NCBI GenBank assembly: GCA_003220435.1
Contig: QHSL01000088.1
Span: 1 to 46,985 of the forward strand
Length of the DNA stretch: 46,985 nucleotides
Source: Candidatus Rokuibacteriota bacterium
GTDB taxonomy: Bacteria > Methylomirabilota > Methylomirabilia > Rokubacteriales > CSP1-6
Reading direction: 5' to 3'
The translations under genes and the position numbers were made by a program. Within the stretch, counting starts at the first letter, position 1. Each line of letters starts with the position of its first letter. Under the pieces are notes generated by a model. It saw only the letters and a program-made list of their open reading frames with translations. It did no database searches and was not told where the DNA came from. Positions 1 to 46,985 of this stretch are shown in pieces.

Positions 1-1
1 G

Positions 2-1381
2 GACCGCATCCTGGAATATCTCGCGGTGAAGAAGATCCGGCCGTCCGGGAAGGATCCGATCCTGTGCTTCGTCGGCCCTCCCGGCGTCGGCAAGACGTCG
101 CTAGGCAAGTCCATCGCGCGGGCGCTCGGCCGCAAGTTCCATCGGATCTCGCTCGGCGGCATGCGTGACGAAGCGGAGATCCGCGGTCACCGCCGGACCT
201 ACATCGGCGCGCTGCCGGGGCAGATCATCCAGGGCCTGCGCCGCGCCGGAACGAAGAATCCCGTGTTCATGCTGGACGAGATCGACAAGCTCGGAATGGA
301 TTTCCGGGGTGACCCGGCCGCGGCTCTGCTCGAGGTGCTCGATCCGGAGCAGAACGGAACGTTCCGCGACCACTATCTGGACGTGGCATTCGATCTGTCG
401 CGCGTGCTCTTCATCACGACCGCGAACGTGATGGACACCGTGCCGCCGGCGCTGCGCGACCGCATGGAGGTCATTCCGCTCGCGGGGTACACCGAGGAAG
501 AGAAGGTCGCCATCGCGCAGCGGCACCTCGTGCCCAAGCAGGCGCGCGAGCACGGCCTCGACCCGGTGGTGGACGTCGAGTTCACGCCCGAGGCGCTGCG
601 CTTGCTGGCCCGCGGCTACACGCGCGAGGCCGGCGTGCGGAGCCTTGAGCGCGAGATCGCCAGCGTGTGCCGGAAGGTCGCGCGGCGCCGAGCCGAAGGA
701 CACCACGAGGCGGTGCGCGTCACGCCCGATCTGGTCACGTCGTTCCTCGGTGTGCCGCGCTTCGAGCTCGAAGAGGCCGAGGAGCGGACGCGGGAGCCCG
801 GTGTCGCGATCGGTCTCGCCTGGACCCCGGCTGGAGGCGACATCCTGTTCGTCGAGGCCACTCGGATGAAGGGAGCCCGCACGCTCACGCTGACCGGCCA
901 GCTCGGCGAGGTCATGAAGGAGTCGGTGCAGGCGGCGCTCTCGTGGGTCCGCTCGCACGCCGACCAGCTCGGCATCGCTTCCGACTTCTGGGAGACGGCG
1001 GACATCCACGTCCACGTCCCCGCCGGCGCGATCCCCAAGGACGGGCCGTCGGCCGGCGTCACCATGACGACGGCGCTGGTGTCGCTCTTGACCGGCCGCC
1101 GGGTGCGGCCCGGCCTCGCCATGACCGGTGAGGTCAGCCTCTCCGGGCGGGTGCTGCCGGTGGGCGGAATCAAAGAGAAGGTGCTGGCGGCCCATCGCGC
1201 GGGTATCAGGACCGTGCTGCTACCGCGGCGGAACGAAAAGAATCTCATCGAGGACGTTCCCGCCCGTGTGCGCGACGAGATGATCTTCCATCTCGTGGAC
1301 TCGGCGCCGGACGTCATCACCCTGGCGCTCGAAGAGGCGCCAGCGTGGGCCGACGCCGAGCCGTTGACGCTATCATCTTGA
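2..1381 (+). CDS. lon: Lon protease, C-terminal part (5' end outside window)
   Basis: ATP-dependent serine protease that unfolds and degrades damaged or regulatory proteins in the cytoplasm. The frame is open from base 2 ([11 protein letters not shown]), so the N-terminal substrate-binding domain lies upstream; the GTG at 26 is internal. The AAA+ module shows Walker [10 protein letters not shown], Walker [10 protein letters not shown] and the [11 protein letters not shown] sensor region. The protease domain carries the Ser-Lys dyad: Ser in PKDGPSAGV (codon 1049-1051) and Lys in [14 protein letters not shown] (codon 1172-1174). Both catalytic parts are intact. A weak imperfect hairpin follows the stop (about 1391-1410) without a clear T run. 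The assignment is firm; only the missing N-terminus limits it. Confidence 0.97.
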
Positions 1382-1423
1382 TTTATTGACGCTTCGGGCT
1401 TTCCGGAAGCTCGACGTTCTGTG

Positions 1424-1453
1424 TTGAAGGACGTGAAGCGGGTTCGCTAACAT
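1424..1453 (+). promoter_or_regulatory. Predicted sigma-70 promoter, leaderless start for the transglycosylase
   Basis: TTGAAG (1424-1429), an 18-nt spacer and TAACAT (1448-1453) resemble -35 and -10 elements. Exactly six bases separate the -10 from the GTG at 1460, so transcription would begin at the start codon. No Shine-Dalgarno sequence precedes that GTG, which fits a leaderless message. Inferred from sequence only. Confidence 0.5.
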
Positions 1454-1459
1454 AGCGAC

Positions 1460-2137
1460 GTGACCCGCTTCACGATCCTTCTAGGCGCATTTTCAGCGGC
1501 TGTGCTGGCCACGTCTCCGGCTGGCGGCGAGATGTATCGTCTGTCCACCAATGACGGGACCGTGCATTTCACCAACGCGCCCACCGATCCTCGCTATCAG
1601 CGCATGGGCATCGGGGTCACGGGCACCTCGGCGGGTTGGCTGCGGCTACCGCAAAAGGACACCCTCCAATACGCCGCTGAGATCCAGGACGCCGCCGCGC
1701 GATGGGGTGTGCCCGAGCGGCTGGTGCAGTCGGTCATTCGGGTCGAGTCCCAGTTCAACCCCCGCGCGGTCTCCGTGAAGGGCGCGCGGGGCTTGATGCA
1801 GCTGATGCCAGAGACGGCTTCCCAGCTCGGCGTTAACAACAGCTTCGACCCGCGGCAGAACATCGACGGCGGAGTTCGCCACCTCCGGGGGCTGATCGAC
1901 CGCTTCGGCAATGACCTGCCCCTGGCTCTCGCCGCATACAATGCGGGCGAGAAGGCCGTGCTCAACTACCGCGGGATTCCGCCGTTCCCGGAGACGCGCG
2001 ACTATGTTTCGCGCGTCCTGTATCTCTACGACGGAAGCAACGGCTCGACGACCGCCCCGGCCACTGCCGTCTATCGGACTATCGGCGAGGACGGCACGCT
2101 CATCTACACGAACATCCCGCCGCGCGGTAAGCGCTAG
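1460..2137 (+). CDS. Lytic transglycosylase (SLT domain) with DUF4124-like ends
   Basis: Periplasmic murein hydrolase of the soluble lytic transglycosylase type, cleaving the glycan backbone to a 1,6-anhydro product. Residues 1-23 look like a signal peptide. Residues 25-45 (MYRLSTNDGTVHFTNAP) match the DUF4124 style. The SLT domain spans about 70-185, with catalytic Glu96 in VIRVESQFNP, then GARGLMQLMPETA and LALAAYNAGE. The C-terminus (VYRTIGEDGTLIYTNIPP) repeats the N-terminal DUF4124-like motif, so the catalytic domain is flanked by two similar short modules. Start GTG chosen because the signal peptide begins there and a -10-like box lies 6 nt upstream. It is convergent with comM. Confidence 0.93.
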   Translation: MTRFTILLGAFSAAVLATSPAGGEMYRLSTNDGTVHFTNAPTDPRYQRMGIGVTGTSAGWLRLPQKDTLQYAAEIQDAAARWGVPERLVQSVIRVESQFNPRAVSVKGARGLMQLMPETASQLGVNNSFDPRQNIDGGVRHLRGLIDRFGNDLPLALAAYNAGEKAVLNYRGIPPFPETRDYVSRVLYLYDGSNGSTTAPATAVYRTIGEDGTLIYTNIPPRGKR

Positions 2138-2204
2138 GTTCTCGCGCGTCGGCCGGCGCCGGCACGTCGGCGCGCCGTGAAACCCTGGAACTCCTGGTGA
2201 TGGG

Positions 2205-3725
2205 CTAGCCGCGCCACTGCCGATCGAGCCCGCGGTACTGGATCGCCTCGGCGCAGTGCTCGGCCCGCAGGGTCTCGACACCGTCCAGATCGGCGATCGT
2301 CCGCGCGACCTTCAGCACCCGGTCGTGGCCGCGGGCCGAGAGCCCGAGACGAGTGATCGCGGCGGCGAGCAGCCGCTCGGCGTCCGCGGGAACGACGCAA
2401 AAGCGTCGGACCTGGCGCGCGCTCATCGCGGAGTTGACGCGCAGCCCTGGTGTGCGAAGACGCTCGCGTTGCCGCTCACGGGCCGCGGCCACGCGGACGC
2501 GGATCGTCTCCGTCGCGTCACCCGTCGCCGGACCTCGGACGTCGTCGGGCGCCAGTGCCGGCAGCTCGACGTGCAGGTCGATGCGGTCCAGGAGCGGGCG
2601 CGAGAGACGACCAAGGTAGCGGGCGCGCTCGGCCGGCGTGCAGACGCAGCGGTCGAGTGAAGGGCACCCGCGCCGGCACGGATTGGCCGCGGCCACGAGC
2701 TGGAAGCGGGCGGGGAAATCGCTGACCCCGCTGGCGCGGGCGATGGTGACACGGCCGTCTTCGAGCGGCTGACGCAGCGATTCGAGGACGTGCTGCTGGA
2801 ACTCTGGGAGCTCGTCCAGGAACAGCACTCCCAGGTGAGCGAGCGTCACTTCGCCGGGATGCGGAGGACCCCCGCCGCCGATCAGCCCCGAGACCGAGAT
2901 CGTGTGATGGGGCGCGCGGAACGGACGCCGGCACATCAGCGCGCCGGAGCGGGGCAGAAGCCCTGCGACCGACCAGATCGTGGACGCCTCGATGACCTCG
3001 TCGCGCGTCAGCGGTGGCAAGATCGCCGCGAGGCGTCGCGCCAGCATCGTCTTGCCCGCACCCGGCGGCCCGACGAGCAGGACGTTGTGCGCCCCTGCGG
3101 CGCCGATCTCGAGCGCGCGCTTGGCGTAGGCCTGGCCACGGATGTCGGCAAAGTCCAGGTCGTCGGTCGCGCTCGGCGGTACCGGCGCGGACGGGGGCGG
3201 AGGCGAGGCGCTCCCCTCGCCGTTGAGCAGGCCGACCGCGTCGCGCAAGGTGGACGCGGCGAGTACCCGGAGACCGTCGACCGCTCGCGCCTCCGCGTGA
3301 TTCTCGACAGGGACGAGCAGCGTGTCGATCTTCTGTCGCCGGCACGTGAGCGCGACGGCGAGCACGCCGCGGACCGCCTGGATCTGACCGTCGAGCGCCA
3401 GCTCCCCCACGACCGCGAACGGAGCAAGGAGGCCGTCCTGGACCGCGCCGGTAGCCGCGAGGATGCCGAGCGCGATTGGCAGGTCGAACGACGCGCCTTC
3501 CTTCCGCAAGTCGGCCGGCGCCAGGTTCACGGTGATCCGGTCGTTGGGAAAGGAGAAGCCGGTGTTGCGGATCGCCGACCGCACGCGCTCGCGGCTCTCG
3601 CGCACGGCCGAGTCGGGAAGCCCGACGGTGTTGAACGCCGGTAGGCCTGCGGCAACGTCGACCTCGACGCGCACGAGCGCGGCCTGGACGCCGACGAGGG
3701 CCGCGGACAGAACGCGCGCGAGCAC
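2205..3725 (-). CDS. comM: YifB/ComM family Mg-chelatase-like AAA+ ATPase
   Basis: Hexameric AAA+ DNA helicase of the ComM/YifB family, which in naturally competent bacteria promotes branch migration during integration of incoming DNA; it is also widespread in non-competent species. The protein has 506 residues, usual for the family. The N-terminal Lon-protease-like fold begins LARVLSAALVGVQA and includes NTVGLPDSAVRESRERV. Walker A GPPGAGKT is at 219-226, followed by FRAPHHTIS, VLFLDELPEF and the Mg-chelatase C-terminal domain. The frame is open 31 codons further upstream, but the family starts at this GTG. A promoter-like pair places the transcription start on the GTG itself. Confidence 0.95.
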   Translation of the reverse strand: MLARVLSAALVGVQAALVRVEVDVAAGLPAFNTVGLPDSAVRESRERVRSAIRNTGFSFPNDRITVNLAPADLRKEGASFDLPIALGILAATGAVQDGLLAPFAVVGELALDGQIQAVRGVLAVALTCRRQKIDTLLVPVENHAEARAVDGLRVLAASTLRDAVGLLNGEGSASPPPPSAPVPPSATDDLDFADIRGQAYAKRALEIGAAGAHNVLLVGPPGAGKTMLARRLAAILPPLTRDEVIEASTIWSVAGLLPRSGALMCRRPFRAPHHTISVSGLIGGGGPPHPGEVTLAHLGVLFLDELPEFQQHVLESLRQPLEDGRVTIARASGVSDFPARFQLVAAANPCRRGCPSLDRCVCTPAERARYLGRLSRPLLDRIDLHVELPALAPDDVRGPATGDATETIRVRVAAARERQRERLRTPGLRVNSAMSARQVRRFCVVPADAERLLAAAITRLGLSARGHDRVLKVARTIADLDGVETLRAEHCAEAIQYRGLDRQWRG

Positions 3726-3731
3726 GAGCCG

Positions 3732-3760
3732 ATTGTTCGGTCGATCCGGGGGACGGTCAA
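3732..3760 (-). promoter_or_regulatory. Predicted sigma-70 promoter of comM (leaderless)
   Basis: Read on the minus strand: TTGACC (3760-3755), 17-nt spacer, AACAAT (3737-3732), then six bases and the GTG start at 3725. Spacing is ideal, and the predicted first transcribed base is the start codon. No Shine-Dalgarno sequence is visible. Confidence 0.5.
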
Positions 3761-3850
3761 TGTCGCGGTTCGGATACGGCGAGACGACGGCGGCGGAGGC
3801 GGCGCAGCGGCCAGACACCCCGGCCGGCGCACGACGACCAGATCGATCGG

Positions 3851-3859
3851 TGCTAGAGT
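3851..3859 (+). promoter_or_regulatory. Extended -10 element before the NtrC-type regulator gene
   Basis: TGC followed by TAGAGT (3854-3859) forms an extended -10. Six bases later comes the ATG at 3866, again a leaderless arrangement. No good -35 is seen, which extended -10 promoters do not require. Confidence 0.4.
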
Positions 3860-3865
3860 CCAGGG

Positions 3866-5242
<1,377 letters not shown>

Positions 5243-5382
5243 GTGCCCAGCCACTGGGCGCCCCGTAGTTGGGCGGTCCGTACGGTCGCTGTGCGCTCGC
5301 GGCGCGAGGCGATGGGGCTGCACCCGCGGTTCGCATTCGAGAAACAAGTACTTGGATGAAACGTTCCGACCTTCTCCGTAGG

Positions 5383-5398
5383 TGGCGGTCGAATTGCT
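5383..5398 (+). promoter_or_regulatory. Sigma-54 (RpoN) promoter
   Basis: TGGCGGTCGAATTGCT matches the -24/-12 consensus TGGC-N7-TTGCW with exact spacing and both invariant dinucleotides (GG, GC). Predicted transcription starts near 5409, about 59 nt before the small ORF at 5468. It is directly downstream of an intact NtrC-type activator gene. The match is visible in the sequence; use in vivo is inferred. Confidence 0.7.
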
Positions 5399-5425
5399 CT
5401 ATCCTCGGCCCGGTTGCGCGACTGA

Positions 5426-5444
5426 AGCCCTCATGGGGAGGGCT
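5426..5444 (+). other. Hairpin in the leader of the sigma-54 transcript
   Basis: AGCCCTC (5426-5432) pairs perfectly with GAGGGCT (5438-5444) around a five-base loop. It ends ten bases before a strong Shine-Dalgarno sequence (GGAGGAGAGGG, 5455-5465). With no T run, a leader or stability element is more likely than a terminator. Confidence 0.35.
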
Positions 5445-5467
5445 CTTCAACCATGGAGGAGAGGGCA

Positions 5468-5611
5468 ATGACGAAGGTGTGGACCAGTATCGTCGTGGTG
5501 GCGGCAATCATCGGATCGTTCCTGCTCGTGGCGCCGGTCCTCGAATCGGCCACCTCGGGGTCGACGCAGTTCTTCCAGGCGGTGGGCACCGCTGACGGTG
5601 GAGCGGACTAA
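5468..5611 (+). CDS. Small single-pass membrane or secreted peptide, 47 aa
   Basis: Unrecognised small protein. It begins MTKVWTSIVVVAAIIGSFLL; residues 5-24 form a hydrophobic helix (membrane anchor or signal peptide), followed by a short polar tail ending TADGGAD. The ATG sits two bases after GGAGGAGAGGG, among the best ribosome-binding sites in the window. The ORF lies first after the sigma-54 promoter and overlaps the GTG start of the binding-protein gene by 14 nt in another frame, so the two are probably translationally coupled. It may be a signalling or accessory peptide of this operon, or simply a leader ORF that loads ribosomes onto the next gene. Confidence 0.6.
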   Translation: MTKVWTSIVVVAAIIGSFLLVAPVLESATSGSTQFFQAVGTADGGAD

Positions 5612-7289
5612 TCTCACCACGAGAGTGAAGGGGGGCGGACTGCCCCCCTTCAAGCTCGCCCTCTTGTGGGGCGGGCTCCTCTCCGTCGGTGCGCTGGCGC
5701 CGCTCCTCGTCATCGGTCCCTTTGCACTTCGATCGGGGACTGAGACCACGGCCCGAGACCGGGACGGCGTCGCCGCCTCCACCGGGACGTACCGACGGCC
5801 CTTGGGAAACGACCCTGAGACTCTCGATCCGGCACGGATCAGCGACACCTATGGTCGATCGGTCTCTCAGCAGATCTTCGACGGGTTGGTACAGCTGGAC
5901 CAGACCCTGGCGATCAAGCCCGGGCTGGCTCAGTTCTGGAAAGCCTCGCGGGACGGTCTCACGTGGACGTTCGAGCTGCGGCAAGGCGTCAAGTTCCACC
6001 ACGGGCGCGACGTCACCGCGGACGACGTCGTGTTCTCCTTCACCCGCATTCTCGACCCGCAGACGCGCTCGACCGCCAACGAGCTCTTTCAGAACATCAA
6101 GGGCGCGCGCGAGTTCAGGGAAGGTCGCGCTCGGAACGTGGCCGGTCTCGTCGCCGTCGATCGCCACACGGTGCAGGTCACGCTCAACGAGGCGCAGGTA
6201 CCGTTCGTCTCCGTCGTCGCGGTCGGGCACGCCAAGATCGTGCCGCGCGACGTGGTCGAGGCGCAGGGTGAATCCTTCGGGGTCCGGCCGGTCGGCACCG
6301 GGCCGTTCAAGTTCGTCCGGTGGGAACGAGGCAAGGAGATCGTGCTCGGCGCGAACGCGGACTACTTCGACGGCCCGCCCCGGCTCGGTCAGCTCGTCTA
6401 TCGCATCTTCTCCGGCGAGCAGCACGACGCGATGAACGACGAGTTCCAGAAGGGGAGCCTCGAGGACGCTCCGGTGCCGCCGCGGGCCGACCGCCGCGCG
6501 CTGGCGGCGGACCCCAGCCACATCTACGTGAAGCGGCCCATGATCAGCGTGCGTTTCTACGGATTCCACACGCGGACGAAGCCCTTCGACGACAAGCGGG
6601 TGCGCCAGGCCATCATCTATGCCCTCGACCGCGAGGCGATCATCGACACCGTGTACTTCGGCCAGTACACGTTCGCGCGCGGCATCCTGCCGCGCGGGAT
6701 GCTCGGCTTCAATCCGCAGCTCGTCGGGTACCCCTACGATCGGCAGCGAGCCCGCGAGCTGCTTGCCGCGGCCGGATACGCCGGCGGTCGTGGCTTGCCG
6801 CCGATCGTGATCTGGTCGGGCGCGCAGCGGGGCGACATCGTGCGCGAGCATGACCAGATCAAGAAATCGCTGGCGGCGGTGGGGATCACGGCGGACGTGC
6901 GCTACCAGACGGATTGGCGGGCGTACGTCAAGCTGCTCGACGAGGGCAAGCTGCCGATGTTCCTCTATGCCTGGTACGCCGACGTCCCGGACCCCGATGA
7001 CTTCCTGGCGAAGCTCTTCCACTCGCGAGGGCCGCGGAACTTCTTCGGGTACGCCAACCCTGTCGTCGACGAGCTCCTCGCGGGCGCCCGGAGCGCGACC
7101 GATCTCAAGCAACGGATCGAGCTGTACCGGAAGGCGGAGCAGACGATCCTCCAGGACGCACCGCTCGTCCCGTTCTTCCACCACACGTACGAGCGCCTGT
7201 TCCAGCCCTACGTGCGGAGCGTCGAGGTGAACGGCTTGGGCGACCCCTACATCCCGTTCCGAAAGATCTGGCTGGAGCGCGTGCGATGA
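5598..7289 (+). CDS. Membrane-anchored ABC-type peptide-binding protein (SBP family 5)
   Basis: Extracytoplasmic solute-binding protein of the DppA/OppA family, 563 residues. A hydrophobic segment at about 17-45 (FKLALLWGGLLSVGALAPLL) is a signal anchor with no clear lipobox. The SBP_bac_5 domain starts near 60 (RRPLGNDPETLDPARISDTY) and includes FELRQGVKFHHGRDVTADDVVFSF, the usual family signature region. No permease or ATPase gene is nearby. It is followed with an ATGA overlap by a histidine kinase, which suggests it presents a ligand to the kinase instead of feeding a transporter. GTG start chosen because it overlaps the upstream small ORF and precedes the anchor. Substrate unknown. Confidence 0.9.
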   Translation: MERTNLTTRVKGGGLPPFKLALLWGGLLSVGALAPLLVIGPFALRSGTETTARDRDGVAASTGTYRRPLGNDPETLDPARISDTYGRSVSQQIFDGLVQLDQTLAIKPGLAQFWKASRDGLTWTFELRQGVKFHHGRDVTADDVVFSFTRILDPQTRSTANELFQNIKGAREFREGRARNVAGLVAVDRHTVQVTLNEAQVPFVSVVAVGHAKIVPRDVVEAQGESFGVRPVGTGPFKFVRWERGKEIVLGANADYFDGPPRLGQLVYRIFSGEQHDAMNDEFQKGSLEDAPVPPRADRRALAADPSHIYVKRPMISVRFYGFHTRTKPFDDKRVRQAIIYALDREAIIDTVYFGQYTFARGILPRGMLGFNPQLVGYPYDRQRARELLAAAGYAGGRGLPPIVIWSGAQRGDIVREHDQIKKSLAAVGITADVRYQTDWRAYVKLLDEGKLPMFLYAWYADVPDPDDFLAKLFHSRGPRNFFGYANPVVDELLAGARSATDLKQRIELYRKAEQTILQDAPLVPFFHHTYERLFQPYVRSVEVNGLGDPYIPFRKIWLERVR

Positions 7290-9184
7290 GACCCCGCTCG
7301 CTGCGGGCGAAGCTTCTCCTGGGCACCTTCCTGGTGATCGCCTCGGTGATGACCGCGGTGTTCGTGGTGGTGGAGCATCGCCAGAGCGCAGCGATCATCG
7401 ACGAGGTCCAGCGCCGCGGCGAGGTGCTGGCGCGGAACCTGGCGGCGATCTCTCACGGTCCGATCCTGCTCTACAACTTCACCGCGCTCGAGCAGAACGT
7501 CTCGCGCGTCGCCGCCGAGCCCGATGTCGTCTACGCGTTCGTCCTCGACGCCGACGGGAAGGTCGCGGCCTACAGCCGGTATCCCGAGCGGGTCGGGCTC
7601 TCGCTCAAGGGTGTCGTTCATGAGCGGGCCGCCAGCGCGGTCGAGCCGTTGACGCAGGAGACCGTCACCAGCGCGGGCGAGGCCGTCTTCGACTTCGCGG
7701 TGCCGGTTTTGGTGGACGACCGCAAGTGGGGCACCGTCCGGCTCGGCCTCTCCAAGCGCCGGATGGAGGCCGAGATATCGAGAACGCGGCTCGAGCTGGG
7801 CGCCCTGACCCTCGCGACGCTGCTGGTCGGCGGCGCGGCGGCGGCGCTGGTGGCCCGGCGCATCGCGCGCCCGGTGCAGCAGCTCGCCGAGGGGGCCGCC
7901 GCCATCTCGCGCGGCGAGCTCTACCAGCGCATCGAGCCGTCGGCCGCCGACGAGATCGGCCGGCTCGCCGCGGCGTTCAACCACATGGCGGCCCAGCTCC
8001 TTCAGCAGCGGAGGGCGCTGGAGGAAGCGCACGCTAGCCTCCGGCAGAAGTTCGAGGAGCTGACCGACCTCAAGAGCTACACCGACAACATCCTCGGCTC
8101 GCTCACCAACGGCATCGTGACGATCGATCTCGACGGGCGCGTCGTCACGCTGAACCCGGCGGCGGAGCAGCTCACGGGCTTCTTCCGCGGCGAGGCCGCC
8201 GGGCGCTACTGCACCGAGCTCTTCGCCCACACGCCCGAAGTCAGCGATCTCCTGACGGACACGCTGGCGAGCCATGCCCCGCTCACGAGCGTGCCGCTCA
8301 CGCTGCGGCGCCGCAACGGCACCTCGCTGCCCATCGAGCTCAGCACCGTCCCGCTCAAGGGCGCCGAGGGAAAGGACCTCGGCGTGATCGCCGTCTTGCG
8401 CGACGTGACGCTCGTCCGCCAGCTGGAGAACGACCTGCGACGATCGGACCGGTTGGCCGCCCTCGGGACGCTCGCCGCCGGGCTCGCCCACGAGATCAAG
8501 AACCCGCTGACCTCGCTGCTCACGTTCAGCAAGCACCTCGAGCGCAAGTTCGACGACGAGAACTTCCGCGCCCGGTTCGGCAGCGTCGTGCCGCGCGAGC
8601 TGGAGCGGATCAACGGGATCGTCGAGCGACTCCTCGAGCTGGCGCGTCCGGCCCGGGTGAGCTTCACGCTGCTGCGGCTGCCAGAGCTCCTCGAGCGCGC
8701 CCTCGAGCTGTACGGCGACCTGCTCGACGACCGGGGGATCGACGTGGTTCGCGAGTACGCGCGCGACGTGCCGCAGATCCAGGCCGACAAGGACGCCCTC
8801 TATCGCGTCTTCGTCAACCTCGTCGCCAACGCTATCGACGCGATGCCGGGCGGCGGCCGGCTCACGGTGCGCGCCGGCTGGGCGGCGACTGGCGACCCGC
8901 TGCCGACGCCGACGCGCCGGCGATCGACGAGCCGCGTGAAAGTGGAGATCGAGGACACCGGCGTCGGGATCGCGCCGTCGGAGACGGAGCGCATCTTCAA
9001 TCCATTCTACACGACGCGCGACAGCGGCACGGGACTCGGCCTGGCGCTGGCGCACAAGGTCATCCAGGACCACGGAGGCGTGATCAGCTTCAAGAGCACA
9101 CGCGGTGTCGGCACCACGTTCACGATCGTCCTGTCGCTCGTCGCCGAGCCGCCGGCCTCCGCCGACGAGGCGGCGGCCCGATGA
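7286..9184 (+). CDS. Membrane PAS-domain sensor histidine kinase
   Basis: Two-component sensor, 632 residues. Transmembrane helix 1 is at about 9-28, an extracytoplasmic sensor region at 30-165, helix 2 at about 168-190 (LTLATLLVGGAAAALVA), then HAMP, a PAS domain (LGSLTNGIVTIDLDGRVVTLNPAAEQLTGF), HisKA with His402 in GLAHEIKNPLTSLL, and HATPase with NLVANAIDAMPGG, DTGVGI and GTGLGLAL. All catalytic boxes are intact. Its ATG overlaps the stop of the binding-protein gene by 4 nt and its own stop overlaps the next kinase gene. The likely receiver is the NtrC-type regulator upstream, giving a complete ligand, sensor, regulator and sigma-54 promoter circuit. Confidence 0.95.
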   Translation: MRPRSLRAKLLLGTFLVIASVMTAVFVVVEHRQSAAIIDEVQRRGEVLARNLAAISHGPILLYNFTALEQNVSRVAAEPDVVYAFVLDADGKVAAYSRYPERVGLSLKGVVHERAASAVEPLTQETVTSAGEAVFDFAVPVLVDDRKWGTVRLGLSKRRMEAEISRTRLELGALTLATLLVGGAAAALVARRIARPVQQLAEGAAAISRGELYQRIEPSAADEIGRLAAAFNHMAAQLLQQRRALEEAHASLRQKFEELTDLKSYTDNILGSLTNGIVTIDLDGRVVTLNPAAEQLTGFFRGEAAGRYCTELFAHTPEVSDLLTDTLASHAPLTSVPLTLRRRNGTSLPIELSTVPLKGAEGKDLGVIAVLRDVTLVRQLENDLRRSDRLAALGTLAAGLAHEIKNPLTSLLTFSKHLERKFDDENFRARFGSVVPRELERINGIVERLLELARPARVSFTLLRLPELLERALELYGDLLDDRGIDVVREYARDVPQIQADKDALYRVFVNLVANAIDAMPGGGRLTVRAGWAATGDPLPTPTRRRSTSRVKVEIEDTGVGIAPSETERIFNPFYTTRDSGTGLGLALAHKVIQDHGGVISFKSTRGVGTTFTIVLSLVAEPPASADEAAAR

Positions 9185-10305
9185 CCGCCGAGAGCGGCGC
9201 AGTCTCTGCGGCCGGCGGCCCCAGCCTCGAGCAGGCGCTGGCCGACAACGCGAGCCTGCGCCGTCACGCCAGCACGGTCGCCCACGACTTCAACAACCTG
9301 CTCGCCGTCATCAGCGGCTACACCGACCTGATGCTGCGACGTCTGCGCCCGGACGATCCGATGCGCCGAAACGCCGAGGCCATCAAGCGGGCCACTGAGT
9401 GGGGTCTGGCACTCGCCCAGCAAGTCCTGGCCGGCAGCCGGCAGCCGCCACCGCCGCCGGCGCCCATGGACCTCAACCAGCTCGTCACGAACGTGACGCG
9501 CGTGCTCCAGCCGGTTCTCGGCGAGAATATCGAGCTGACGACCCGCCTCGCGCCCGACCCGGCGCGAGTCAGCGTCAACGCGCACCAGATGGGTCAGGTG
9601 ATCATGAACCTGGTCGTGAACGCGCGCGACGCGATGCCGGCCGGCGGCCAGCTCGTGATCGAGACCGCCAACGTGGGCCAGGTCGTCATGCTTGCCGTGA
9701 GCGACACCGGATCCGGCATGGACGAGGAAACCCGAGCGCACTTGTTCGAGCCGTACTTCACGACCAAGGAGCCGGGCCGCGGCTCCGGGCTCGGCCTGGC
9801 GACGGTCCACGACATCGTCACACGGTTCGGCGGCCAGATCAGCGTGATGAGCAACGCCGGCAGCGGCGCGACCTTCAAGATCTACCTGCCCCGGGTCGAC
9901 GACGCAGCGTCCTCGGCCGCGCCCCGGCACGCGGCCGGAATCCAGACCGTTCTCGTGGTCGATGACGAGCCCGAGGTTCGCGATCTGATCCGCGAGATCC
10001 TCGAGCTCCAGGACTATGTCGTCCTCGAGGCCGGCGATCGGGAAAGTGGGCTCGCGCTCGCCGGGCGCCACGCCGGGGTCATCGATCTGATGGTGGTCGA
10101 CGTCGGAGTCCCGCCGATGCTGGCTGACGAGTGGGTCAAGCGTGTGCGGGTCACCCGGCCGGACGTCAAGGTGCTATACGTGTCCGGGTATCTCAGCGAC
10201 GAAGGGTCGATGGACGCGCCGAAGCTCGGTCCGCTGGTCCAGAAGCCGTTCACGGTCGGCGCGTTCACGAAGCTGGTCCGTCTCGTGCTCAGCGGGGCTC
10301 AATAG
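9181..10305 (+). CDS. Soluble hybrid histidine kinase-receiver protein
   Basis: Cytoplasmic protein of 374 residues with no transmembrane segment. A short N-terminus leads into a HisKA-like helix with His35 in VAHDFNNLLAVISGY, the 'DFNNLL' subclass. The HATPase domain follows (NLVVNARDAMPAGG, DTGSGM, GSGLGLATV), then a C-terminal receiver (about 255-370) with VLVVDDEPEVR and acceptor Asp307 in LMVVDVGVP; the usual Lys is in VQKPF. Start ATG overlaps the previous stop (ATGA). It could act as a phosphate sink or second input for the NtrC-type regulator. No HPt domain is visible here. Confidence 0.92.
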   Translation: MTAESGAVSAAGGPSLEQALADNASLRRHASTVAHDFNNLLAVISGYTDLMLRRLRPDDPMRRNAEAIKRATEWGLALAQQVLAGSRQPPPPPAPMDLNQLVTNVTRVLQPVLGENIELTTRLAPDPARVSVNAHQMGQVIMNLVVNARDAMPAGGQLVIETANVGQVVMLAVSDTGSGMDEETRAHLFEPYFTTKEPGRGSGLGLATVHDIVTRFGGQISVMSNAGSGATFKIYLPRVDDAASSAAPRHAAGIQTVLVVDDEPEVRDLIREILELQDYVVLEAGDRESGLALAGRHAGVIDLMVVDVGVPPMLADEWVKRVRVTRPDVKVLYVSGYLSDEGSMDAPKLGPLVQKPFTVGAFTKLVRLVLSGAQ

Positions 10306-10362
10306 GCGCCGACGGCCGCGCGGGGCCCCAACGCCGGACGGGGGCTGTGGCCTCCCCGCTGG

Positions 10363-11100
10363 CTACTCATCAAAATCGACGAGCAGCGCGGCGTGATCGC
10401 TCGGTGCTCCTTTCCGCCCGCCGCGCGAGCCGGCCCACACGTACGCGGCGTCTTGCAGCCGCGCGAGCAGCGCGCCGTTGACGAAGGCCTGGTCGATCCG
10501 GAAGCCGTTCCGGCCGTTCGGCGAGTACCAGGTATAGGCGCGTGCTTCGGCACGGAGGTGGCGAAAGGCATCGAGCCACCCGCAGACGGCGAGGGAGTCT
10601 ATCCAGCCCTCTTCGCGCGCGCTGAACACGGGCACTTCCTCGTCGAGCCCGCGCCGGCCGGAGTTCGTGTCGCCGACGAAGAGGGCCGGCCCCAGGCGCC
10701 ACCGGCGGGCGCACGCCAGCACCGCGTCGAGGAACCGGTACTTGCGCCCCGTCACCCGGTTCGGCACGTGCATGGCCCCCAGCAGCAGCGGGCGAGGCGC
10801 GTTCACGGAAGCGAGCAGCCACCGGCCCGGCTCGCGCGGCTGCGTCGAAAGCCGGAGACGCCTCAGGGGCCACCGCGCCGCGACGAGCAGGGCATTGGCG
10901 GTCGGATTTCGGGAGCTGGCGCTCGTGCATTGATGAACGAGCCCGAACGCGGCGAGTGCGCGTGCGAGCTCGAGGCTGGGCGGTGTCGCACGGAATTCGG
11001 ACAGGACCACGGCATCGGGGGCCCATCGCGCGAGGTGACGGGAGATCCGTGGGACACGCACGCCGCCGCCCGCGCGAATGTTCCAGGCAACGATGCGCAT
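10363..11100 (-). CDS. Endonuclease/exonuclease/phosphatase family protein
   Basis: Metal-dependent phosphodiesterase fold of the DNase I/exonuclease III superfamily, 245 residues. Visible family motifs are IVAWNIRAGG (Asn7), VVLSEFR (Glu35), GDTNS in the middle, RIDQAFV and the terminal SDHAALLVDF with the catalytic His. Substrate (nucleic acid or other phosphodiester) cannot be decided. No signal peptide. It follows the pncC gene by 8 nt on the same strand and is convergent with the hybrid kinase gene, 57 nt away. Confidence 0.85.
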   Translation of the reverse strand: MRIVAWNIRAGGGVRVPRISRHLARWAPDAVVLSEFRATPPSLELARALAAFGLVHQCTSASSRNPTANALLVAARWPLRRLRLSTQPREPGRWLLASVNAPRPLLLGAMHVPNRVTGRKYRFLDAVLACARRWRLGPALFVGDTNSGRRGLDEEVPVFSAREEGWIDSLAVCGWLDAFRHLRAEARAYTWYSPNGRNGFRIDQAFVNGALLARLQDAAYVWAGSRGGRKGAPSDHAALLVDFDE

Positions 11101-11108
11101 CGCTGTGG

Positions 11109-11597
11109 TCAGCGGGACTTACGTAACGACGTCTCCAGCAGGTCCAGCGCGGCCTTTGCGAACGCCCACATGTTCTTCTCGCGATCGCCCTGCCCGGTCT
11201 CCAGCGTGACCGCGCGTTCGACGGGTCCCGCCACCGCGATGCACGCATGGCCGGCCGCGTCGCCATAGCGGTTGCCGGTGGGGCCGGTGGCGCCCGTCTC
11301 GGCTAGCCCCCACGTGGCGCCCAGCAACTCGCGGATCATCCGCGCCTTGACGAGCGCGTACGCCTCGGTGCTCGACCGGATACCCGTGACCGAATCGTCC
11401 GGCACCCGCAGCAGCGCGCGCCGCGCCGCCTGGGTGTAGATGACGCCGCCGCCCAGGAAGTAGGCGGAGGCGCCGGGCACGGCGAGCAGCGCAGCCGAGA
11501 TCAATCCGCCGGCGGACGACTCCGCGACGCCGATCGTCTCCTTGCGCTCCTTCAGCAACGCCCCGAGCGTCGCCGCCATCGTCGCGAGCTCGTTCAT
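11109..11597 (-). CDS. pncC: CinA C-terminal domain protein (NMN amidohydrolase)
   Basis: Stand-alone CinA C-terminal domain, 162 residues, matching PncC, which deamidates nicotinamide mononucleotide to nicotinic acid mononucleotide in the pyridine-nucleotide salvage cycle. Family motifs: TIGVAESSAGGLISAALLAVPGAS near 22-45, then GGGVIYTQAARRALL, and AETGATGPTGNRYGDAAG with the conserved Gly-rich catalytic loop. No N-terminal molybdopterin-like domain is present, unlike long CinA. Probably cotranscribed with the downstream nuclease gene; 67 nt separate it from the sigma-54 activator upstream. Confidence 0.9.
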   Translation of the reverse strand: MNELATMAATLGALLKERKETIGVAESSAGGLISAALLAVPGASAYFLGGGVIYTQAARRALLRVPDDSVTGIRSSTEAYALVKARMIRELLGATWGLAETGATGPTGNRYGDAAGHACIAVAGPVERAVTLETGQGDREKNMWAFAKAALDLLETSLRKSR

Positions 11598-11664
11598 GAC
11601 GCTGCGACCTTAGGTGCACGTCGGGAGGTTGTCAAGCAGATCGGCGAACGGCGGACGACGAACG

Positions 11665-12666
11665 CTAGGCGCGGCGGGACGGTGACGCCAGCTGGCACTC
11701 GGCGATCTTGTTGAGCAGCGTCTTGTAACTGACCTTGAGGATCCGGGAGGCCTCGGCGCGATTCCACCGCACGCGCTCGAGGACCTCGAGGAGGGCCTTG
11801 CGCTCGGCCTCCCGGGCGCCGCGGCGGGCGATCTCGCGCAGCCCCTCGGAGGCGGGTACGGGAGATGCCGGCGCCGCACGATGCCCGTTCCCGTTCCGAC
11901 CACGCTCGGCGAGACTCTCGAACGCCTGCTCACCGTCGGCGAGCACCACCATGCGCCGGATCGTGTTCTCCAGCTCCCGCACGTTCCCCGACCAGGTGTG
12001 TGCCGTGAGACGCGCCAGCGTATCGGGCGAGAGCTGCTTCTGCCGCCCGTACTGCTCGTTGAAGCGGTCCAGGAACCAGGCCGCCAGAAGCGGGATCTCC
12101 TCCCGGCGCTCCCGGAGCGGAGGAACCAGGAGCTCGACCACATTGAGGCGGTAGTAGAGGTCCTCGCGGAACTCGCCCCGGACCAGGGCCTGCTCGAGGT
12201 CCCGGTTGGTGGCGGCGATCACGCGCGCCTCGACGGCGATGAGGTCGTGGCCTCCGACACGAGCGAACCGGAAATCCTGGAGCACGTGGAGCAGCTTGGC
12301 CTGGAGGCCGAGCGGCAGCTCCGCGATCTCGTCCAGGTAGATCGTGCCCGCTTTCGCATACTCGAATTGGCCCGCCTTGCGCCGGTGGGCCCCGGTGAAG
12401 GCGCCCTTTTCGTGGCCGAAGAGCTCGGACTCGAGCAGCCCTTGAGGAATCGCCGCGCAGTTGACCTTGATGAACGGGCCTTGCCGGCGGGTCGAGTGGG
12501 CATGGATAGCCCGGGCGACGAGGTCCTTGCCGACCCCGCTCTCTCCCCGGATCAGGACCGTCGCGTCCGTGTCGGCGACGCTCTCGATGATCGACTGGAT
12601 GGCCCGCATCCCTGGACTACCGTTGAGAATCGGACCACGCTCTCTCACGCCCGAGGGGGCACGCAA
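11665..12666 (-). CDS. Sigma-54 activator lacking a receiver domain
   Basis: AAA+ enhancer-binding protein, 333 residues. Walker A GESGVGKD is at 41-48, the sigma-54 contact loop GAFTGA at 88-93, then YLDEIAELPLGLQAKLL and GNVRELENTIRRMVVLADG. The C-terminal Fis-type helix-turn-helix contains NRAEASRILKVSYKTLLNKI. The AAA+ domain begins almost at the N-terminus, so no receiver or other input domain exists. An in-frame TAA lies six codons upstream of the TTG, so the ORF cannot extend. The TTG start is weakly supported; ATG at residue 20 would cut into the domain. Such proteins (PspF-like) are normally controlled by a partner protein instead of phosphorylation. Confidence 0.9.
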   Translation of the reverse strand: MRAPSGVRERGPILNGSPGMRAIQSIIESVADTDATVLIRGESGVGKDLVARAIHAHSTRRQGPFIKVNCAAIPQGLLESELFGHEKGAFTGAHRRKAGQFEYAKAGTIYLDEIAELPLGLQAKLLHVLQDFRFARVGGHDLIAVEARVIAATNRDLEQALVRGEFREDLYYRLNVVELLVPPLRERREEIPLLAAWFLDRFNEQYGRQKQLSPDTLARLTAHTWSGNVRELENTIRRMVVLADGEQAFESLAERGRNGNGHRAAPASPVPASEGLREIARRGAREAERKALLEVLERVRWNRAEASRILKVSYKTLLNKIAECQLASPSRRA

Positions 12667-12687
12667 TGCGAATGCCAGAAATTACAT

Positions 12688-12717
12688 ATTGCAACTACCT
12701 GATTTATTTGGTGTCAA
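12688..12717 (-). promoter_or_regulatory. Predicted sigma-70 promoter of the sigma-54 activator gene
   Basis: Minus strand: TTGACA (12717-12712, perfect -35), 18-nt spacer, TGCAAT (12693-12688). It lies in an AT-rich island unusual for this window, about 20 nt before the TTG start. The activator can therefore be expressed apart from the upstream kinase gene. Confidence 0.5.
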
Positions 12718-12738
12718 CCGGCGTAGATAACGGCCATC

Positions 12739-12757
12739 TGATCAGGAATTGATCAGG
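12739..12757. repeat. Direct repeat of TGATCAGG, possible operator
   Basis: TGATCAGG occurs at 12739-12746 and 12750-12757, 11 bp apart or about one helical turn. Each contains the palindrome TGATCA. They span the end of the kinase gene and lie upstream of the -35 of the activator gene, a position suitable for regulator binding. Chance occurrence cannot be excluded. Confidence 0.35.
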
Positions 12758-14184
12758 TGTGGTAACAAAACAGTGAATCGGCTTCCCTTGCCCTCATGCG
12801 ACTCGGCAGTCACGCGACCGCCGTGGGCCTCCGCGATGCCCCTCACGATCGCCAGTCCCAAGCCTGTTCCACCCCGTTCGCGGTGCGCCTGGCGGTAGGC
12901 GTCGAAGATGTGGGGCAGCGCCTCGGCCGGGATGCCCACCCCGGTGTCTTCGACCTGGAGCTCGAACTCCGTGCCGGCGTCGATCAACCGGGCGACGACG
13001 CGCCCGCCGCGCGGCGTGAATCGGATCGCGTTGGCTCCCAGATTGACGACCAGCTGGTGCAGCCGCTCCTCGTCGCCGCGGTAGCTGAAGTCCGTGCCGA
13101 GGCGCTCGCACTCGAGGGTCACGCCCGCCTCGGCGGCGCGAGGGTGAAGCTCCTCGAAGGCGCGGTCCACGAGCTCCGCCAGATCGAGTGGTTTTCGCTG
13201 AACCTCGATGAGCCCGGCTTGCAGCCGCGACATCTCGAGGATCTGGTTGACGAGCCCGAGCAGGCGCCCGGAGCTCTGCGTGATGATGTCCGCGAGGCGC
13301 CGCTGCTTGTTGGTGAGCGGTCCGGCGACATTGTCGTGCAGCAGCTCGGCCGCACCGCGAATCGAGGTGAGGGGCGACCGGAGCTCGTGCGCGACCGCCG
13401 CGAAGAACTCCTGACGGGTCTCCTCCAGCCGTCGCAGCTGCTCGGCCATCGAGTTGAACGACCGCGCCAGCGCGCCGATCTCGTCGCGACTCCGGATCCC
13501 GACGAGTCCGTGGAAGGCGCCCGAGGCGACCTCGGCCGTCGCCCCCGACAGCAGGTCGAGCGAGCGCGTCATGCGCCGCGCGACGAAGGCCGTGCTGAGC
13601 AGCGCGAGCGCGACGGCGGCGCCCAGCGCGATCAGCACCCCGGTCCACGTGAGCGCCTCGAGGCGCGCGGCCTCGGCCTGCGCCGCGAGGATCGCGGTGT
13701 GCGTCGCCGCCATCAGCCCATCGAGGCTCTTCTGCACCTGCTCGGCCAGCTGACGCGCGTCGGCATCGCTCAGGCGCAGGGCGCCCGCGCGGTCGCCGAG
13801 CTTCAGCAGCGCGTGCTCCTCGGCGACGACGCGGCGGTACCCCGCGAAGGCGGCGCTCGCCTCGCTGAGGTGCAGCCCCTCCCATCGGCCCTGCGCGTAT
13901 CCGGCGAGGCGCTCGAGATCCGCGGCGACTTTCGCCGCCCGGTCGCTCCATGCGCTCGCGTAGCGTGGGTCGCCCAGCACGACGGCCCGCGCCTCGAGTC
14001 GGAGGAGCGGCGCCATCCCTTCGCGAGCGCTCGCGGTGAGGCGGAGCGCGGGCACCGCACGGATCGCAATCTCGCGATTGACCGAGACGAGGCTCGCCAC
14101 CGCGCGCAGGCTCAAGGCTCCGACGCCCGCGAGCACGACGATCACGAGCGCCGACGTCAGAAAGATCTTCGAGGCCAGCCGCAT
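12742..14184 (-). CDS. Sensor histidine kinase with four-helix-type sensor and HAMP
   Basis: Membrane sensor kinase, 480 residues. Helix 1 is at about 7-27, an alpha-helical extracytoplasmic sensor of about 150 residues follows (four-helix-bundle, chemoreceptor-like), helix 2 is at about 178-202, HAMP at 203-256, HisKA with His266 in AVAHELRSPLTSIRGAAELL, and HATPase with NLGANAIRFTPRGG, DTGVGIP and GGTGLGLAIV. A ribosome-binding site (GGGGAG) precedes the ATG. The next gene is a sigma-54 activator without a receiver, so the true phosphorylation target is not adjacent. A strong promoter lies about 220 nt upstream. Confidence 0.94.
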   Translation of the reverse strand: MRLASKIFLTSALVIVVLAGVGALSLRAVASLVSVNREIAIRAVPALRLTASAREGMAPLLRLEARAVVLGDPRYASAWSDRAAKVAADLERLAGYAQGRWEGLHLSEASAAFAGYRRVVAEEHALLKLGDRAGALRLSDADARQLAEQVQKSLDGLMAATHTAILAAQAEAARLEALTWTGVLIALGAAVALALLSTAFVARRMTRSLDLLSGATAEVASGAFHGLVGIRSRDEIGALARSFNSMAEQLRRLEETRQEFFAAVAHELRSPLTSIRGAAELLHDNVAGPLTNKQRRLADIITQSSGRLLGLVNQILEMSRLQAGLIEVQRKPLDLAELVDRAFEELHPRAAEAGVTLECERLGTDFSYRGDEERLHQLVVNLGANAIRFTPRGGRVVARLIDAGTEFELQVEDTGVGIPAEALPHIFDAYRQAHRERGGTGLGLAIVRGIAEAHGGRVTAESHEGKGSRFTVLLPHLINS

Positions 14185-14410
14185 TTCGTTCTCCCCTGGT
14201 GACCGTCGGATGATCGCGGCGGCCGCCGAAAGCGGTCGCAGCGAATCAGTCGATCGATCGACGATTGGACCGGGATCCCGAGGGACCCGCGCGTCCGGGA
14301 ACAGCTACCGGGAACGAATGAAAGAGGGGGAGGGGAGGGCAGTCTTCAGAAGACGCCGCGACCAGCGAGCCGAAATGCCGGCGGATGGTTCAGCCGCATG
14401 ACCACCCGCG

Positions 14411-14439
14411 AGTCTAGGAGGTTGCGGTGGACGTGTCAA
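14411..14439 (-). promoter_or_regulatory. Predicted strong sigma-70 promoter of the kinase gene
   Basis: Minus strand: TTGACA (14439-14434), exactly 17 nt, TAGACT (14416-14411). This is the best sigma-70 match noticed in the window. It lies immediately after the stop of the PA2778-type gene and gives a 5' leader of about 220 nt before the ATG at 14184. That leader (14185-14404) holds a small GTCTTC/GAAGAC hairpin at 14342-14354 and a TCGATCGATCGA palindrome near 14248; no other gene is seen in it. Confidence 0.6.
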
Positions 14440-14455
14440 TATCGTTCGGCGCTCG

Positions 14456-15388
14456 CTACCGGGAAACCTCGCCGAGCGTCGCGCGGTAGGTGTCCAGGTC
14501 GCCCCGCGCGAGGCGCAGCGCCGTCTCGGCGGCGGCGATCGCGTCCTCGCGCCGCTTCTGGCGGGCCAGGACGTGCGCCAGGTTGTTCCACGCGGCGGGC
14601 TCGTCGGGGCGCCCGTCGATGGCACGGCGGAACGCCTCTTCGGCGCCGGCATCGTCGCCGAGCCGGTATCGAGCGTTGCCGAGACCGAGCAGCCCCGCAT
14701 AGCTGGCCGGCCAGCGCCGCAGCAGCGTCGCGTACGCTGCGGCGGCATCGGCGTGACGTCCGGCGCGCTCGAGGCCGCTCGCCGCCTGGAGCATCGCGGG
14801 CTCGGTCGCGCTCGCCGGCAGCGCACTCGGCGGAAGGATCACGGCGGCCCATCGCTCGCCGCGCTCCCACGTCGCTTCGAAGGTCCGCAGCGACTCGGTG
14901 TGGCGCGCTCGCGTCCCCGAGCGCAAGAGGATCGTGCTCGCCTCGAGGTCGTAGCCGATCGCGACGGCGAAGTGCCAGCGCGGGATCCAGGCGAGCCCGA
15001 GGTTCTGAAACACCAGGACGGGATGGCCGGCGGCGAGCTCCGCGACCACGTTCGACAGCGTCGTCACCGGGAGCACGAGCTGCCCGTGGCGGCGTGCGGC
15101 CGCGACGATGTCCGTGCGAAGCGTGCCTTCGCGACCGGGCGTGTAGACCTGATCGACCAGATCATCCGGTCTCGTTGGGGCGCCCGACCAGCCGAGGACC
15201 ATCGCGAGCGCCGCCGGCCCGCAGTAGTTGCGATCCTGCTCGACGAACGGAACACCGCCGACTTCGACCCGCCGCGGTAGGGCTTCCGTGCCGGAGAGCG
15301 GCGGCAACCGAAACGCGATGGAGCATCCGGCCAGCACGAGCGCCAGGAGGCCGAGCGCGACGCGGCCCCTGCCGAGCGTGGGCGTCAC
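14456..15388 (-). CDS. PA2778-family lipoprotein: C39-like cysteine peptidase with TPR tail
   Basis: Predicted lipoprotein, 310 residues. The signal peptide ends in a lipobox (VLAGC, Cys22). A papain-fold C39-like domain follows, with catalytic Cys56 in QDRNYCGPAALAMVL and His139 in WIPRWHFAVAIGYD. From about 195 to 305 there are tetratricopeptide-like repeats (AAYATLLRRWPASYAGLLGLGNARYRL and following). This architecture matches the PA2778 family, found next to PA2779 partners in many Gram-negative genomes; its substrate is unknown. It starts 4 nt after the PA2779-type gene, clearly one transcript. It probably acts in the periplasm or at the inner face of the outer membrane. Confidence 0.88.
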   Translation of the reverse strand: MTPTLGRGRVALGLLALVLAGCSIAFRLPPLSGTEALPRRVEVGGVPFVEQDRNYCGPAALAMVLGWSGAPTRPDDLVDQVYTPGREGTLRTDIVAAARRHGQLVLPVTTLSNVVAELAAGHPVLVFQNLGLAWIPRWHFAVAIGYDLEASTILLRSGTRARHTESLRTFEATWERGERWAAVILPPSALPASATEPAMLQAASGLERAGRHADAAAAYATLLRRWPASYAGLLGLGNARYRLGDDAGAEEAFRRAIDGRPDEPAAWNNLAHVLARQKRREDAIAAAETALRLARGDLDTYRATLGEVSR

Positions 15389-15392
15389 CGGG

Positions 15393-15815
15393 TTACTGGG
15401 TCTTGCTCTTCTTGATAAAGGGGAAGATGTTGGTCACCCCGGTGAGGTCGAGGATCAGAAGCGTCAGGAAGGTCAGCGCCGCGGCGATGAGGAGGATCTC
15501 GGGTGGTCCGATCTGCCCGGCGGGCTGCGCGTCGAGCGAGCCGGCGAGCCGCTGAACCTCGGCGTCGGAGAGCGCGGCGACGCGGGCGACGGCCTCTTCT
15601 GGACGGACGCCGAGCCGGATCATCTGCGCCTGCACGTCCTCTCTGAGCTGGAAGCTCGTCACGCGATCGCGGCTCGCGGCGGCCGCGCTCTCCGCGATCA
15701 CGCGCTCCGTCTCGATCAGGCCCGCCTGCGCGACGCTGACCGGCACCGTGACCCATGTCACCACGACGGCCATGGCCAGCGCCGTGAGCTTGAAGGAAGT
15801 CCTCCGACGTCTCAT
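15393..15815 (-). CDS. PA2779-family membrane protein
   Basis: 140 residues. An N-terminal helix (about 9-28, LTALAMAVVVTWVTVPVSVA) acts as signal or anchor. A charged middle region follows (DRVTSFQLREDVQAQMIRLGVRPEEAVARVAALSDAEVQRL), then a C-terminal transmembrane helix (about 107-128, ILLIAAALTFLTLLILDLTGV) and a basic end IKKSKTQ. The middle motif and C-terminal helix are characteristic of the PA2779 family, which pairs with the adjacent PA2778-type peptidase. Function is not established. A substrate or membrane partner of the peptidase is a reasonable inference. Confidence 0.88.
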   Translation of the reverse strand: MRRRRTSFKLTALAMAVVVTWVTVPVSVAQAGLIETERVIAESAAAASRDRVTSFQLREDVQAQMIRLGVRPEEAVARVAALSDAEVQRLAGSLDAQPAGQIGPPEILLIAAALTFLTLLILDLTGVTNIFPFIKKSKTQ

Positions 15816-15828
15816 CGCTCCGCCTCCC

Positions 15829-16443
15829 TCAACCCGGGTAGCCTCGGTTGCGCATGCACGACGAATACGCGTTGCGATACGCTTCGTCGTGCTTCTTGTT
15901 CTCGTTGAGGCCGTAGAGCGTGCCGCCGGCGGCGCCGACCACGCCTCCGATCGCCGCCCCTTTGCCGGCGCCCTTGCCGCCGCCAGCGATCCCGCCGCCG
16001 GCGGCCCCGATGGCCGCGCCCGCCACGGCGCCGATCAGCGCATCCGTCACGGTCTCCTTGGTATTGCTGCGCTCACCGACCTGCTCCGCCGCATAGCGGT
16101 TGCACGCGTCGATCGCCTCCTGCGTGGGGACTGCCGCGGCCGGAGGAGGACTCGGCGGGGGACTGACCGTCGGGGGCGCTGGCGTTGCCGGTGGCGGCGG
16201 GGGCGGTGCGGTCGCTGCGGCCTGCTGAACCGGCGCCGGCTTGGGCTTCACGACCGCCGCGGGCCTCGGAGTCGGCTGTGGTGTCGCGGCAACCTGGCGG
16301 GGAGGCGTGGCTGGCGGCGTGACGGCCTCGTTGGTTTCGAGGCTCGTCTCGTTCCCCGACCAACGAGCCACGACCAGCCCGGTCACGATCGCGGTGCTCG
16401 CCACGAGAGCCATCACGATGACGGTCAGCTTCCAAGGATTCAT
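15829..16443 (-). CDS. Glycine-zipper membrane protein with Pro/Ala-rich linker
   Basis: 204 residues, no specific function recognised. An N-terminal transmembrane helix at about 7-26 is followed by a Pro/Ala/Thr-rich linker (about 40-110). Near 130-180 there is a glycine zipper (VAGAAIGAAGGGIAGGGKG and continuing) of the type that inserts into membranes or packs between helices. The C-terminus (LNENKKHDEAYRNAYSSCMRNRGYPG) resembles the tail of small YMGG-like and entericidin-type envelope proteins. It lies 13 nt upstream of the PA2779-type gene on the same strand, so it may belong to the same envelope unit. Confidence 0.75.
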   Translation of the reverse strand: MNPWKLTVIVMALVASTAIVTGLVVARWSGNETSLETNEAVTPPATPPRQVAATPQPTPRPAAVVKPKPAPVQQAAATAPPPPPPATPAPPTVSPPPSPPPAAAVPTQEAIDACNRYAAEQVGERSNTKETVTDALIGAVAGAAIGAAGGGIAGGGKGAGKGAAIGGVVGAAGGTLYGLNENKKHDEAYRNAYSSCMRNRGYPG

Positions 16444-16452
16444 GCCGCCCGC

Positions 16453-16617
16453 TCAGTGCAAGAGCCGTCCCAACGTCGGGTGGCCCGCGTAGTGGTCCTC
16501 GGCGCGTCGAGTCAGCGCAATGCTTCTGGTGAGTTCGGACGCGTGCCGAGTGATCGCAGCACCTTGCGCCGTGATCACGTCAGGGCAACTTTTACAGAGG
16601 TGTTCTTCCGCTGACAC
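16453..16617 (-). CDS. Possible 54-aa protein with a CxxC motif
   Basis: Unrecognised small ORF starting at GTG (MSAEEHLCKSCPDVI) and ending GHPTLGRLLH. It overlaps the last 26 nt of the acyl-CoA dehydrogenase gene in another frame and ends 9 nt before the glycine-zipper gene, filling the gap exactly. It contains Cys-Lys-Ser-Cys near the N-terminus and an amphipathic helical body. Amino-acid composition looks protein-like. No clear Shine-Dalgarno sequence is seen, so translation would depend on coupling. It may be real or a chance open frame. Confidence 0.35.
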   Translation of the reverse strand: MSAEEHLCKSCPDVITAQGAAITRHASELTRSIALTRRAEDHYAGHPTLGRLLH

Positions 16618-17725
16618 TCTCCAGGCCGATCGCGCCCGCGACAACCTCCAGGTGGAGCTGAGCCTCACCGAAGTCGAGGCTGGCCGCCTGGATCCGCTTG
16701 TGGATCAGGTGGAGCGGATGCTCCTCGCAGTAGCTGATGGCGCCGAAGATCTGATGGCCGCGGCGGGCCACCGCCAGGCACGCCTCCCCCGCGTACGCCT
16801 TGGCCATCGCCACGTCGACCGCAGCCGGCAATTCCTCGGACGCCTTCCAGGCCGCCGTATAGAGGAGCGCGCGCGAGGCGTCCACGTCGCGCACCAGGTC
16901 CGCGCAGGAGTGCTGGATGGCCTGGTAGCCGCCGATCGGCCGCCCACCCTGAACGCGCGTCTTCGCGTGCTCGACGGCGAGCTCGAGCACGTGCTGCGCG
17001 GCGCCGACCATCTCGGCCGTCCGCGCGAGCGCGCCCGCCTGGAGCGCCGAAGCCAGAACCTCGCGGGCCCGGCCAGCCGAACCCAGCCGATCGTCGGCGC
17101 TCACCTCCACGCCGCCGAAGCCCACCTCGAACAGCTTCTCTCCGCTCAGCGTGTCGAGCGGCAGGCGCGTGATCCCCGCGCGATCTGTCGGCAGAATGAG
17201 CAGGCTGAGCCCTCCGCCCTCGCGGATCGCGACGATCAGGTCGTCGGCGATGTGGGCGTCCTTGACGAAGAGCTTGCGCCCGTTCAGCCGACCGGGGACC
17301 TGGCAATCGACCGCGACCGCGCCGGGATCGAACGAGCCGGTTTCCTCGACGAGCGCCAGGGTCGCGAGTCGCTCGCCGGCGGCCAGCGCCGGGAGCAGAC
17401 GCTTCTGCTGGGCCGGGCTTCCGGCGGCGAGCAGCAGCGACGTGGCCACGACGGCGCTCGTCACGAAGGGGCCGGGCAGACCGGCGCGCCCCATTTCCTC
17501 TACGAGCAGGATGACGTCGAGGAGCGAGCCGCCGCTGCCGCCGAGATCGGGCGGGATCAGGAGCCCCGGCCAGCCGAGCTCGGCCAGGCGTCGCCAGAGC
17601 GGCTCGTCGAAGCCGCGTGCGTCGAGCGCGAGACGCTGCGCCAGCTCCGGCGGGCACTGCTGGCGAAGGAACGCGCGGGCCGTCGAGATCAGGATGTGCT
17701 GGGAGGCGGAGGGGCGGAAGTCCAT
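16592..17725 (-). CDS. Acyl-CoA dehydrogenase family protein (second subunit)
   Basis: FAD-dependent acyl-CoA dehydrogenase fold, 377 residues. The N-terminal helical domain includes LAELGWPGLLIPPDLGGSGGSLLDVILLVEEMGRAG, a middle beta domain follows, and the C-terminal helical domain contains GGRPIGGYQAIQHSCADLVRDVDASRALLY. It oxidises an acyl-CoA at the alpha-beta position, passing electrons to electron-transfer flavoprotein. The ATG is one base after the TGA of another acyl-CoA dehydrogenase gene. Such pairs often form heteromers acting on bulky substrates such as steroid or aromatic side chains; that is known from other bacteria and only inferred here. The usual catalytic Glu could not be placed with certainty. 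Confidence 0.9.
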   Translation of the reverse strand: MDFRPSASQHILISTARAFLRQQCPPELAQRLALDARGFDEPLWRRLAELGWPGLLIPPDLGGSGGSLLDVILLVEEMGRAGLPGPFVTSAVVATSLLLAAGSPAQQKRLLPALAAGERLATLALVEETGSFDPGAVAVDCQVPGRLNGRKLFVKDAHIADDLIVAIREGGGLSLLILPTDRAGITRLPLDTLSGEKLFEVGFGGVEVSADDRLGSAGRAREVLASALQAGALARTAEMVGAAQHVLELAVEHAKTRVQGGRPIGGYQAIQHSCADLVRDVDASRALLYTAAWKASEELPAAVDVAMAKAYAGEACLAVARRGHQIFGAISYCEEHPLHLIHKRIQAASLDFGEAQLHLEVVAGAIGLESVSGRTPL

Positions 17726-17726
17726 C

Positions 17727-18920
17727 TCAACGCGCCCTGGGCTCGGCGGGCAGGCCGAGGCCCCGAACGGCGATCGTGGTGCGGAGGACCTCCGCGGTGC
17801 CGCCGGCGATGGTGTGACCGAGGCTCGTCAGATAGGCGTGCGAGATCCGCCCGCCGAGCTTCGCGCCCGGCGAGGAGTCCCGCAGCGGCCCCCAGAGCCC
17901 CAGCAGGTCCATGCCGAGCCGCGCGAGCTTCTGGCCGGTCTCGTCGGCGTAGACCTTCGCCATCGCGGTCTCGTAAGTGAGGGGCGCGCCGTCGCGGATG
18001 AGGCACCCGGCGCGATAGAAGAGGAGACGCAGCGCTGCGAGCTCGGCGGCCATCGCCGCGAGCCGGCGCCGCACGCCCGGGTCGTGCGCCAGCAGCACGC
18101 CGCCGACGCGCGTCGTGTTCACGTGCGCGACGAGCTGACGGAGCACGCGCTCGAGCGCCGGGGCCTTGTAGAAGCGGCCCCAGAACCGGTCGGCGTCGAG
18201 GCCGTTCAGGAGCGCTTGGAAGCCCTCGCCCTCGGGCCCGAGCATGAGGTCCGCCGGCACGCGCACGTCGTCCAGGAACACCTCGTGGTGGTAGACCTCG
18301 CCGGTCAGGCTCCGGATCGGGCGGATGTCCATGCCCGGCGTCCCGTTGCGCACGACGAACATGCTGAAGCCGCGGCTGCGCCGCGCCTCGCGACTCGTCC
18401 GGGCGAAGACGAGCCCGTACGACGAGATCCCGGCATGGCTCGACCAGATCTTGTGGCCCCGGATCACGTAGTGGTCGCCGTCGCGCCGCGCCTCGGTCTT
18501 GAGCGCCAGGAGATCCGAGCCCGCGTCCGGCTCGCTGTAGCCCTGCCAAAAGGTCGCCTCGCCGCGGGCGATCGCCGGCAGCACCTCACGGCGCAGCCGC
18601 TCGCTGCCGAAGCCGATGATCGCGTCGGCGGTCTGCCACACGCCGGCGAGCGGCCCGAAGGGCGCGCCGGCGAGCGCCAGCTCTTCCATCAGCACGAGCT
18701 TCATGAAGATCGGCTGCTCGCGCCCGCCGCAGGTCTTGGGCCAGCACATGCTGATCCAGCCCTGCTCGGCGAGCGCTTTCAGGAACGCGCGCGAGTAGGG
18801 GCCGGAGCCGTAGCCGGCGTCCATGCCGTCGAGCGGGAACGTCTCGGGCGGATGCGCCCGCAGGAAGCGGCGAACCTCGTCCGCGAACAGGCGCTCGGGC
18901 TCGGTGAAGGCGAACTCCAT
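17727..18920 (-). CDS. Acyl-CoA dehydrogenase family protein (first subunit)
   Basis: 397 residues. It begins MEFAFTEPERLFADEVRRFLRAHPPE. Family features are GWISMCWPKTCGGREQPIFMKLVLMEELA, FWQGYSEPDAGSDLLALKTEARRDGDHYVIRGHKIWSSHA (FAD/substrate-binding region) and the C-terminal LGHTIAGGTAEVLRTTIAVRGLGLP. The frame is open 23 codons further, but the ATG at 18920 matches where the family begins. Divergent from an LLM oxidoreductase gene with a palindromic -10-like sequence between them. Likely part of the same fatty-acid or side-chain oxidation unit as the next gene. Confidence 0.92.
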   Translation of the reverse strand: MEFAFTEPERLFADEVRRFLRAHPPETFPLDGMDAGYGSGPYSRAFLKALAEQGWISMCWPKTCGGREQPIFMKLVLMEELALAGAPFGPLAGVWQTADAIIGFGSERLRREVLPAIARGEATFWQGYSEPDAGSDLLALKTEARRDGDHYVIRGHKIWSSHAGISSYGLVFARTSREARRSRGFSMFVVRNGTPGMDIRPIRSLTGEVYHHEVFLDDVRVPADLMLGPEGEGFQALLNGLDADRFWGRFYKAPALERVLRQLVAHVNTTRVGGVLLAHDPGVRRRLAAMAAELAALRLLFYRAGCLIRDGAPLTYETAMAKVYADETGQKLARLGMDLLGLWGPLRDSSPGAKLGGRISHAYLTSLGHTIAGGTAEVLRTTIAVRGLGLPAEPRAR

Positions 18921-18930
18921 CTCAGCGGCG

Positions 18931-18940
18931 GAGTATACTC
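18931..18940. promoter_or_regulatory. Palindromic -10 element shared by divergent genes
   Basis: GAGTATACTC is a perfect palindrome, so TATACT appears on both strands. On the plus strand seven bases separate it from the ATG at 18947 (leaderless). On the minus strand eleven bases separate it from the ATG at 18920. One site may therefore serve as -10 for both genes. No clear -35 elements are seen. Confidence 0.4.
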
Positions 18941-18946
18941 CCGCGC

Positions 18947-19891
18947 ATGCGATACGGGTTCTATCTGCCCACGCGCGGTCAGACGGCAACGCCGGAGTCG
19001 CTCGAGGCTCTCGTGAAGCGTGGAGAGGCGCTGGGCTTCGCCTCCGTGATGATCGCCGACCACCTGGTGTTCCCCGTCACGATCAAGTCCAAGTACCCGT
19101 ACACGGTTTCGGGCGTCTTTCCGGGGCACGGCGACGCCCTCGATCAGCTCTCGCTGATGGCGTTCATCGCCGCGAAGACGTCGACGCTGCGCCTGGTCAC
19201 GAGCGTGATGATCGTGCCGTATCGCAATCCGGTGGTGACGGCGAAGGCGCTGGCGACGATCGACGTGCTCTCGCGAGGGCGCGTCACCGTCGGGGTCGGC
19301 GTCGGCTGGCTTCGCGAAGAGTTCGAGGCGCTGGGCTCGCCGGCGTTCGACCGTCGCGGCGCCGCGACCGACGAATACCTCCGGATCTTCAAGACGCTGT
19401 GGACGCAGAGCCCCGCGTCGTTCTCGGGCCAGTTCTACCGCTTCGACAGCATCCGCTCTCTCCCCCAGCCGATCCAGAAGCCCCATCCGCCGATCTGGGT
19501 GGGCGGCCACAGCAAGGCCGCGCTGCGCCGGGTCGCGCGCCTCGGCGACGGCTGGCACCCGGTGGGCGCCAATGCCGCGGTCCCGCTGCCCCCGGCGGAG
19601 CTGAAGGCACTGCTCGACGAGCTGTATCGGCTCACCGAGGAAGCCGGCCGAGACCCGAAATCGCTCACGATCTGCTACAAGGCGCCGGTCTACGATCCGC
19701 AGCTGCAGCGGCTCCCGGGTGGGGAGCGGCGCCCCTTCTCTGGCAGCGTCGATCAGATCACCGACGACATCGCGGCCTACGCCCGGCTCGGCGTGAGCGA
19801 GATCGTGTTCGACTTCCGCAGCGAGACCCTTGCCGAGAGCGTCGAGCGGATGGAGCGCTTTAGGTCGGTGATCAAGACGACGATCTCGTGA
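18947..19891 (+). CDS. LLM-class (luciferase-like) F420- or flavin-dependent oxidoreductase
   Basis: TIM-barrel oxidoreductase of the bacterial luciferase superfamily, 314 residues. Features: MRYGFYLPTRGQTATPESLEALVKRGEALGF, ASVMIADHLVFP, LRLVTSVMIVPYRNPVVTAKALATIDVLSRGRVTVGVGVGWLREEFEALG, and KPHPPIWVGGHSKAALRRVARLGDGWHP. These fit the F420-dependent (mer/FGD-like) group, though FMN use cannot be excluded. The substrate is unknown. It is divergent from the acyl-CoA dehydrogenase pair, suggesting a linked pathway, and is followed by the selenoprotein candidate 28 nt downstream. Confidence 0.9.
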   Translation: MRYGFYLPTRGQTATPESLEALVKRGEALGFASVMIADHLVFPVTIKSKYPYTVSGVFPGHGDALDQLSLMAFIAAKTSTLRLVTSVMIVPYRNPVVTAKALATIDVLSRGRVTVGVGVGWLREEFEALGSPAFDRRGAATDEYLRIFKTLWTQSPASFSGQFYRFDSIRSLPQPIQKPHPPIWVGGHSKAALRRVARLGDGWHPVGANAAVPLPPAELKALLDELYRLTEEAGRDPKSLTICYKAPVYDPQLQRLPGGERRPFSGSVDQITDDIAAYARLGVSEIVFDFRSETLAESVERMERFRSVIKTTIS

Positions 19892-19919
19892 TAGGCTCTC
19901 GGCCGGGCATGCCGGCACG

Positions 19920-20636
19920 ATGACCAGAGGAAATCCCGTGATCGCCGTCGTAGGCGACCTCGACCCGAAGAACCGTACCCACCAGTTCACGAACGAGGCC
20001 CTAGGGCACGTCGGCCTCCCCTTCGAGTGGATGGCCACGGACGCCGAGGGCGACTGGGGCGAGCGCCTGGCGGCGTACGACGGCATCTGGATTGCGCCGG
20101 CGAGCCCGTACCGCCGCATGGACGGGGCTCTGGCGGCCGTCCGCCACGCGCGGGAGCGCGGGGTTCCGCTCGTCGGCACCTGAGGCGGCTTCCAGCACGC
20201 GATCGTCGAGTTCGCGCGCACCGTTCTCGGGTTCCGAGACGCCGACCACGCCGAGACGAGCCCCGGGGCCCCGCGGCTGGTCATCACCGCGCTCTCCTGC
20301 TCGCTGGTCGGCCAGCAGCAGCGCGTCGTGATCCTGCCCCGAACTCGGGCCGCCGCGATCTACGGATCGACCGAGGTGACCGAGGACTACTACTGCAACT
20401 ACGGCGTGAACCCCGAGTATCGTCTGCGGCTCGAGGCGGGCGGTCTCCGGGTGAGCGGCGTGGGCGGTGAGGGAGAAATCAGGATCGTCGAGCTGCCCGA
20501 CCATCCCTTCTTCGTGGCCACGCTGTTCCTGCCCCAGGCGCGCTCGACCGCCGCGAGCCCTCACCCGTTGCTGGTGGCGTACGCGGCGGCGGTGGCCGCC
20601 CGCACGCGCGTCCGCTCACACCTCTCCGTGGCCTAG
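19920..20636 (+). CDS. CTP-synthase glutaminase-domain-like protein with in-frame TGA (predicted selenoprotein)
   Basis: 238 codons counting the TGA at 20181-20183 as sense. The N-terminus (VIAVVGDLDPKNRTHQFTNEAL) and the rest match the family named 'CTP synthase C-terminal region-related (seleno)protein', a class I glutamine-amidotransferase-like fold. The TGA falls in GVPLVGT-U-GGFQHAIVEFAR, exactly where the GxCxG nucleophile cysteine lies in CTP synthase. The frame continues without break through DADHAET, TALSCSLVG and LPDHPFFVATLFLPQARS to TAG. The HPE motif of true glutaminases is degenerate (LPQ here), so glutaminase activity is doubtful and the selenol may do other chemistry. The alternative is a nonsense-mutated pseudogene, but both halves look fully conserved. 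Confidence 0.8.
20195..20219 (+). promoter_or_regulatory. Candidate bacterial SECIS hairpin after the TGA
   Basis: GCACGCGA (20195-20202) pairs with TCGCGCGC (20212-20219): seven base pairs with one A-C mismatch and a nine-base loop (TCGTCGAGT). The apical loop begins 19 nt after the TGA, within the range accepted for bacterial SECIS elements read by SelB. The loop has a G at its third position; models expect it in the first two, so the fit is partial. Confidence 0.4.
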
Positions 20637-20638
20637 TC

Positions 20639-20766
20639 GCAGGCTGCCCAAAAAGGATCCAGATGCGAGGCGGCGCCCGAAGGCTGCGCGCGAGGCGTAC
20701 TTCGAGTACGTCGAGCGTGCAGCCGAGAGCGCCAACGAAACAGATGGGCCTTTTTCGGCAGCCTGC
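20639..20766. repeat. 128-bp imperfect palindrome between convergent genes
   Basis: The outer arms GCAGGCTGCCCAAAAAGG (20639-20656) and CCTTTTTCGGCAGCCTGC (20749-20766) pair with a single mismatch. Inner segments also pair: GGCTGC with GCAGCC, and a centre CGTACT-TCG-AGTACG. It begins two bases after the TAG at 20634-20636 and ends on the livM stop, filling the whole gap between convergent genes. The A and T tracts on either side would make it a two-way terminator. Its length and order suggest a dispersed palindromic element that was captured for this role. Confidence 0.75.
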
Positions 20767-21740
20767 TAGTCGTTCAGGCGGCGGCGCAGGAAGCCCAGCA
20801 ATCCCTGCGGCAGGAAGATGATCATGATCACGAAGATGATGCCGAGAGGAATCAGGTAGTACTCCGTCAGGAAGCGCGAGAGTCCCTCGCGCAGAAGCAG
20901 GAAGAACGCGGCGCCCGCGAACGGCCCCACCAGCGTCCCCATCCCGCCCATCACGTTGAAGATCACGACCTCGCCCGACACGACGAAGAAGACGAAGTCG
21001 GGCGCCGCGAACTTGTTCTGGATGGCGTAGAGCACGCCGGCCAGGCCCGCGAAGAGCCCGGACAGCATCACCGCCACGATCTTGTAACGCTCGACGTGAT
21101 AGCCGATCGCGCGCGTGCGCGGCTCGTTCTCGCGGATCGATTGTAAAACCATGCCGAACGGGGATTGGGTGATCCGCCGGACCAGCAGGTAGGAGACGAG
21201 CACCACCGCCAGCACGAACCAGTGCAAGGTCGTCGGCGTGAAGCGGTCGCTCCAGAAACCGAGGATCGACAGCGACGGCTGGCGGAAGGTGAGGCCGTTC
21301 TCGCCGCCCGTGACCTCGGTCCACGTGAAGATGATGACGTAGAAGATCTGCGAGAAGACGAGGGTCGAGATCGCGAAGTAGATGTCACGCAGCCGCGTCG
21401 CGAAGTAGGCGACGAAGACTGCGGCGACACCGGCGGCGACCAGGCCGTAGAACAGGGCCAGGCCGAGGCTCGGCGGCTTCACCGTGAGCAGCGCGGCCGC
21501 GGCGCCGTACATGCCGAGGCCGAAGAACGCCGAATGCCCGAACGAGACCATCCCGGTATAGCCGATCAGGATGTCGGACGACATCGCCAGGAGCCCCCAG
21601 ATCAGGATCTCGGTGGCGAAGCGCTGCCAGAATGGAGGAAGCACGAGCGGAGCAACGACCAGGAGCGCGCCGACGACGGCGAACCCGATCCAGTACCCGA
21701 CGGCGGGTGGCCGCGGCCGCGCGGCCGGCGTCGCGGTCAT
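20766..21740 (-). CDS. livM: Branched-chain amino-acid-type ABC permease LivM
   Basis: Integral inner-membrane permease of the LivM type, 324 residues with about nine hydrophobic helices. Family features are ILIWGLLAMSSDILIGYTGMVSFGHSAFFGLGMYGAA near the start and the EAA-like loop REGLSRFLTEY and RAIGYHVERYKIVAVMLSGLFAGLAGVLYAIQ. Its ATG overlaps the livH stop (ATGA). The frame is open much further upstream over livH, but that is a shadow. It forms the translocation channel with LivH. Confidence 0.95.
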   Translation of the reverse strand: MTATPAARPRPPAVGYWIGFAVVGALLVVAPLVLPPFWQRFATEILIWGLLAMSSDILIGYTGMVSFGHSAFFGLGMYGAAAALLTVKPPSLGLALFYGLVAAGVAAVFVAYFATRLRDIYFAISTLVFSQIFYVIIFTWTEVTGGENGLTFRQPSLSILGFWSDRFTPTTLHWFVLAVVLVSYLLVRRITQSPFGMVLQSIRENEPRTRAIGYHVERYKIVAVMLSGLFAGLAGVLYAIQNKFAAPDFVFFVVSGEVVIFNVMGGMGTLVGPFAGAAFFLLLREGLSRFLTEYYLIPLGIIFVIMIIFLPQGLLGFLRRRLND

Positions 21741-22597
21741 TTCGGCGTGGGGACGAAGAGCCCGGTGGGCCGGAAGAGCATCGTGAGGACCAGCACGACG
21801 AACGATACGATCACCGCCTGCGCCGGGCTCACGACGATCGCGGCGTAGGCTTCGAGGAGGCTGACGAAGATCGAGGCCAGGATCGAGCCGCCGAGGTTCC
21901 CCATGCCGCCGACGACGACCACGATGAACGCGCGGAGCGTGAAGTCGAACCCCATCGTCTGGGTGACGCCGGCGAACGGGCCGAACAGCACGCCGCTGGC
22001 CGCCGCCATCGCCGAGCCGATCGCGAACACGGCCGTGTAGACGAGCGGCACCGGAATGCCCATGGCCTGGGCCATGACGCGATCCTGGGTCGTGGCGCGG
22101 ATCCAGATGCCGTACTTGCCGTACTTCAGGAACAGCCACAGGCCGGCGAGGATCAGGCCGGCGAGGATCGCCGTGGCGATGCGGTACCAGGGGTACTGGA
22201 CGTGGAACATCGTGAAGTCCCCCCGCACCGGCTCGCTGATCCGGCGCACGGACGGGCCCCACTGCCAGAGCGCGTACTTCTGGATCACGAGCGAGACGCC
22301 GAACGTGGCGAGGATCGTCGTGAGCGGGTCGCGCCCGATCAGCGGCCGCAGCGTCGTGACCTGAAGGAGGGCGCCCAGCAGCGCGATGACGACGGCCGCG
22401 GCGAGCAGGGCCAGCCAGTAGTTCCCGGTCACGCCCAGCACGCTGGCGCCGACGAACGCCCCGAGCATGAGCAGGTCGCCGTGGGCGAAGTTGACGATAT
22501 CCATGATCCCGAAGATGAGCGTGAGGCCCGAGGCGACCATGGCCAGCACCATCCCGTTGACCAGGCCGTGGAGCGTCTGGACGAGGATCTGGTCCAT
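21737..22597 (-). CDS. livH: Branched-chain amino-acid-type ABC permease LivH
   Basis: Inner-membrane permease, 286 residues, beginning MDQILVQTLHGLVNGMVLAMVASGLTLIFGIMDIVNFAHGDLLMLGAF, the classic LivH N-terminus. Hydrophobic helices run throughout, with QDRVMAQAMGIPVPLVYTAVFAIGSAMAAASGVLFG as the cytoplasmic ATPase-contact region. Two bases separate it from livF. A longer frame upstream crosses livF and is not used. It partners LivM, LivF and LivG. Confidence 0.95.
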   Translation of the reverse strand: MDQILVQTLHGLVNGMVLAMVASGLTLIFGIMDIVNFAHGDLLMLGAFVGASVLGVTGNYWLALLAAAVVIALLGALLQVTTLRPLIGRDPLTTILATFGVSLVIQKYALWQWGPSVRRISEPVRGDFTMFHVQYPWYRIATAILAGLILAGLWLFLKYGKYGIWIRATTQDRVMAQAMGIPVPLVYTAVFAIGSAMAAASGVLFGPFAGVTQTMGFDFTLRAFIVVVVGGMGNLGGSILASIFVSLLEAYAAIVVSPAQAVIVSFVVLVLTMLFRPTGLFVPTPK

Positions 22598-22599
22598 GA

Positions 22600-23306
<707 letters not shown>

Positions 23307-23307
<1 letters not shown>

Positions 23308-24062
23308 CAGGTTTTGAGGTAGATCTCTTGGACCCGCGGGTTGGCCTGGATCTCGGCCGGACTCCCCTCGGCCAGCACCTCGCCGTAGTTCAGCACCGTG
23401 ATCGTGTGGGCGAGGCCCATCACGACCTCCATGTCGTGCTCCACGATGAGGATCGTGAGGTCGCGGGCGATGCGGCGGATCAGGTCGACCGTGGCGTGCG
23501 TCTCGGCCACGCTCATGCCGGCGGTCGGCTCGTCGAGGCAGAGCAGCTTGGGCTCGGTCGCGAGCGCGATGCCGATCTCGAGGTTGCGCTGCTCGCCGTG
23601 CGAGAGGTTCGACGCGAGCTCGTCTTCCTTATCGGCGAGCGCGACGTCGGCCAGGACGGCCCGCGCGCGGTCGATGACGTCGCGGTACGACCGGTGGTGA
23701 CGCAGCATGCTCCAGCTGTGGTGACGGGACTGGCTGGCGATCCGTACGTTCTCCAGCACGGTGGCGCCCGGTAAGAGATTCGTGATCTGGTAGGAGCGCG
23801 CGATCGCCTTGCGCGAGATCGTGTAGGGCGGTAACCCGGCGATGTCCTCGCCGTTGAACACGATTCGGCCGCTCGTCGGCTGCAGCACTCCGGTCACGCA
23901 ATTGAAAAAGGTGGACTTGCCGGCGCCGTTGGGGCCGATGACCCCGCGGATCTCGCCCGTCGGCACGGAGAGCGACACGTTGCTGAGCGCCGCCAGCCCG
24001 CCGAAGCGAACCGTCAGCGCTTCCGTTTTGAGGATCGTCGACGACGTGGTCAGCGTGGACAC
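23307..24062 (-). CDS. livG: Branched-chain amino-acid-type ABC ATPase LivG
   Basis: ABC ATPase of 251 residues. Walker A GPNGAGKST, signature LSHGEQR, Walker B LLCLDEPTAGMS and switch LTILIVEHDMEVVMGLA are intact, as is the C-terminal BCA_ABC_TP_C-like tail (GEVLAEGSPAEIQANPRVQEIYL) typical of LivG. Start GTG. A strong hairpin separates it from livK upstream. Confidence 0.95.
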
Positions 24063-24079
24063 GCGTGGAGAAGAATGGA

Positions 24080-24108
24080 GGAGCGCCCCGGTCTGGCCGG
24101 GGCGCTCC
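24080..24108 (-). terminator. Perfect 12-bp hairpin between livK and livG
   Basis: GGAGCGCCCCGG (24080-24091) pairs perfectly with CCGGGGCGCTCC (24097-24108) around five bases. It lies 12 nt after the livK stop and 18 nt before livG. No T run follows. It probably protects or partly ends the livK message, so more binding protein than transporter is made, as is common for ABC importers. Confidence 0.65.
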
Positions 24109-24120
24109 GAGGCTCGAGGG

Positions 24121-25425
24121 CTACGCGAATGTGCACGACGGCGGCACGATCGTCTTTTCCTTCGGAATCGTTTCCAGCAGCTTGTGCTTGTTGTTCTTGA
24201 CGGTGAAGATGAACTCGCGCAGGAACGCCTGGTGATCTTCCTTCCGGATCGTCTTGTCGCCCTGGGGGAAGTCGTCGCTCTCCTTGACGTCCAGGCCCTC
24301 CAGCGCCTCGATCAGATTCATCGTGTCTTCCCGGCCCCGGAACCTGGACTTCTGCATGCCGAGCTTGAGGAAATTCATCGCCTCGAAGTTGGACTGGACG
24401 TAGCGGTCCGGCAGCGGGCCGGACGGATCGATCTGCTTGAGGGCCGCGACGGCCTGGTCGAAGAACTTCTTGTGGTACGGCGTGTTCAGCGGAGGCTCCA
24501 TCACCGGGATGTACCGGTTGATGCCGACAAATCCCTCGATCTTCTGGCCCAGCGCGGGGAGGTGCGTGGACTCCGCGATGGCTCCGTCGCCCGCGTATTT
24601 GTACTTCTTGGTGAGCCCGAGGTCGTAGATCGCGTTGGTGAAGTTGACGGCGTTGGCGCCGAAGAATATCCCGAACAGGCCGTCGAAGGATCCGGTGATC
24701 TTCGAGACGAACGGCGCCATGTCGGCCGTCCCGAGCGGAATGCCGGTCGTCTCCACGACCTCGCCGCCGTTTTTCTTGATCTGCTGGAGATAGGCATCCC
24801 GGGTGGACTGACCCCACGCGTAGTCGAGATAGGCGATGTGCCACTTCTTGCCCATCTTGTTGACCAGGTACGGCGAGATCGCGACCGCCTGGGCCGGCGC
24901 GTAGTCGAAGGGCCGGAAGACGTAGCGGCTGCACTTGGTCGTGGTGATCGTGGTGTCCAGGCAGACACCGATCATCCAGACGGTCTTGTTCTCCTCGAAG
25001 ACCGGCATGCAGGCCAGGCACACGTTCGAGAGGTAGCCGCCCTCGGCGACGTCGACCTTGTCCTCGAGCACCATCTTCTCCGCCTTGCGTCGGCCCACGT
25101 CGGGCTTGGACTCGTAGTCGGCGACGATCAGCTCGATGGGCCGACCGTTGATGCCGCCCGATTTGTTGATCCGCTCGACGGCCATCTGGGTGCCGACCAG
25201 GGCAGTCTTCCCGCCGGCCGCGCCCGTTCCGGAGAGCGGCTGAAGCACGCCGACCTTGTACGGCTTGGATTGGCCGAAGGCCTCGCGCCATGGCGCCGGA
25301 ACCAGCATGGTCGCGCCGACGGCACCGGCCGCCGCCGACGAAAGCGCCAGGAATTTCCGACGCGTCGTCTTGCCGCTCCACCACATGTGCGTTGCCCAGG
25401 CTTCGTCGTGCCAGCGTTCAACCAT
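24121..25425 (-). CDS. livK: ABC substrate-binding protein, LivK type, Tat-exported
   Basis: Periplasmic ligand-binding protein, 434 residues, with a twin-arginine signal (TTRRKFLALSSAAAGAVG, residues about 20-37). The mature part begins YKVGVLQPLSGTGAAGGKTALVGTQMAVERINKSGGINGRPIELIVADYESKPDVG, the classic type I periplasmic-binding fold. Start ATG supported by AAGGAGG eight bases upstream. The Tat signal suggests folding or cofactor loading before export. Ligand unknown; the catabolic genes just upstream suggest an organic acid or aromatic compound instead of leucine. Confidence 0.93.
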   Translation of the reverse strand: MVERWHDEAWATHMWWSGKTTRRKFLALSSAAAGAVGATMLVPAPWREAFGQSKPYKVGVLQPLSGTGAAGGKTALVGTQMAVERINKSGGINGRPIELIVADYESKPDVGRRKAEKMVLEDKVDVAEGGYLSNVCLACMPVFEENKTVWMIGVCLDTTITTTKCSRYVFRPFDYAPAQAVAISPYLVNKMGKKWHIAYLDYAWGQSTRDAYLQQIKKNGGEVVETTGIPLGTADMAPFVSKITGSFDGLFGIFFGANAVNFTNAIYDLGLTKKYKYAGDGAIAESTHLPALGQKIEGFVGINRYIPVMEPPLNTPYHKKFFDQAVAALKQIDPSGPLPDRYVQSNFEAMNFLKLGMQKSRFRGREDTMNLIEALEGLDVKESDDFPQGDKTIRKEDHQAFLREFIFTVKNNKHKLLETIPKEKTIVPPSCTFA

Positions 25426-25558
25426 CAGATGTTCCTCCTTGCGGCGCGCGCCGCCGGCACGAGCCCACGGCGTGAGCAGCGGGGTAACGAAAGGAATTGT
25501 CCCTACTTACACTAACCGACTGGACCGTGCAAGGGTTCACCTATAACAGGCGAGCCGC

Positions 25559-26338
25559 CTACAGCGTGCCCGGATAGGCGCCGCCGTCGAGGACGAAGTT
25601 CTGGCCGGTGATGTAGCCGGCCTGGGCGCTGCAGACGAAGGCGCACACCTCTCCGAACTCCGCCGCGGTGCCGAAGCGTCCCGCGGGGTTCTGCGCCCGG
25701 CGCTCCTTCGCCACCTGCTCGAACGGCTTGCCGCTGGCCCGGGCCTGGGCCTCGATGTTGGATCGCAGCCGGTCGGTGTCGAACGGGCCGGGCAGGATGT
25801 TGTTGATCGTGACGTTGTGCGCGACGGTCTTGCGCGAAAGCCCGGCGATGAAGCCCGTGAGCCCGGCGCGCGCGCCGTTGGAGAGGCCCAGGCTCTCGAT
25901 CGGCGACTTCACCGACACCGACGTGATGTTGACGATGCGGCCGAAGCGCCGGGCGATCATGCCGTCGACGGTCGCCTTGATCAGGAAGATCGGCGTGAGC
26001 ATGTTCGCGTCGAGGGCGCGCAGCCACACCTCGCGGTCCCATTCGCGAAAGTCGCCGGGCGGCGGGCCGCCCGCGTTGTTCACGAGGATATCGGGCGCCG
26101 GGCACGCCTGGAGCAGCGCCGCCCGAACCGCGTCGGTCGTGATGTCGCCGGCCACGGTGGTGACCCGGACGCCGGTCGCGTCGCGGATCTCCTTCGCGGC
26201 GGCCTCGAGCGCGTCCTTGGTGCGCGCGTTCATGGTGATGTTCGCACCCTCGCGCGCGAGCGACATGGCGCAGCCCTTGCCGAGCCCCTTGCTGGCGGCA
26301 CACACGATCGCATTCTTGCCCTTGATCCCCAGATCCAT
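25559..26338 (-). CDS. SDR family protein with altered catalytic motif
   Basis: Short-chain dehydrogenase/reductase fold, 259 residues. The nucleotide-binding motif is changed to CAASKGLGKG (usually TGxxxGxG), followed by NNAGGPPPG. In the active-site region, NITSVSVKSPIESLGLSNGARAGLTGF, the usual YxxxK reads SxxxR, while the preceding Ser is kept. This is a recognised divergent SDR group; whether it retains reductase activity is unclear. A Shine-Dalgarno-like AGGAGCGAGG precedes the ATG. It follows the DHDPS-type gene by 32 nt in the catabolic block. Confidence 0.9.
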   Translation of the reverse strand: MDLGIKGKNAIVCAASKGLGKGCAMSLAREGANITMNARTKDALEAAAKEIRDATGVRVTTVAGDITTDAVRAALLQACPAPDILVNNAGGPPPGDFREWDREVWLRALDANMLTPIFLIKATVDGMIARRFGRIVNITSVSVKSPIESLGLSNGARAGLTGFIAGLSRKTVAHNVTINNILPGPFDTDRLRSNIEAQARASGKPFEQVAKERRAQNPAGRFGTAAEFGEVCAFVCSAQAGYITGQNFVLDGGAYPGTL

Positions 26339-26370
26339 GGTCGCCTCGCTCCTGTCAGAGGGTGGAAAGT

Positions 26371-27309
26371 CTAGCGGCGCTCCGCCGCGAGGCCCGCCGC
26401 GGCGAGCGCCCGACGGATCGCCTCCCGCTCGGCGCCGCTCACGGGTGTCAGCGGCGGCCGAACGTGGGCGTTCGGGATCCGGCCGAGAAGGACGAGCGCC
26501 TCCTTCATCCGGTTGTGCATGTCGACGAACGGCGGCGCGTAGAAGACGGAGACCAGCGGCGCCAACCGGTCATTGACCCGCCGCGCGCCGTCGAGGTCGC
26601 CCTTCGCGCACGCCTCGAAGAGCTCGGCCTGCAGATCGGCGGTGACGCTGCCCATCCCGGAGATGGCGCCGTCGGCGCCCAGCAGGAAGCTGGCCATCAG
26701 CGACATCGTGAACGACGAGAGCACCGCGACCGGGCGGCCGGTGGCGCGCAGCATTTTCAGATTGGCCTCGAAGGCGACGATGTCGTTGGACCAGTCCTTC
26801 ACCGCGGCGATCTGTGGGATCTCGGCGAGCCGGGCGAGCGTTTCTGGCGCGTAGCCTATCCCCGACGCGGGCGGGTACTCGAACACCACGATCGGTAGGT
26901 CGGCCCCGGCTGCGATCTCGGAGAAGTGGCGCACCACCATCTCGGGCTTGAGCTGCGCGCCCCACATGAAGAGCGTCGGCGGAAAGACCAGCACGCCCGC
27001 CGCGCCGGCCGCCCGCGCGTCGCGGGCGAGGTCGACTGCCTCCCGCGTGCCGTCGGAATAGACGCCGGCGACGACCGGGCACGCGCCCGCCACTTCGTCG
27101 AGGGCGATCGCCAGCGCCCGCTTTCGTTCCTCGCGGTCGAGCGAGGACACCTCGGAGGCGTGGCCGTTGGCGACGATCCCGGTGACCCCCCGCGTGTCGA
27201 CGAGCCAGCGCAGGTGGCGGCGGTAGGCGACCTCGTCGATCGCGAGGTCCGCGGTGAACGGAAGCAGGTTGGCGGGCATGATGCCCGAGAAGCGCAGCGG
27301 CTGACTCAT
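26371..27309 (-). CDS. DapA/DHDPS-family Schiff-base lyase or synthase
   Basis: TIM-barrel class I aldolase of the dihydrodipicolinate synthase family, 312 residues. Schiff-base Lys171 lies in IAAVKDWSND, and Tyr145 in VFEYPPASG. The typical GTxGE loop is replaced by ANGHASEVSSL near 48-56, which argues against true DapA and for a catabolic member (keto-acid aldolase or dehydratase). Part of the operon with isochorismatase, LLM and CoA-transferase genes. Substrate unknown. Confidence 0.88.
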   Translation of the reverse strand: MSQPLRFSGIMPANLLPFTADLAIDEVAYRRHLRWLVDTRGVTGIVANGHASEVSSLDREERKRALAIALDEVAGACPVVAGVYSDGTREAVDLARDARAAGAAGVLVFPPTLFMWGAQLKPEMVVRHFSEIAAGADLPIVVFEYPPASGIGYAPETLARLAEIPQIAAVKDWSNDIVAFEANLKMLRATGRPVAVLSSFTMSLMASFLLGADGAISGMGSVTADLQAELFEACAKGDLDGARRVNDRLAPLVSVFYAPPFVDMHNRMKEALVLLGRIPNAHVRPPLTPVSGAEREAIRRALAAAGLAAERR

Positions 27310-27319
27310 CGCAATCTCC

Positions 27320-27973
27320 TCACCACCGTGAGATCTGCGCGGCGATGTCCTTGCTCGTGACGACGCGGCCGTACGCCCGCCCGATGATGTCGAGGGCGGC
27401 GCGCTGGATCTCGGGCCAGAGCGTCGCCACGCCGTCCTCGACGACGCTGACCCGGTACTCCCGATGAAGGGCGCCGATCACCGTCGCCAGCACACAAATA
27501 TCGGTCATCGTACCGGTCACGACGAGCGATGTCACGCCCCGGGCGCGGAGCGCGCTGTCGAGCGACGTCCCGGCGAACCCGTCGTACCCGCGCTTCCGGA
27601 AAACCGGCTCGTCCGGCCCGGGCGCGAGCGCCGGCACCGTCTCGACGCTCGGGGTGCCCTCGAGGCACGAGGACGAGGGCAAGCCGAAGCCTCGGGGCGC
27701 TCCCGGTGGCGCCGGCAGGTGCTCGGGGTGGAGGCTTCCGATGAGAACGGGCGCGTTCGGAGAATAGACGAACTCGGTGAACATCACCGGCAGGTGTTTC
27801 TCGCGGAAGAGATCGAGAAGGGCGCGGACGGTCGGCACGATGTGGACCGCCGGCGGCACCTGCATCGCCTCGCCCGGATCGAGGAACCCGCGCTGCATGT
27901 CGACGACCAGCAGCGCGGTGCGCCCGGGCTCGGGGGCCAGCACGGGCTCGAACATCTCGCGGCGATCGCTCAT
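27320..27973 (-). CDS. Isochorismatase-family cysteine hydrolase
   Basis: Cysteine hydrolase fold, 217 residues. The catalytic triad is visible: Asp25 in LLVVDMQRGF, Lys127 in FRKRGYDGF and Cys160 in TGTMTDICV. These enzymes hydrolyse amides or vinyl ethers (N-carbamoyl compounds, nicotinamide, isochorismate). The cis-peptide region TDICV fits the amidohydrolase branch. It lies between the LLM gene and the DHDPS-type gene, so an amide-cleaving step in the pathway is likely but unproven. Confidence 0.9.
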   Translation of the reverse strand: MSDRREMFEPVLAPEPGRTALLVVDMQRGFLDPGEAMQVPPAVHIVPTVRALLDLFREKHLPVMFTEFVYSPNAPVLIGSLHPEHLPAPPGAPRGFGLPSSSCLEGTPSVETVPALAPGPDEPVFRKRGYDGFAGTSLDSALRARGVTSLVVTGTMTDICVLATVIGALHREYRVSVVEDGVATLWPEIQRAALDIIGRAYGRVVTSKDIAAQISRW

Positions 27974-27985
27974 CTCGCGGCTCCG

Positions 27986-28924
27986 TCAGCGCAGCTTCGG
28001 GAGGATCTCGCGGGCGATGAGCTCGACCTGCTCCGGCTCGTACCGATAGGGGATGAGAACGATTCGATCGACGCCCGTCCGGACGTGGGCGCGCAGCTGC
28101 TCGACGCACTCGTCGGCGCTGCCGCGGACGGCGTGCTCGATCGTCGACTCGCTCCAGGCGGCCACGTCCCACTCGGTCTCGAGCCAGCGGCGCATCGGCG
28201 CCTCGGTCGCCTCGCGCGAGCGCCCGACGTAGATCGCGAGCTGGTTGGTGCCGGTGAGCGTCGCCGGATCGCGCCCGGCCTCGCGCGCGAACCCGACGAT
28301 TTTCATCCACGACTTCCGGTAGCTCTCGGGCGTGTAGAAGTAGGTCAGCCAGCCGTCGCCCTTCGTGGCGACGCGCCGGAGCACGGCGTCGACATAGCCG
28401 CCGATGAGGATCGGCGGGCGCGGCCGCTGGAAGGTCCGCGGCACCATGACCGCCTCGCGCAGGTTGAACTCGTCGGTCTGCAGCGTGACGCGCGCCTCGG
28501 TCCACAGGCGCGTCAGGATTTCGAGATTGCGCTCGAAGAGCCGGCCGCGCTGCTTGAACGCCACGCCGACGGCGTCGAACTCGCGGGCATACCAGCCGGC
28601 GGCGGCGCCGACGATCAGGCGCCCCTTCGAGATCACGTCGAGCGTGCCGAGGGCCTTCGCGGCCACGGTAGGATTTCGCAGCGGGAGGACCAGGATCCCG
28701 GTCCCGAGCTTGATCCGGCTGGTCCGAGCCGCGATCGCGGTAAGGATGCCAACGGCGTCGAGGATCGGGAACGCCGGCTCGACGCCGAGCAGCACGTGGT
28801 CCCACGCCCACAGCGACTCGAAGCCCAGCGCCTCGGCGCGCTCGGCGTATGCATAGAGCGCGTCGACGTCGGGCGTCTCGGCCGGACCGACGAAGTTCTT
28901 GATGGCGAGCCCGAACATCGTCAC
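27986..28924 (-). CDS. LLM-class flavin- or F420-dependent oxidoreductase
   Basis: Second luciferase-like oxidoreductase of the window, 312 residues: MTMFGLAIKNFVGPAETPDVDALYAYAERAEALGFESLWAWDHVLLG, SRIKLGTGILVLPLRNPTVAAKALGTLDVISKGRLIVGAAAGWY and RPRPPILIGGYVDAVLRR are family hallmarks. Start GTG at 28924, with an ATG two codons later as alternative; both lie within 12 nt of the CoA-transferase beta stop, so the genes are cotranscribed. The substrate is unknown. Confidence 0.9.
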   Translation of the reverse strand: MTMFGLAIKNFVGPAETPDVDALYAYAERAEALGFESLWAWDHVLLGVEPAFPILDAVGILTAIAARTSRIKLGTGILVLPLRNPTVAAKALGTLDVISKGRLIVGAAAGWYAREFDAVGVAFKQRGRLFERNLEILTRLWTEARVTLQTDEFNLREAVMVPRTFQRPRPPILIGGYVDAVLRRVATKGDGWLTYFYTPESYRKSWMKIVGFAREAGRDPATLTGTNQLAIYVGRSREATEAPMRRWLETEWDVAAWSESTIEHAVRGSADECVEQLRAHVRTGVDRIVLIPYRYEPEQVELIAREILPKLR

Positions 28925-28927
28925 GGC

Positions 28928-29698
28928 CTAGCCGAGGAACCGGCGCTCGGGGTCGAGCGACCGGAGCGTCTCGAGCTCGTCGTCCGACGGCGGCTCGGTC
29001 ACTTCGACCTGCGGCGCTTGGAGCAGGGGAAAGCCCGTGTTCTGCCTGATCGTGTCGGCGGCGACGCCCGGATGCGTCGCCTCGATCCGCATGCGCTTCG
29101 ACTCGGGGTCGAACCCGAGGATGCCGAGCGTCGTGACGACGCGTGAAACGCCGCCGAAGAGCAGGCCGGCGGCGCGCCGCGAGCCGTTGCCGCGGAGCCA
29201 CGCCGGGCTCGTGACGAAGTCCACGCGCTCGACGAAGCGGCGCTTCTCGTGCGGGGTGACGATGATGACCTCGCGGCAGAGCGAGGCGATGTCGTTGGCG
29301 CCGCCCGTCCCCGGCAGCCGTACTTTCGGGTGCCAGTAGTCGGCGCCGAGCACGCTCGTGTTGATGTTGCCGTACTGATCGATCTGGGCGCCGCCCATGA
29401 AGCCCACGTCCACGAAACCGCGCTGGGCGAACAGGAAGGCGTCGGTGATCCCCGGCAGCATCGTCGCCCGATGGCCTGCGCGCATCTCGTTGGTCGACAC
29501 CGGCAGCCGGCCCGGCGCGATCTGGGGCCCGATGATGCCGCCCTCGATCACCATGGTGAGGCGCGGCGCGTGGCGCCGCTTGGCGAGCGCCGCGGCCAGC
29601 AGCGGCACGCCGACGCCCGCGAAGACCGCGGTGTCGTCACGGAGCTGGCGCGCGGCGATCACCGCCAGGAGCTCGGCGGCGTTGAACCGCTCGGTCAT
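28928..29698 (-). CDS. CoA-transferase beta subunit (GctB-like)
   Basis: Family I CoA-transferase subunit B, 256 residues. Features: TAVFAGVGVPLLAAALAKRRHAP, MVIEGGIIGPQ, FMGGAQIDQYGNINTSVLG and LPGTGGANDIASLCREVIIVTPHEKRRFVERVDFVTSPAWL, all typical of glutaconate/3-oxoacid CoA-transferase beta chains. It moves CoA between carboxylic acids together with the alpha subunit. The ATG begins MTERFNAAELL and overlaps the TGA of a repeat-encoded mini-ORF. The frame stays open about 52 codons into the repeat array, but no good start exists there. Confidence 0.92.
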   Translation of the reverse strand: MTERFNAAELLAVIAARQLRDDTAVFAGVGVPLLAAALAKRRHAPRLTMVIEGGIIGPQIAPGRLPVSTNEMRAGHRATMLPGITDAFLFAQRGFVDVGFMGGAQIDQYGNINTSVLGADYWHPKVRLPGTGGANDIASLCREVIIVTPHEKRRFVERVDFVTSPAWLRGNGSRRAAGLLFGGVSRVVTTLGILGFDPESKRMRIEATHPGVAADTIRQNTGFPLLQAPQVEVTEPPSDDELETLRSLDPERRFLG

Positions 29699-30157
29699 TG
29701 TATCGGCCGCGCGAGGCCGGTTCCAACCGCGGGTGGCTTGAGAGAGAGGGTGGGCTCGGTCATTGTATCGATCGTGCGAGGCCGGTTCCAACCGCGGGTG
29801 GCCTGAGAGAGAGTGGGCTCGGTCATTGTATCGATCGTGCGAGGCCGGTTCCAACCGCGGGTGGCCTGAGAGAGAGGGTGGGCTTGGTCATTGTATCGAT
29901 GGCGCGAGGCCGGTTCCGGCCGCGGATGGCCTGAGAGGGGCGCTGGGCTCGGTCATTGTATCGGCCGCAAGAGGCCGGTTCCAACCGCGGATGGCCTGAG
30001 AGAGAGGGTGGGCTTAGTCATTGTATCGGCCGCAAGAGGCCGGTTCCAACCGCGGGTGGCTTGAGAGAGACGCTGGGCTCGGTCATTGTATCGATCGCGC
30101 GAGGCCGGTTCCAACCGCGGGTGGCCTGAGAGAGAGGGTGGGCTTGGGGCTCGTCAT
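29694..30157. repeat. Seven tandem ~65-bp repeats between CoA-transferase subunit genes
   Basis: Units start at 29694, 29759, 29822, 29887, 29952, 30017 and 30082. Six are 65 bp before the next boundary and the second is 63 bp; the last merges into unique sequence at about 30147. Identity is high, with shared cores GTCATTGTATCG, GAGGCCGGTTCCAACCGCGG and TGGCCTGAGAGAGAGGGTG; unit 4 is the most diverged. The array exactly separates the stop of the alpha gene from the start of the beta gene. This is not a CRISPR: there are no spacers. A slipped-strand tandem expansion of the original gene junction explains its position. Confidence 0.97.
29695..30157 (-). other. Relay of overlapping mini-ORFs joining the two subunit genes
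   Basis: On the minus strand every repeat is an ORF beginning MTEPTLSL or MTKPTLSL and ending in SIQ or PIQ. ORFs: 30083-30157 (24 aa), 30018-30086, 29953-30021, 29888-29956 and 29823-29891 (22 aa each), then 29695-29826 (43 aa). The last spans the 63-bp unit, which removes one stop without breaking the chain. Each TGA overlaps the next ATG (ATGA). The first ATG overlaps the alpha-subunit stop and the last TGA overlaps the beta-subunit ATG. None has a Shine-Dalgarno sequence, so ribosomes would pass by termination-reinitiation. The reading is direct from sequence; translation is inferred. Confidence 0.75.
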
Positions 30158-31125
30158 CGCGTCAGCTCGCGGGCGCGCTTGGCCTGGAGGGCGAGGCGCT
30201 TGCCGCCGAAAAGGTCGAGGTAGTCCGTCCACGCCGGCGGTCCGTAGACGTAGCGCTCGAGGTACTCGCCGACCGCGCCGGGCCCACGCGCGTCGATGGC
30301 CGCCGTGTACTCGGCGAAGTGATCGTAGTCCGCCTCGTAGAGGCCGTAGCACTCGTGGGGGAACGAGCCGAACGGGACGTGGACGAGGGCGTCGACGGCG
30401 AACCCGGGGATCACCGTGCGATCGGGATAGCGGCGGGTCTCTTCCTCCGGAACGATTTCCTCCGTCGTGACCAGCACGGTCGTCGCGGCGCGCGCGATGT
30501 CGGCGTCCATGTGCGGGTAGCCGTCGATCTGGCAGTTGCCAAACACGTCGGCGCGGTGGACGTGGATCAGCGCGACGTCGGGGAACAGGGCCGGTACCGC
30601 CGCCAGCGTCTCGCCGGTGTAGGGATCCTGGATCGTCCTGAGACCGCCGATGCCGACGAGGTCCGAGCCGAGCATGGTCAGCGCCGGCAGGAACGGCACA
30701 CCCATCGCGCCGGCCCTGAACCTTAGCCCGAGCGCCAGGTGGCTCCACTCTTCGAGCGCGACCGCCCCCGTTTCGACGTAGTGGCGGAGGATCTTCGAGA
30801 CGCCCCACGGCAGGCCGATCGACATCCACGCGGTCACCACGCGCGACACCGCACCGGCCGCCATCAGCAACTCGCCTTCGGTGCAGGTGAGGTTGCGCGA
30901 GAGCGTGAGGGCGCGGCGCCGCTGACGGAGCACCTCGCGCACGAGGGCCAGCGGCGTGCGCGAGAAGAGGCAGCCGCCGGCGCTCAGATGGTCGCCGTCC
31001 TTCACGCGGCCGACGGCCTCCTCGAGGCTCGTCAGCTTCTCGCCCGCCGACCGCGGCTTGGCCTCGATACGGCGGCGGGCCGCGATGAAGTCGTACTCGG
31101 CGGCGTTCAGGTGAGGATCTCCCAT
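30154..31125 (-). CDS. CoA-transferase alpha subunit (GctA-like)
   Basis: Family I CoA-transferase subunit A, 323 residues: LEEAVGRVKDGDHLSAGGCLFSRTPLALVREVLRQ, LTLSRNLTCTEGELLMAAGAVSRVVTAWMS, and the acidic EEIVPEEETRRYPDRTVIPGFAVDALVHVPFGSFPHECYGLYEADYDHFAEY are family features. The ATG at 31125 lies 19 nt inside the PLP-enzyme gene; a longer open frame upstream is a shadow of that gene. Its TGA is the first link of the repeat relay. Acyl donor and acceptor are unknown. Confidence 0.92.
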   Translation of the reverse strand: MGDPHLNAAEYDFIAARRRIEAKPRSAGEKLTSLEEAVGRVKDGDHLSAGGCLFSRTPLALVREVLRQRRRALTLSRNLTCTEGELLMAAGAVSRVVTAWMSIGLPWGVSKILRHYVETGAVALEEWSHLALGLRFRAGAMGVPFLPALTMLGSDLVGIGGLRTIQDPYTGETLAAVPALFPDVALIHVHRADVFGNCQIDGYPHMDADIARAATTVLVTTEEIVPEEETRRYPDRTVIPGFAVDALVHVPFGSFPHECYGLYEADYDHFAEYTAAIDARGPGAVGEYLERYVYGPPAWTDYLDLFGGKRLALQAKRARELTR

Positions 31126-32153
31126 TGCGGCTGGTAGCGATCGAGCTCGCGGCGCGTCCGCGGGTCCATCGGGTGCTCGCGCTCCGGGACCGCGACGCGC
31201 TTGTCCTCGCCGAAGAGCGCCGTGGTGAAATACCGCTGCCCGGTGTCGTTCGCCATCGTCACGATCGACGACAGCGCGGGCTGGCGGCGCGCGAGCTTGA
31301 GCGCAGCGGCCACGTTGCAGCCGGTGGAGATGCCGCAGAAGATGCCTTCCTCGGCGGCGAGCCGGCGCGCCATCGCCAGGCTCTCGGCGGTCGTGGTGGT
31401 GATGACGCCCGAAAGGATCGCGACGTCGAGGTTCTCGGGGATGAACCCGTCGCCGATGCCCTCGATGCCGTGCGGCCCCCACTCGCGCCGCGCCAGCAGC
31501 GCGCACTCGTCGGGCTCGACCGCGTAGAGGCGCACGCGCGCGTCGCGCTCGCGCAGGTAGCGCCCCACGCCGGTGAGCGTGCCGCCGCTGCCTTGCGAGG
31601 CGACGAACGCGCCGACGACGCCCCCGCACTGCTCCCAGATCTCGGGGCCGGTGGTCTTGTAGTGCGCCTCGATGTTGTCGGTGTTGTCGAACTGGCCGGG
31701 CACCCAGTAGCCCGTCGGGTCGCCCGTGCGGATCTCTTGAAGGCGCCGCAACGAGAGATCGACGTCGCTCTCACCGCCGGGCGTGAATACCAGGTCGGCG
31801 CCGTAGGCGCGCGTGATCTTCTTGCGCTCCTCGCTCATTCCCTCGGGCATCACGATCGTGCAGCGATAGCCCTTCACCGCCGCGACGAACGCGCAGGCGA
31901 TCCCGGCGTTGCCGGTCGAGCACTCGAGCACGCGCATCCCCGCGCGGAGATCGCCGCGCGCCTCGGCACGCTCGAACATGTGCAGGTAGATGCGGTCCTT
32001 GAGGCTGCCGGACGCCCCGTACCACTCGAGCTTCACGAAGATCGGCGACGTGACGCCCGCGGTGACGCGGTTGAGCCTCACGAGCGGCGTGCGTCCCACG
32101 GCCTCGGCGATCGACCCGAGCGCGCTACGGTACGTATCCCAGAGAATCGTCAC
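31107..32153 (-). CDS. Cysteine-synthase-family PLP enzyme
   Basis: Fold type II PLP-dependent lyase, 348 residues from the GTG at 32153 (another GTG at 32186 is possible). Schiff-base Lys52 is in ASGSLKDRI. STGNAGIACAFVAAVKGY binds substrate, SQGSGGTLTGVGRYL binds the cofactor phosphate, and GIFCGISTGCNVAAALKLA completes the pocket. It resembles CysK/cystathionine beta-synthase-type enzymes making or breaking a beta C-S or C-O bond. TACAAT (32168-32163) nine bases before the GTG may be its -10. As first gene of the CoA-transferase block it may act on an amino-acid-like substrate in the same pathway. Confidence 0.9.
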   Translation of the reverse strand: MTILWDTYRSALGSIAEAVGRTPLVRLNRVTAGVTSPIFVKLEWYGASGSLKDRIYLHMFERAEARGDLRAGMRVLECSTGNAGIACAFVAAVKGYRCTIVMPEGMSEERKKITRAYGADLVFTPGGESDVDLSLRRLQEIRTGDPTGYWVPGQFDNTDNIEAHYKTTGPEIWEQCGGVVGAFVASQGSGGTLTGVGRYLRERDARVRLYAVEPDECALLARREWGPHGIEGIGDGFIPENLDVAILSGVITTTTAESLAMARRLAAEEGIFCGISTGCNVAAALKLARRQPALSSIVTMANDTGQRYFTTALFGEDKRVAVPEREHPMDPRTRRELDRYQPQWEILT

Positions 32154-32256
32154 GGGAGCGTGATTGTACCCGAAATGGCAGGGCACGCCGCAGGCCGTCG
32201 CGGGGCTGGGGCCCCGCCGGCCGAGGCGTGCCTATGAAATCGACGCCGACCCGGCG

Positions 32257-32634
32257 TCAGCCGAGCCCGCTCGCGTCGAAAGCGGCGGGGATGTGGCGGA
32301 TCTCGAAGCGCCCGTCGTGGCGCGGGGTGACCGCGACCACGTCGAACCGGCACCTCGCGTCCGTGAGGTGCATCCACTTGAGGTAGTGCTGGGCCAGCCG
32401 GATGAGCCGGCGGCGCTTCCACCACGACACCGCGGCGCCGGGCCCGTCGCCCCAGCGCTCCTGGCGGCACTTCACCTCGACGAAGACCCACACCTCGCGG
32501 TCGCGGCACACGAGATCGATCTCGCCGTGGCGCAGCTTGACGTTGCGCGCGACGATGCGCAGCCCGGCGCGCTCGAGCAGCTTCGCCGCAGCCTCTTCGG
32601 CCGCGCGCCCGAGGACATGGCGAGGATCGGCCAT
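32257..32634 (-). CDS. yraN: YraN/UPF0102 family nuclease-like protein
   Basis: 125 residues with the UPF0102 signature: LGRAAEEAAAKLLERAGLRIVARN, then HGEIDLVCRDREVWVFVEVKCR, giving the restriction-endonuclease-like core (Asp40, Glu53, Lys55). The C-terminus (KRRRLIRLAQHYL, CRFDVVAV) also fits. Its biological role is unsettled. It stands alone, about 100 nt from each neighbour on the same strand. Confidence 0.93.
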   Translation of the reverse strand: MADPRHVLGRAAEEAAAKLLERAGLRIVARNVKLRHGEIDLVCRDREVWVFVEVKCRQERWGDGPGAAVSWWKRRRLIRLAQHYLKWMHLTDARCRFDVVAVTPRHDGRFEIRHIPAAFDASGLG

Positions 32635-32741
32635 ACCAGCGATCGTGCCCCGCCGCCGCGTGGCTGAAAATGTCCAATGTTCAATACACCCCGGCTGTCA
32701 GCAATGCCTTCAGCGGTCGACCACATCGACGACATCGGCTC

Positions 32742-33200
32742 CTATCGTGCGGGGCCGAAGATCCTGTCGAACTTCTGCTTGTCGAGATAATTCGCGAATT
32801 CAGCCATGCTTTTGGCCACGGCGGGATCGGAGAATAGCCGGCGCCCGGCGACCTGCCCGAGGACCTCGAAGCTGGACTGGAGCGTGTTGGGACCCTCGTA
32901 TTTCAGTGCTTCCTGCGTCTGCGTACTACAGGATTCGGTGATGAGCCTCTCGAACAGCTTCGCGGCATTCCGGTTCAAATCGGTACGCTCCGCATCCGAA
33001 ACAGAGGCGATCGACCTGACCTCAGGATGCAAGGCCGCGGAAGCGAAGAGCCATTTCACCAGATAGTTCTTGTCGGCGTCGGTCGTCGATCTGACGAGGC
33101 ACTTGGCGAGCTCGTCGGAGTAGGGACCGGCGACGGCTGGCCCCGACGACAGCGCGGCCAGAGCGAGGGCAACGCTCGCGAGAACAATTGTGAGCTTCAT
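32742..33200 (-). CDS. Secreted protein of unknown function
   Basis: 152 residues. Signal peptide at 1-24 (MKLTIVLASVALALAALSSG, cleavage near AVAG). The mature part is helical: GPYSDELAKCLVRSTTDADKNYLVKWLFASAALHPEV, with two cysteines (in AKCLV and ESCST) that could form a disulfide in the periplasm. The start is the ATG at 33200, seven bases after AAGGAG; the GTG two codons upstream is too close to that site. The pattern resembles an uncharacterised proteobacterial secreted family. No function is assigned. Confidence 0.75.
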   Translation of the reverse strand: MKLTIVLASVALALAALSSGPAVAGPYSDELAKCLVRSTTDADKNYLVKWLFASAALHPEVRSIASVSDAERTDLNRNAAKLFERLITESCSTQTQEALKYEGPNTLQSSFEVLGQVAGRRLFSDPAVAKSMAEFANYLDKQKFDRIFGPAR

Positions 33201-33251
33201 CGACACGCTCCTTTGCCCACGAGCTGAGCACCTCGAGCACTTCCATCGCGA

Positions 33252-33734
33252 TCATGCGGGGGAGGTCACGTCGACTTCGAATATTGGCAGCGTACGATCG
33301 GGATCGCCCTCGACCGGAGCGGGGACCGTCCCCCGCCGTCGTGCGCCCATGCGCGCATAGAAGCCCGCGGCGTACGGGTCGGCGTGGATGACCAGGACGC
33401 CCGGACGTATGGCTCGGACGCGGTCAAGCGCGTGACCGTAGAGCTGTCGTCCCACTCCGCGTCCATGCCAGCCAGGCTCGACCCAGAAATGCTCGAGCGA
33501 CCACGTGTCTTCCCGTGGCTCCAGCGCGTAGAAGCCGACCATCGCTCGATCGATTGCTCCAACGTAGACGAGCTGCTGCCGCAGGTACTCTGGCGTGATC
33601 GTGAGAAGCGGCTCCCAAACGGAAAGCCACGCTTCAGGGTAGCCCCAATGGGCCTTGGCGACGCGCGCAATTTCTGTCAGGCGCTGCGCGTCGGCGGGGA
33701 CCCCTCGTCGAATTCGCAGGTCTAGCTCGGCCAC
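33252..33734 (-). CDS. GNAT family N-acetyltransferase
   Basis: 160 residues with a GCN5-type fold: IRRGVPADAQRLTEIARVAKAHWG, LVYVGAIDRAMVGFYALEP, and the acetyl-CoA loop GWHGRGVGRQLYGHALDRVRA, followed by VLVIHADPYAAGFYARMGARRRG. It transfers an acetyl group to an unknown amine. GTG start, overlapping the end of the upstream hydrolase gene by 13 nt, hence translationally coupled. Confidence 0.9.
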   Translation of the reverse strand: MAELDLRIRRGVPADAQRLTEIARVAKAHWGYPEAWLSVWEPLLTITPEYLRQQLVYVGAIDRAMVGFYALEPREDTWSLEHFWVEPGWHGRGVGRQLYGHALDRVRAIRPGVLVIHADPYAAGFYARMGARRRGTVPAPVEGDPDRTLPIFEVDVTSPA

Positions 33735-34636
33735 CCGTGTCGCTCGTGCGGCATTTTCGCGTGACCCTGGGTGCTGTCGCTGGCGATGAATTCGCGAATC
33801 AACGCCATCGCGCGATCCGGCGCGTCAGGGAGCACCGCGTGCCCGCATCCGCGAAACCGCTCGAAGCGCACCAGATGGGCGGGCAGCGCGGCGGCGATAT
33901 CCGCCTGGCACTCGATCGGCGTCATCGGATCGTCCTCTCCGCCCAGCACGAGGGTCGGACACTGCACCCTGGAAAGGTCGGGAAACAAGTTGAAGGTGTG
34001 GCCTTCTCCGCCGGGGCGCGTGAACCAACGCGTGACCTCGGGACGGCGGACGACCCGTCGGAGCACGTCGGGATCGCGCGGCGTGCGCGTGTACAGGGGA
34101 AAGGCGAGACGGACCCAGGCCTCGAGGGTCGCGGCGTCCGTGTGGCCGTCGAGAAATCGGCGACGCGCCAGAGCGCCGACCTCGGGCCCGCCGAAGCGCT
34201 CGAACAGCGCCACTCGCCGCTCTCGATAGGTATCGCCGGCCGCCTCGGTGCTGACCAGGATCAGCTTGGTCGGGTGATCCGCATGGCGCGTGGCGTACGC
34301 CAGCGCGACCGTGCCGCCGAACGATGCACCGTAGACGATCGGGTGCGCGATCCCGAGGGCGTCGCAGAACGCGCGCACGTCGTCGCCCCACTGCGCCAAC
34401 GTCCAGGCCTCCGGTGGCCCTGATTCGCTCCGGCCGTTCCCGCGGTGGTCCAGGAAGACGATCTGCGCGATATCGGCGAGCGACGAGAACGACGGCTTGT
34501 AGATCGAATGATCGAAGCCCGGGCCACCGTGAAGGAGCAGCACCGTCGGCTTCTCCCGCATGCCGGAGCCGTCGGGCACGAGCCCGGGCCCGTCGATATC
34601 GAAGAAGAGCCGCACGCCGTTGACGAGCACCCTCAC
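33722..34636 (-). CDS. Alpha/beta hydrolase, proline-iminopeptidase-like
   Basis: 304 residues. HGGPG oxyanion motif at 36-40, nucleophile Ser105 in YGASFGGTVALAYA, FLDHRGNGRSE upstream, acid in LVLGGEDDPMTPIE and His in FRGCGHAVL. These match the S33 group (proline iminopeptidase and related hydrolases). No signal peptide, so cytoplasmic. It overlaps the acetyltransferase gene downstream. Substrate not determined. Confidence 0.9.
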   Translation of the reverse strand: MRVLVNGVRLFFDIDGPGLVPDGSGMREKPTVLLLHGGPGFDHSIYKPSFSSLADIAQIVFLDHRGNGRSESGPPEAWTLAQWGDDVRAFCDALGIAHPIVYGASFGGTVALAYATRHADHPTKLILVSTEAAGDTYRERRVALFERFGGPEVGALARRRFLDGHTDAATLEAWVRLAFPLYTRTPRDPDVLRRVVRRPEVTRWFTRPGGEGHTFNLFPDLSRVQCPTLVLGGEDDPMTPIECQADIAAALPAHLVRFERFRGCGHAVLPDAPDRAMALIREFIASDSTQGHAKMPHERHGWPS

Positions 34637-34669
34637 TGGGACGCCTTCATCTCGCCAGACTCGACGACG

Positions 34670-35266
34670 TCACCGGGAGGCAGTCGGGCGAGCGCGGCTG
34701 GTGAGCTCCGCCTCGATCAGCGCCAGCTGTTCGGTGGCGGATCGATCGCCCTCCAGCCTCACGACGGCGCAGGAGAGCGCAGCCAGCCACGCTTCGTGCA
34801 GAGCACGACTTCTCATCTCGAGACCACCCGAATCGTACCGGCCAGCCCAGCCGAGAAACTCGACGTGCGACTCGCGCAGCGCTCCACCGGGAGCGAGTGC
34901 CTGCCGACCATGGCGCTCGACCTCGCGTTCCTGGAGTCGCCGCAGACGAGTGGGCGTCGGAACGACCAGGAACACCACCAGCTCGAACTCCGGAATCAGC
35001 GCGTCTCCCCACCCGCAGAGCGATCCCGACAGCACCCAGCGGGGAGATTCCGATAGCGCGGCTCGCAGGAGCGCAAGGCGCGCCTCACGCGGACGTTTCT
35101 CGCGGTAGGGAGGGGAGGTCCGAAGCCAGAAATAGTCGTCGGTGTCCAGATGGCGATGACCGTGCGTCGCCGACATCGCCGCGGCGAGCGACGTGGTGCC
35201 ACTCCCCGAGGCGCCGACGATGTGGACGCGATCGGGTAGGGTCTGACGGCGGACCGCTCCGGACAT
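34670..35266 (-). CDS. P-loop kinase-like protein (adenylate-kinase/topology-modulation type)
   Basis: 198 residues. The P-loop reads HIVGASGSGTTSLAAAM (about 15-31), with Thr where Lys is usual; this GASGSGTT form is common in this family of small kinase-like ATPases. RHLDTDDYFWLRTSPPYREKR resembles the substrate-binding part of FlaR/adenylate-kinase-like proteins, and LVVFLVVPTPTRLRRLQERE is the lid-like region. Cytoplasmic. It starts 3 nt from the GlcG-type gene stop. Confidence 0.85.
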   Translation of the reverse strand: MSGAVRRQTLPDRVHIVGASGSGTTSLAAAMSATHGHRHLDTDDYFWLRTSPPYREKRPREARLALLRAALSESPRWVLSGSLCGWGDALIPEFELVVFLVVPTPTRLRRLQEREVERHGRQALAPGGALRESHVEFLGWAGRYDSGGLEMRSRALHEAWLAALSCAVVRLEGDRSATEQLALIEAELTSRARPTASR

Positions 35267-35269
35267 CGC

Positions 35270-35779
35270 CTACTTGAGCTGGTCGGCCACCTTGTCGATG
35301 CCGGCCTTCACGCAGCCTTCGTCCTTCACGCCGCCCGGCGACTCGGGGGTCGTCACGCCGCCGGAGACGCCGGCCGCACCGATCACGTCCGTTCCGACCA
35401 TGATCGGCAGCGCGCCCTGGGCGGCGATGACATTGGTCAGGTGGATCGCGCCGAGCTGGGGATTGTCCTTCAGCCGCTTGACCATCTCACCCGAGGGAAT
35501 GCGGAAGGTGCGCGAGGTGTACGCCTTGCGAAAGCTGTTCTCCATCGTATGCGGCGAGGCATTGTCGCCGCGGAGCTGAACGATCACTTCACCGGTGCGA
35601 CCGACCACCGTCACCGACACGCGCTGGCCTTGCGCCTTGCAGGTCTCGGCGGCGGTCGTCGCGATGGTCAGCGCCGTGGCGAGCGACAGGTCCTTGCGGG
35701 CGAGCAGCTCGGCGCTCGCAGGCGCGGCGAGGGCGCAGGCCAGCGCCACCGAGACGAGGCGAACGAGCGACGAAGTCAT
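35270..35779 (-). CDS. Secreted GlcG/HbpS-family heme-binding-like protein
   Basis: 169 residues with a signal peptide (residues 1-23, SLVRLVSVALACALAAPASA). The GlcG/HbpS domain follows: LATALTIATTAAETCKAQGQRVSVTVVGRTGEVIVQLRGDNASPHTMENSFRKAYTS, GALPIMVGTDVIGAAGVSGG. Members bind heme or degradation products extracytoplasmically. AGGAGG sits upstream of the ATG, which overlaps the stop of a 42-codon ORF. Confidence 0.88.
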   Translation of the reverse strand: MTSSLVRLVSVALACALAAPASAELLARKDLSLATALTIATTAAETCKAQGQRVSVTVVGRTGEVIVQLRGDNASPHTMENSFRKAYTSRTFRIPSGEMVKRLKDNPQLGAIHLTNVIAAQGALPIMVGTDVIGAAGVSGGVTTPESPGGVKDEGCVKAGIDKVADQLK

Positions 35780-35904
35780 TTGCGGTCCTCCTTGTGAACC
35801 TGACAGAGGTAAGCGCGGTGGGGAACCGACCCGCTGGTCGGGTCGATGGCCCGGTTGCCGATGATGAGGTTGAGGTTGGCGCTGTCCGGCTGGTCGACGC
35901 GCAT
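35776..35904 (-). CDS. Possible 42-aa protein coupled to the GlcG-type gene
   Basis: Unrecognised small ORF beginning MRVDQPDSANLNLIIGNRA and ending QVHKEDRK. Its ATG is 4 nt after the stop of the MetE-like gene, and its TGA overlaps the ATG of the GlcG-type gene (ATGA). It thus bridges two genes with no spare bases. No signal or membrane segment. The exact fit supports it being translated; no Shine-Dalgarno sequence is seen before it. Confidence 0.4.
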   Translation of the reverse strand: MRVDQPDSANLNLIIGNRAIDPTSGSVPHRAYLCQVHKEDRK

Positions 35905-35907
35905 CGC

Positions 35908-37098
35908 CTAACGCCAGAGCTGCCGGGTGGCGAGCCGCGCGCCCTCCGCCATCGCCGCGAACTTCAGCCACGCGATGCTCGAATGCGTGTCGTTGAACCG
36001 CACCGCCGAGGCGGCGAAGCCGCAGTCGGCGCCGGCAATGACGTTCTCTCGCCCGACGATCTTGGCGAAGCGGACGATCCGCTCGGCGATCAGATCCGGG
36101 TGCTCGACCAGGTTGGTCGTGTGGCTGATGACCCCGGGAATGAGGATCTTGCCTTCGGGCGGCCGGAACTGCTCGAAGACGTGATACTCGTGCTCGTGTC
36201 GCGGGTTCGCCGCCTCGAAGGAGTACGCGCCGGCATCGATCTTGAGGATGATGTCGACGATGTCCTTCAACTCCATGTCGTAGACACGCGGACCGACGTC
36301 GATGCTGTAGCACGTGTGAAAGCGGACTTTCTCGGGCGGGATGCCGCGGAGCGAGTAGTTGATCGCCTCGACCCGCTTCGCCGCCCACTTCCGGCACTGG
36401 GCCACGCTGAGATCGGGATTCATCATGTAGTGGGTGACCAGACGTGGATCGTCGATCTGGAGCACGAAGCCCGCGTCGACGATGGCGCGGTACTCCTCGC
36501 GAAGCGCGTCGGCGAGCGCCTCCTCGTACTCCTCCTCGGTTCGATAGAACTGGTTCGAGAGCGTGGCGAAGATGTAGGAGGCGGCGATCGCCGGCATGAA
36601 GACTTCTTCGTGGCGCAGGCCCTTCAGCGCGCTCTTGATGTTCTCGATGTCCTTCTGAACCGCCGCGTGGCCCTTGTAGCTGACCGGCCCCGTGCAGACA
36701 TCGATGCCGTGCCGGCGATCGCCACCGCGACCGCCCGCCCATTCCGCGATGCGCTCGGACCACGCGTAGTAGTCGGGGAACGCCCGGTACTCCCGGCCCG
36801 CGGTGCGGGGGTTGCCCTCCTGACCCGCTGCCGGCGGCGTGCGCGCGAAGCCGTTGAAGCGCTCGACGATGTAGCCGTAGAAGCTCGCCTTGCCCTGCTC
36901 GCCGTCGGTGACGATATCGATGCCCGCCTCGGACTGCCTGCGGACGACGTCCGCCACCGCATCCCGGACCAGCTTGGCGTAAGTCTCCTGGTCGTACGGC
37001 TGCCCCCGGTCCTTCGATCGAAGAAAGGGGATGAGAGCGTCGGGCCGGGCCAGGCTGCCGACGTGTGTCGTCAGGATCCGCTCCGTGCTTCTCTTCAT
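35908..37098 (-). CDS. Cobalamin-independent methionine synthase-like (MetE C-terminal type) protein
   Basis: 396 residues, equal to the C-terminal catalytic half of MetE. TTHVGSLARP at the start, IDIVTDGEQGKASFYGYIVERFNGF, and zinc ligands in FHTCYSIDVG and GADCGFAAS are visible. FEAANPRHEHEYHVFEQFRPPEGKILIPGVISHTTN fits the substrate-binding part. Stand-alone members of this type can methylate homocysteine or act in unrelated methyl transfers. GGGGGAG precedes the ATG. Upstream bases 37099-37233 hold promoter-like AT-rich sequence (TGATAAT) and no gene. Confidence 0.9.
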   Translation of the reverse strand: MKRSTERILTTHVGSLARPDALIPFLRSKDRGQPYDQETYAKLVRDAVADVVRRQSEAGIDIVTDGEQGKASFYGYIVERFNGFARTPPAAGQEGNPRTAGREYRAFPDYYAWSERIAEWAGGRGGDRRHGIDVCTGPVSYKGHAAVQKDIENIKSALKGLRHEEVFMPAIAASYIFATLSNQFYRTEEEYEEALADALREEYRAIVDAGFVLQIDDPRLVTHYMMNPDLSVAQCRKWAAKRVEAINYSLRGIPPEKVRFHTCYSIDVGPRVYDMELKDIVDIILKIDAGAYSFEAANPRHEHEYHVFEQFRPPEGKILIPGVISHTTNLVEHPDLIAERIVRFAKIVGRENVIAGADCGFAASAVRFNDTHSSIAWLKFAAMAEGARLATRQLWR

Positions 37099-37233
37099 CG
37101 CTCCCCCAGTCAGGTGCTTTCCAGCTCGTGATGCCGATGTGCCGGCAGAGCCAAGCGAGGGAAAGAATTATCAGAGTCGCCAACCCGACACAAGCGACGA
37201 CTACGCTCGTCCTCCGCACTCCTCGGCCACGTG

Positions 37234-37521
37234 CTATCCACGGCTTGGCTCGAGCCGCACTCGCTTGGCGATCAGCCGTTTGCCTCTCCACGCATTGAAC
37301 TGTTCGTCGCTCACGGCGTAGAGCGTTGGCTCGGGCGCGGGAACGACGGTGACGAATTCCTCGATCTCGTTGCCACTGGCATCGCGACGGCGCTCATAGA
37401 TCGCGAATCCTGAACCGGCTCGGAGCGCGGGCGGTCGGCCTTTGGCGACCGTCACCGTCTGCTCCGGAGCGTCGTCTGGGACGGCCACGAGTGGACGGGT
37501 CTCTGCGCCGTGAGAAGACAT
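37234..37521 (-). CDS. Hypothetical protein, 95 aa
   Basis: Unrecognised. It begins MSSHGAETRPLVAVPDDAPEQ; the second half (IYERRRDASGNEIEEFVTVVPAPEPTLYAVSDEQFNAWRGKRLIAKRVRL) looks like a small beta-rich domain. No membrane segment or metal motif. Its ATG follows directly on the stop of the ABM monooxygenase gene (TAG-ATG), indicating one transcript. It marks the left edge of the accessory region of short, lower-GC genes. Confidence 0.6.
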   Translation of the reverse strand: MSSHGAETRPLVAVPDDAPEQTVTVAKGRPPALRAGSGFAIYERRRDASGNEIEEFVTVVPAPEPTLYAVSDEQFNAWRGKRLIAKRVRLEPSRG

Positions 37522-37833
37522 CTAGCCGATTCGCTCCGCACGGGTCGCGTCGAAGGGGTGGTCGATCAGCGGCTCCAGGCGTTCGACGAAGCGCACCGTA
37601 TGCGGCAAGCGCGCGTGGTTGTCGAATGCCGCTTCGTCCTTCCAGCACGAATGAATGTAGAAGAGCTGTGGGTCGCGAATCGAGCGAAACGCGTGGCTGC
37701 TGAGGCAGCCCGGCTCGTCGCGCGAAGGGGCGAGGACCTCGAGCAACGCTGCTGCCACGGCGCCCTCGTTACCGGAGCGCGCGTGAAATCGCGCAAAGGT
37801 GAAGAACTCCGTGCCTCCTATCGCCTGGGCCAT
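37522..37833 (-). CDS. Antibiotic-biosynthesis-monooxygenase (ABM) fold protein
   Basis: 103 residues with a dimeric ferredoxin-like ABM fold: [40 protein letters not shown], then LFYIHSCWKDEAAFDNHARLPHTVRFVERLEPLI. These are quinol-monooxygenase-like small proteins (YgiN type), cofactor-free. The start ATG abuts a stop codon (TAG-ATG) of a preceding open stretch, and its own stop abuts the next ATG. Confidence 0.88.
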   Translation of the reverse strand: MAQAIGGTEFFTFARFHARSGNEGAVAAALLEVLAPSRDEPGCLSSHAFRSIRDPQLFYIHSCWKDEAAFDNHARLPHTVRFVERLEPLIDHPFDATRAERIG

Positions 37834-37935
37834 CTAGCACTCCCTGTCGGGCGTGGAAATCGCTTCGTACGTGTAGCGGATGTAGGCAAGCGTCTCGGTC
37901 GAGTCCGGCGGGCAATCAAGCCCTGCTAGGTCGAG
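37834..37935 (-). pseudogene. Gene remnant of about 33 codons with no start codon
   Basis: An open frame between a TGA and the TAG that abuts the ABM start. It reads AGLDCPPDSTETLAYI then RYTYEAISTPDREC, a protein-like sequence. No ATG, GTG or TTG is present, so it is probably the 3' remnant of a lost gene that once led the ABM unit. Family not recognised. Confidence 0.3.
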
Positions 37936-38306
37936 TCAGTAAGGGCGGTCGCCAGCTCGGACGACTCGGTGACGCTGACTCGCAGTTCCCGCAATCGGAC
38001 CGGCACGCCAAGGAGGTACGCACGCTGAGCGGGATGCAAGTGGATGCCCAGGATTCCTCGCCCGGATCCGTTCACCAGCCAGCGACCACCGAGGCCGTGC
38101 ACGCCTCGGCTGAGTGGTCGGATGTCGAGCGTTGAGGTTGAGACGACAGCCGCCCGTGGAAAGCGCGATCGGAACGCCCACCCCATCCGAACCTCGACCT
38201 GAGCACCATCAAGCTCCACATAGGCAGTCGAAGGCGGGAGCCCGAGAAGGCTCGAGACCACGCCATACCATCGATCAAAGCTGATGGGGAACCGGGCTAT
38301 TGTCAT
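37926..38306 (-). CDS. Conserved hypothetical protein, 126 aa
   Basis: It begins MTIARFPISFDRWYGVVSSLLG; later VELDGAQVEVRMGWAFRSRFP, SRGVHGLGGRWLVNGSGRGILGIHL and PVRLRELRVSVTES. The blocks look like a conserved uncharacterised family with a PH-like beta fold (inference). The start ATG overlaps the TGA of the VOC gene (ATGA), which argues for this start over one seven codons earlier. Soluble, no signal. Confidence 0.65.
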   Translation of the reverse strand: MTIARFPISFDRWYGVVSSLLGLPPSTAYVELDGAQVEVRMGWAFRSRFPRAAVVSTSTLDIRPLSRGVHGLGGRWLVNGSGRGILGIHLHPAQRAYLLGVPVRLRELRVSVTESSELATALTDST

Positions 38307-38752
38307 CGGAGATATTTCGCCGGCCACCCGTCCAGCGTCGAGGCCACCAGCTCGATCATGTTACCGTCTGGATCCTCGAAGTACAGATATCGGTCCCGAT
38401 CTTCCTTGTGAGTCAGGGGGCCCTTGAGAACCTTGACGCCTTTGGACCGAAGATAGTCAGCTGCCCGGTCTACCTCTTCTGGAGTGCGGAGCCGCAACGC
38501 CATGTGATTCATCCCGGCACGCGTCCTTCGGTCCTCAGGACCGGGGAGGGACACCTTGTAGAGGGCCACATCGTGAAAGCCATGGCCGAGGCCCGCGACG
38601 TCGTCCCGATACTGCCCGAAGCTGAGCCAGACGACGGCATCCTCATACTGGAAGGTGATCTTGAACCGAAGGATCTCCGTGTAGAAGCGGATCGCCCGAT
38701 CCAAGTCGGTCACGTTCAGATTGACGTGAGCGACATCAAACGGCCGGATCAT
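38303..38752 (-). CDS. VOC (glyoxalase/dioxygenase-fold) protein
   Basis: 149 residues. Vicinal-oxygen-chelate fold: VAHVNLNVTDLDRAIRFYTEILRFKI, GMNHMALRLRTPEEVDRAADYLRSKGVKVLKGP and YLYFEDPDGNMIELVAS. Metal-ligand positions His (in AHVNLNV), His (in MNHMAL) and Glu (in NMIELV) are present. Start ATG at 38752 matches where the fold begins; the frame extends 27 codons further without support. Possible roles are glyoxalase, ring-cleavage dioxygenase or drug-binding protein. Confidence 0.88.
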   Translation of the reverse strand: MIRPFDVAHVNLNVTDLDRAIRFYTEILRFKITFQYEDAVVWLSFGQYRDDVAGLGHGFHDVALYKVSLPGPEDRRTRAGMNHMALRLRTPEEVDRAADYLRSKGVKVLKGPLTHKEDRDRYLYFEDPDGNMIELVASTLDGWPAKYLR

Positions 38753-38786
38753 CCGCCAAGTCTCGCGCGCCGAGTAGCGTCGGCCA

Positions 38787-39182
38787 TCAACCAGACCACG
38801 CGCCGTTCTGTAGGACCACGCGATAGCCGTCAACGTCCTCGAACGTCCGCCCCCTACGATCCCAGTAGGGATTGGCGGAAGGAACAGCCCGAAATCCCGC
38901 CGTCAACATGTGCTTGCAGCTCTCCTCCCACTCGTTCTCCGCTGGAACATAGAAAACCAGGAGATGATGGGTGGTCGGAGCCGATCCCGCATGGTGTCCA
39001 CGCTGGGAGGTGAATGCGAAGTGATAGGGCTGCTGAGGATGCCCAAGAATTGCGCCGTCGAAGCCCTCGTGATCGGTGAACTGGGCGATCACGGTGAATC
39101 CGAGCCCTCCCACGTACATCTCGACGATCGCCGCGAGGTTCTCCGTCGGTCTGACGACGCGCATGATACGGCCAGGCTTCAT
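38787..39182 (-). CDS. VOC family protein
   Basis: 131 residues, second VOC protein. MKPGRIMRVVRPTENLAAIVEMYVGGLGFTVIAQF, DGAILGHPQQPYHFAFT, PTTHHLLVFYVPAENEWEESCKHMLTAGF and FEDVDGYRVVLQNGAWSG fit the fold. Metal ligands appear incomplete: the C-terminal position reads RVVLQN where Glu is usual, so a binding role is possible. It lies 34 nt upstream of the other VOC gene on the same strand. Confidence 0.82.
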   Translation of the reverse strand: MKPGRIMRVVRPTENLAAIVEMYVGGLGFTVIAQFTDHEGFDGAILGHPQQPYHFAFTSQRGHHAGSAPTTHHLLVFYVPAENEWEESCKHMLTAGFRAVPSANPYWDRRGRTFEDVDGYRVVLQNGAWSG

Positions 39183-39220
39183 GTCAAACTGCCTTCCCAC
39201 GCACCGATGCTGGACGACGC

Positions 39221-39691
39221 CTATTTCTTTCGGGGATCGTCGGAGGGATTGACGTAGGTGACACCCCAGGGCCCGATCCCGTGCACCTGAACCACCGTCT
39301 CCTCTTTCGTCCAGCCGAAATGATTCGTCTTGGGCTGCATGATGGCGATACTTCCGGCCGACAACGGTTTGGCCTTCGCCTCTTCGAGCTTGTCGCCAGT
39401 GCCGAGATTCAACGTGCCGGAGATGACCGTGACGTGCTCGATCGCCGGGTGCCAATGGGCAGGGATCTTGTAGTTCGCAGGGAACTTCAGCCGAAACGTA
39501 AAGGGAACCGCCTCGGTCGGCGGTCCTTCGATGACAGCGATCTTCGCCCCTGGGGGCAGGGACGGCACATCCGCCCACTTCAAGTCAGCTGGGCTGACCA
39601 TGATGTGAGCGCCCGCCTGGGCCCAGCCCGTGGATGCGCCGAGACAGCCGATCGCGAGGGCCAGCAGTGACACAAGTAGTTTCGTCGTCAT
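39221..39691 (-). CDS. Secreted cupin-domain protein
   Basis: 156 residues. Signal peptide at 1-24 (MTTKLLVSLLALAIGCLGAS, cleavage at AQA). Cupin motif PAHWHPAIEHVTVISGTLNLGTGDK carries the metal-binding His-x-His and Glu, and the second motif is AIMQPKTNHFGWT. AGGAGG seven bases before the ATG at 39691 fixes the start. The substrate is unknown. Confidence 0.85.
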   Translation of the reverse strand: MTTKLLVSLLALAIGCLGASTGWAQAGAHIMVSPADLKWADVPSLPPGAKIAVIEGPPTEAVPFTFRLKFPANYKIPAHWHPAIEHVTVISGTLNLGTGDKLEEAKAKPLSAGSIAIMQPKTNHFGWTKEETVVQVHGIGPWGVTYVNPSDDPRKK

Positions 39692-39707
39692 TGCGTATCC
39701 TCCTGTT

Positions 39708-39720
39708 TGAACAACGTTCA
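39708..39720. promoter_or_regulatory. Palindrome upstream of the cupin gene (possible operator)
   Basis: TGAAC-AAC-GTTCA is a perfect 5-3-5 palindrome just upstream of the ribosome-binding site of the cupin gene. The repeat CCCAATCACCCAATCACCC follows at 39721. It is placed like a repressor site; the binding protein is unknown. Confidence 0.3.
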
Positions 39721-39794
39721 CCCAATCACCCAATCACCCGTTGCCACTCGCCGATACCGGAATTGAAGTCCCCGTGTCAATTGCGGCGCTGGGA

Positions 39795-40817
39795 TCATCC
39801 TTGGGACAAGCTCATCTGCGCCAACACCGCGCGACCCAGGAGACCGAAGGGATTCGCCAGCGTCTCGGGGATCTCGAAGTGGTTGTAGCCTTCGGCGACG
39901 AGGAGCTGGACGGGCTTGCCGGCGGCCTTCATCGCCGCAGCGAAGTCGCGTGACTGGCGCTGGAACTCCGGCGTCTCGAGTGTGCCGTAGGCGACGATGA
40001 CGGGAGCGTTGAGCTTGTCGAGGTGACGCTGCGGGCTCAGCGCCTGCTCCATCTCGTCAGTAAACTTGACATAAGAGCTGCGGGCCGAGAGACGCACCGG
40101 CTTCAGGTCGAACATGCCACTGCAGCACAACCCGCCTTTCACCGTGTCGACCGGAAGGTTGAAGTCTTTGCGCCAGTCAGTGACCAGGACAACGCCCGCC
40201 AGATGGCCACCTGAGGAGTGGCCGGAGACGTAGATGCGGTCCGGGTCGCCCCCAAAGCTGTGCGCGTTGCGATAGACCCACGCGACCGCTCGGCGCACCT
40301 GCTCGGCCATCGGCATGAGGCTGCCGTTGGCCTCCGTCACGTTGATGAAGTCGGGCACGACGTAATGTGCGCCGGCCTGGACGAACAACTCAGCCGGGTA
40401 CCCGAAATCCCTGGCGAGACCCCCGCGCCACGCCCCGCCATGAATGAAGATATTGATTGGCGCGTTCGCGCGCTTGGTCGCGTAGACATCCAGCGCTTCG
40501 ATAGGGGTAAGGCCGTAGGCGTAGCGCCGCGGTGCACCCAGGCGGGCACGCACGGCCTCGCTGTTGGTCGCGTAGCGCTTGACGATCTGGGGCAAATTCG
40601 GCGCGTATTTGATCTGATCATAGGCGGCGTCCAGCTCGGCTTGGTCCATGTCGAGCCACACGGCTGGGCCCTTGGCCCGCGGCGCTTGCTGCGCGGGCGC
40701 GGGTTGCTGGGCCAACGCAGAGCCGCCGGCCGCGAGGACGGCGCTCGCGACGCCAGCCCCCAGAAACGTCCGGCGAGTGATGGCATTGCTCATGAGGTCG
40801 TCGCCGAAGCCATACAT
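39795..40817 (-). CDS. Tat-exported alpha/beta hydrolase (BD-FAE/kynurenine-formamidase-like esterase)
   Basis: 340 residues from ATG 40817 (an ATG eight codons later is also possible). Twin-arginine signal ITRRTFLGAGVASAVLAAGG, then an Ala/Pro/Gln linker. The esterase has oxyanion motif HGGAW at 126-130, nucleophile Ser201 in VSGHSSGGHLAG, and catalytic His in EGYNHFEIPE. It resembles carboxylesterase or formamidase-type proteins. The frame is open another 90 codons upstream over the phosphatase gene, not used. Confidence 0.88.
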   Translation of the reverse strand: MYGFGDDLMSNAITRRTFLGAGVASAVLAAGGSALAQQPAPAQQAPRAKGPAVWLDMDQAELDAAYDQIKYAPNLPQIVKRYATNSEAVRARLGAPRRYAYGLTPIEALDVYATKRANAPINIFIHGGAWRGGLARDFGYPAELFVQAGAHYVVPDFINVTEANGSLMPMAEQVRRAVAWVYRNAHSFGGDPDRIYVSGHSSGGHLAGVVLVTDWRKDFNLPVDTVKGGLCCSGMFDLKPVRLSARSSYVKFTDEMEQALSPQRHLDKLNAPVIVAYGTLETPEFQRQSRDFAAAMKAAGKPVQLLVAEGYNHFEIPETLANPFGLLGRAVLAQMSLSQG

Positions 40818-40867
40818 CACGCCGCCGACCTTGAGCAAGGCTCTCACGACGTCGCGATTACCCGTTC

Positions 40868-41446
40868 CTATTCGGGTGCCGCGATCAGGCCCACGAGATC
40901 GGCGCCCGCCGCGCTTCCGGACCCCGGCTTGAGCACCACAGTCTCGCCCTGGATCGGCAGAAACCCGAGCAGTGCCCGAACGGTTAAGGCGTGAGTCACG
41001 AGCACGAGCGTGCCCGGTCCGCGCCAAGCGGCCACTATCTCCCTCAACTCGCGGAGTCGCACCGAGACACTTGGGTCCATGTCCGGGACGAGGGCCCACG
41101 AAGTCTCAACAGGACCGACCGCCATCAGCCGGGCCGTGTCCAGGCAGCGGCACCAAGGCGAGGACAGAATCCGGTCCACGCGGACGCCGTGGGTGCGGAA
41201 GGCCTCGCCAAGTGCTCGGGCTTCTCTCAGCCCTTGTTCGTCTAAGTTCCGTTGCGTCTTGCAGTCGTCGATCTTGAAGCCGGGTGGATCACCACCGTAG
41301 CCAGGCGGCGCGTTGCCATGGCGAATGAGTGCTACATGGCCTCCCGTGACGAGCGCGGCCCAGGCTTCGTTCGGATCACCGGCGGCCAAGCCCGGCGGGA
41401 TGCTTAGCGAAATGGCAAGAACGCAGAGAGCTACGCGACCGAGCAT
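40868..41446 (-). CDS. Secreted histidine phosphatase family protein
   Basis: 192 residues. Signal peptide 1-22. Phosphohistidine motif LIRHGNAPPG (Arg42, His43), arginines in ILSSPWCRCLDTARLM, and the second His in LVLVTHALTVRALLGF. A periplasmic phosphatase (phosphoglycerate-mutase fold) with unknown substrate. GGAGGAGG eight bases before the ATG at 41446 sets the start. Confidence 0.88.
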   Translation of the reverse strand: MLGRVALCVLAISLSIPPGLAAGDPNEAWAALVTGGHVALIRHGNAPPGYGGDPPGFKIDDCKTQRNLDEQGLREARALGEAFRTHGVRVDRILSSPWCRCLDTARLMAVGPVETSWALVPDMDPSVSVRLRELREIVAAWRGPGTLVLVTHALTVRALLGFLPIQGETVVLKPGSGSAAGADLVGLIAAPE

Positions 41447-41449
41447 CAC

Positions 41450-41844
41450 GACATCCTCCTCCAGATCGTGGATCGTCCGCTAGCCCAGAATGCCTTTGGT
41501 GTTCTCGGCGCGCGCCTGAATGTCGGATGTCCTTGCTGACGAGGTCGACCAAAAGCTGCCCTGCCGGACTTCACGGGTACACACCGCCTGCATGTCGTCC
41601 TTCGCATGGACCAAGTCATCCGCTTGCGGGCGAGCCGGACCTGATGCCGGCACTGCTCCGAAAGGATTGCCGCGACGCCACTTTGGTTCAAGTTCATGAG
41701 CGCATTGAGCGGCCGCGTCGCTCGCTGGAGGCTCGAGAAAGACCACACGTATCCGGAGCTCGATGGGTCCAGTCAAATCCACTTCCACGTTTGAGCGTGC
41801 GAGACACCTCTTCAATCTGGATTTGGGACGCAACTCCTCCCTGA
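41450..41844. other. 395-bp stretch without a confident gene
   Basis: On the minus strand an open stretch ends at 41480 (tail AENTKGILG). It includes VDLTGPIELRIRVVFLEPP, which is protein-like, but start, family and full frame are unclear, and its upstream part overlaps the acetyltransferase gene. Probably decayed coding sequence. No RNA gene or repeat seen. Confidence 0.3.
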
Positions 41845-42342
41845 CTAGGAACTGGAGCGCCTCAGTGCCATGCCGATCGACATGCCGCCAGCGCGGTTCG
41901 TGGTAGCGGAACCGGGGATGTCGCAAAAGCCGAGGCGCTCGTAGAGGCGACGGGCGGGATTTTCGGACCGCACGCTGAGACAAAGGCCAAGCCCGCGGCG
42001 AGCGGCCTCGCCGATCAACGCGCGCATGAGCTTCTCGCCAACGCCTTGGCCGCGCGCATTCGGTTTCACGCCGATCGACACCTTCGGAGCCTCTTCGTCC
42101 CCGTAGTGGAACTTGAGCTCTTCGGCGGAAAAGCGCCGTGCCCAGGCCGCACCGATGTCTTCGCCGTTCTGTTCGGCGATGAACCCGAAATCCCCCGGTC
42201 GCTGCCAGCCGACGAGATATTTGGCTACGCGCGGAACCGCCTTCGCCGCCTCTGCATCGGGTTCATAGGCCGCCATCGCGAGAAAATCCCACAGTCCCTC
42301 GAGGTCATCCTGGACAGCGGGACGGATCACAAGATCAGGCAT
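41845..42342 (-). CDS. GNAT family N-acetyltransferase
   Basis: 165 residues. IRPAVQDDLEGLWDFLAMAAY, DFGFIAEQNGEDIGAAWARRF, then KPNARGQGVGEKLMRALIGEAARRGLGLCLSV (acetyl-CoA loop RGQGVGEKL) and ARRLYERLGFCDI. A complete single-domain acetyltransferase; substrate unknown. It stands alone in the accessory region. Confidence 0.9.
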   Translation of the reverse strand: MPDLVIRPAVQDDLEGLWDFLAMAAYEPDAEAAKAVPRVAKYLVGWQRPGDFGFIAEQNGEDIGAAWARRFSAEELKFHYGDEEAPKVSIGVKPNARGQGVGEKLMRALIGEAARRGLGLCLSVRSENPARRLYERLGFCDIPGSATTNRAGGMSIGMALRRSSS

Positions 42343-42385
42343 CGGAGCTGTATGCTATTCATTGAATACGGGGAAGTCGAAGTAG

Positions 42386-42748
42386 TTAGACTGCATCACT
42401 GGCGGCGTCGATTTTGCTTCGGCTGGCCCAGCTGGGCCAGCCGAACTCCTGCCACAGGCGTGGAAGTAGGTATTCGTAGATGTGTGCAATCTCGCATGCG
42501 CGAGCGAGAGTCGGACAGTGCACTTCGAAGACGTCGTCGCACTCTACCCTGACGTGATATGTGCGGTAGCCACTCTCGCCTGTGCGCTCAATGAGGGTCG
42601 ATGTCACGGTCGAGATGCGCCACTCGACGTGCTCTTCCCATCGACCATCGCGGTCAACTGCCTGTCGAATTTGGTCGAACTTTCCAGGTGAAGGCCCACC
42701 AACCAGGCGGGCGCGAATCCCGAGAAGGAGCCGGCCAAGTTTGATCAT
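42386..42748 (-). CDS. Hypothetical protein, 120 aa
   Basis: Unrecognised. From ATG 42748: MIKLGRLLLGIRARLVGGP, then DQIRQAVDRDGRWEEHVEWRISTVTSTLIERTGESGYRTYHVRVECDDVFEVHCPTLARACEIAHIYEYLLPRLW. The strand/helix alternation looks like a real small globular protein. The frame is open 32 codons further upstream without a better start. No membrane or signal segment. Confidence 0.5.
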   Translation of the reverse strand: MIKLGRLLLGIRARLVGGPSPGKFDQIRQAVDRDGRWEEHVEWRISTVTSTLIERTGESGYRTYHVRVECDDVFEVHCPTLARACEIAHIYEYLLPRLWQEFGWPSWASRSKIDAASDAV

Positions 42749-42879
42749 CGTCGCCAAGAGTCCTCGGGTCTGTCTAGCGCTCGCCCGAGGCGCCGACGGC
42801 CGCCGCGCGAGCGACTGTTCTCGATGTGACCTCTGCTGGTCCACTCCAGCCGGAGATTATCCGGCGAACCGACGCCGCT

Positions 42880-42963
42880 TCAGACTTCCGCGTAGTAGGT
42901 CTCCAGTTTTGACTGATACGGTCCGACGTGGACGGTGATCGCGTCACAGTCGAAGGAGATCAC
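42880..42963 (-). pseudogene. Short C-terminal gene fragment
   Basis: Open codons ending TGA read HLVISFDCDAITVHVG then PYQSKLETYYAEV, protein-like, but a stop lies about 13 codons upstream of the GTG. Probably the tail of a lost gene. It is the only trace noticed in the otherwise gene-free stretch 42749-43110. Confidence 0.25.
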
Positions 42964-43110
42964 GAGATGGTGGAGGGTCGCTCGGGATACTCGCCTTCGT
43001 GCTCAGAAGCGTCCCGCCAGGAGACCCCGGGCAGCATGGTAGCTGGCGCGTGGCCTCGTGGTCGCTCAGTGGTCACGTCTGTTCGTCAAACGGCCTGGTC
43101 AGCAGCGGAC

Positions 43111-43425
43111 TCATTCGGCGATAACAATCCGGTTCCCTTCGGGATCCGCGACCATGCTCTCGTAGTGCTCCTCATTATCGTGGCGTTGAGTGTCGTAGAT
43201 CACATCGTGAAACCAGAGGCCAACGTTTACCTCGGCTGGATGTTCCGCCAGAGAGATGATGTCTTGGACCTTCTCGAAGCACTCAGCAAGGTGCTGATAC
43301 GTGTGGTAGTGGCGATGTGGCTCGGAGTACCGACCTAGAACATCGCCATAGAGGCGCCTGAGCTCCGGCGAATCGCCCACTCCTAACTCGCGCCAGGGTT
43401 CAACCCATTGGCCAATCTCGGTCAT
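43111..43425 (-). CDS. Truncated HD-superfamily hydrolase with a foreign tail
   Basis: 104 residues. The first 85 match the small predicted metal-dependent HD phosphohydrolase family: LYGDVLGRYSEPHRHYHTYQHLAECF, then EHPAEVNVGLWFHDVIYDTQRHDNEE. Normal members run to about 200 residues. After HDNEE the sequence turns to HYESMVADPEGNRIVIAE, which looks like the end of a VOC/glyoxalase protein. The gene thus appears to be a fusion of two broken genes. The HD metal site (HYHTYQH, FHD) is partly present, but the C-terminal helices are lost, so activity is unlikely. Confidence 0.6.
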   Translation of the reverse strand: MTEIGQWVEPWRELGVGDSPELRRLYGDVLGRYSEPHRHYHTYQHLAECFEKVQDIISLAEHPAEVNVGLWFHDVIYDTQRHDNEEHYESMVADPEGNRIVIAE

Positions 43426-43496
43426 TGTTCTAAGCGCGGTCTGACATCGCCGTCCCCGCTCATGGCCTGGCCGTCGCTTCAACAGCTCTCATCCCA

Positions 43497-43928
43497 TTAG
43501 CGTGACGCAGAATACTCCGTGAGGCGCATGTACACACGTTCGGGCGGCTTCGCAAGGATCTTCCCGTCGGCCTCGCTGGCGTCGCGCACCTTAATCCAGT
43601 TAGGATCGGCGGCGAACGCCTTCCAGCTTCGGTCCGCCGCTTCCTGGCTCTCATGCGACAGGAAGTAGATCAGCGTGTTGTCCTTGCGCGTGTCGTCAGT
43701 TGGCACCCAATACATCTCGTTCCTCATGCCATACTTCTCGAAGAGCTTCATCGTGTGCTCGGAGAATCGCTTGTGAAGAGCCGGCAGCCGGCCTGGCAGC
43801 ACGGTGTACGTCCGCAGCTCGTAGACTCTGGTCTTCTTCTCCAGGCCCACCGACATGCCAGTTACGAACCCCATCACTCCGACCGTGATCACAACGGCAA
43901 CGCCCCAGACGAAACGCTTTGCTTTCAT
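43497..43928 (-). CDS. NIPSNAP family protein with N-terminal anchor
   Basis: 143 residues. N-terminal helix about 6-28 (FVWGVAVVITVGVMGFVTGM), signal anchor or signal peptide. The NIPSNAP domain follows: VYELRTYTVLPGRLPALHKRFSEHTMKLFEKYGMRNEMYWVP, then LIYFLSHESQEAADRSWKAFAADPNW. The fold is ferredoxin-like; function in bacteria is poorly known. GGGAGGG precedes the ATG. Confidence 0.88.
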   Translation of the reverse strand: MKAKRFVWGVAVVITVGVMGFVTGMSVGLEKKTRVYELRTYTVLPGRLPALHKRFSEHTMKLFEKYGMRNEMYWVPTDDTRKDNTLIYFLSHESQEAADRSWKAFAADPNWIKVRDASEADGKILAKPPERVYMRLTEYSASR

Positions 43929-44021
43929 CGTGGCCCTCCCCCCAGCGACCGGTATTCAGCCCGCCTCGACCAAGGATCGCTCTGAAACTCGGTGTTCGAC
44001 GGCCCCGTTCCGAAGAACAGC

Positions 44022-44339
44022 TCACTTCGCCGATGTCCAGCACGCGCACTTCTCTTGCCAGAGAGTTGGAGCCCCGTGGCGTCTTGCCCTCGGCCATAGT
44101 GTGATACTGACCTTGTACTCGATTCTGCGCGATGGAATCACGTGAACTTTGTAGCACACGGTCCACGTCCCGCGACGCACTGAAACGACGCGCTGCGCTT
44201 CGACTCCGGCATTCGCCAGGCACCACGCGTCAAGACCGTCGAAGACCCGCCGATCTATGGCGCGTGCGTTGAGCGCGGCGCCACTAGCGTGAAATCGAGG
44301 CAGGGGTCTCACGCGGCCTGCGAACGTGTTGTTAAGCAT
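44022..44339 (-). CDS. Doubtful hypothetical ORF, 105 aa
   Basis: Begins MLNNTFAGRVRPLPRFHASG and contains VSVRRGTWTVCYKVHVIPS. No family recognised, no ribosome-binding site, and composition is rich in Arg and Trp. It covers most of the 43929-44392 stretch, where nothing else was seen. It may be a chance or decayed frame. Confidence 0.25.
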   Translation of the reverse strand: MLNNTFAGRVRPLPRFHASGAALNARAIDRRVFDGLDAWCLANAGVEAQRVVSVRRGTWTVCYKVHVIPSRRIEYKVSITLWPRARRHGAPTLWQEKCACWTSAK

Positions 44340-44392
44340 CTCGGTTATGCGCAAGTCAGCCGCCGTCTGGCTCTGGGCCGGATGACTGCCAA

Positions 44393-44653
44393 TCAACAAC
44401 GGCTCTCTGTCCGCGTGACAACCGGAAAAGCCAAGTGAATGCGCGGGTGAGCTTCGCGTTTGTCATGTCGGCGTCCGTCCGTGAATATGCAACCACGGAA
44501 CTTCGCGCGCCGCAGGTCCGCGCCCCGTAGAACAGTTCTCCGAAAACTGACACGCTCAAAGATGGAGGCCCGCAAGTCTGCACGCGATAGGTCGGCGGAA
44601 CTGAAATCGACATCGATGAAGTCGTTCCAGTTGGCGGTGGACTCGGAAAGGTC
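44393..44653 (-). pseudogene. Beheaded pentapeptide-repeat protein
   Basis: 86 codons remain. The repeats read DFSSA DLSRA DLRAS IFERV SFRRT VLRGA DLRRA KFRGC, the A(D/N)LxX pattern of the right-handed quadrilateral beta helix, followed by a 28-residue tail. The coding part stops exactly where the IS256-type remnant on the other strand begins (44654), so the N-terminal part was lost there. Pentapeptide proteins have varied roles, including gyrase protection; none can be assigned. Confidence 0.7.
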
Positions 44654-45313
44654 GTGAGCGCGCCGGTGCTGGGCGTTGCCGGTGTTCTCAACGATGGCCG
44701 CAAGTACCTGCTCGCCTTGGAGCTGTGCGGCGGCGAATCGTTCGTCGCATGGAAAGGCTGTCTCGACGACCTCGTCGCGCGCGGGCTGCGGGCGCCGGTA
44801 CTGGTGATCATCGACGGCAATCCTGGCTTGCGCCGCGCTGTCAGTGCGGTGTGGCCACGCGCGGCAGTCCAGCGCTGTTGCGTCCACAAGCTCCGTAACC
44901 TTGAGCGGAAGAGTCCGAAGCATGCGCTCGCGGAGATCCTCGACGACTTCCACCGGATCGTCTACGCGGCCAATGCCGACGCGGCCCGGGCTGCGTTCGC
45001 GAGCTTCGAGCGCACGTGGGGCAAGCGCTGCCCGGGCGTGGTGGCGAGCCTGCGTGAAGAGGGCGAGGAGTTGCTCACGTTCTTTACGTTCCCCAAGGCC
45101 CAGTGGAAAACGCTTCGGACCACGAACACGATCGGGCGGCTTCATGAGGAGTTTCGAAGGCGGGTAAAAACGCAAGGCTCTCTGCCGAGCGAGGACGCCG
45201 CCGTTGTGCTGCTCTTCAGCCTCCTGGCGAGCGGGCAGATCAAGTTGCGCAAGATCGACGGCTGGCAGAAGATCGCGACCGTGCTCAGCCAGCACAATCC
45301 AGTCGCAGCATGA
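44654..45313 (+). mobile_element. IS256-family transposase remnant (C-terminal half)
   Basis: 219 codons matching the C-terminal half of a mutator-type (IS256 family) transposase: LNDGRKYLLALELCGGESF, VLVIIDGNPGLRRAVSAVWPRAAVQRCCVHKLRNLERKSP, and TTNTIGRLHEEFRRRVKTQGSLPSEDAAVVLLF. The second catalytic Asp (IDG) and the terminal HEEFRRR Glu are present; the conserved ER of IERxNxE is GR here. The N-terminal DNA-binding part and first catalytic Asp are missing, so it is inactive. No inverted repeats could be identified. Its left edge cuts the pentapeptide gene. Downstream (45314-45599) only a short protein-like trace on the minus strand (YGVSAAIFRKRLKSG) is seen. Confidence 0.9.
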
Positions 45314-45599
45314 TGACCTTTCGCGTCGCCCCCGCCGCTGTCCGAAGCCCGGCGGACCGGATGTTCCGGACTTGAGCCGCTTGCGGAAGATCGCGGCGCT
45401 CACACCGTACCGGCACGCAAGATATCAAACTCGTTCCGGCCGACGGTCAGCGGTGAGTTCCGCGCCCCTACAGGTCTTTCGCGCCAGCCGCTCGGACACG
45501 CCCCACGCCGCTATACTGCGTGGCACGCAACGTTCACCGTGTTACGTGGTTGAAGAGAATTGAGTTAGGCCGAAGGCTGACCATTTGCAGAGGTGCGCA

Positions 45600-46385
45600 A
45601 TGAAGATACGTTCACTTGTCGCAGCTGCAAACATCGGGTTTATGTTCCTGCTTTTGCTCGGCACCAAGTCGGAGGCCGCCGAACTCAAAGTGCTGAGCGC
45701 TTTCGGTATGCAGTCGGTCATGGAAGACCTCGGGCCGAAGTTCGAACGCGCGACCGGAAACAAGCTCGCGACCTCATTCGCCACTGGCGGTGCGACTGTG
45801 AAACGCATCCAGGACGGTGAAGCGGCCGATGTCGTCATTACTCTCCGCTCGGGGATCGACACTTTGGTGAAGGATGGCAGGGCGTCTGCGGGCAACGTAA
45901 CAGTGCTTGCCAAGTCAGGTATCGCCGTGGCCGTTCGCAAGGGCGCGCCTAGACCCGACATCTCGTCGCCCGACGCGTTGAAACTTGCGCTGCTCGCTGC
46001 CAAGTCGATTTCCTATGTCGATCCAGCGAGCGGCGGCGCGAGCGGTATCCATTTCGCCAAAGTGCTCGATCGCTTGGGGGTCTCCAGCGAGATGAAATCG
46101 AAGACCGTCTTCCCCAACCCCAAAACCCCTGCAGACGTTGGAGCCTTGGTTGCAAACGGCGAGGCCGAGATGGGCGTGCACATAATCCAGGAATTGATGC
46201 CTGTCGCCGGTATTGATATCGTCGGCCCACTGCCGGGCGACCTCCAGAACACGATCGTCTTTGCGGCGGCAATCATGGCCGGCGCCAAGGACGCCGCCGT
46301 CGCGAAGATGCTGGTCGATTTCCTGCGCACACCTGAGGCGACGGCGGTCATCAAGGCGAAGGGCATGGAGCCTGGCTCCCCGTGA
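45600..46385 (+). CDS. Periplasmic solute-binding protein, ModA-like
   Basis: 261 residues. Signal peptide 1-27 (MKIRSLVAAANIGFMFLLLL, cleavage near SEA-A). Type II periplasmic-binding fold: LKVLSAFGMQSVMEDLGPKFERATGNKLATSFATGG, ADVVITLRSGIDTLVKDG, VAVRKGAPRPDISSPDALKLALLAAKSISYVDPASGGASGIHFAKVLDRLG. This resembles molybdate-type binding proteins, but ligand residues are not certain. AGAGG before the ATG supports this start over a TTG five codons upstream. No permease or ATPase gene follows, so it is an orphan. Confidence 0.88.
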   Translation: MKIRSLVAAANIGFMFLLLLGTKSEAAELKVLSAFGMQSVMEDLGPKFERATGNKLATSFATGGATVKRIQDGEAADVVITLRSGIDTLVKDGRASAGNVTVLAKSGIAVAVRKGAPRPDISSPDALKLALLAAKSISYVDPASGGASGIHFAKVLDRLGVSSEMKSKTVFPNPKTPADVGALVANGEAEMGVHIIQELMPVAGIDIVGPLPGDLQNTIVFAAAIMAGAKDAAVAKMLVDFLRTPEATAVIKAKGMEPGSP

Positions 46386-46624
46386 CAAGCGAAGGTCGAA
46401 CTTTGAGAGCCACGGCGGGCCAATGAGCAGACACACCCAGTTCAGGGAAAACCGCGGCCGCTGAGCGCGGGCGTTGGGTGCACAAGGGAGGCATGATCTT
46501 ATCTGTTGGCCCCGCCGATCTCGGCTACCGGAGAAATGCTGTCTGGATTTCCACACGTTTCGGGACACAATCAATCGGCGCATTCAATCGCCTGTCGCGG
46601 CGAGAGGCGAATTTCTTGACAAAC

Positions 46625-46846
46625 CTATTTGGTGAACTCTGCCACTACCCAGATGATCTTGCGCATTAGCGCCAGCGCTACGAAGACCGTCCCTATGCCG
46701 ACGGCGCCGATGGCCACAGTACGTGCCGCCTGTTTCGGTCGCAGATATGACCGTTGCATTCGACGACTTTCAAAGTCGTAGCCGCAGTCGCACCGCTGAG
46801 CCTCCGAGGGATTGATGAGCCCGCAAGTGGGACAGTCTTTGGCCAA
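46625..46846 (-). CDS. Small zinc-ribbon membrane protein, TTG start
   Basis: 73 residues from the TTG at 46846, six bases after GAGGGGG. The N-terminal zinc ribbon is KDCPTCGLINPSEAQRCDCGYDF (CPxCG and CDCG, four cysteines). A transmembrane helix follows at about 47-65 (TVAIGAVGIGTVFVALALM). Many bacteria have such ribbon-plus-helix proteins of unknown role. The frame is open 25 codons further upstream without a ribosome-binding site. The gaps 46386-46624 and 46847-46985 hold no recognised gene. Confidence 0.7.
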   Translation of the reverse strand: MAKDCPTCGLINPSEAQRCDCGYDFESRRMQRSYLRPKQAARTVAIGAVGIGTVFVALALMRKIIWVVAEFTK

Positions 46847-46985
46847 GATCGACCCCCTCGATGGCCGAAGCCGATCGGTGCGTCTGTTAGCAGCATAGGT
46901 CGTATTGCGTCTGCAACGCATGCACTATCGGCGTCCAAGCCTTGTCCAATGAGCGGTCGTCTGGACATGACGGGAAGGCCCGGAG

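Follow-up and report, generated by a model that had tools for sequence, protein, structure and literature searches.

A dispersed MIRU-like element forms a chain of overlapping mini-ORFs between two CoA-transferase subunit genes in Rokubacteria

The alpha/beta junction and its repeat array

We analysed a stretch of 46,985 nucleotides from a Candidatus Rokuibacteriota bacterium (contig QHSL01000088.1; hereafter, the window). Its minus strand carries a CoA-transferase alpha-type subunit gene (30154..31125), followed by a beta-type subunit gene encoding 256 aa (28928..29698). Both proteins matched Pfam PF01144 (CoA_trans; E 4e-27 and 6.5e-28, respectively), in agreement with the initial annotation of the pair as two CoA-transferase subunits. 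At the alpha gene start, the end of a cysteine synthase gene overlaps by ~19 bp, out of frame (31107-31125).

The alpha and beta genes are separated by seven tandem repeat units, all read on the minus strand. Unit 1 (30087..30157) is 71 bp long and holds a mini-ORF of 24 codons. It is followed by four units of 65 bp, each with a mini-ORF of 22 codons: unit 2 (30022..30086; ORF with stop, 30018-30086), unit 3 (29957..30021), unit 4 (29892..29956; ORF with stop, 29888-29956) and unit 5 (29827..29891). Unit 6 (29764..29826) has 63 bp and is fused in frame with unit 7 (29699..29763; 65 bp), forming one 43-codon ORF (29695-29826 including the stop), and unit 7 ends on the beta start ATG. Tandem Repeats Finder reported a single array at 29689-30144, with a period of 65, 7.0 copies and 88% matches.

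On the minus strand, the alpha stop TGA (30156-30154) lies inside the ATGA that opens the array, and the beta ATG (29698) overlaps the final TGA of the relay. The spacing from ATGA to ATGA between 30157 and 29698 is 71, 65, 65, 65, 65, 63 and 65 bp. Strict reading, begun at the ATG within the alpha stop overlap, gave ORFs of 24, 22, 22, 22, 22 and 43 codons and then the 256-codon beta gene; all six relay ORFs terminate on an ATGA whose ATG opens the next ORF, the last one opened being beta. The seven-unit array and the unbroken chain that had been proposed from alpha stop to beta start were confirmed, as was the in-frame fusion caused by the 63-bp unit, which still ends on the beta ATG. The proposed rule that units measure 65 or 63 bp holds for units 2 to 7 and fails for unit 1. 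Inspection of the window sequence by eye revealed no Shine-Dalgarno-like sequence just 5' of the relay ATGs.

An element dispersed through one Rokubacterial family

The array matched 18 places in its own genome, and these copies have in common a 65-70 bp consensus, about CGGAGCCGGCTCGCATCTCTCTCAGGCCACCCTCGGTCCAAGCCGGCCTCACGGCACCCGCTACAATGA, in which the core GCATCTCTCTCAGGCCACCCTCGGT is much more conserved than its flanks. A covariance model search recovered no fewer than 79 own-genome copies and 33-92 matches in each of eight other genomes of the genus. The element was also abundant in some related genera of the same family, reaching 119 copies per genome, and was essentially absent from the seven other families sampled in the same order and class. 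Relatives with a name are Candidatus Rokuibacteriota. The array unit is no local invention but a copy of an element that is dispersed within one Rokubacterial family.

The element ends in TACAATG at its 3' side and often supplies the start codon of a gene. With gene starts assigned by homology and GC3, in genomes that include metagenome assemblies, a same-strand gene start lay within 150 nt of 45 out of the 58 own-genome units that stood alone or came last in an array, and in 27 of those 45 it was exactly the ATG of the element. Most copies are oriented on the strand of the downstream gene, also where no upstream gene overlaps. The majority of own-genome copies do not lie at overlapping junctions; the relay is not their sole context.

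Some copies have a more complex surrounding. One (L012, ~1792-1861, minus strand) is placed between near-perfect inverted repeat arms of ~27 bp (TGAGATCGGGCGAACGGAGCCGGCAAG and its complement), and two loci (L018, 1908-2175; L078, 1300-1567) show a tandem period of ~99 bp made of the element, CTCGAGCCGGGCTCGC and further sequence. At L086, L092, L098 and L101, additional copies of a ACCCCGCTACAAC-like motif follow some elements on the 3' side, ~14 bp apart.

We considered several identities for the element and rejected them. A structured RNA or riboswitch was rejected on three grounds: no Rfam family reached its gathering score (four sub-threshold matches were at chance level), covariation analysis supported 0 pairs on 88 sequences (4 pairs on a set of 23, none with double-sided changes), and the fold was no better than that of shuffled sequences (z-scores 0.3-0.9). 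TACAAT was rejected as a promoter: it overlaps the start codon of genes with a clear N-terminus (FabD-like and NuoH-like, as inferred from their translations), and a transcript begun there would lack the start. As for a phage origin, the exact 18-base core pattern was absent from viral contigs. A functional peptide, for which a role had been suggested at first, was also dismissed, since junctions differ in the reading frame through the core, with all three in use, and the peptide therefore cannot be the conserved feature.

Empty junctions, filled junctions and the length of the inserts

The alpha/beta junction was readable in 28 genomes of the family. A plain RTGA overlap without the element was found in 16 of them, one unit in five (G006, G007, G002, G064 and G044), a decayed unit in G008, two units in G003, G005 and G045, three in G040 and seven in the window, while G055 had an unrelated insert of 34 codons that likewise forms a relay. 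Empty and filled sites were also present at the TldD/TldE and NuoL/NuoM junctions. The empty alpha/beta sites showed no precursor of the unit sequence.

These observations bear on the origin first suggested for the array, that is, tandem duplication of an ancestral ATGA junction with no dispersed element involved. The array units are more alike among themselves (88%) than to the long matches elsewhere (71-76%), and they have ATGACCGAGC in common with the beta start, which indicates that local multiplication did happen. But dozens of unrelated loci carry the unit sequence too and the empty sites hold nothing from which it could have been duplicated, which makes this origin very improbable. On the sequences compared, local duplication is refuted as the source of the unit and holds for the multiplication step; insertion of a member of the dispersed family into an empty RTGA overlap, with local multiplication later, explains the sites better than a duplicated junction would.

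The number of alpha/beta units among related genomes (0, 1, 2, 3 or 7) would suit a copy number that tunes the alpha:beta ratio or switches it in a phase-like manner. We regard such a role as improbable, given that the differences lie between species-level genomes and that the two proteins are subunits with an expected fixed stoichiometry.

We surveyed alpha/beta, TldD/TldE and NuoL/NuoM in ~30 genomes each. Direct overlaps numbered 49 and element relays 21; a further 9 relays, of 3 to 34 codons, were free of the element. A strict relay was found in 12 out of 12 inserts at alpha/beta, 8 out of 9 at TldD/TldE and 10 out of 12 at NuoL/NuoM. Thus the relatives, whose alpha/beta inserts (12 among the 28 readable Rokubacteria) all keep the chain unbroken, did not break it as often as they kept it, the outcome that had been named in advance as fatal to the relay. 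The exact stop/start chain was present in 30/33 inserts against 17.2 expected when a random indel of 1-2 nt was put in each, and 30/33 was reached in 0 of 200,000 simulations; as element copies are related by descent, the P values are indicative and overstate independence. The strict chain was broken in three of the 33 inserts, all with the element, and in one of these the stop immediately adjoins the next ATG. At NuoL/NuoM, five junctions scored as broken have gaps of just 0-3 nt.

Genome-wide, the relay was kept by 58 of 70 scorable junction elements (36.6 expected). After similar copies were collapsed, it was kept in 33/40, 23/23 and 14/15 (19.2, 13.9 and 8.8 expected, respectively). A looser relay test, accepting any route to a long ORF, proved too permissive because shifted starts passed it too, and it was replaced by the indel and length tests. 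A shuffled insert of the right length also often keeps the relay: frames stay open easily in GC-rich DNA, so length is the informative feature.

Element-free relays through micro-ORFs of 3-6 codons were seen at NuoL/NuoM or TldD/TldE of several genomes (L331, L336, L338, L329, L293 and L310). In other genera, a different repeat, GAGGAGCGCCACGGGTTCCCCGGGGCGCTCCGA ... GGGGGCCATCTCGGGGCCCCCC, occupies RTGA junctions at L140 (alpha/beta of G055) and L339 (NuoL/NuoM of G043), and the relays it forms are of 34 codons and of 35+46+33 codons.

Unit lengths are constrained. We examined 81 units that have a 5'-edge RTGA and a 3'-edge start; their length modulo 3 was 2 in 62, 0 in 14 and 1 in 5. Shuffling the pairing of 5' and 3' parts gave a mean of 27 units of the 2 mod 3 class and a maximum of 44, versus the 62 observed. 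The most frequent combinations of 5' and 3' length around the core were 22+43, 23+42 and 24+41, each of which sums to 65. At tandem joints with RTGA the spacing was 65 in 33/53, and at joints without RTGA it was 66 in 22/25, a contrast that is partly built in, as in some lineages the ATGA and the shorter unit result from one and the same 1-bp deletion at the joint.

A founder effect could produce part of this pattern: a mobile unit of fixed 65 bp, copied into many junctions, would relay as a mechanical result of its length, with no selection involved. Many relay cases are indeed single 65-bp units, and G012 and its allies hold many copies of one 22+43 subfamily. That this is the whole explanation is unlikely, because three subfamilies with different splits all arrive at 65, inserts of other lengths also relay (28/37 versus 17.6 expected), and the nine inserts that lack the element do so too through micro-ORFs of 3-34 codons.

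The same lengths weigh on a reading of the element as a start-codon-proximal regulatory or promoter/leader element, with independent initiation of beta and with open frames that simply follow from a GC-rich sequence. The orientation of the copies, which mostly share the strand of the downstream gene and often end at its start codon even without an overlapping upstream gene, speaks for it, and so does the far better conservation of the core GCATCTCTCTCAGGCCACCCTCGGT over the flanks. It leaves unexplained, however, the 2 mod 3 lengths and the exact overlap with the upstream stop; the element shows no conserved RNA fold and belongs to no Rfam family, and the relay ATGs have no Shine-Dalgarno-like sequence just 5' of them (by eye). 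We judge it unlikely.

Known systems and a possible mechanism

Mycobacterial interspersed repetitive units (MIRUs) occur as tandem copies whose number varies between strains, with overlapping stop/start ends on both sides. A 2025 review (PMC12548453), which cites Supply et al. 1997, presents these repeats as apparently mobile, inserting at start codons and bringing an ORF coupled at -4 nt. The Rokubacterial element is likewise short, dispersed and present in many copies (79 matches in its own genome and as many as 119 in a related one); it sits at start codons (27/58 own-genome units), contains an internal ORF with a -4 nt ATGA relay, appears inserted into existing stop/start overlaps (alpha/beta, TldD/TldE and NuoL/NuoM), and forms tandem copies in variable number at one locus (alpha/beta, among related genomes). 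It differs in its phylum, in its size of ~65 bp, in its many copies outside overlapping junctions and in a frame-length rule measured across lineages. The element can be called MIRU-like in every feature compared, a likeness by description that claims no homology and does not class it as a MIRU. Added here are the phylum, the frame-length rule across lineages, and element-free inserts at the same junctions that obey the rule. A literature search for papers on repeats in Rokubacteria turned up nothing relevant.

REP/BIME, ERIC and similar intergenic repeats are also short, dispersed and numerous in each genome. In contrast to them, the Rokubacterial element is mostly oriented toward the downstream gene, with its 3' end on the start codon, and has no supported stem-loop. 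A REP/RAYT system was rejected, as the Y1 transposase (RAYT; PF01797, Y1_Tnp) had 0 matches in the own genome and was positive in 5 control genomes. Short upstream ORFs (uORFs) deliver ribosomes to a coupled gene (PMC12548453), and the role of the ORF would be similar here, ribosome delivery rather than a peptide; the Rokubacterial ORF differs in being repeat-borne, in its place between two genes of an operon and in its predicted coupling at either end.

Termination-reinitiation takes place at ATGA gene overlaps (PMC6728339, PMC10666635), and close or overlapping gene pairs are enriched for heteromeric subunits (PMC10666635). The junctions studied here share the -4 nt geometry, and in many cases the two genes encode parts of a single complex (CoA-transferase alpha/beta, TldD/TldE, NuoL/NuoM); a stop/start overlap of 4 or 1 nt recurs at each step of the window chain and of 30/33 inserts. 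The Rokubacterial case differs in that an insert divides the overlap, which is restored in relay via one to several mini-ORFs. In E. coli and Haloferax experiments, coupling of the tested pairs was nearly lost at gaps of ~20 nt (PMC10666635); a 65-nt insert would presumably uncouple a pair unless the overlap is re-made at both ends, as it is in the relay.

Our main reading, to which we give a probability of roughly 80%, is that the array is a MIRU-like cassette of the dispersed element that preserves translational coupling, the coupling itself being what we infer from the stop/start geometry. The element would enter an RTGA overlap and leave RTGA at its 5' edge and ATG(A) at its 3' edge, with a mini-ORF of ~22 codons in between. 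A ribosome that finished alpha at the TGA would then resume at the ATG overlapping it and translate the mini-ORF, with termination and restart repeated at each TGA until beta, so that the inserted DNA would leave the two subunit genes coupled. Such use of the chain by ribosomes is predicted from sequence, and the element itself is probably mobile. The chain is probably maintained by selection for coupling or, as an alternative reason for the same constraint, by selection against ribosome-free mRNA, with ribosome cover of the message protecting it from Rho polarity. One consideration counts against the mechanism: a chain of six relays would steeply lower beta output if each restart were inefficient.

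A MIRU-like stop/start cassette is thus found far from mycobacteria. At relay junctions it is a warning to gene callers of missed or mis-started genes. Dozens of species offer these gene pairs, some with inserts of known length and some without, which amounts to a large natural experiment on translational coupling, and the strong length rule argues for selection maintaining coupling at these junctions, which is usually inferred just from gene spacing. More tentatively, a coupled stop/start junction in Rokubacteria may tolerate incoming DNA of whatever kind chiefly where that DNA makes a chain of overlapping mini-ORFs, the 65-nt (2 mod 3) form having perhaps been reached independently in at least three element subfamilies to satisfy this demand and the element-free inserts of 3-34 codons following the same rule. 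If so, relay would be a general principle by which operons stay coupled, and MIRUs would be one other instance of it.
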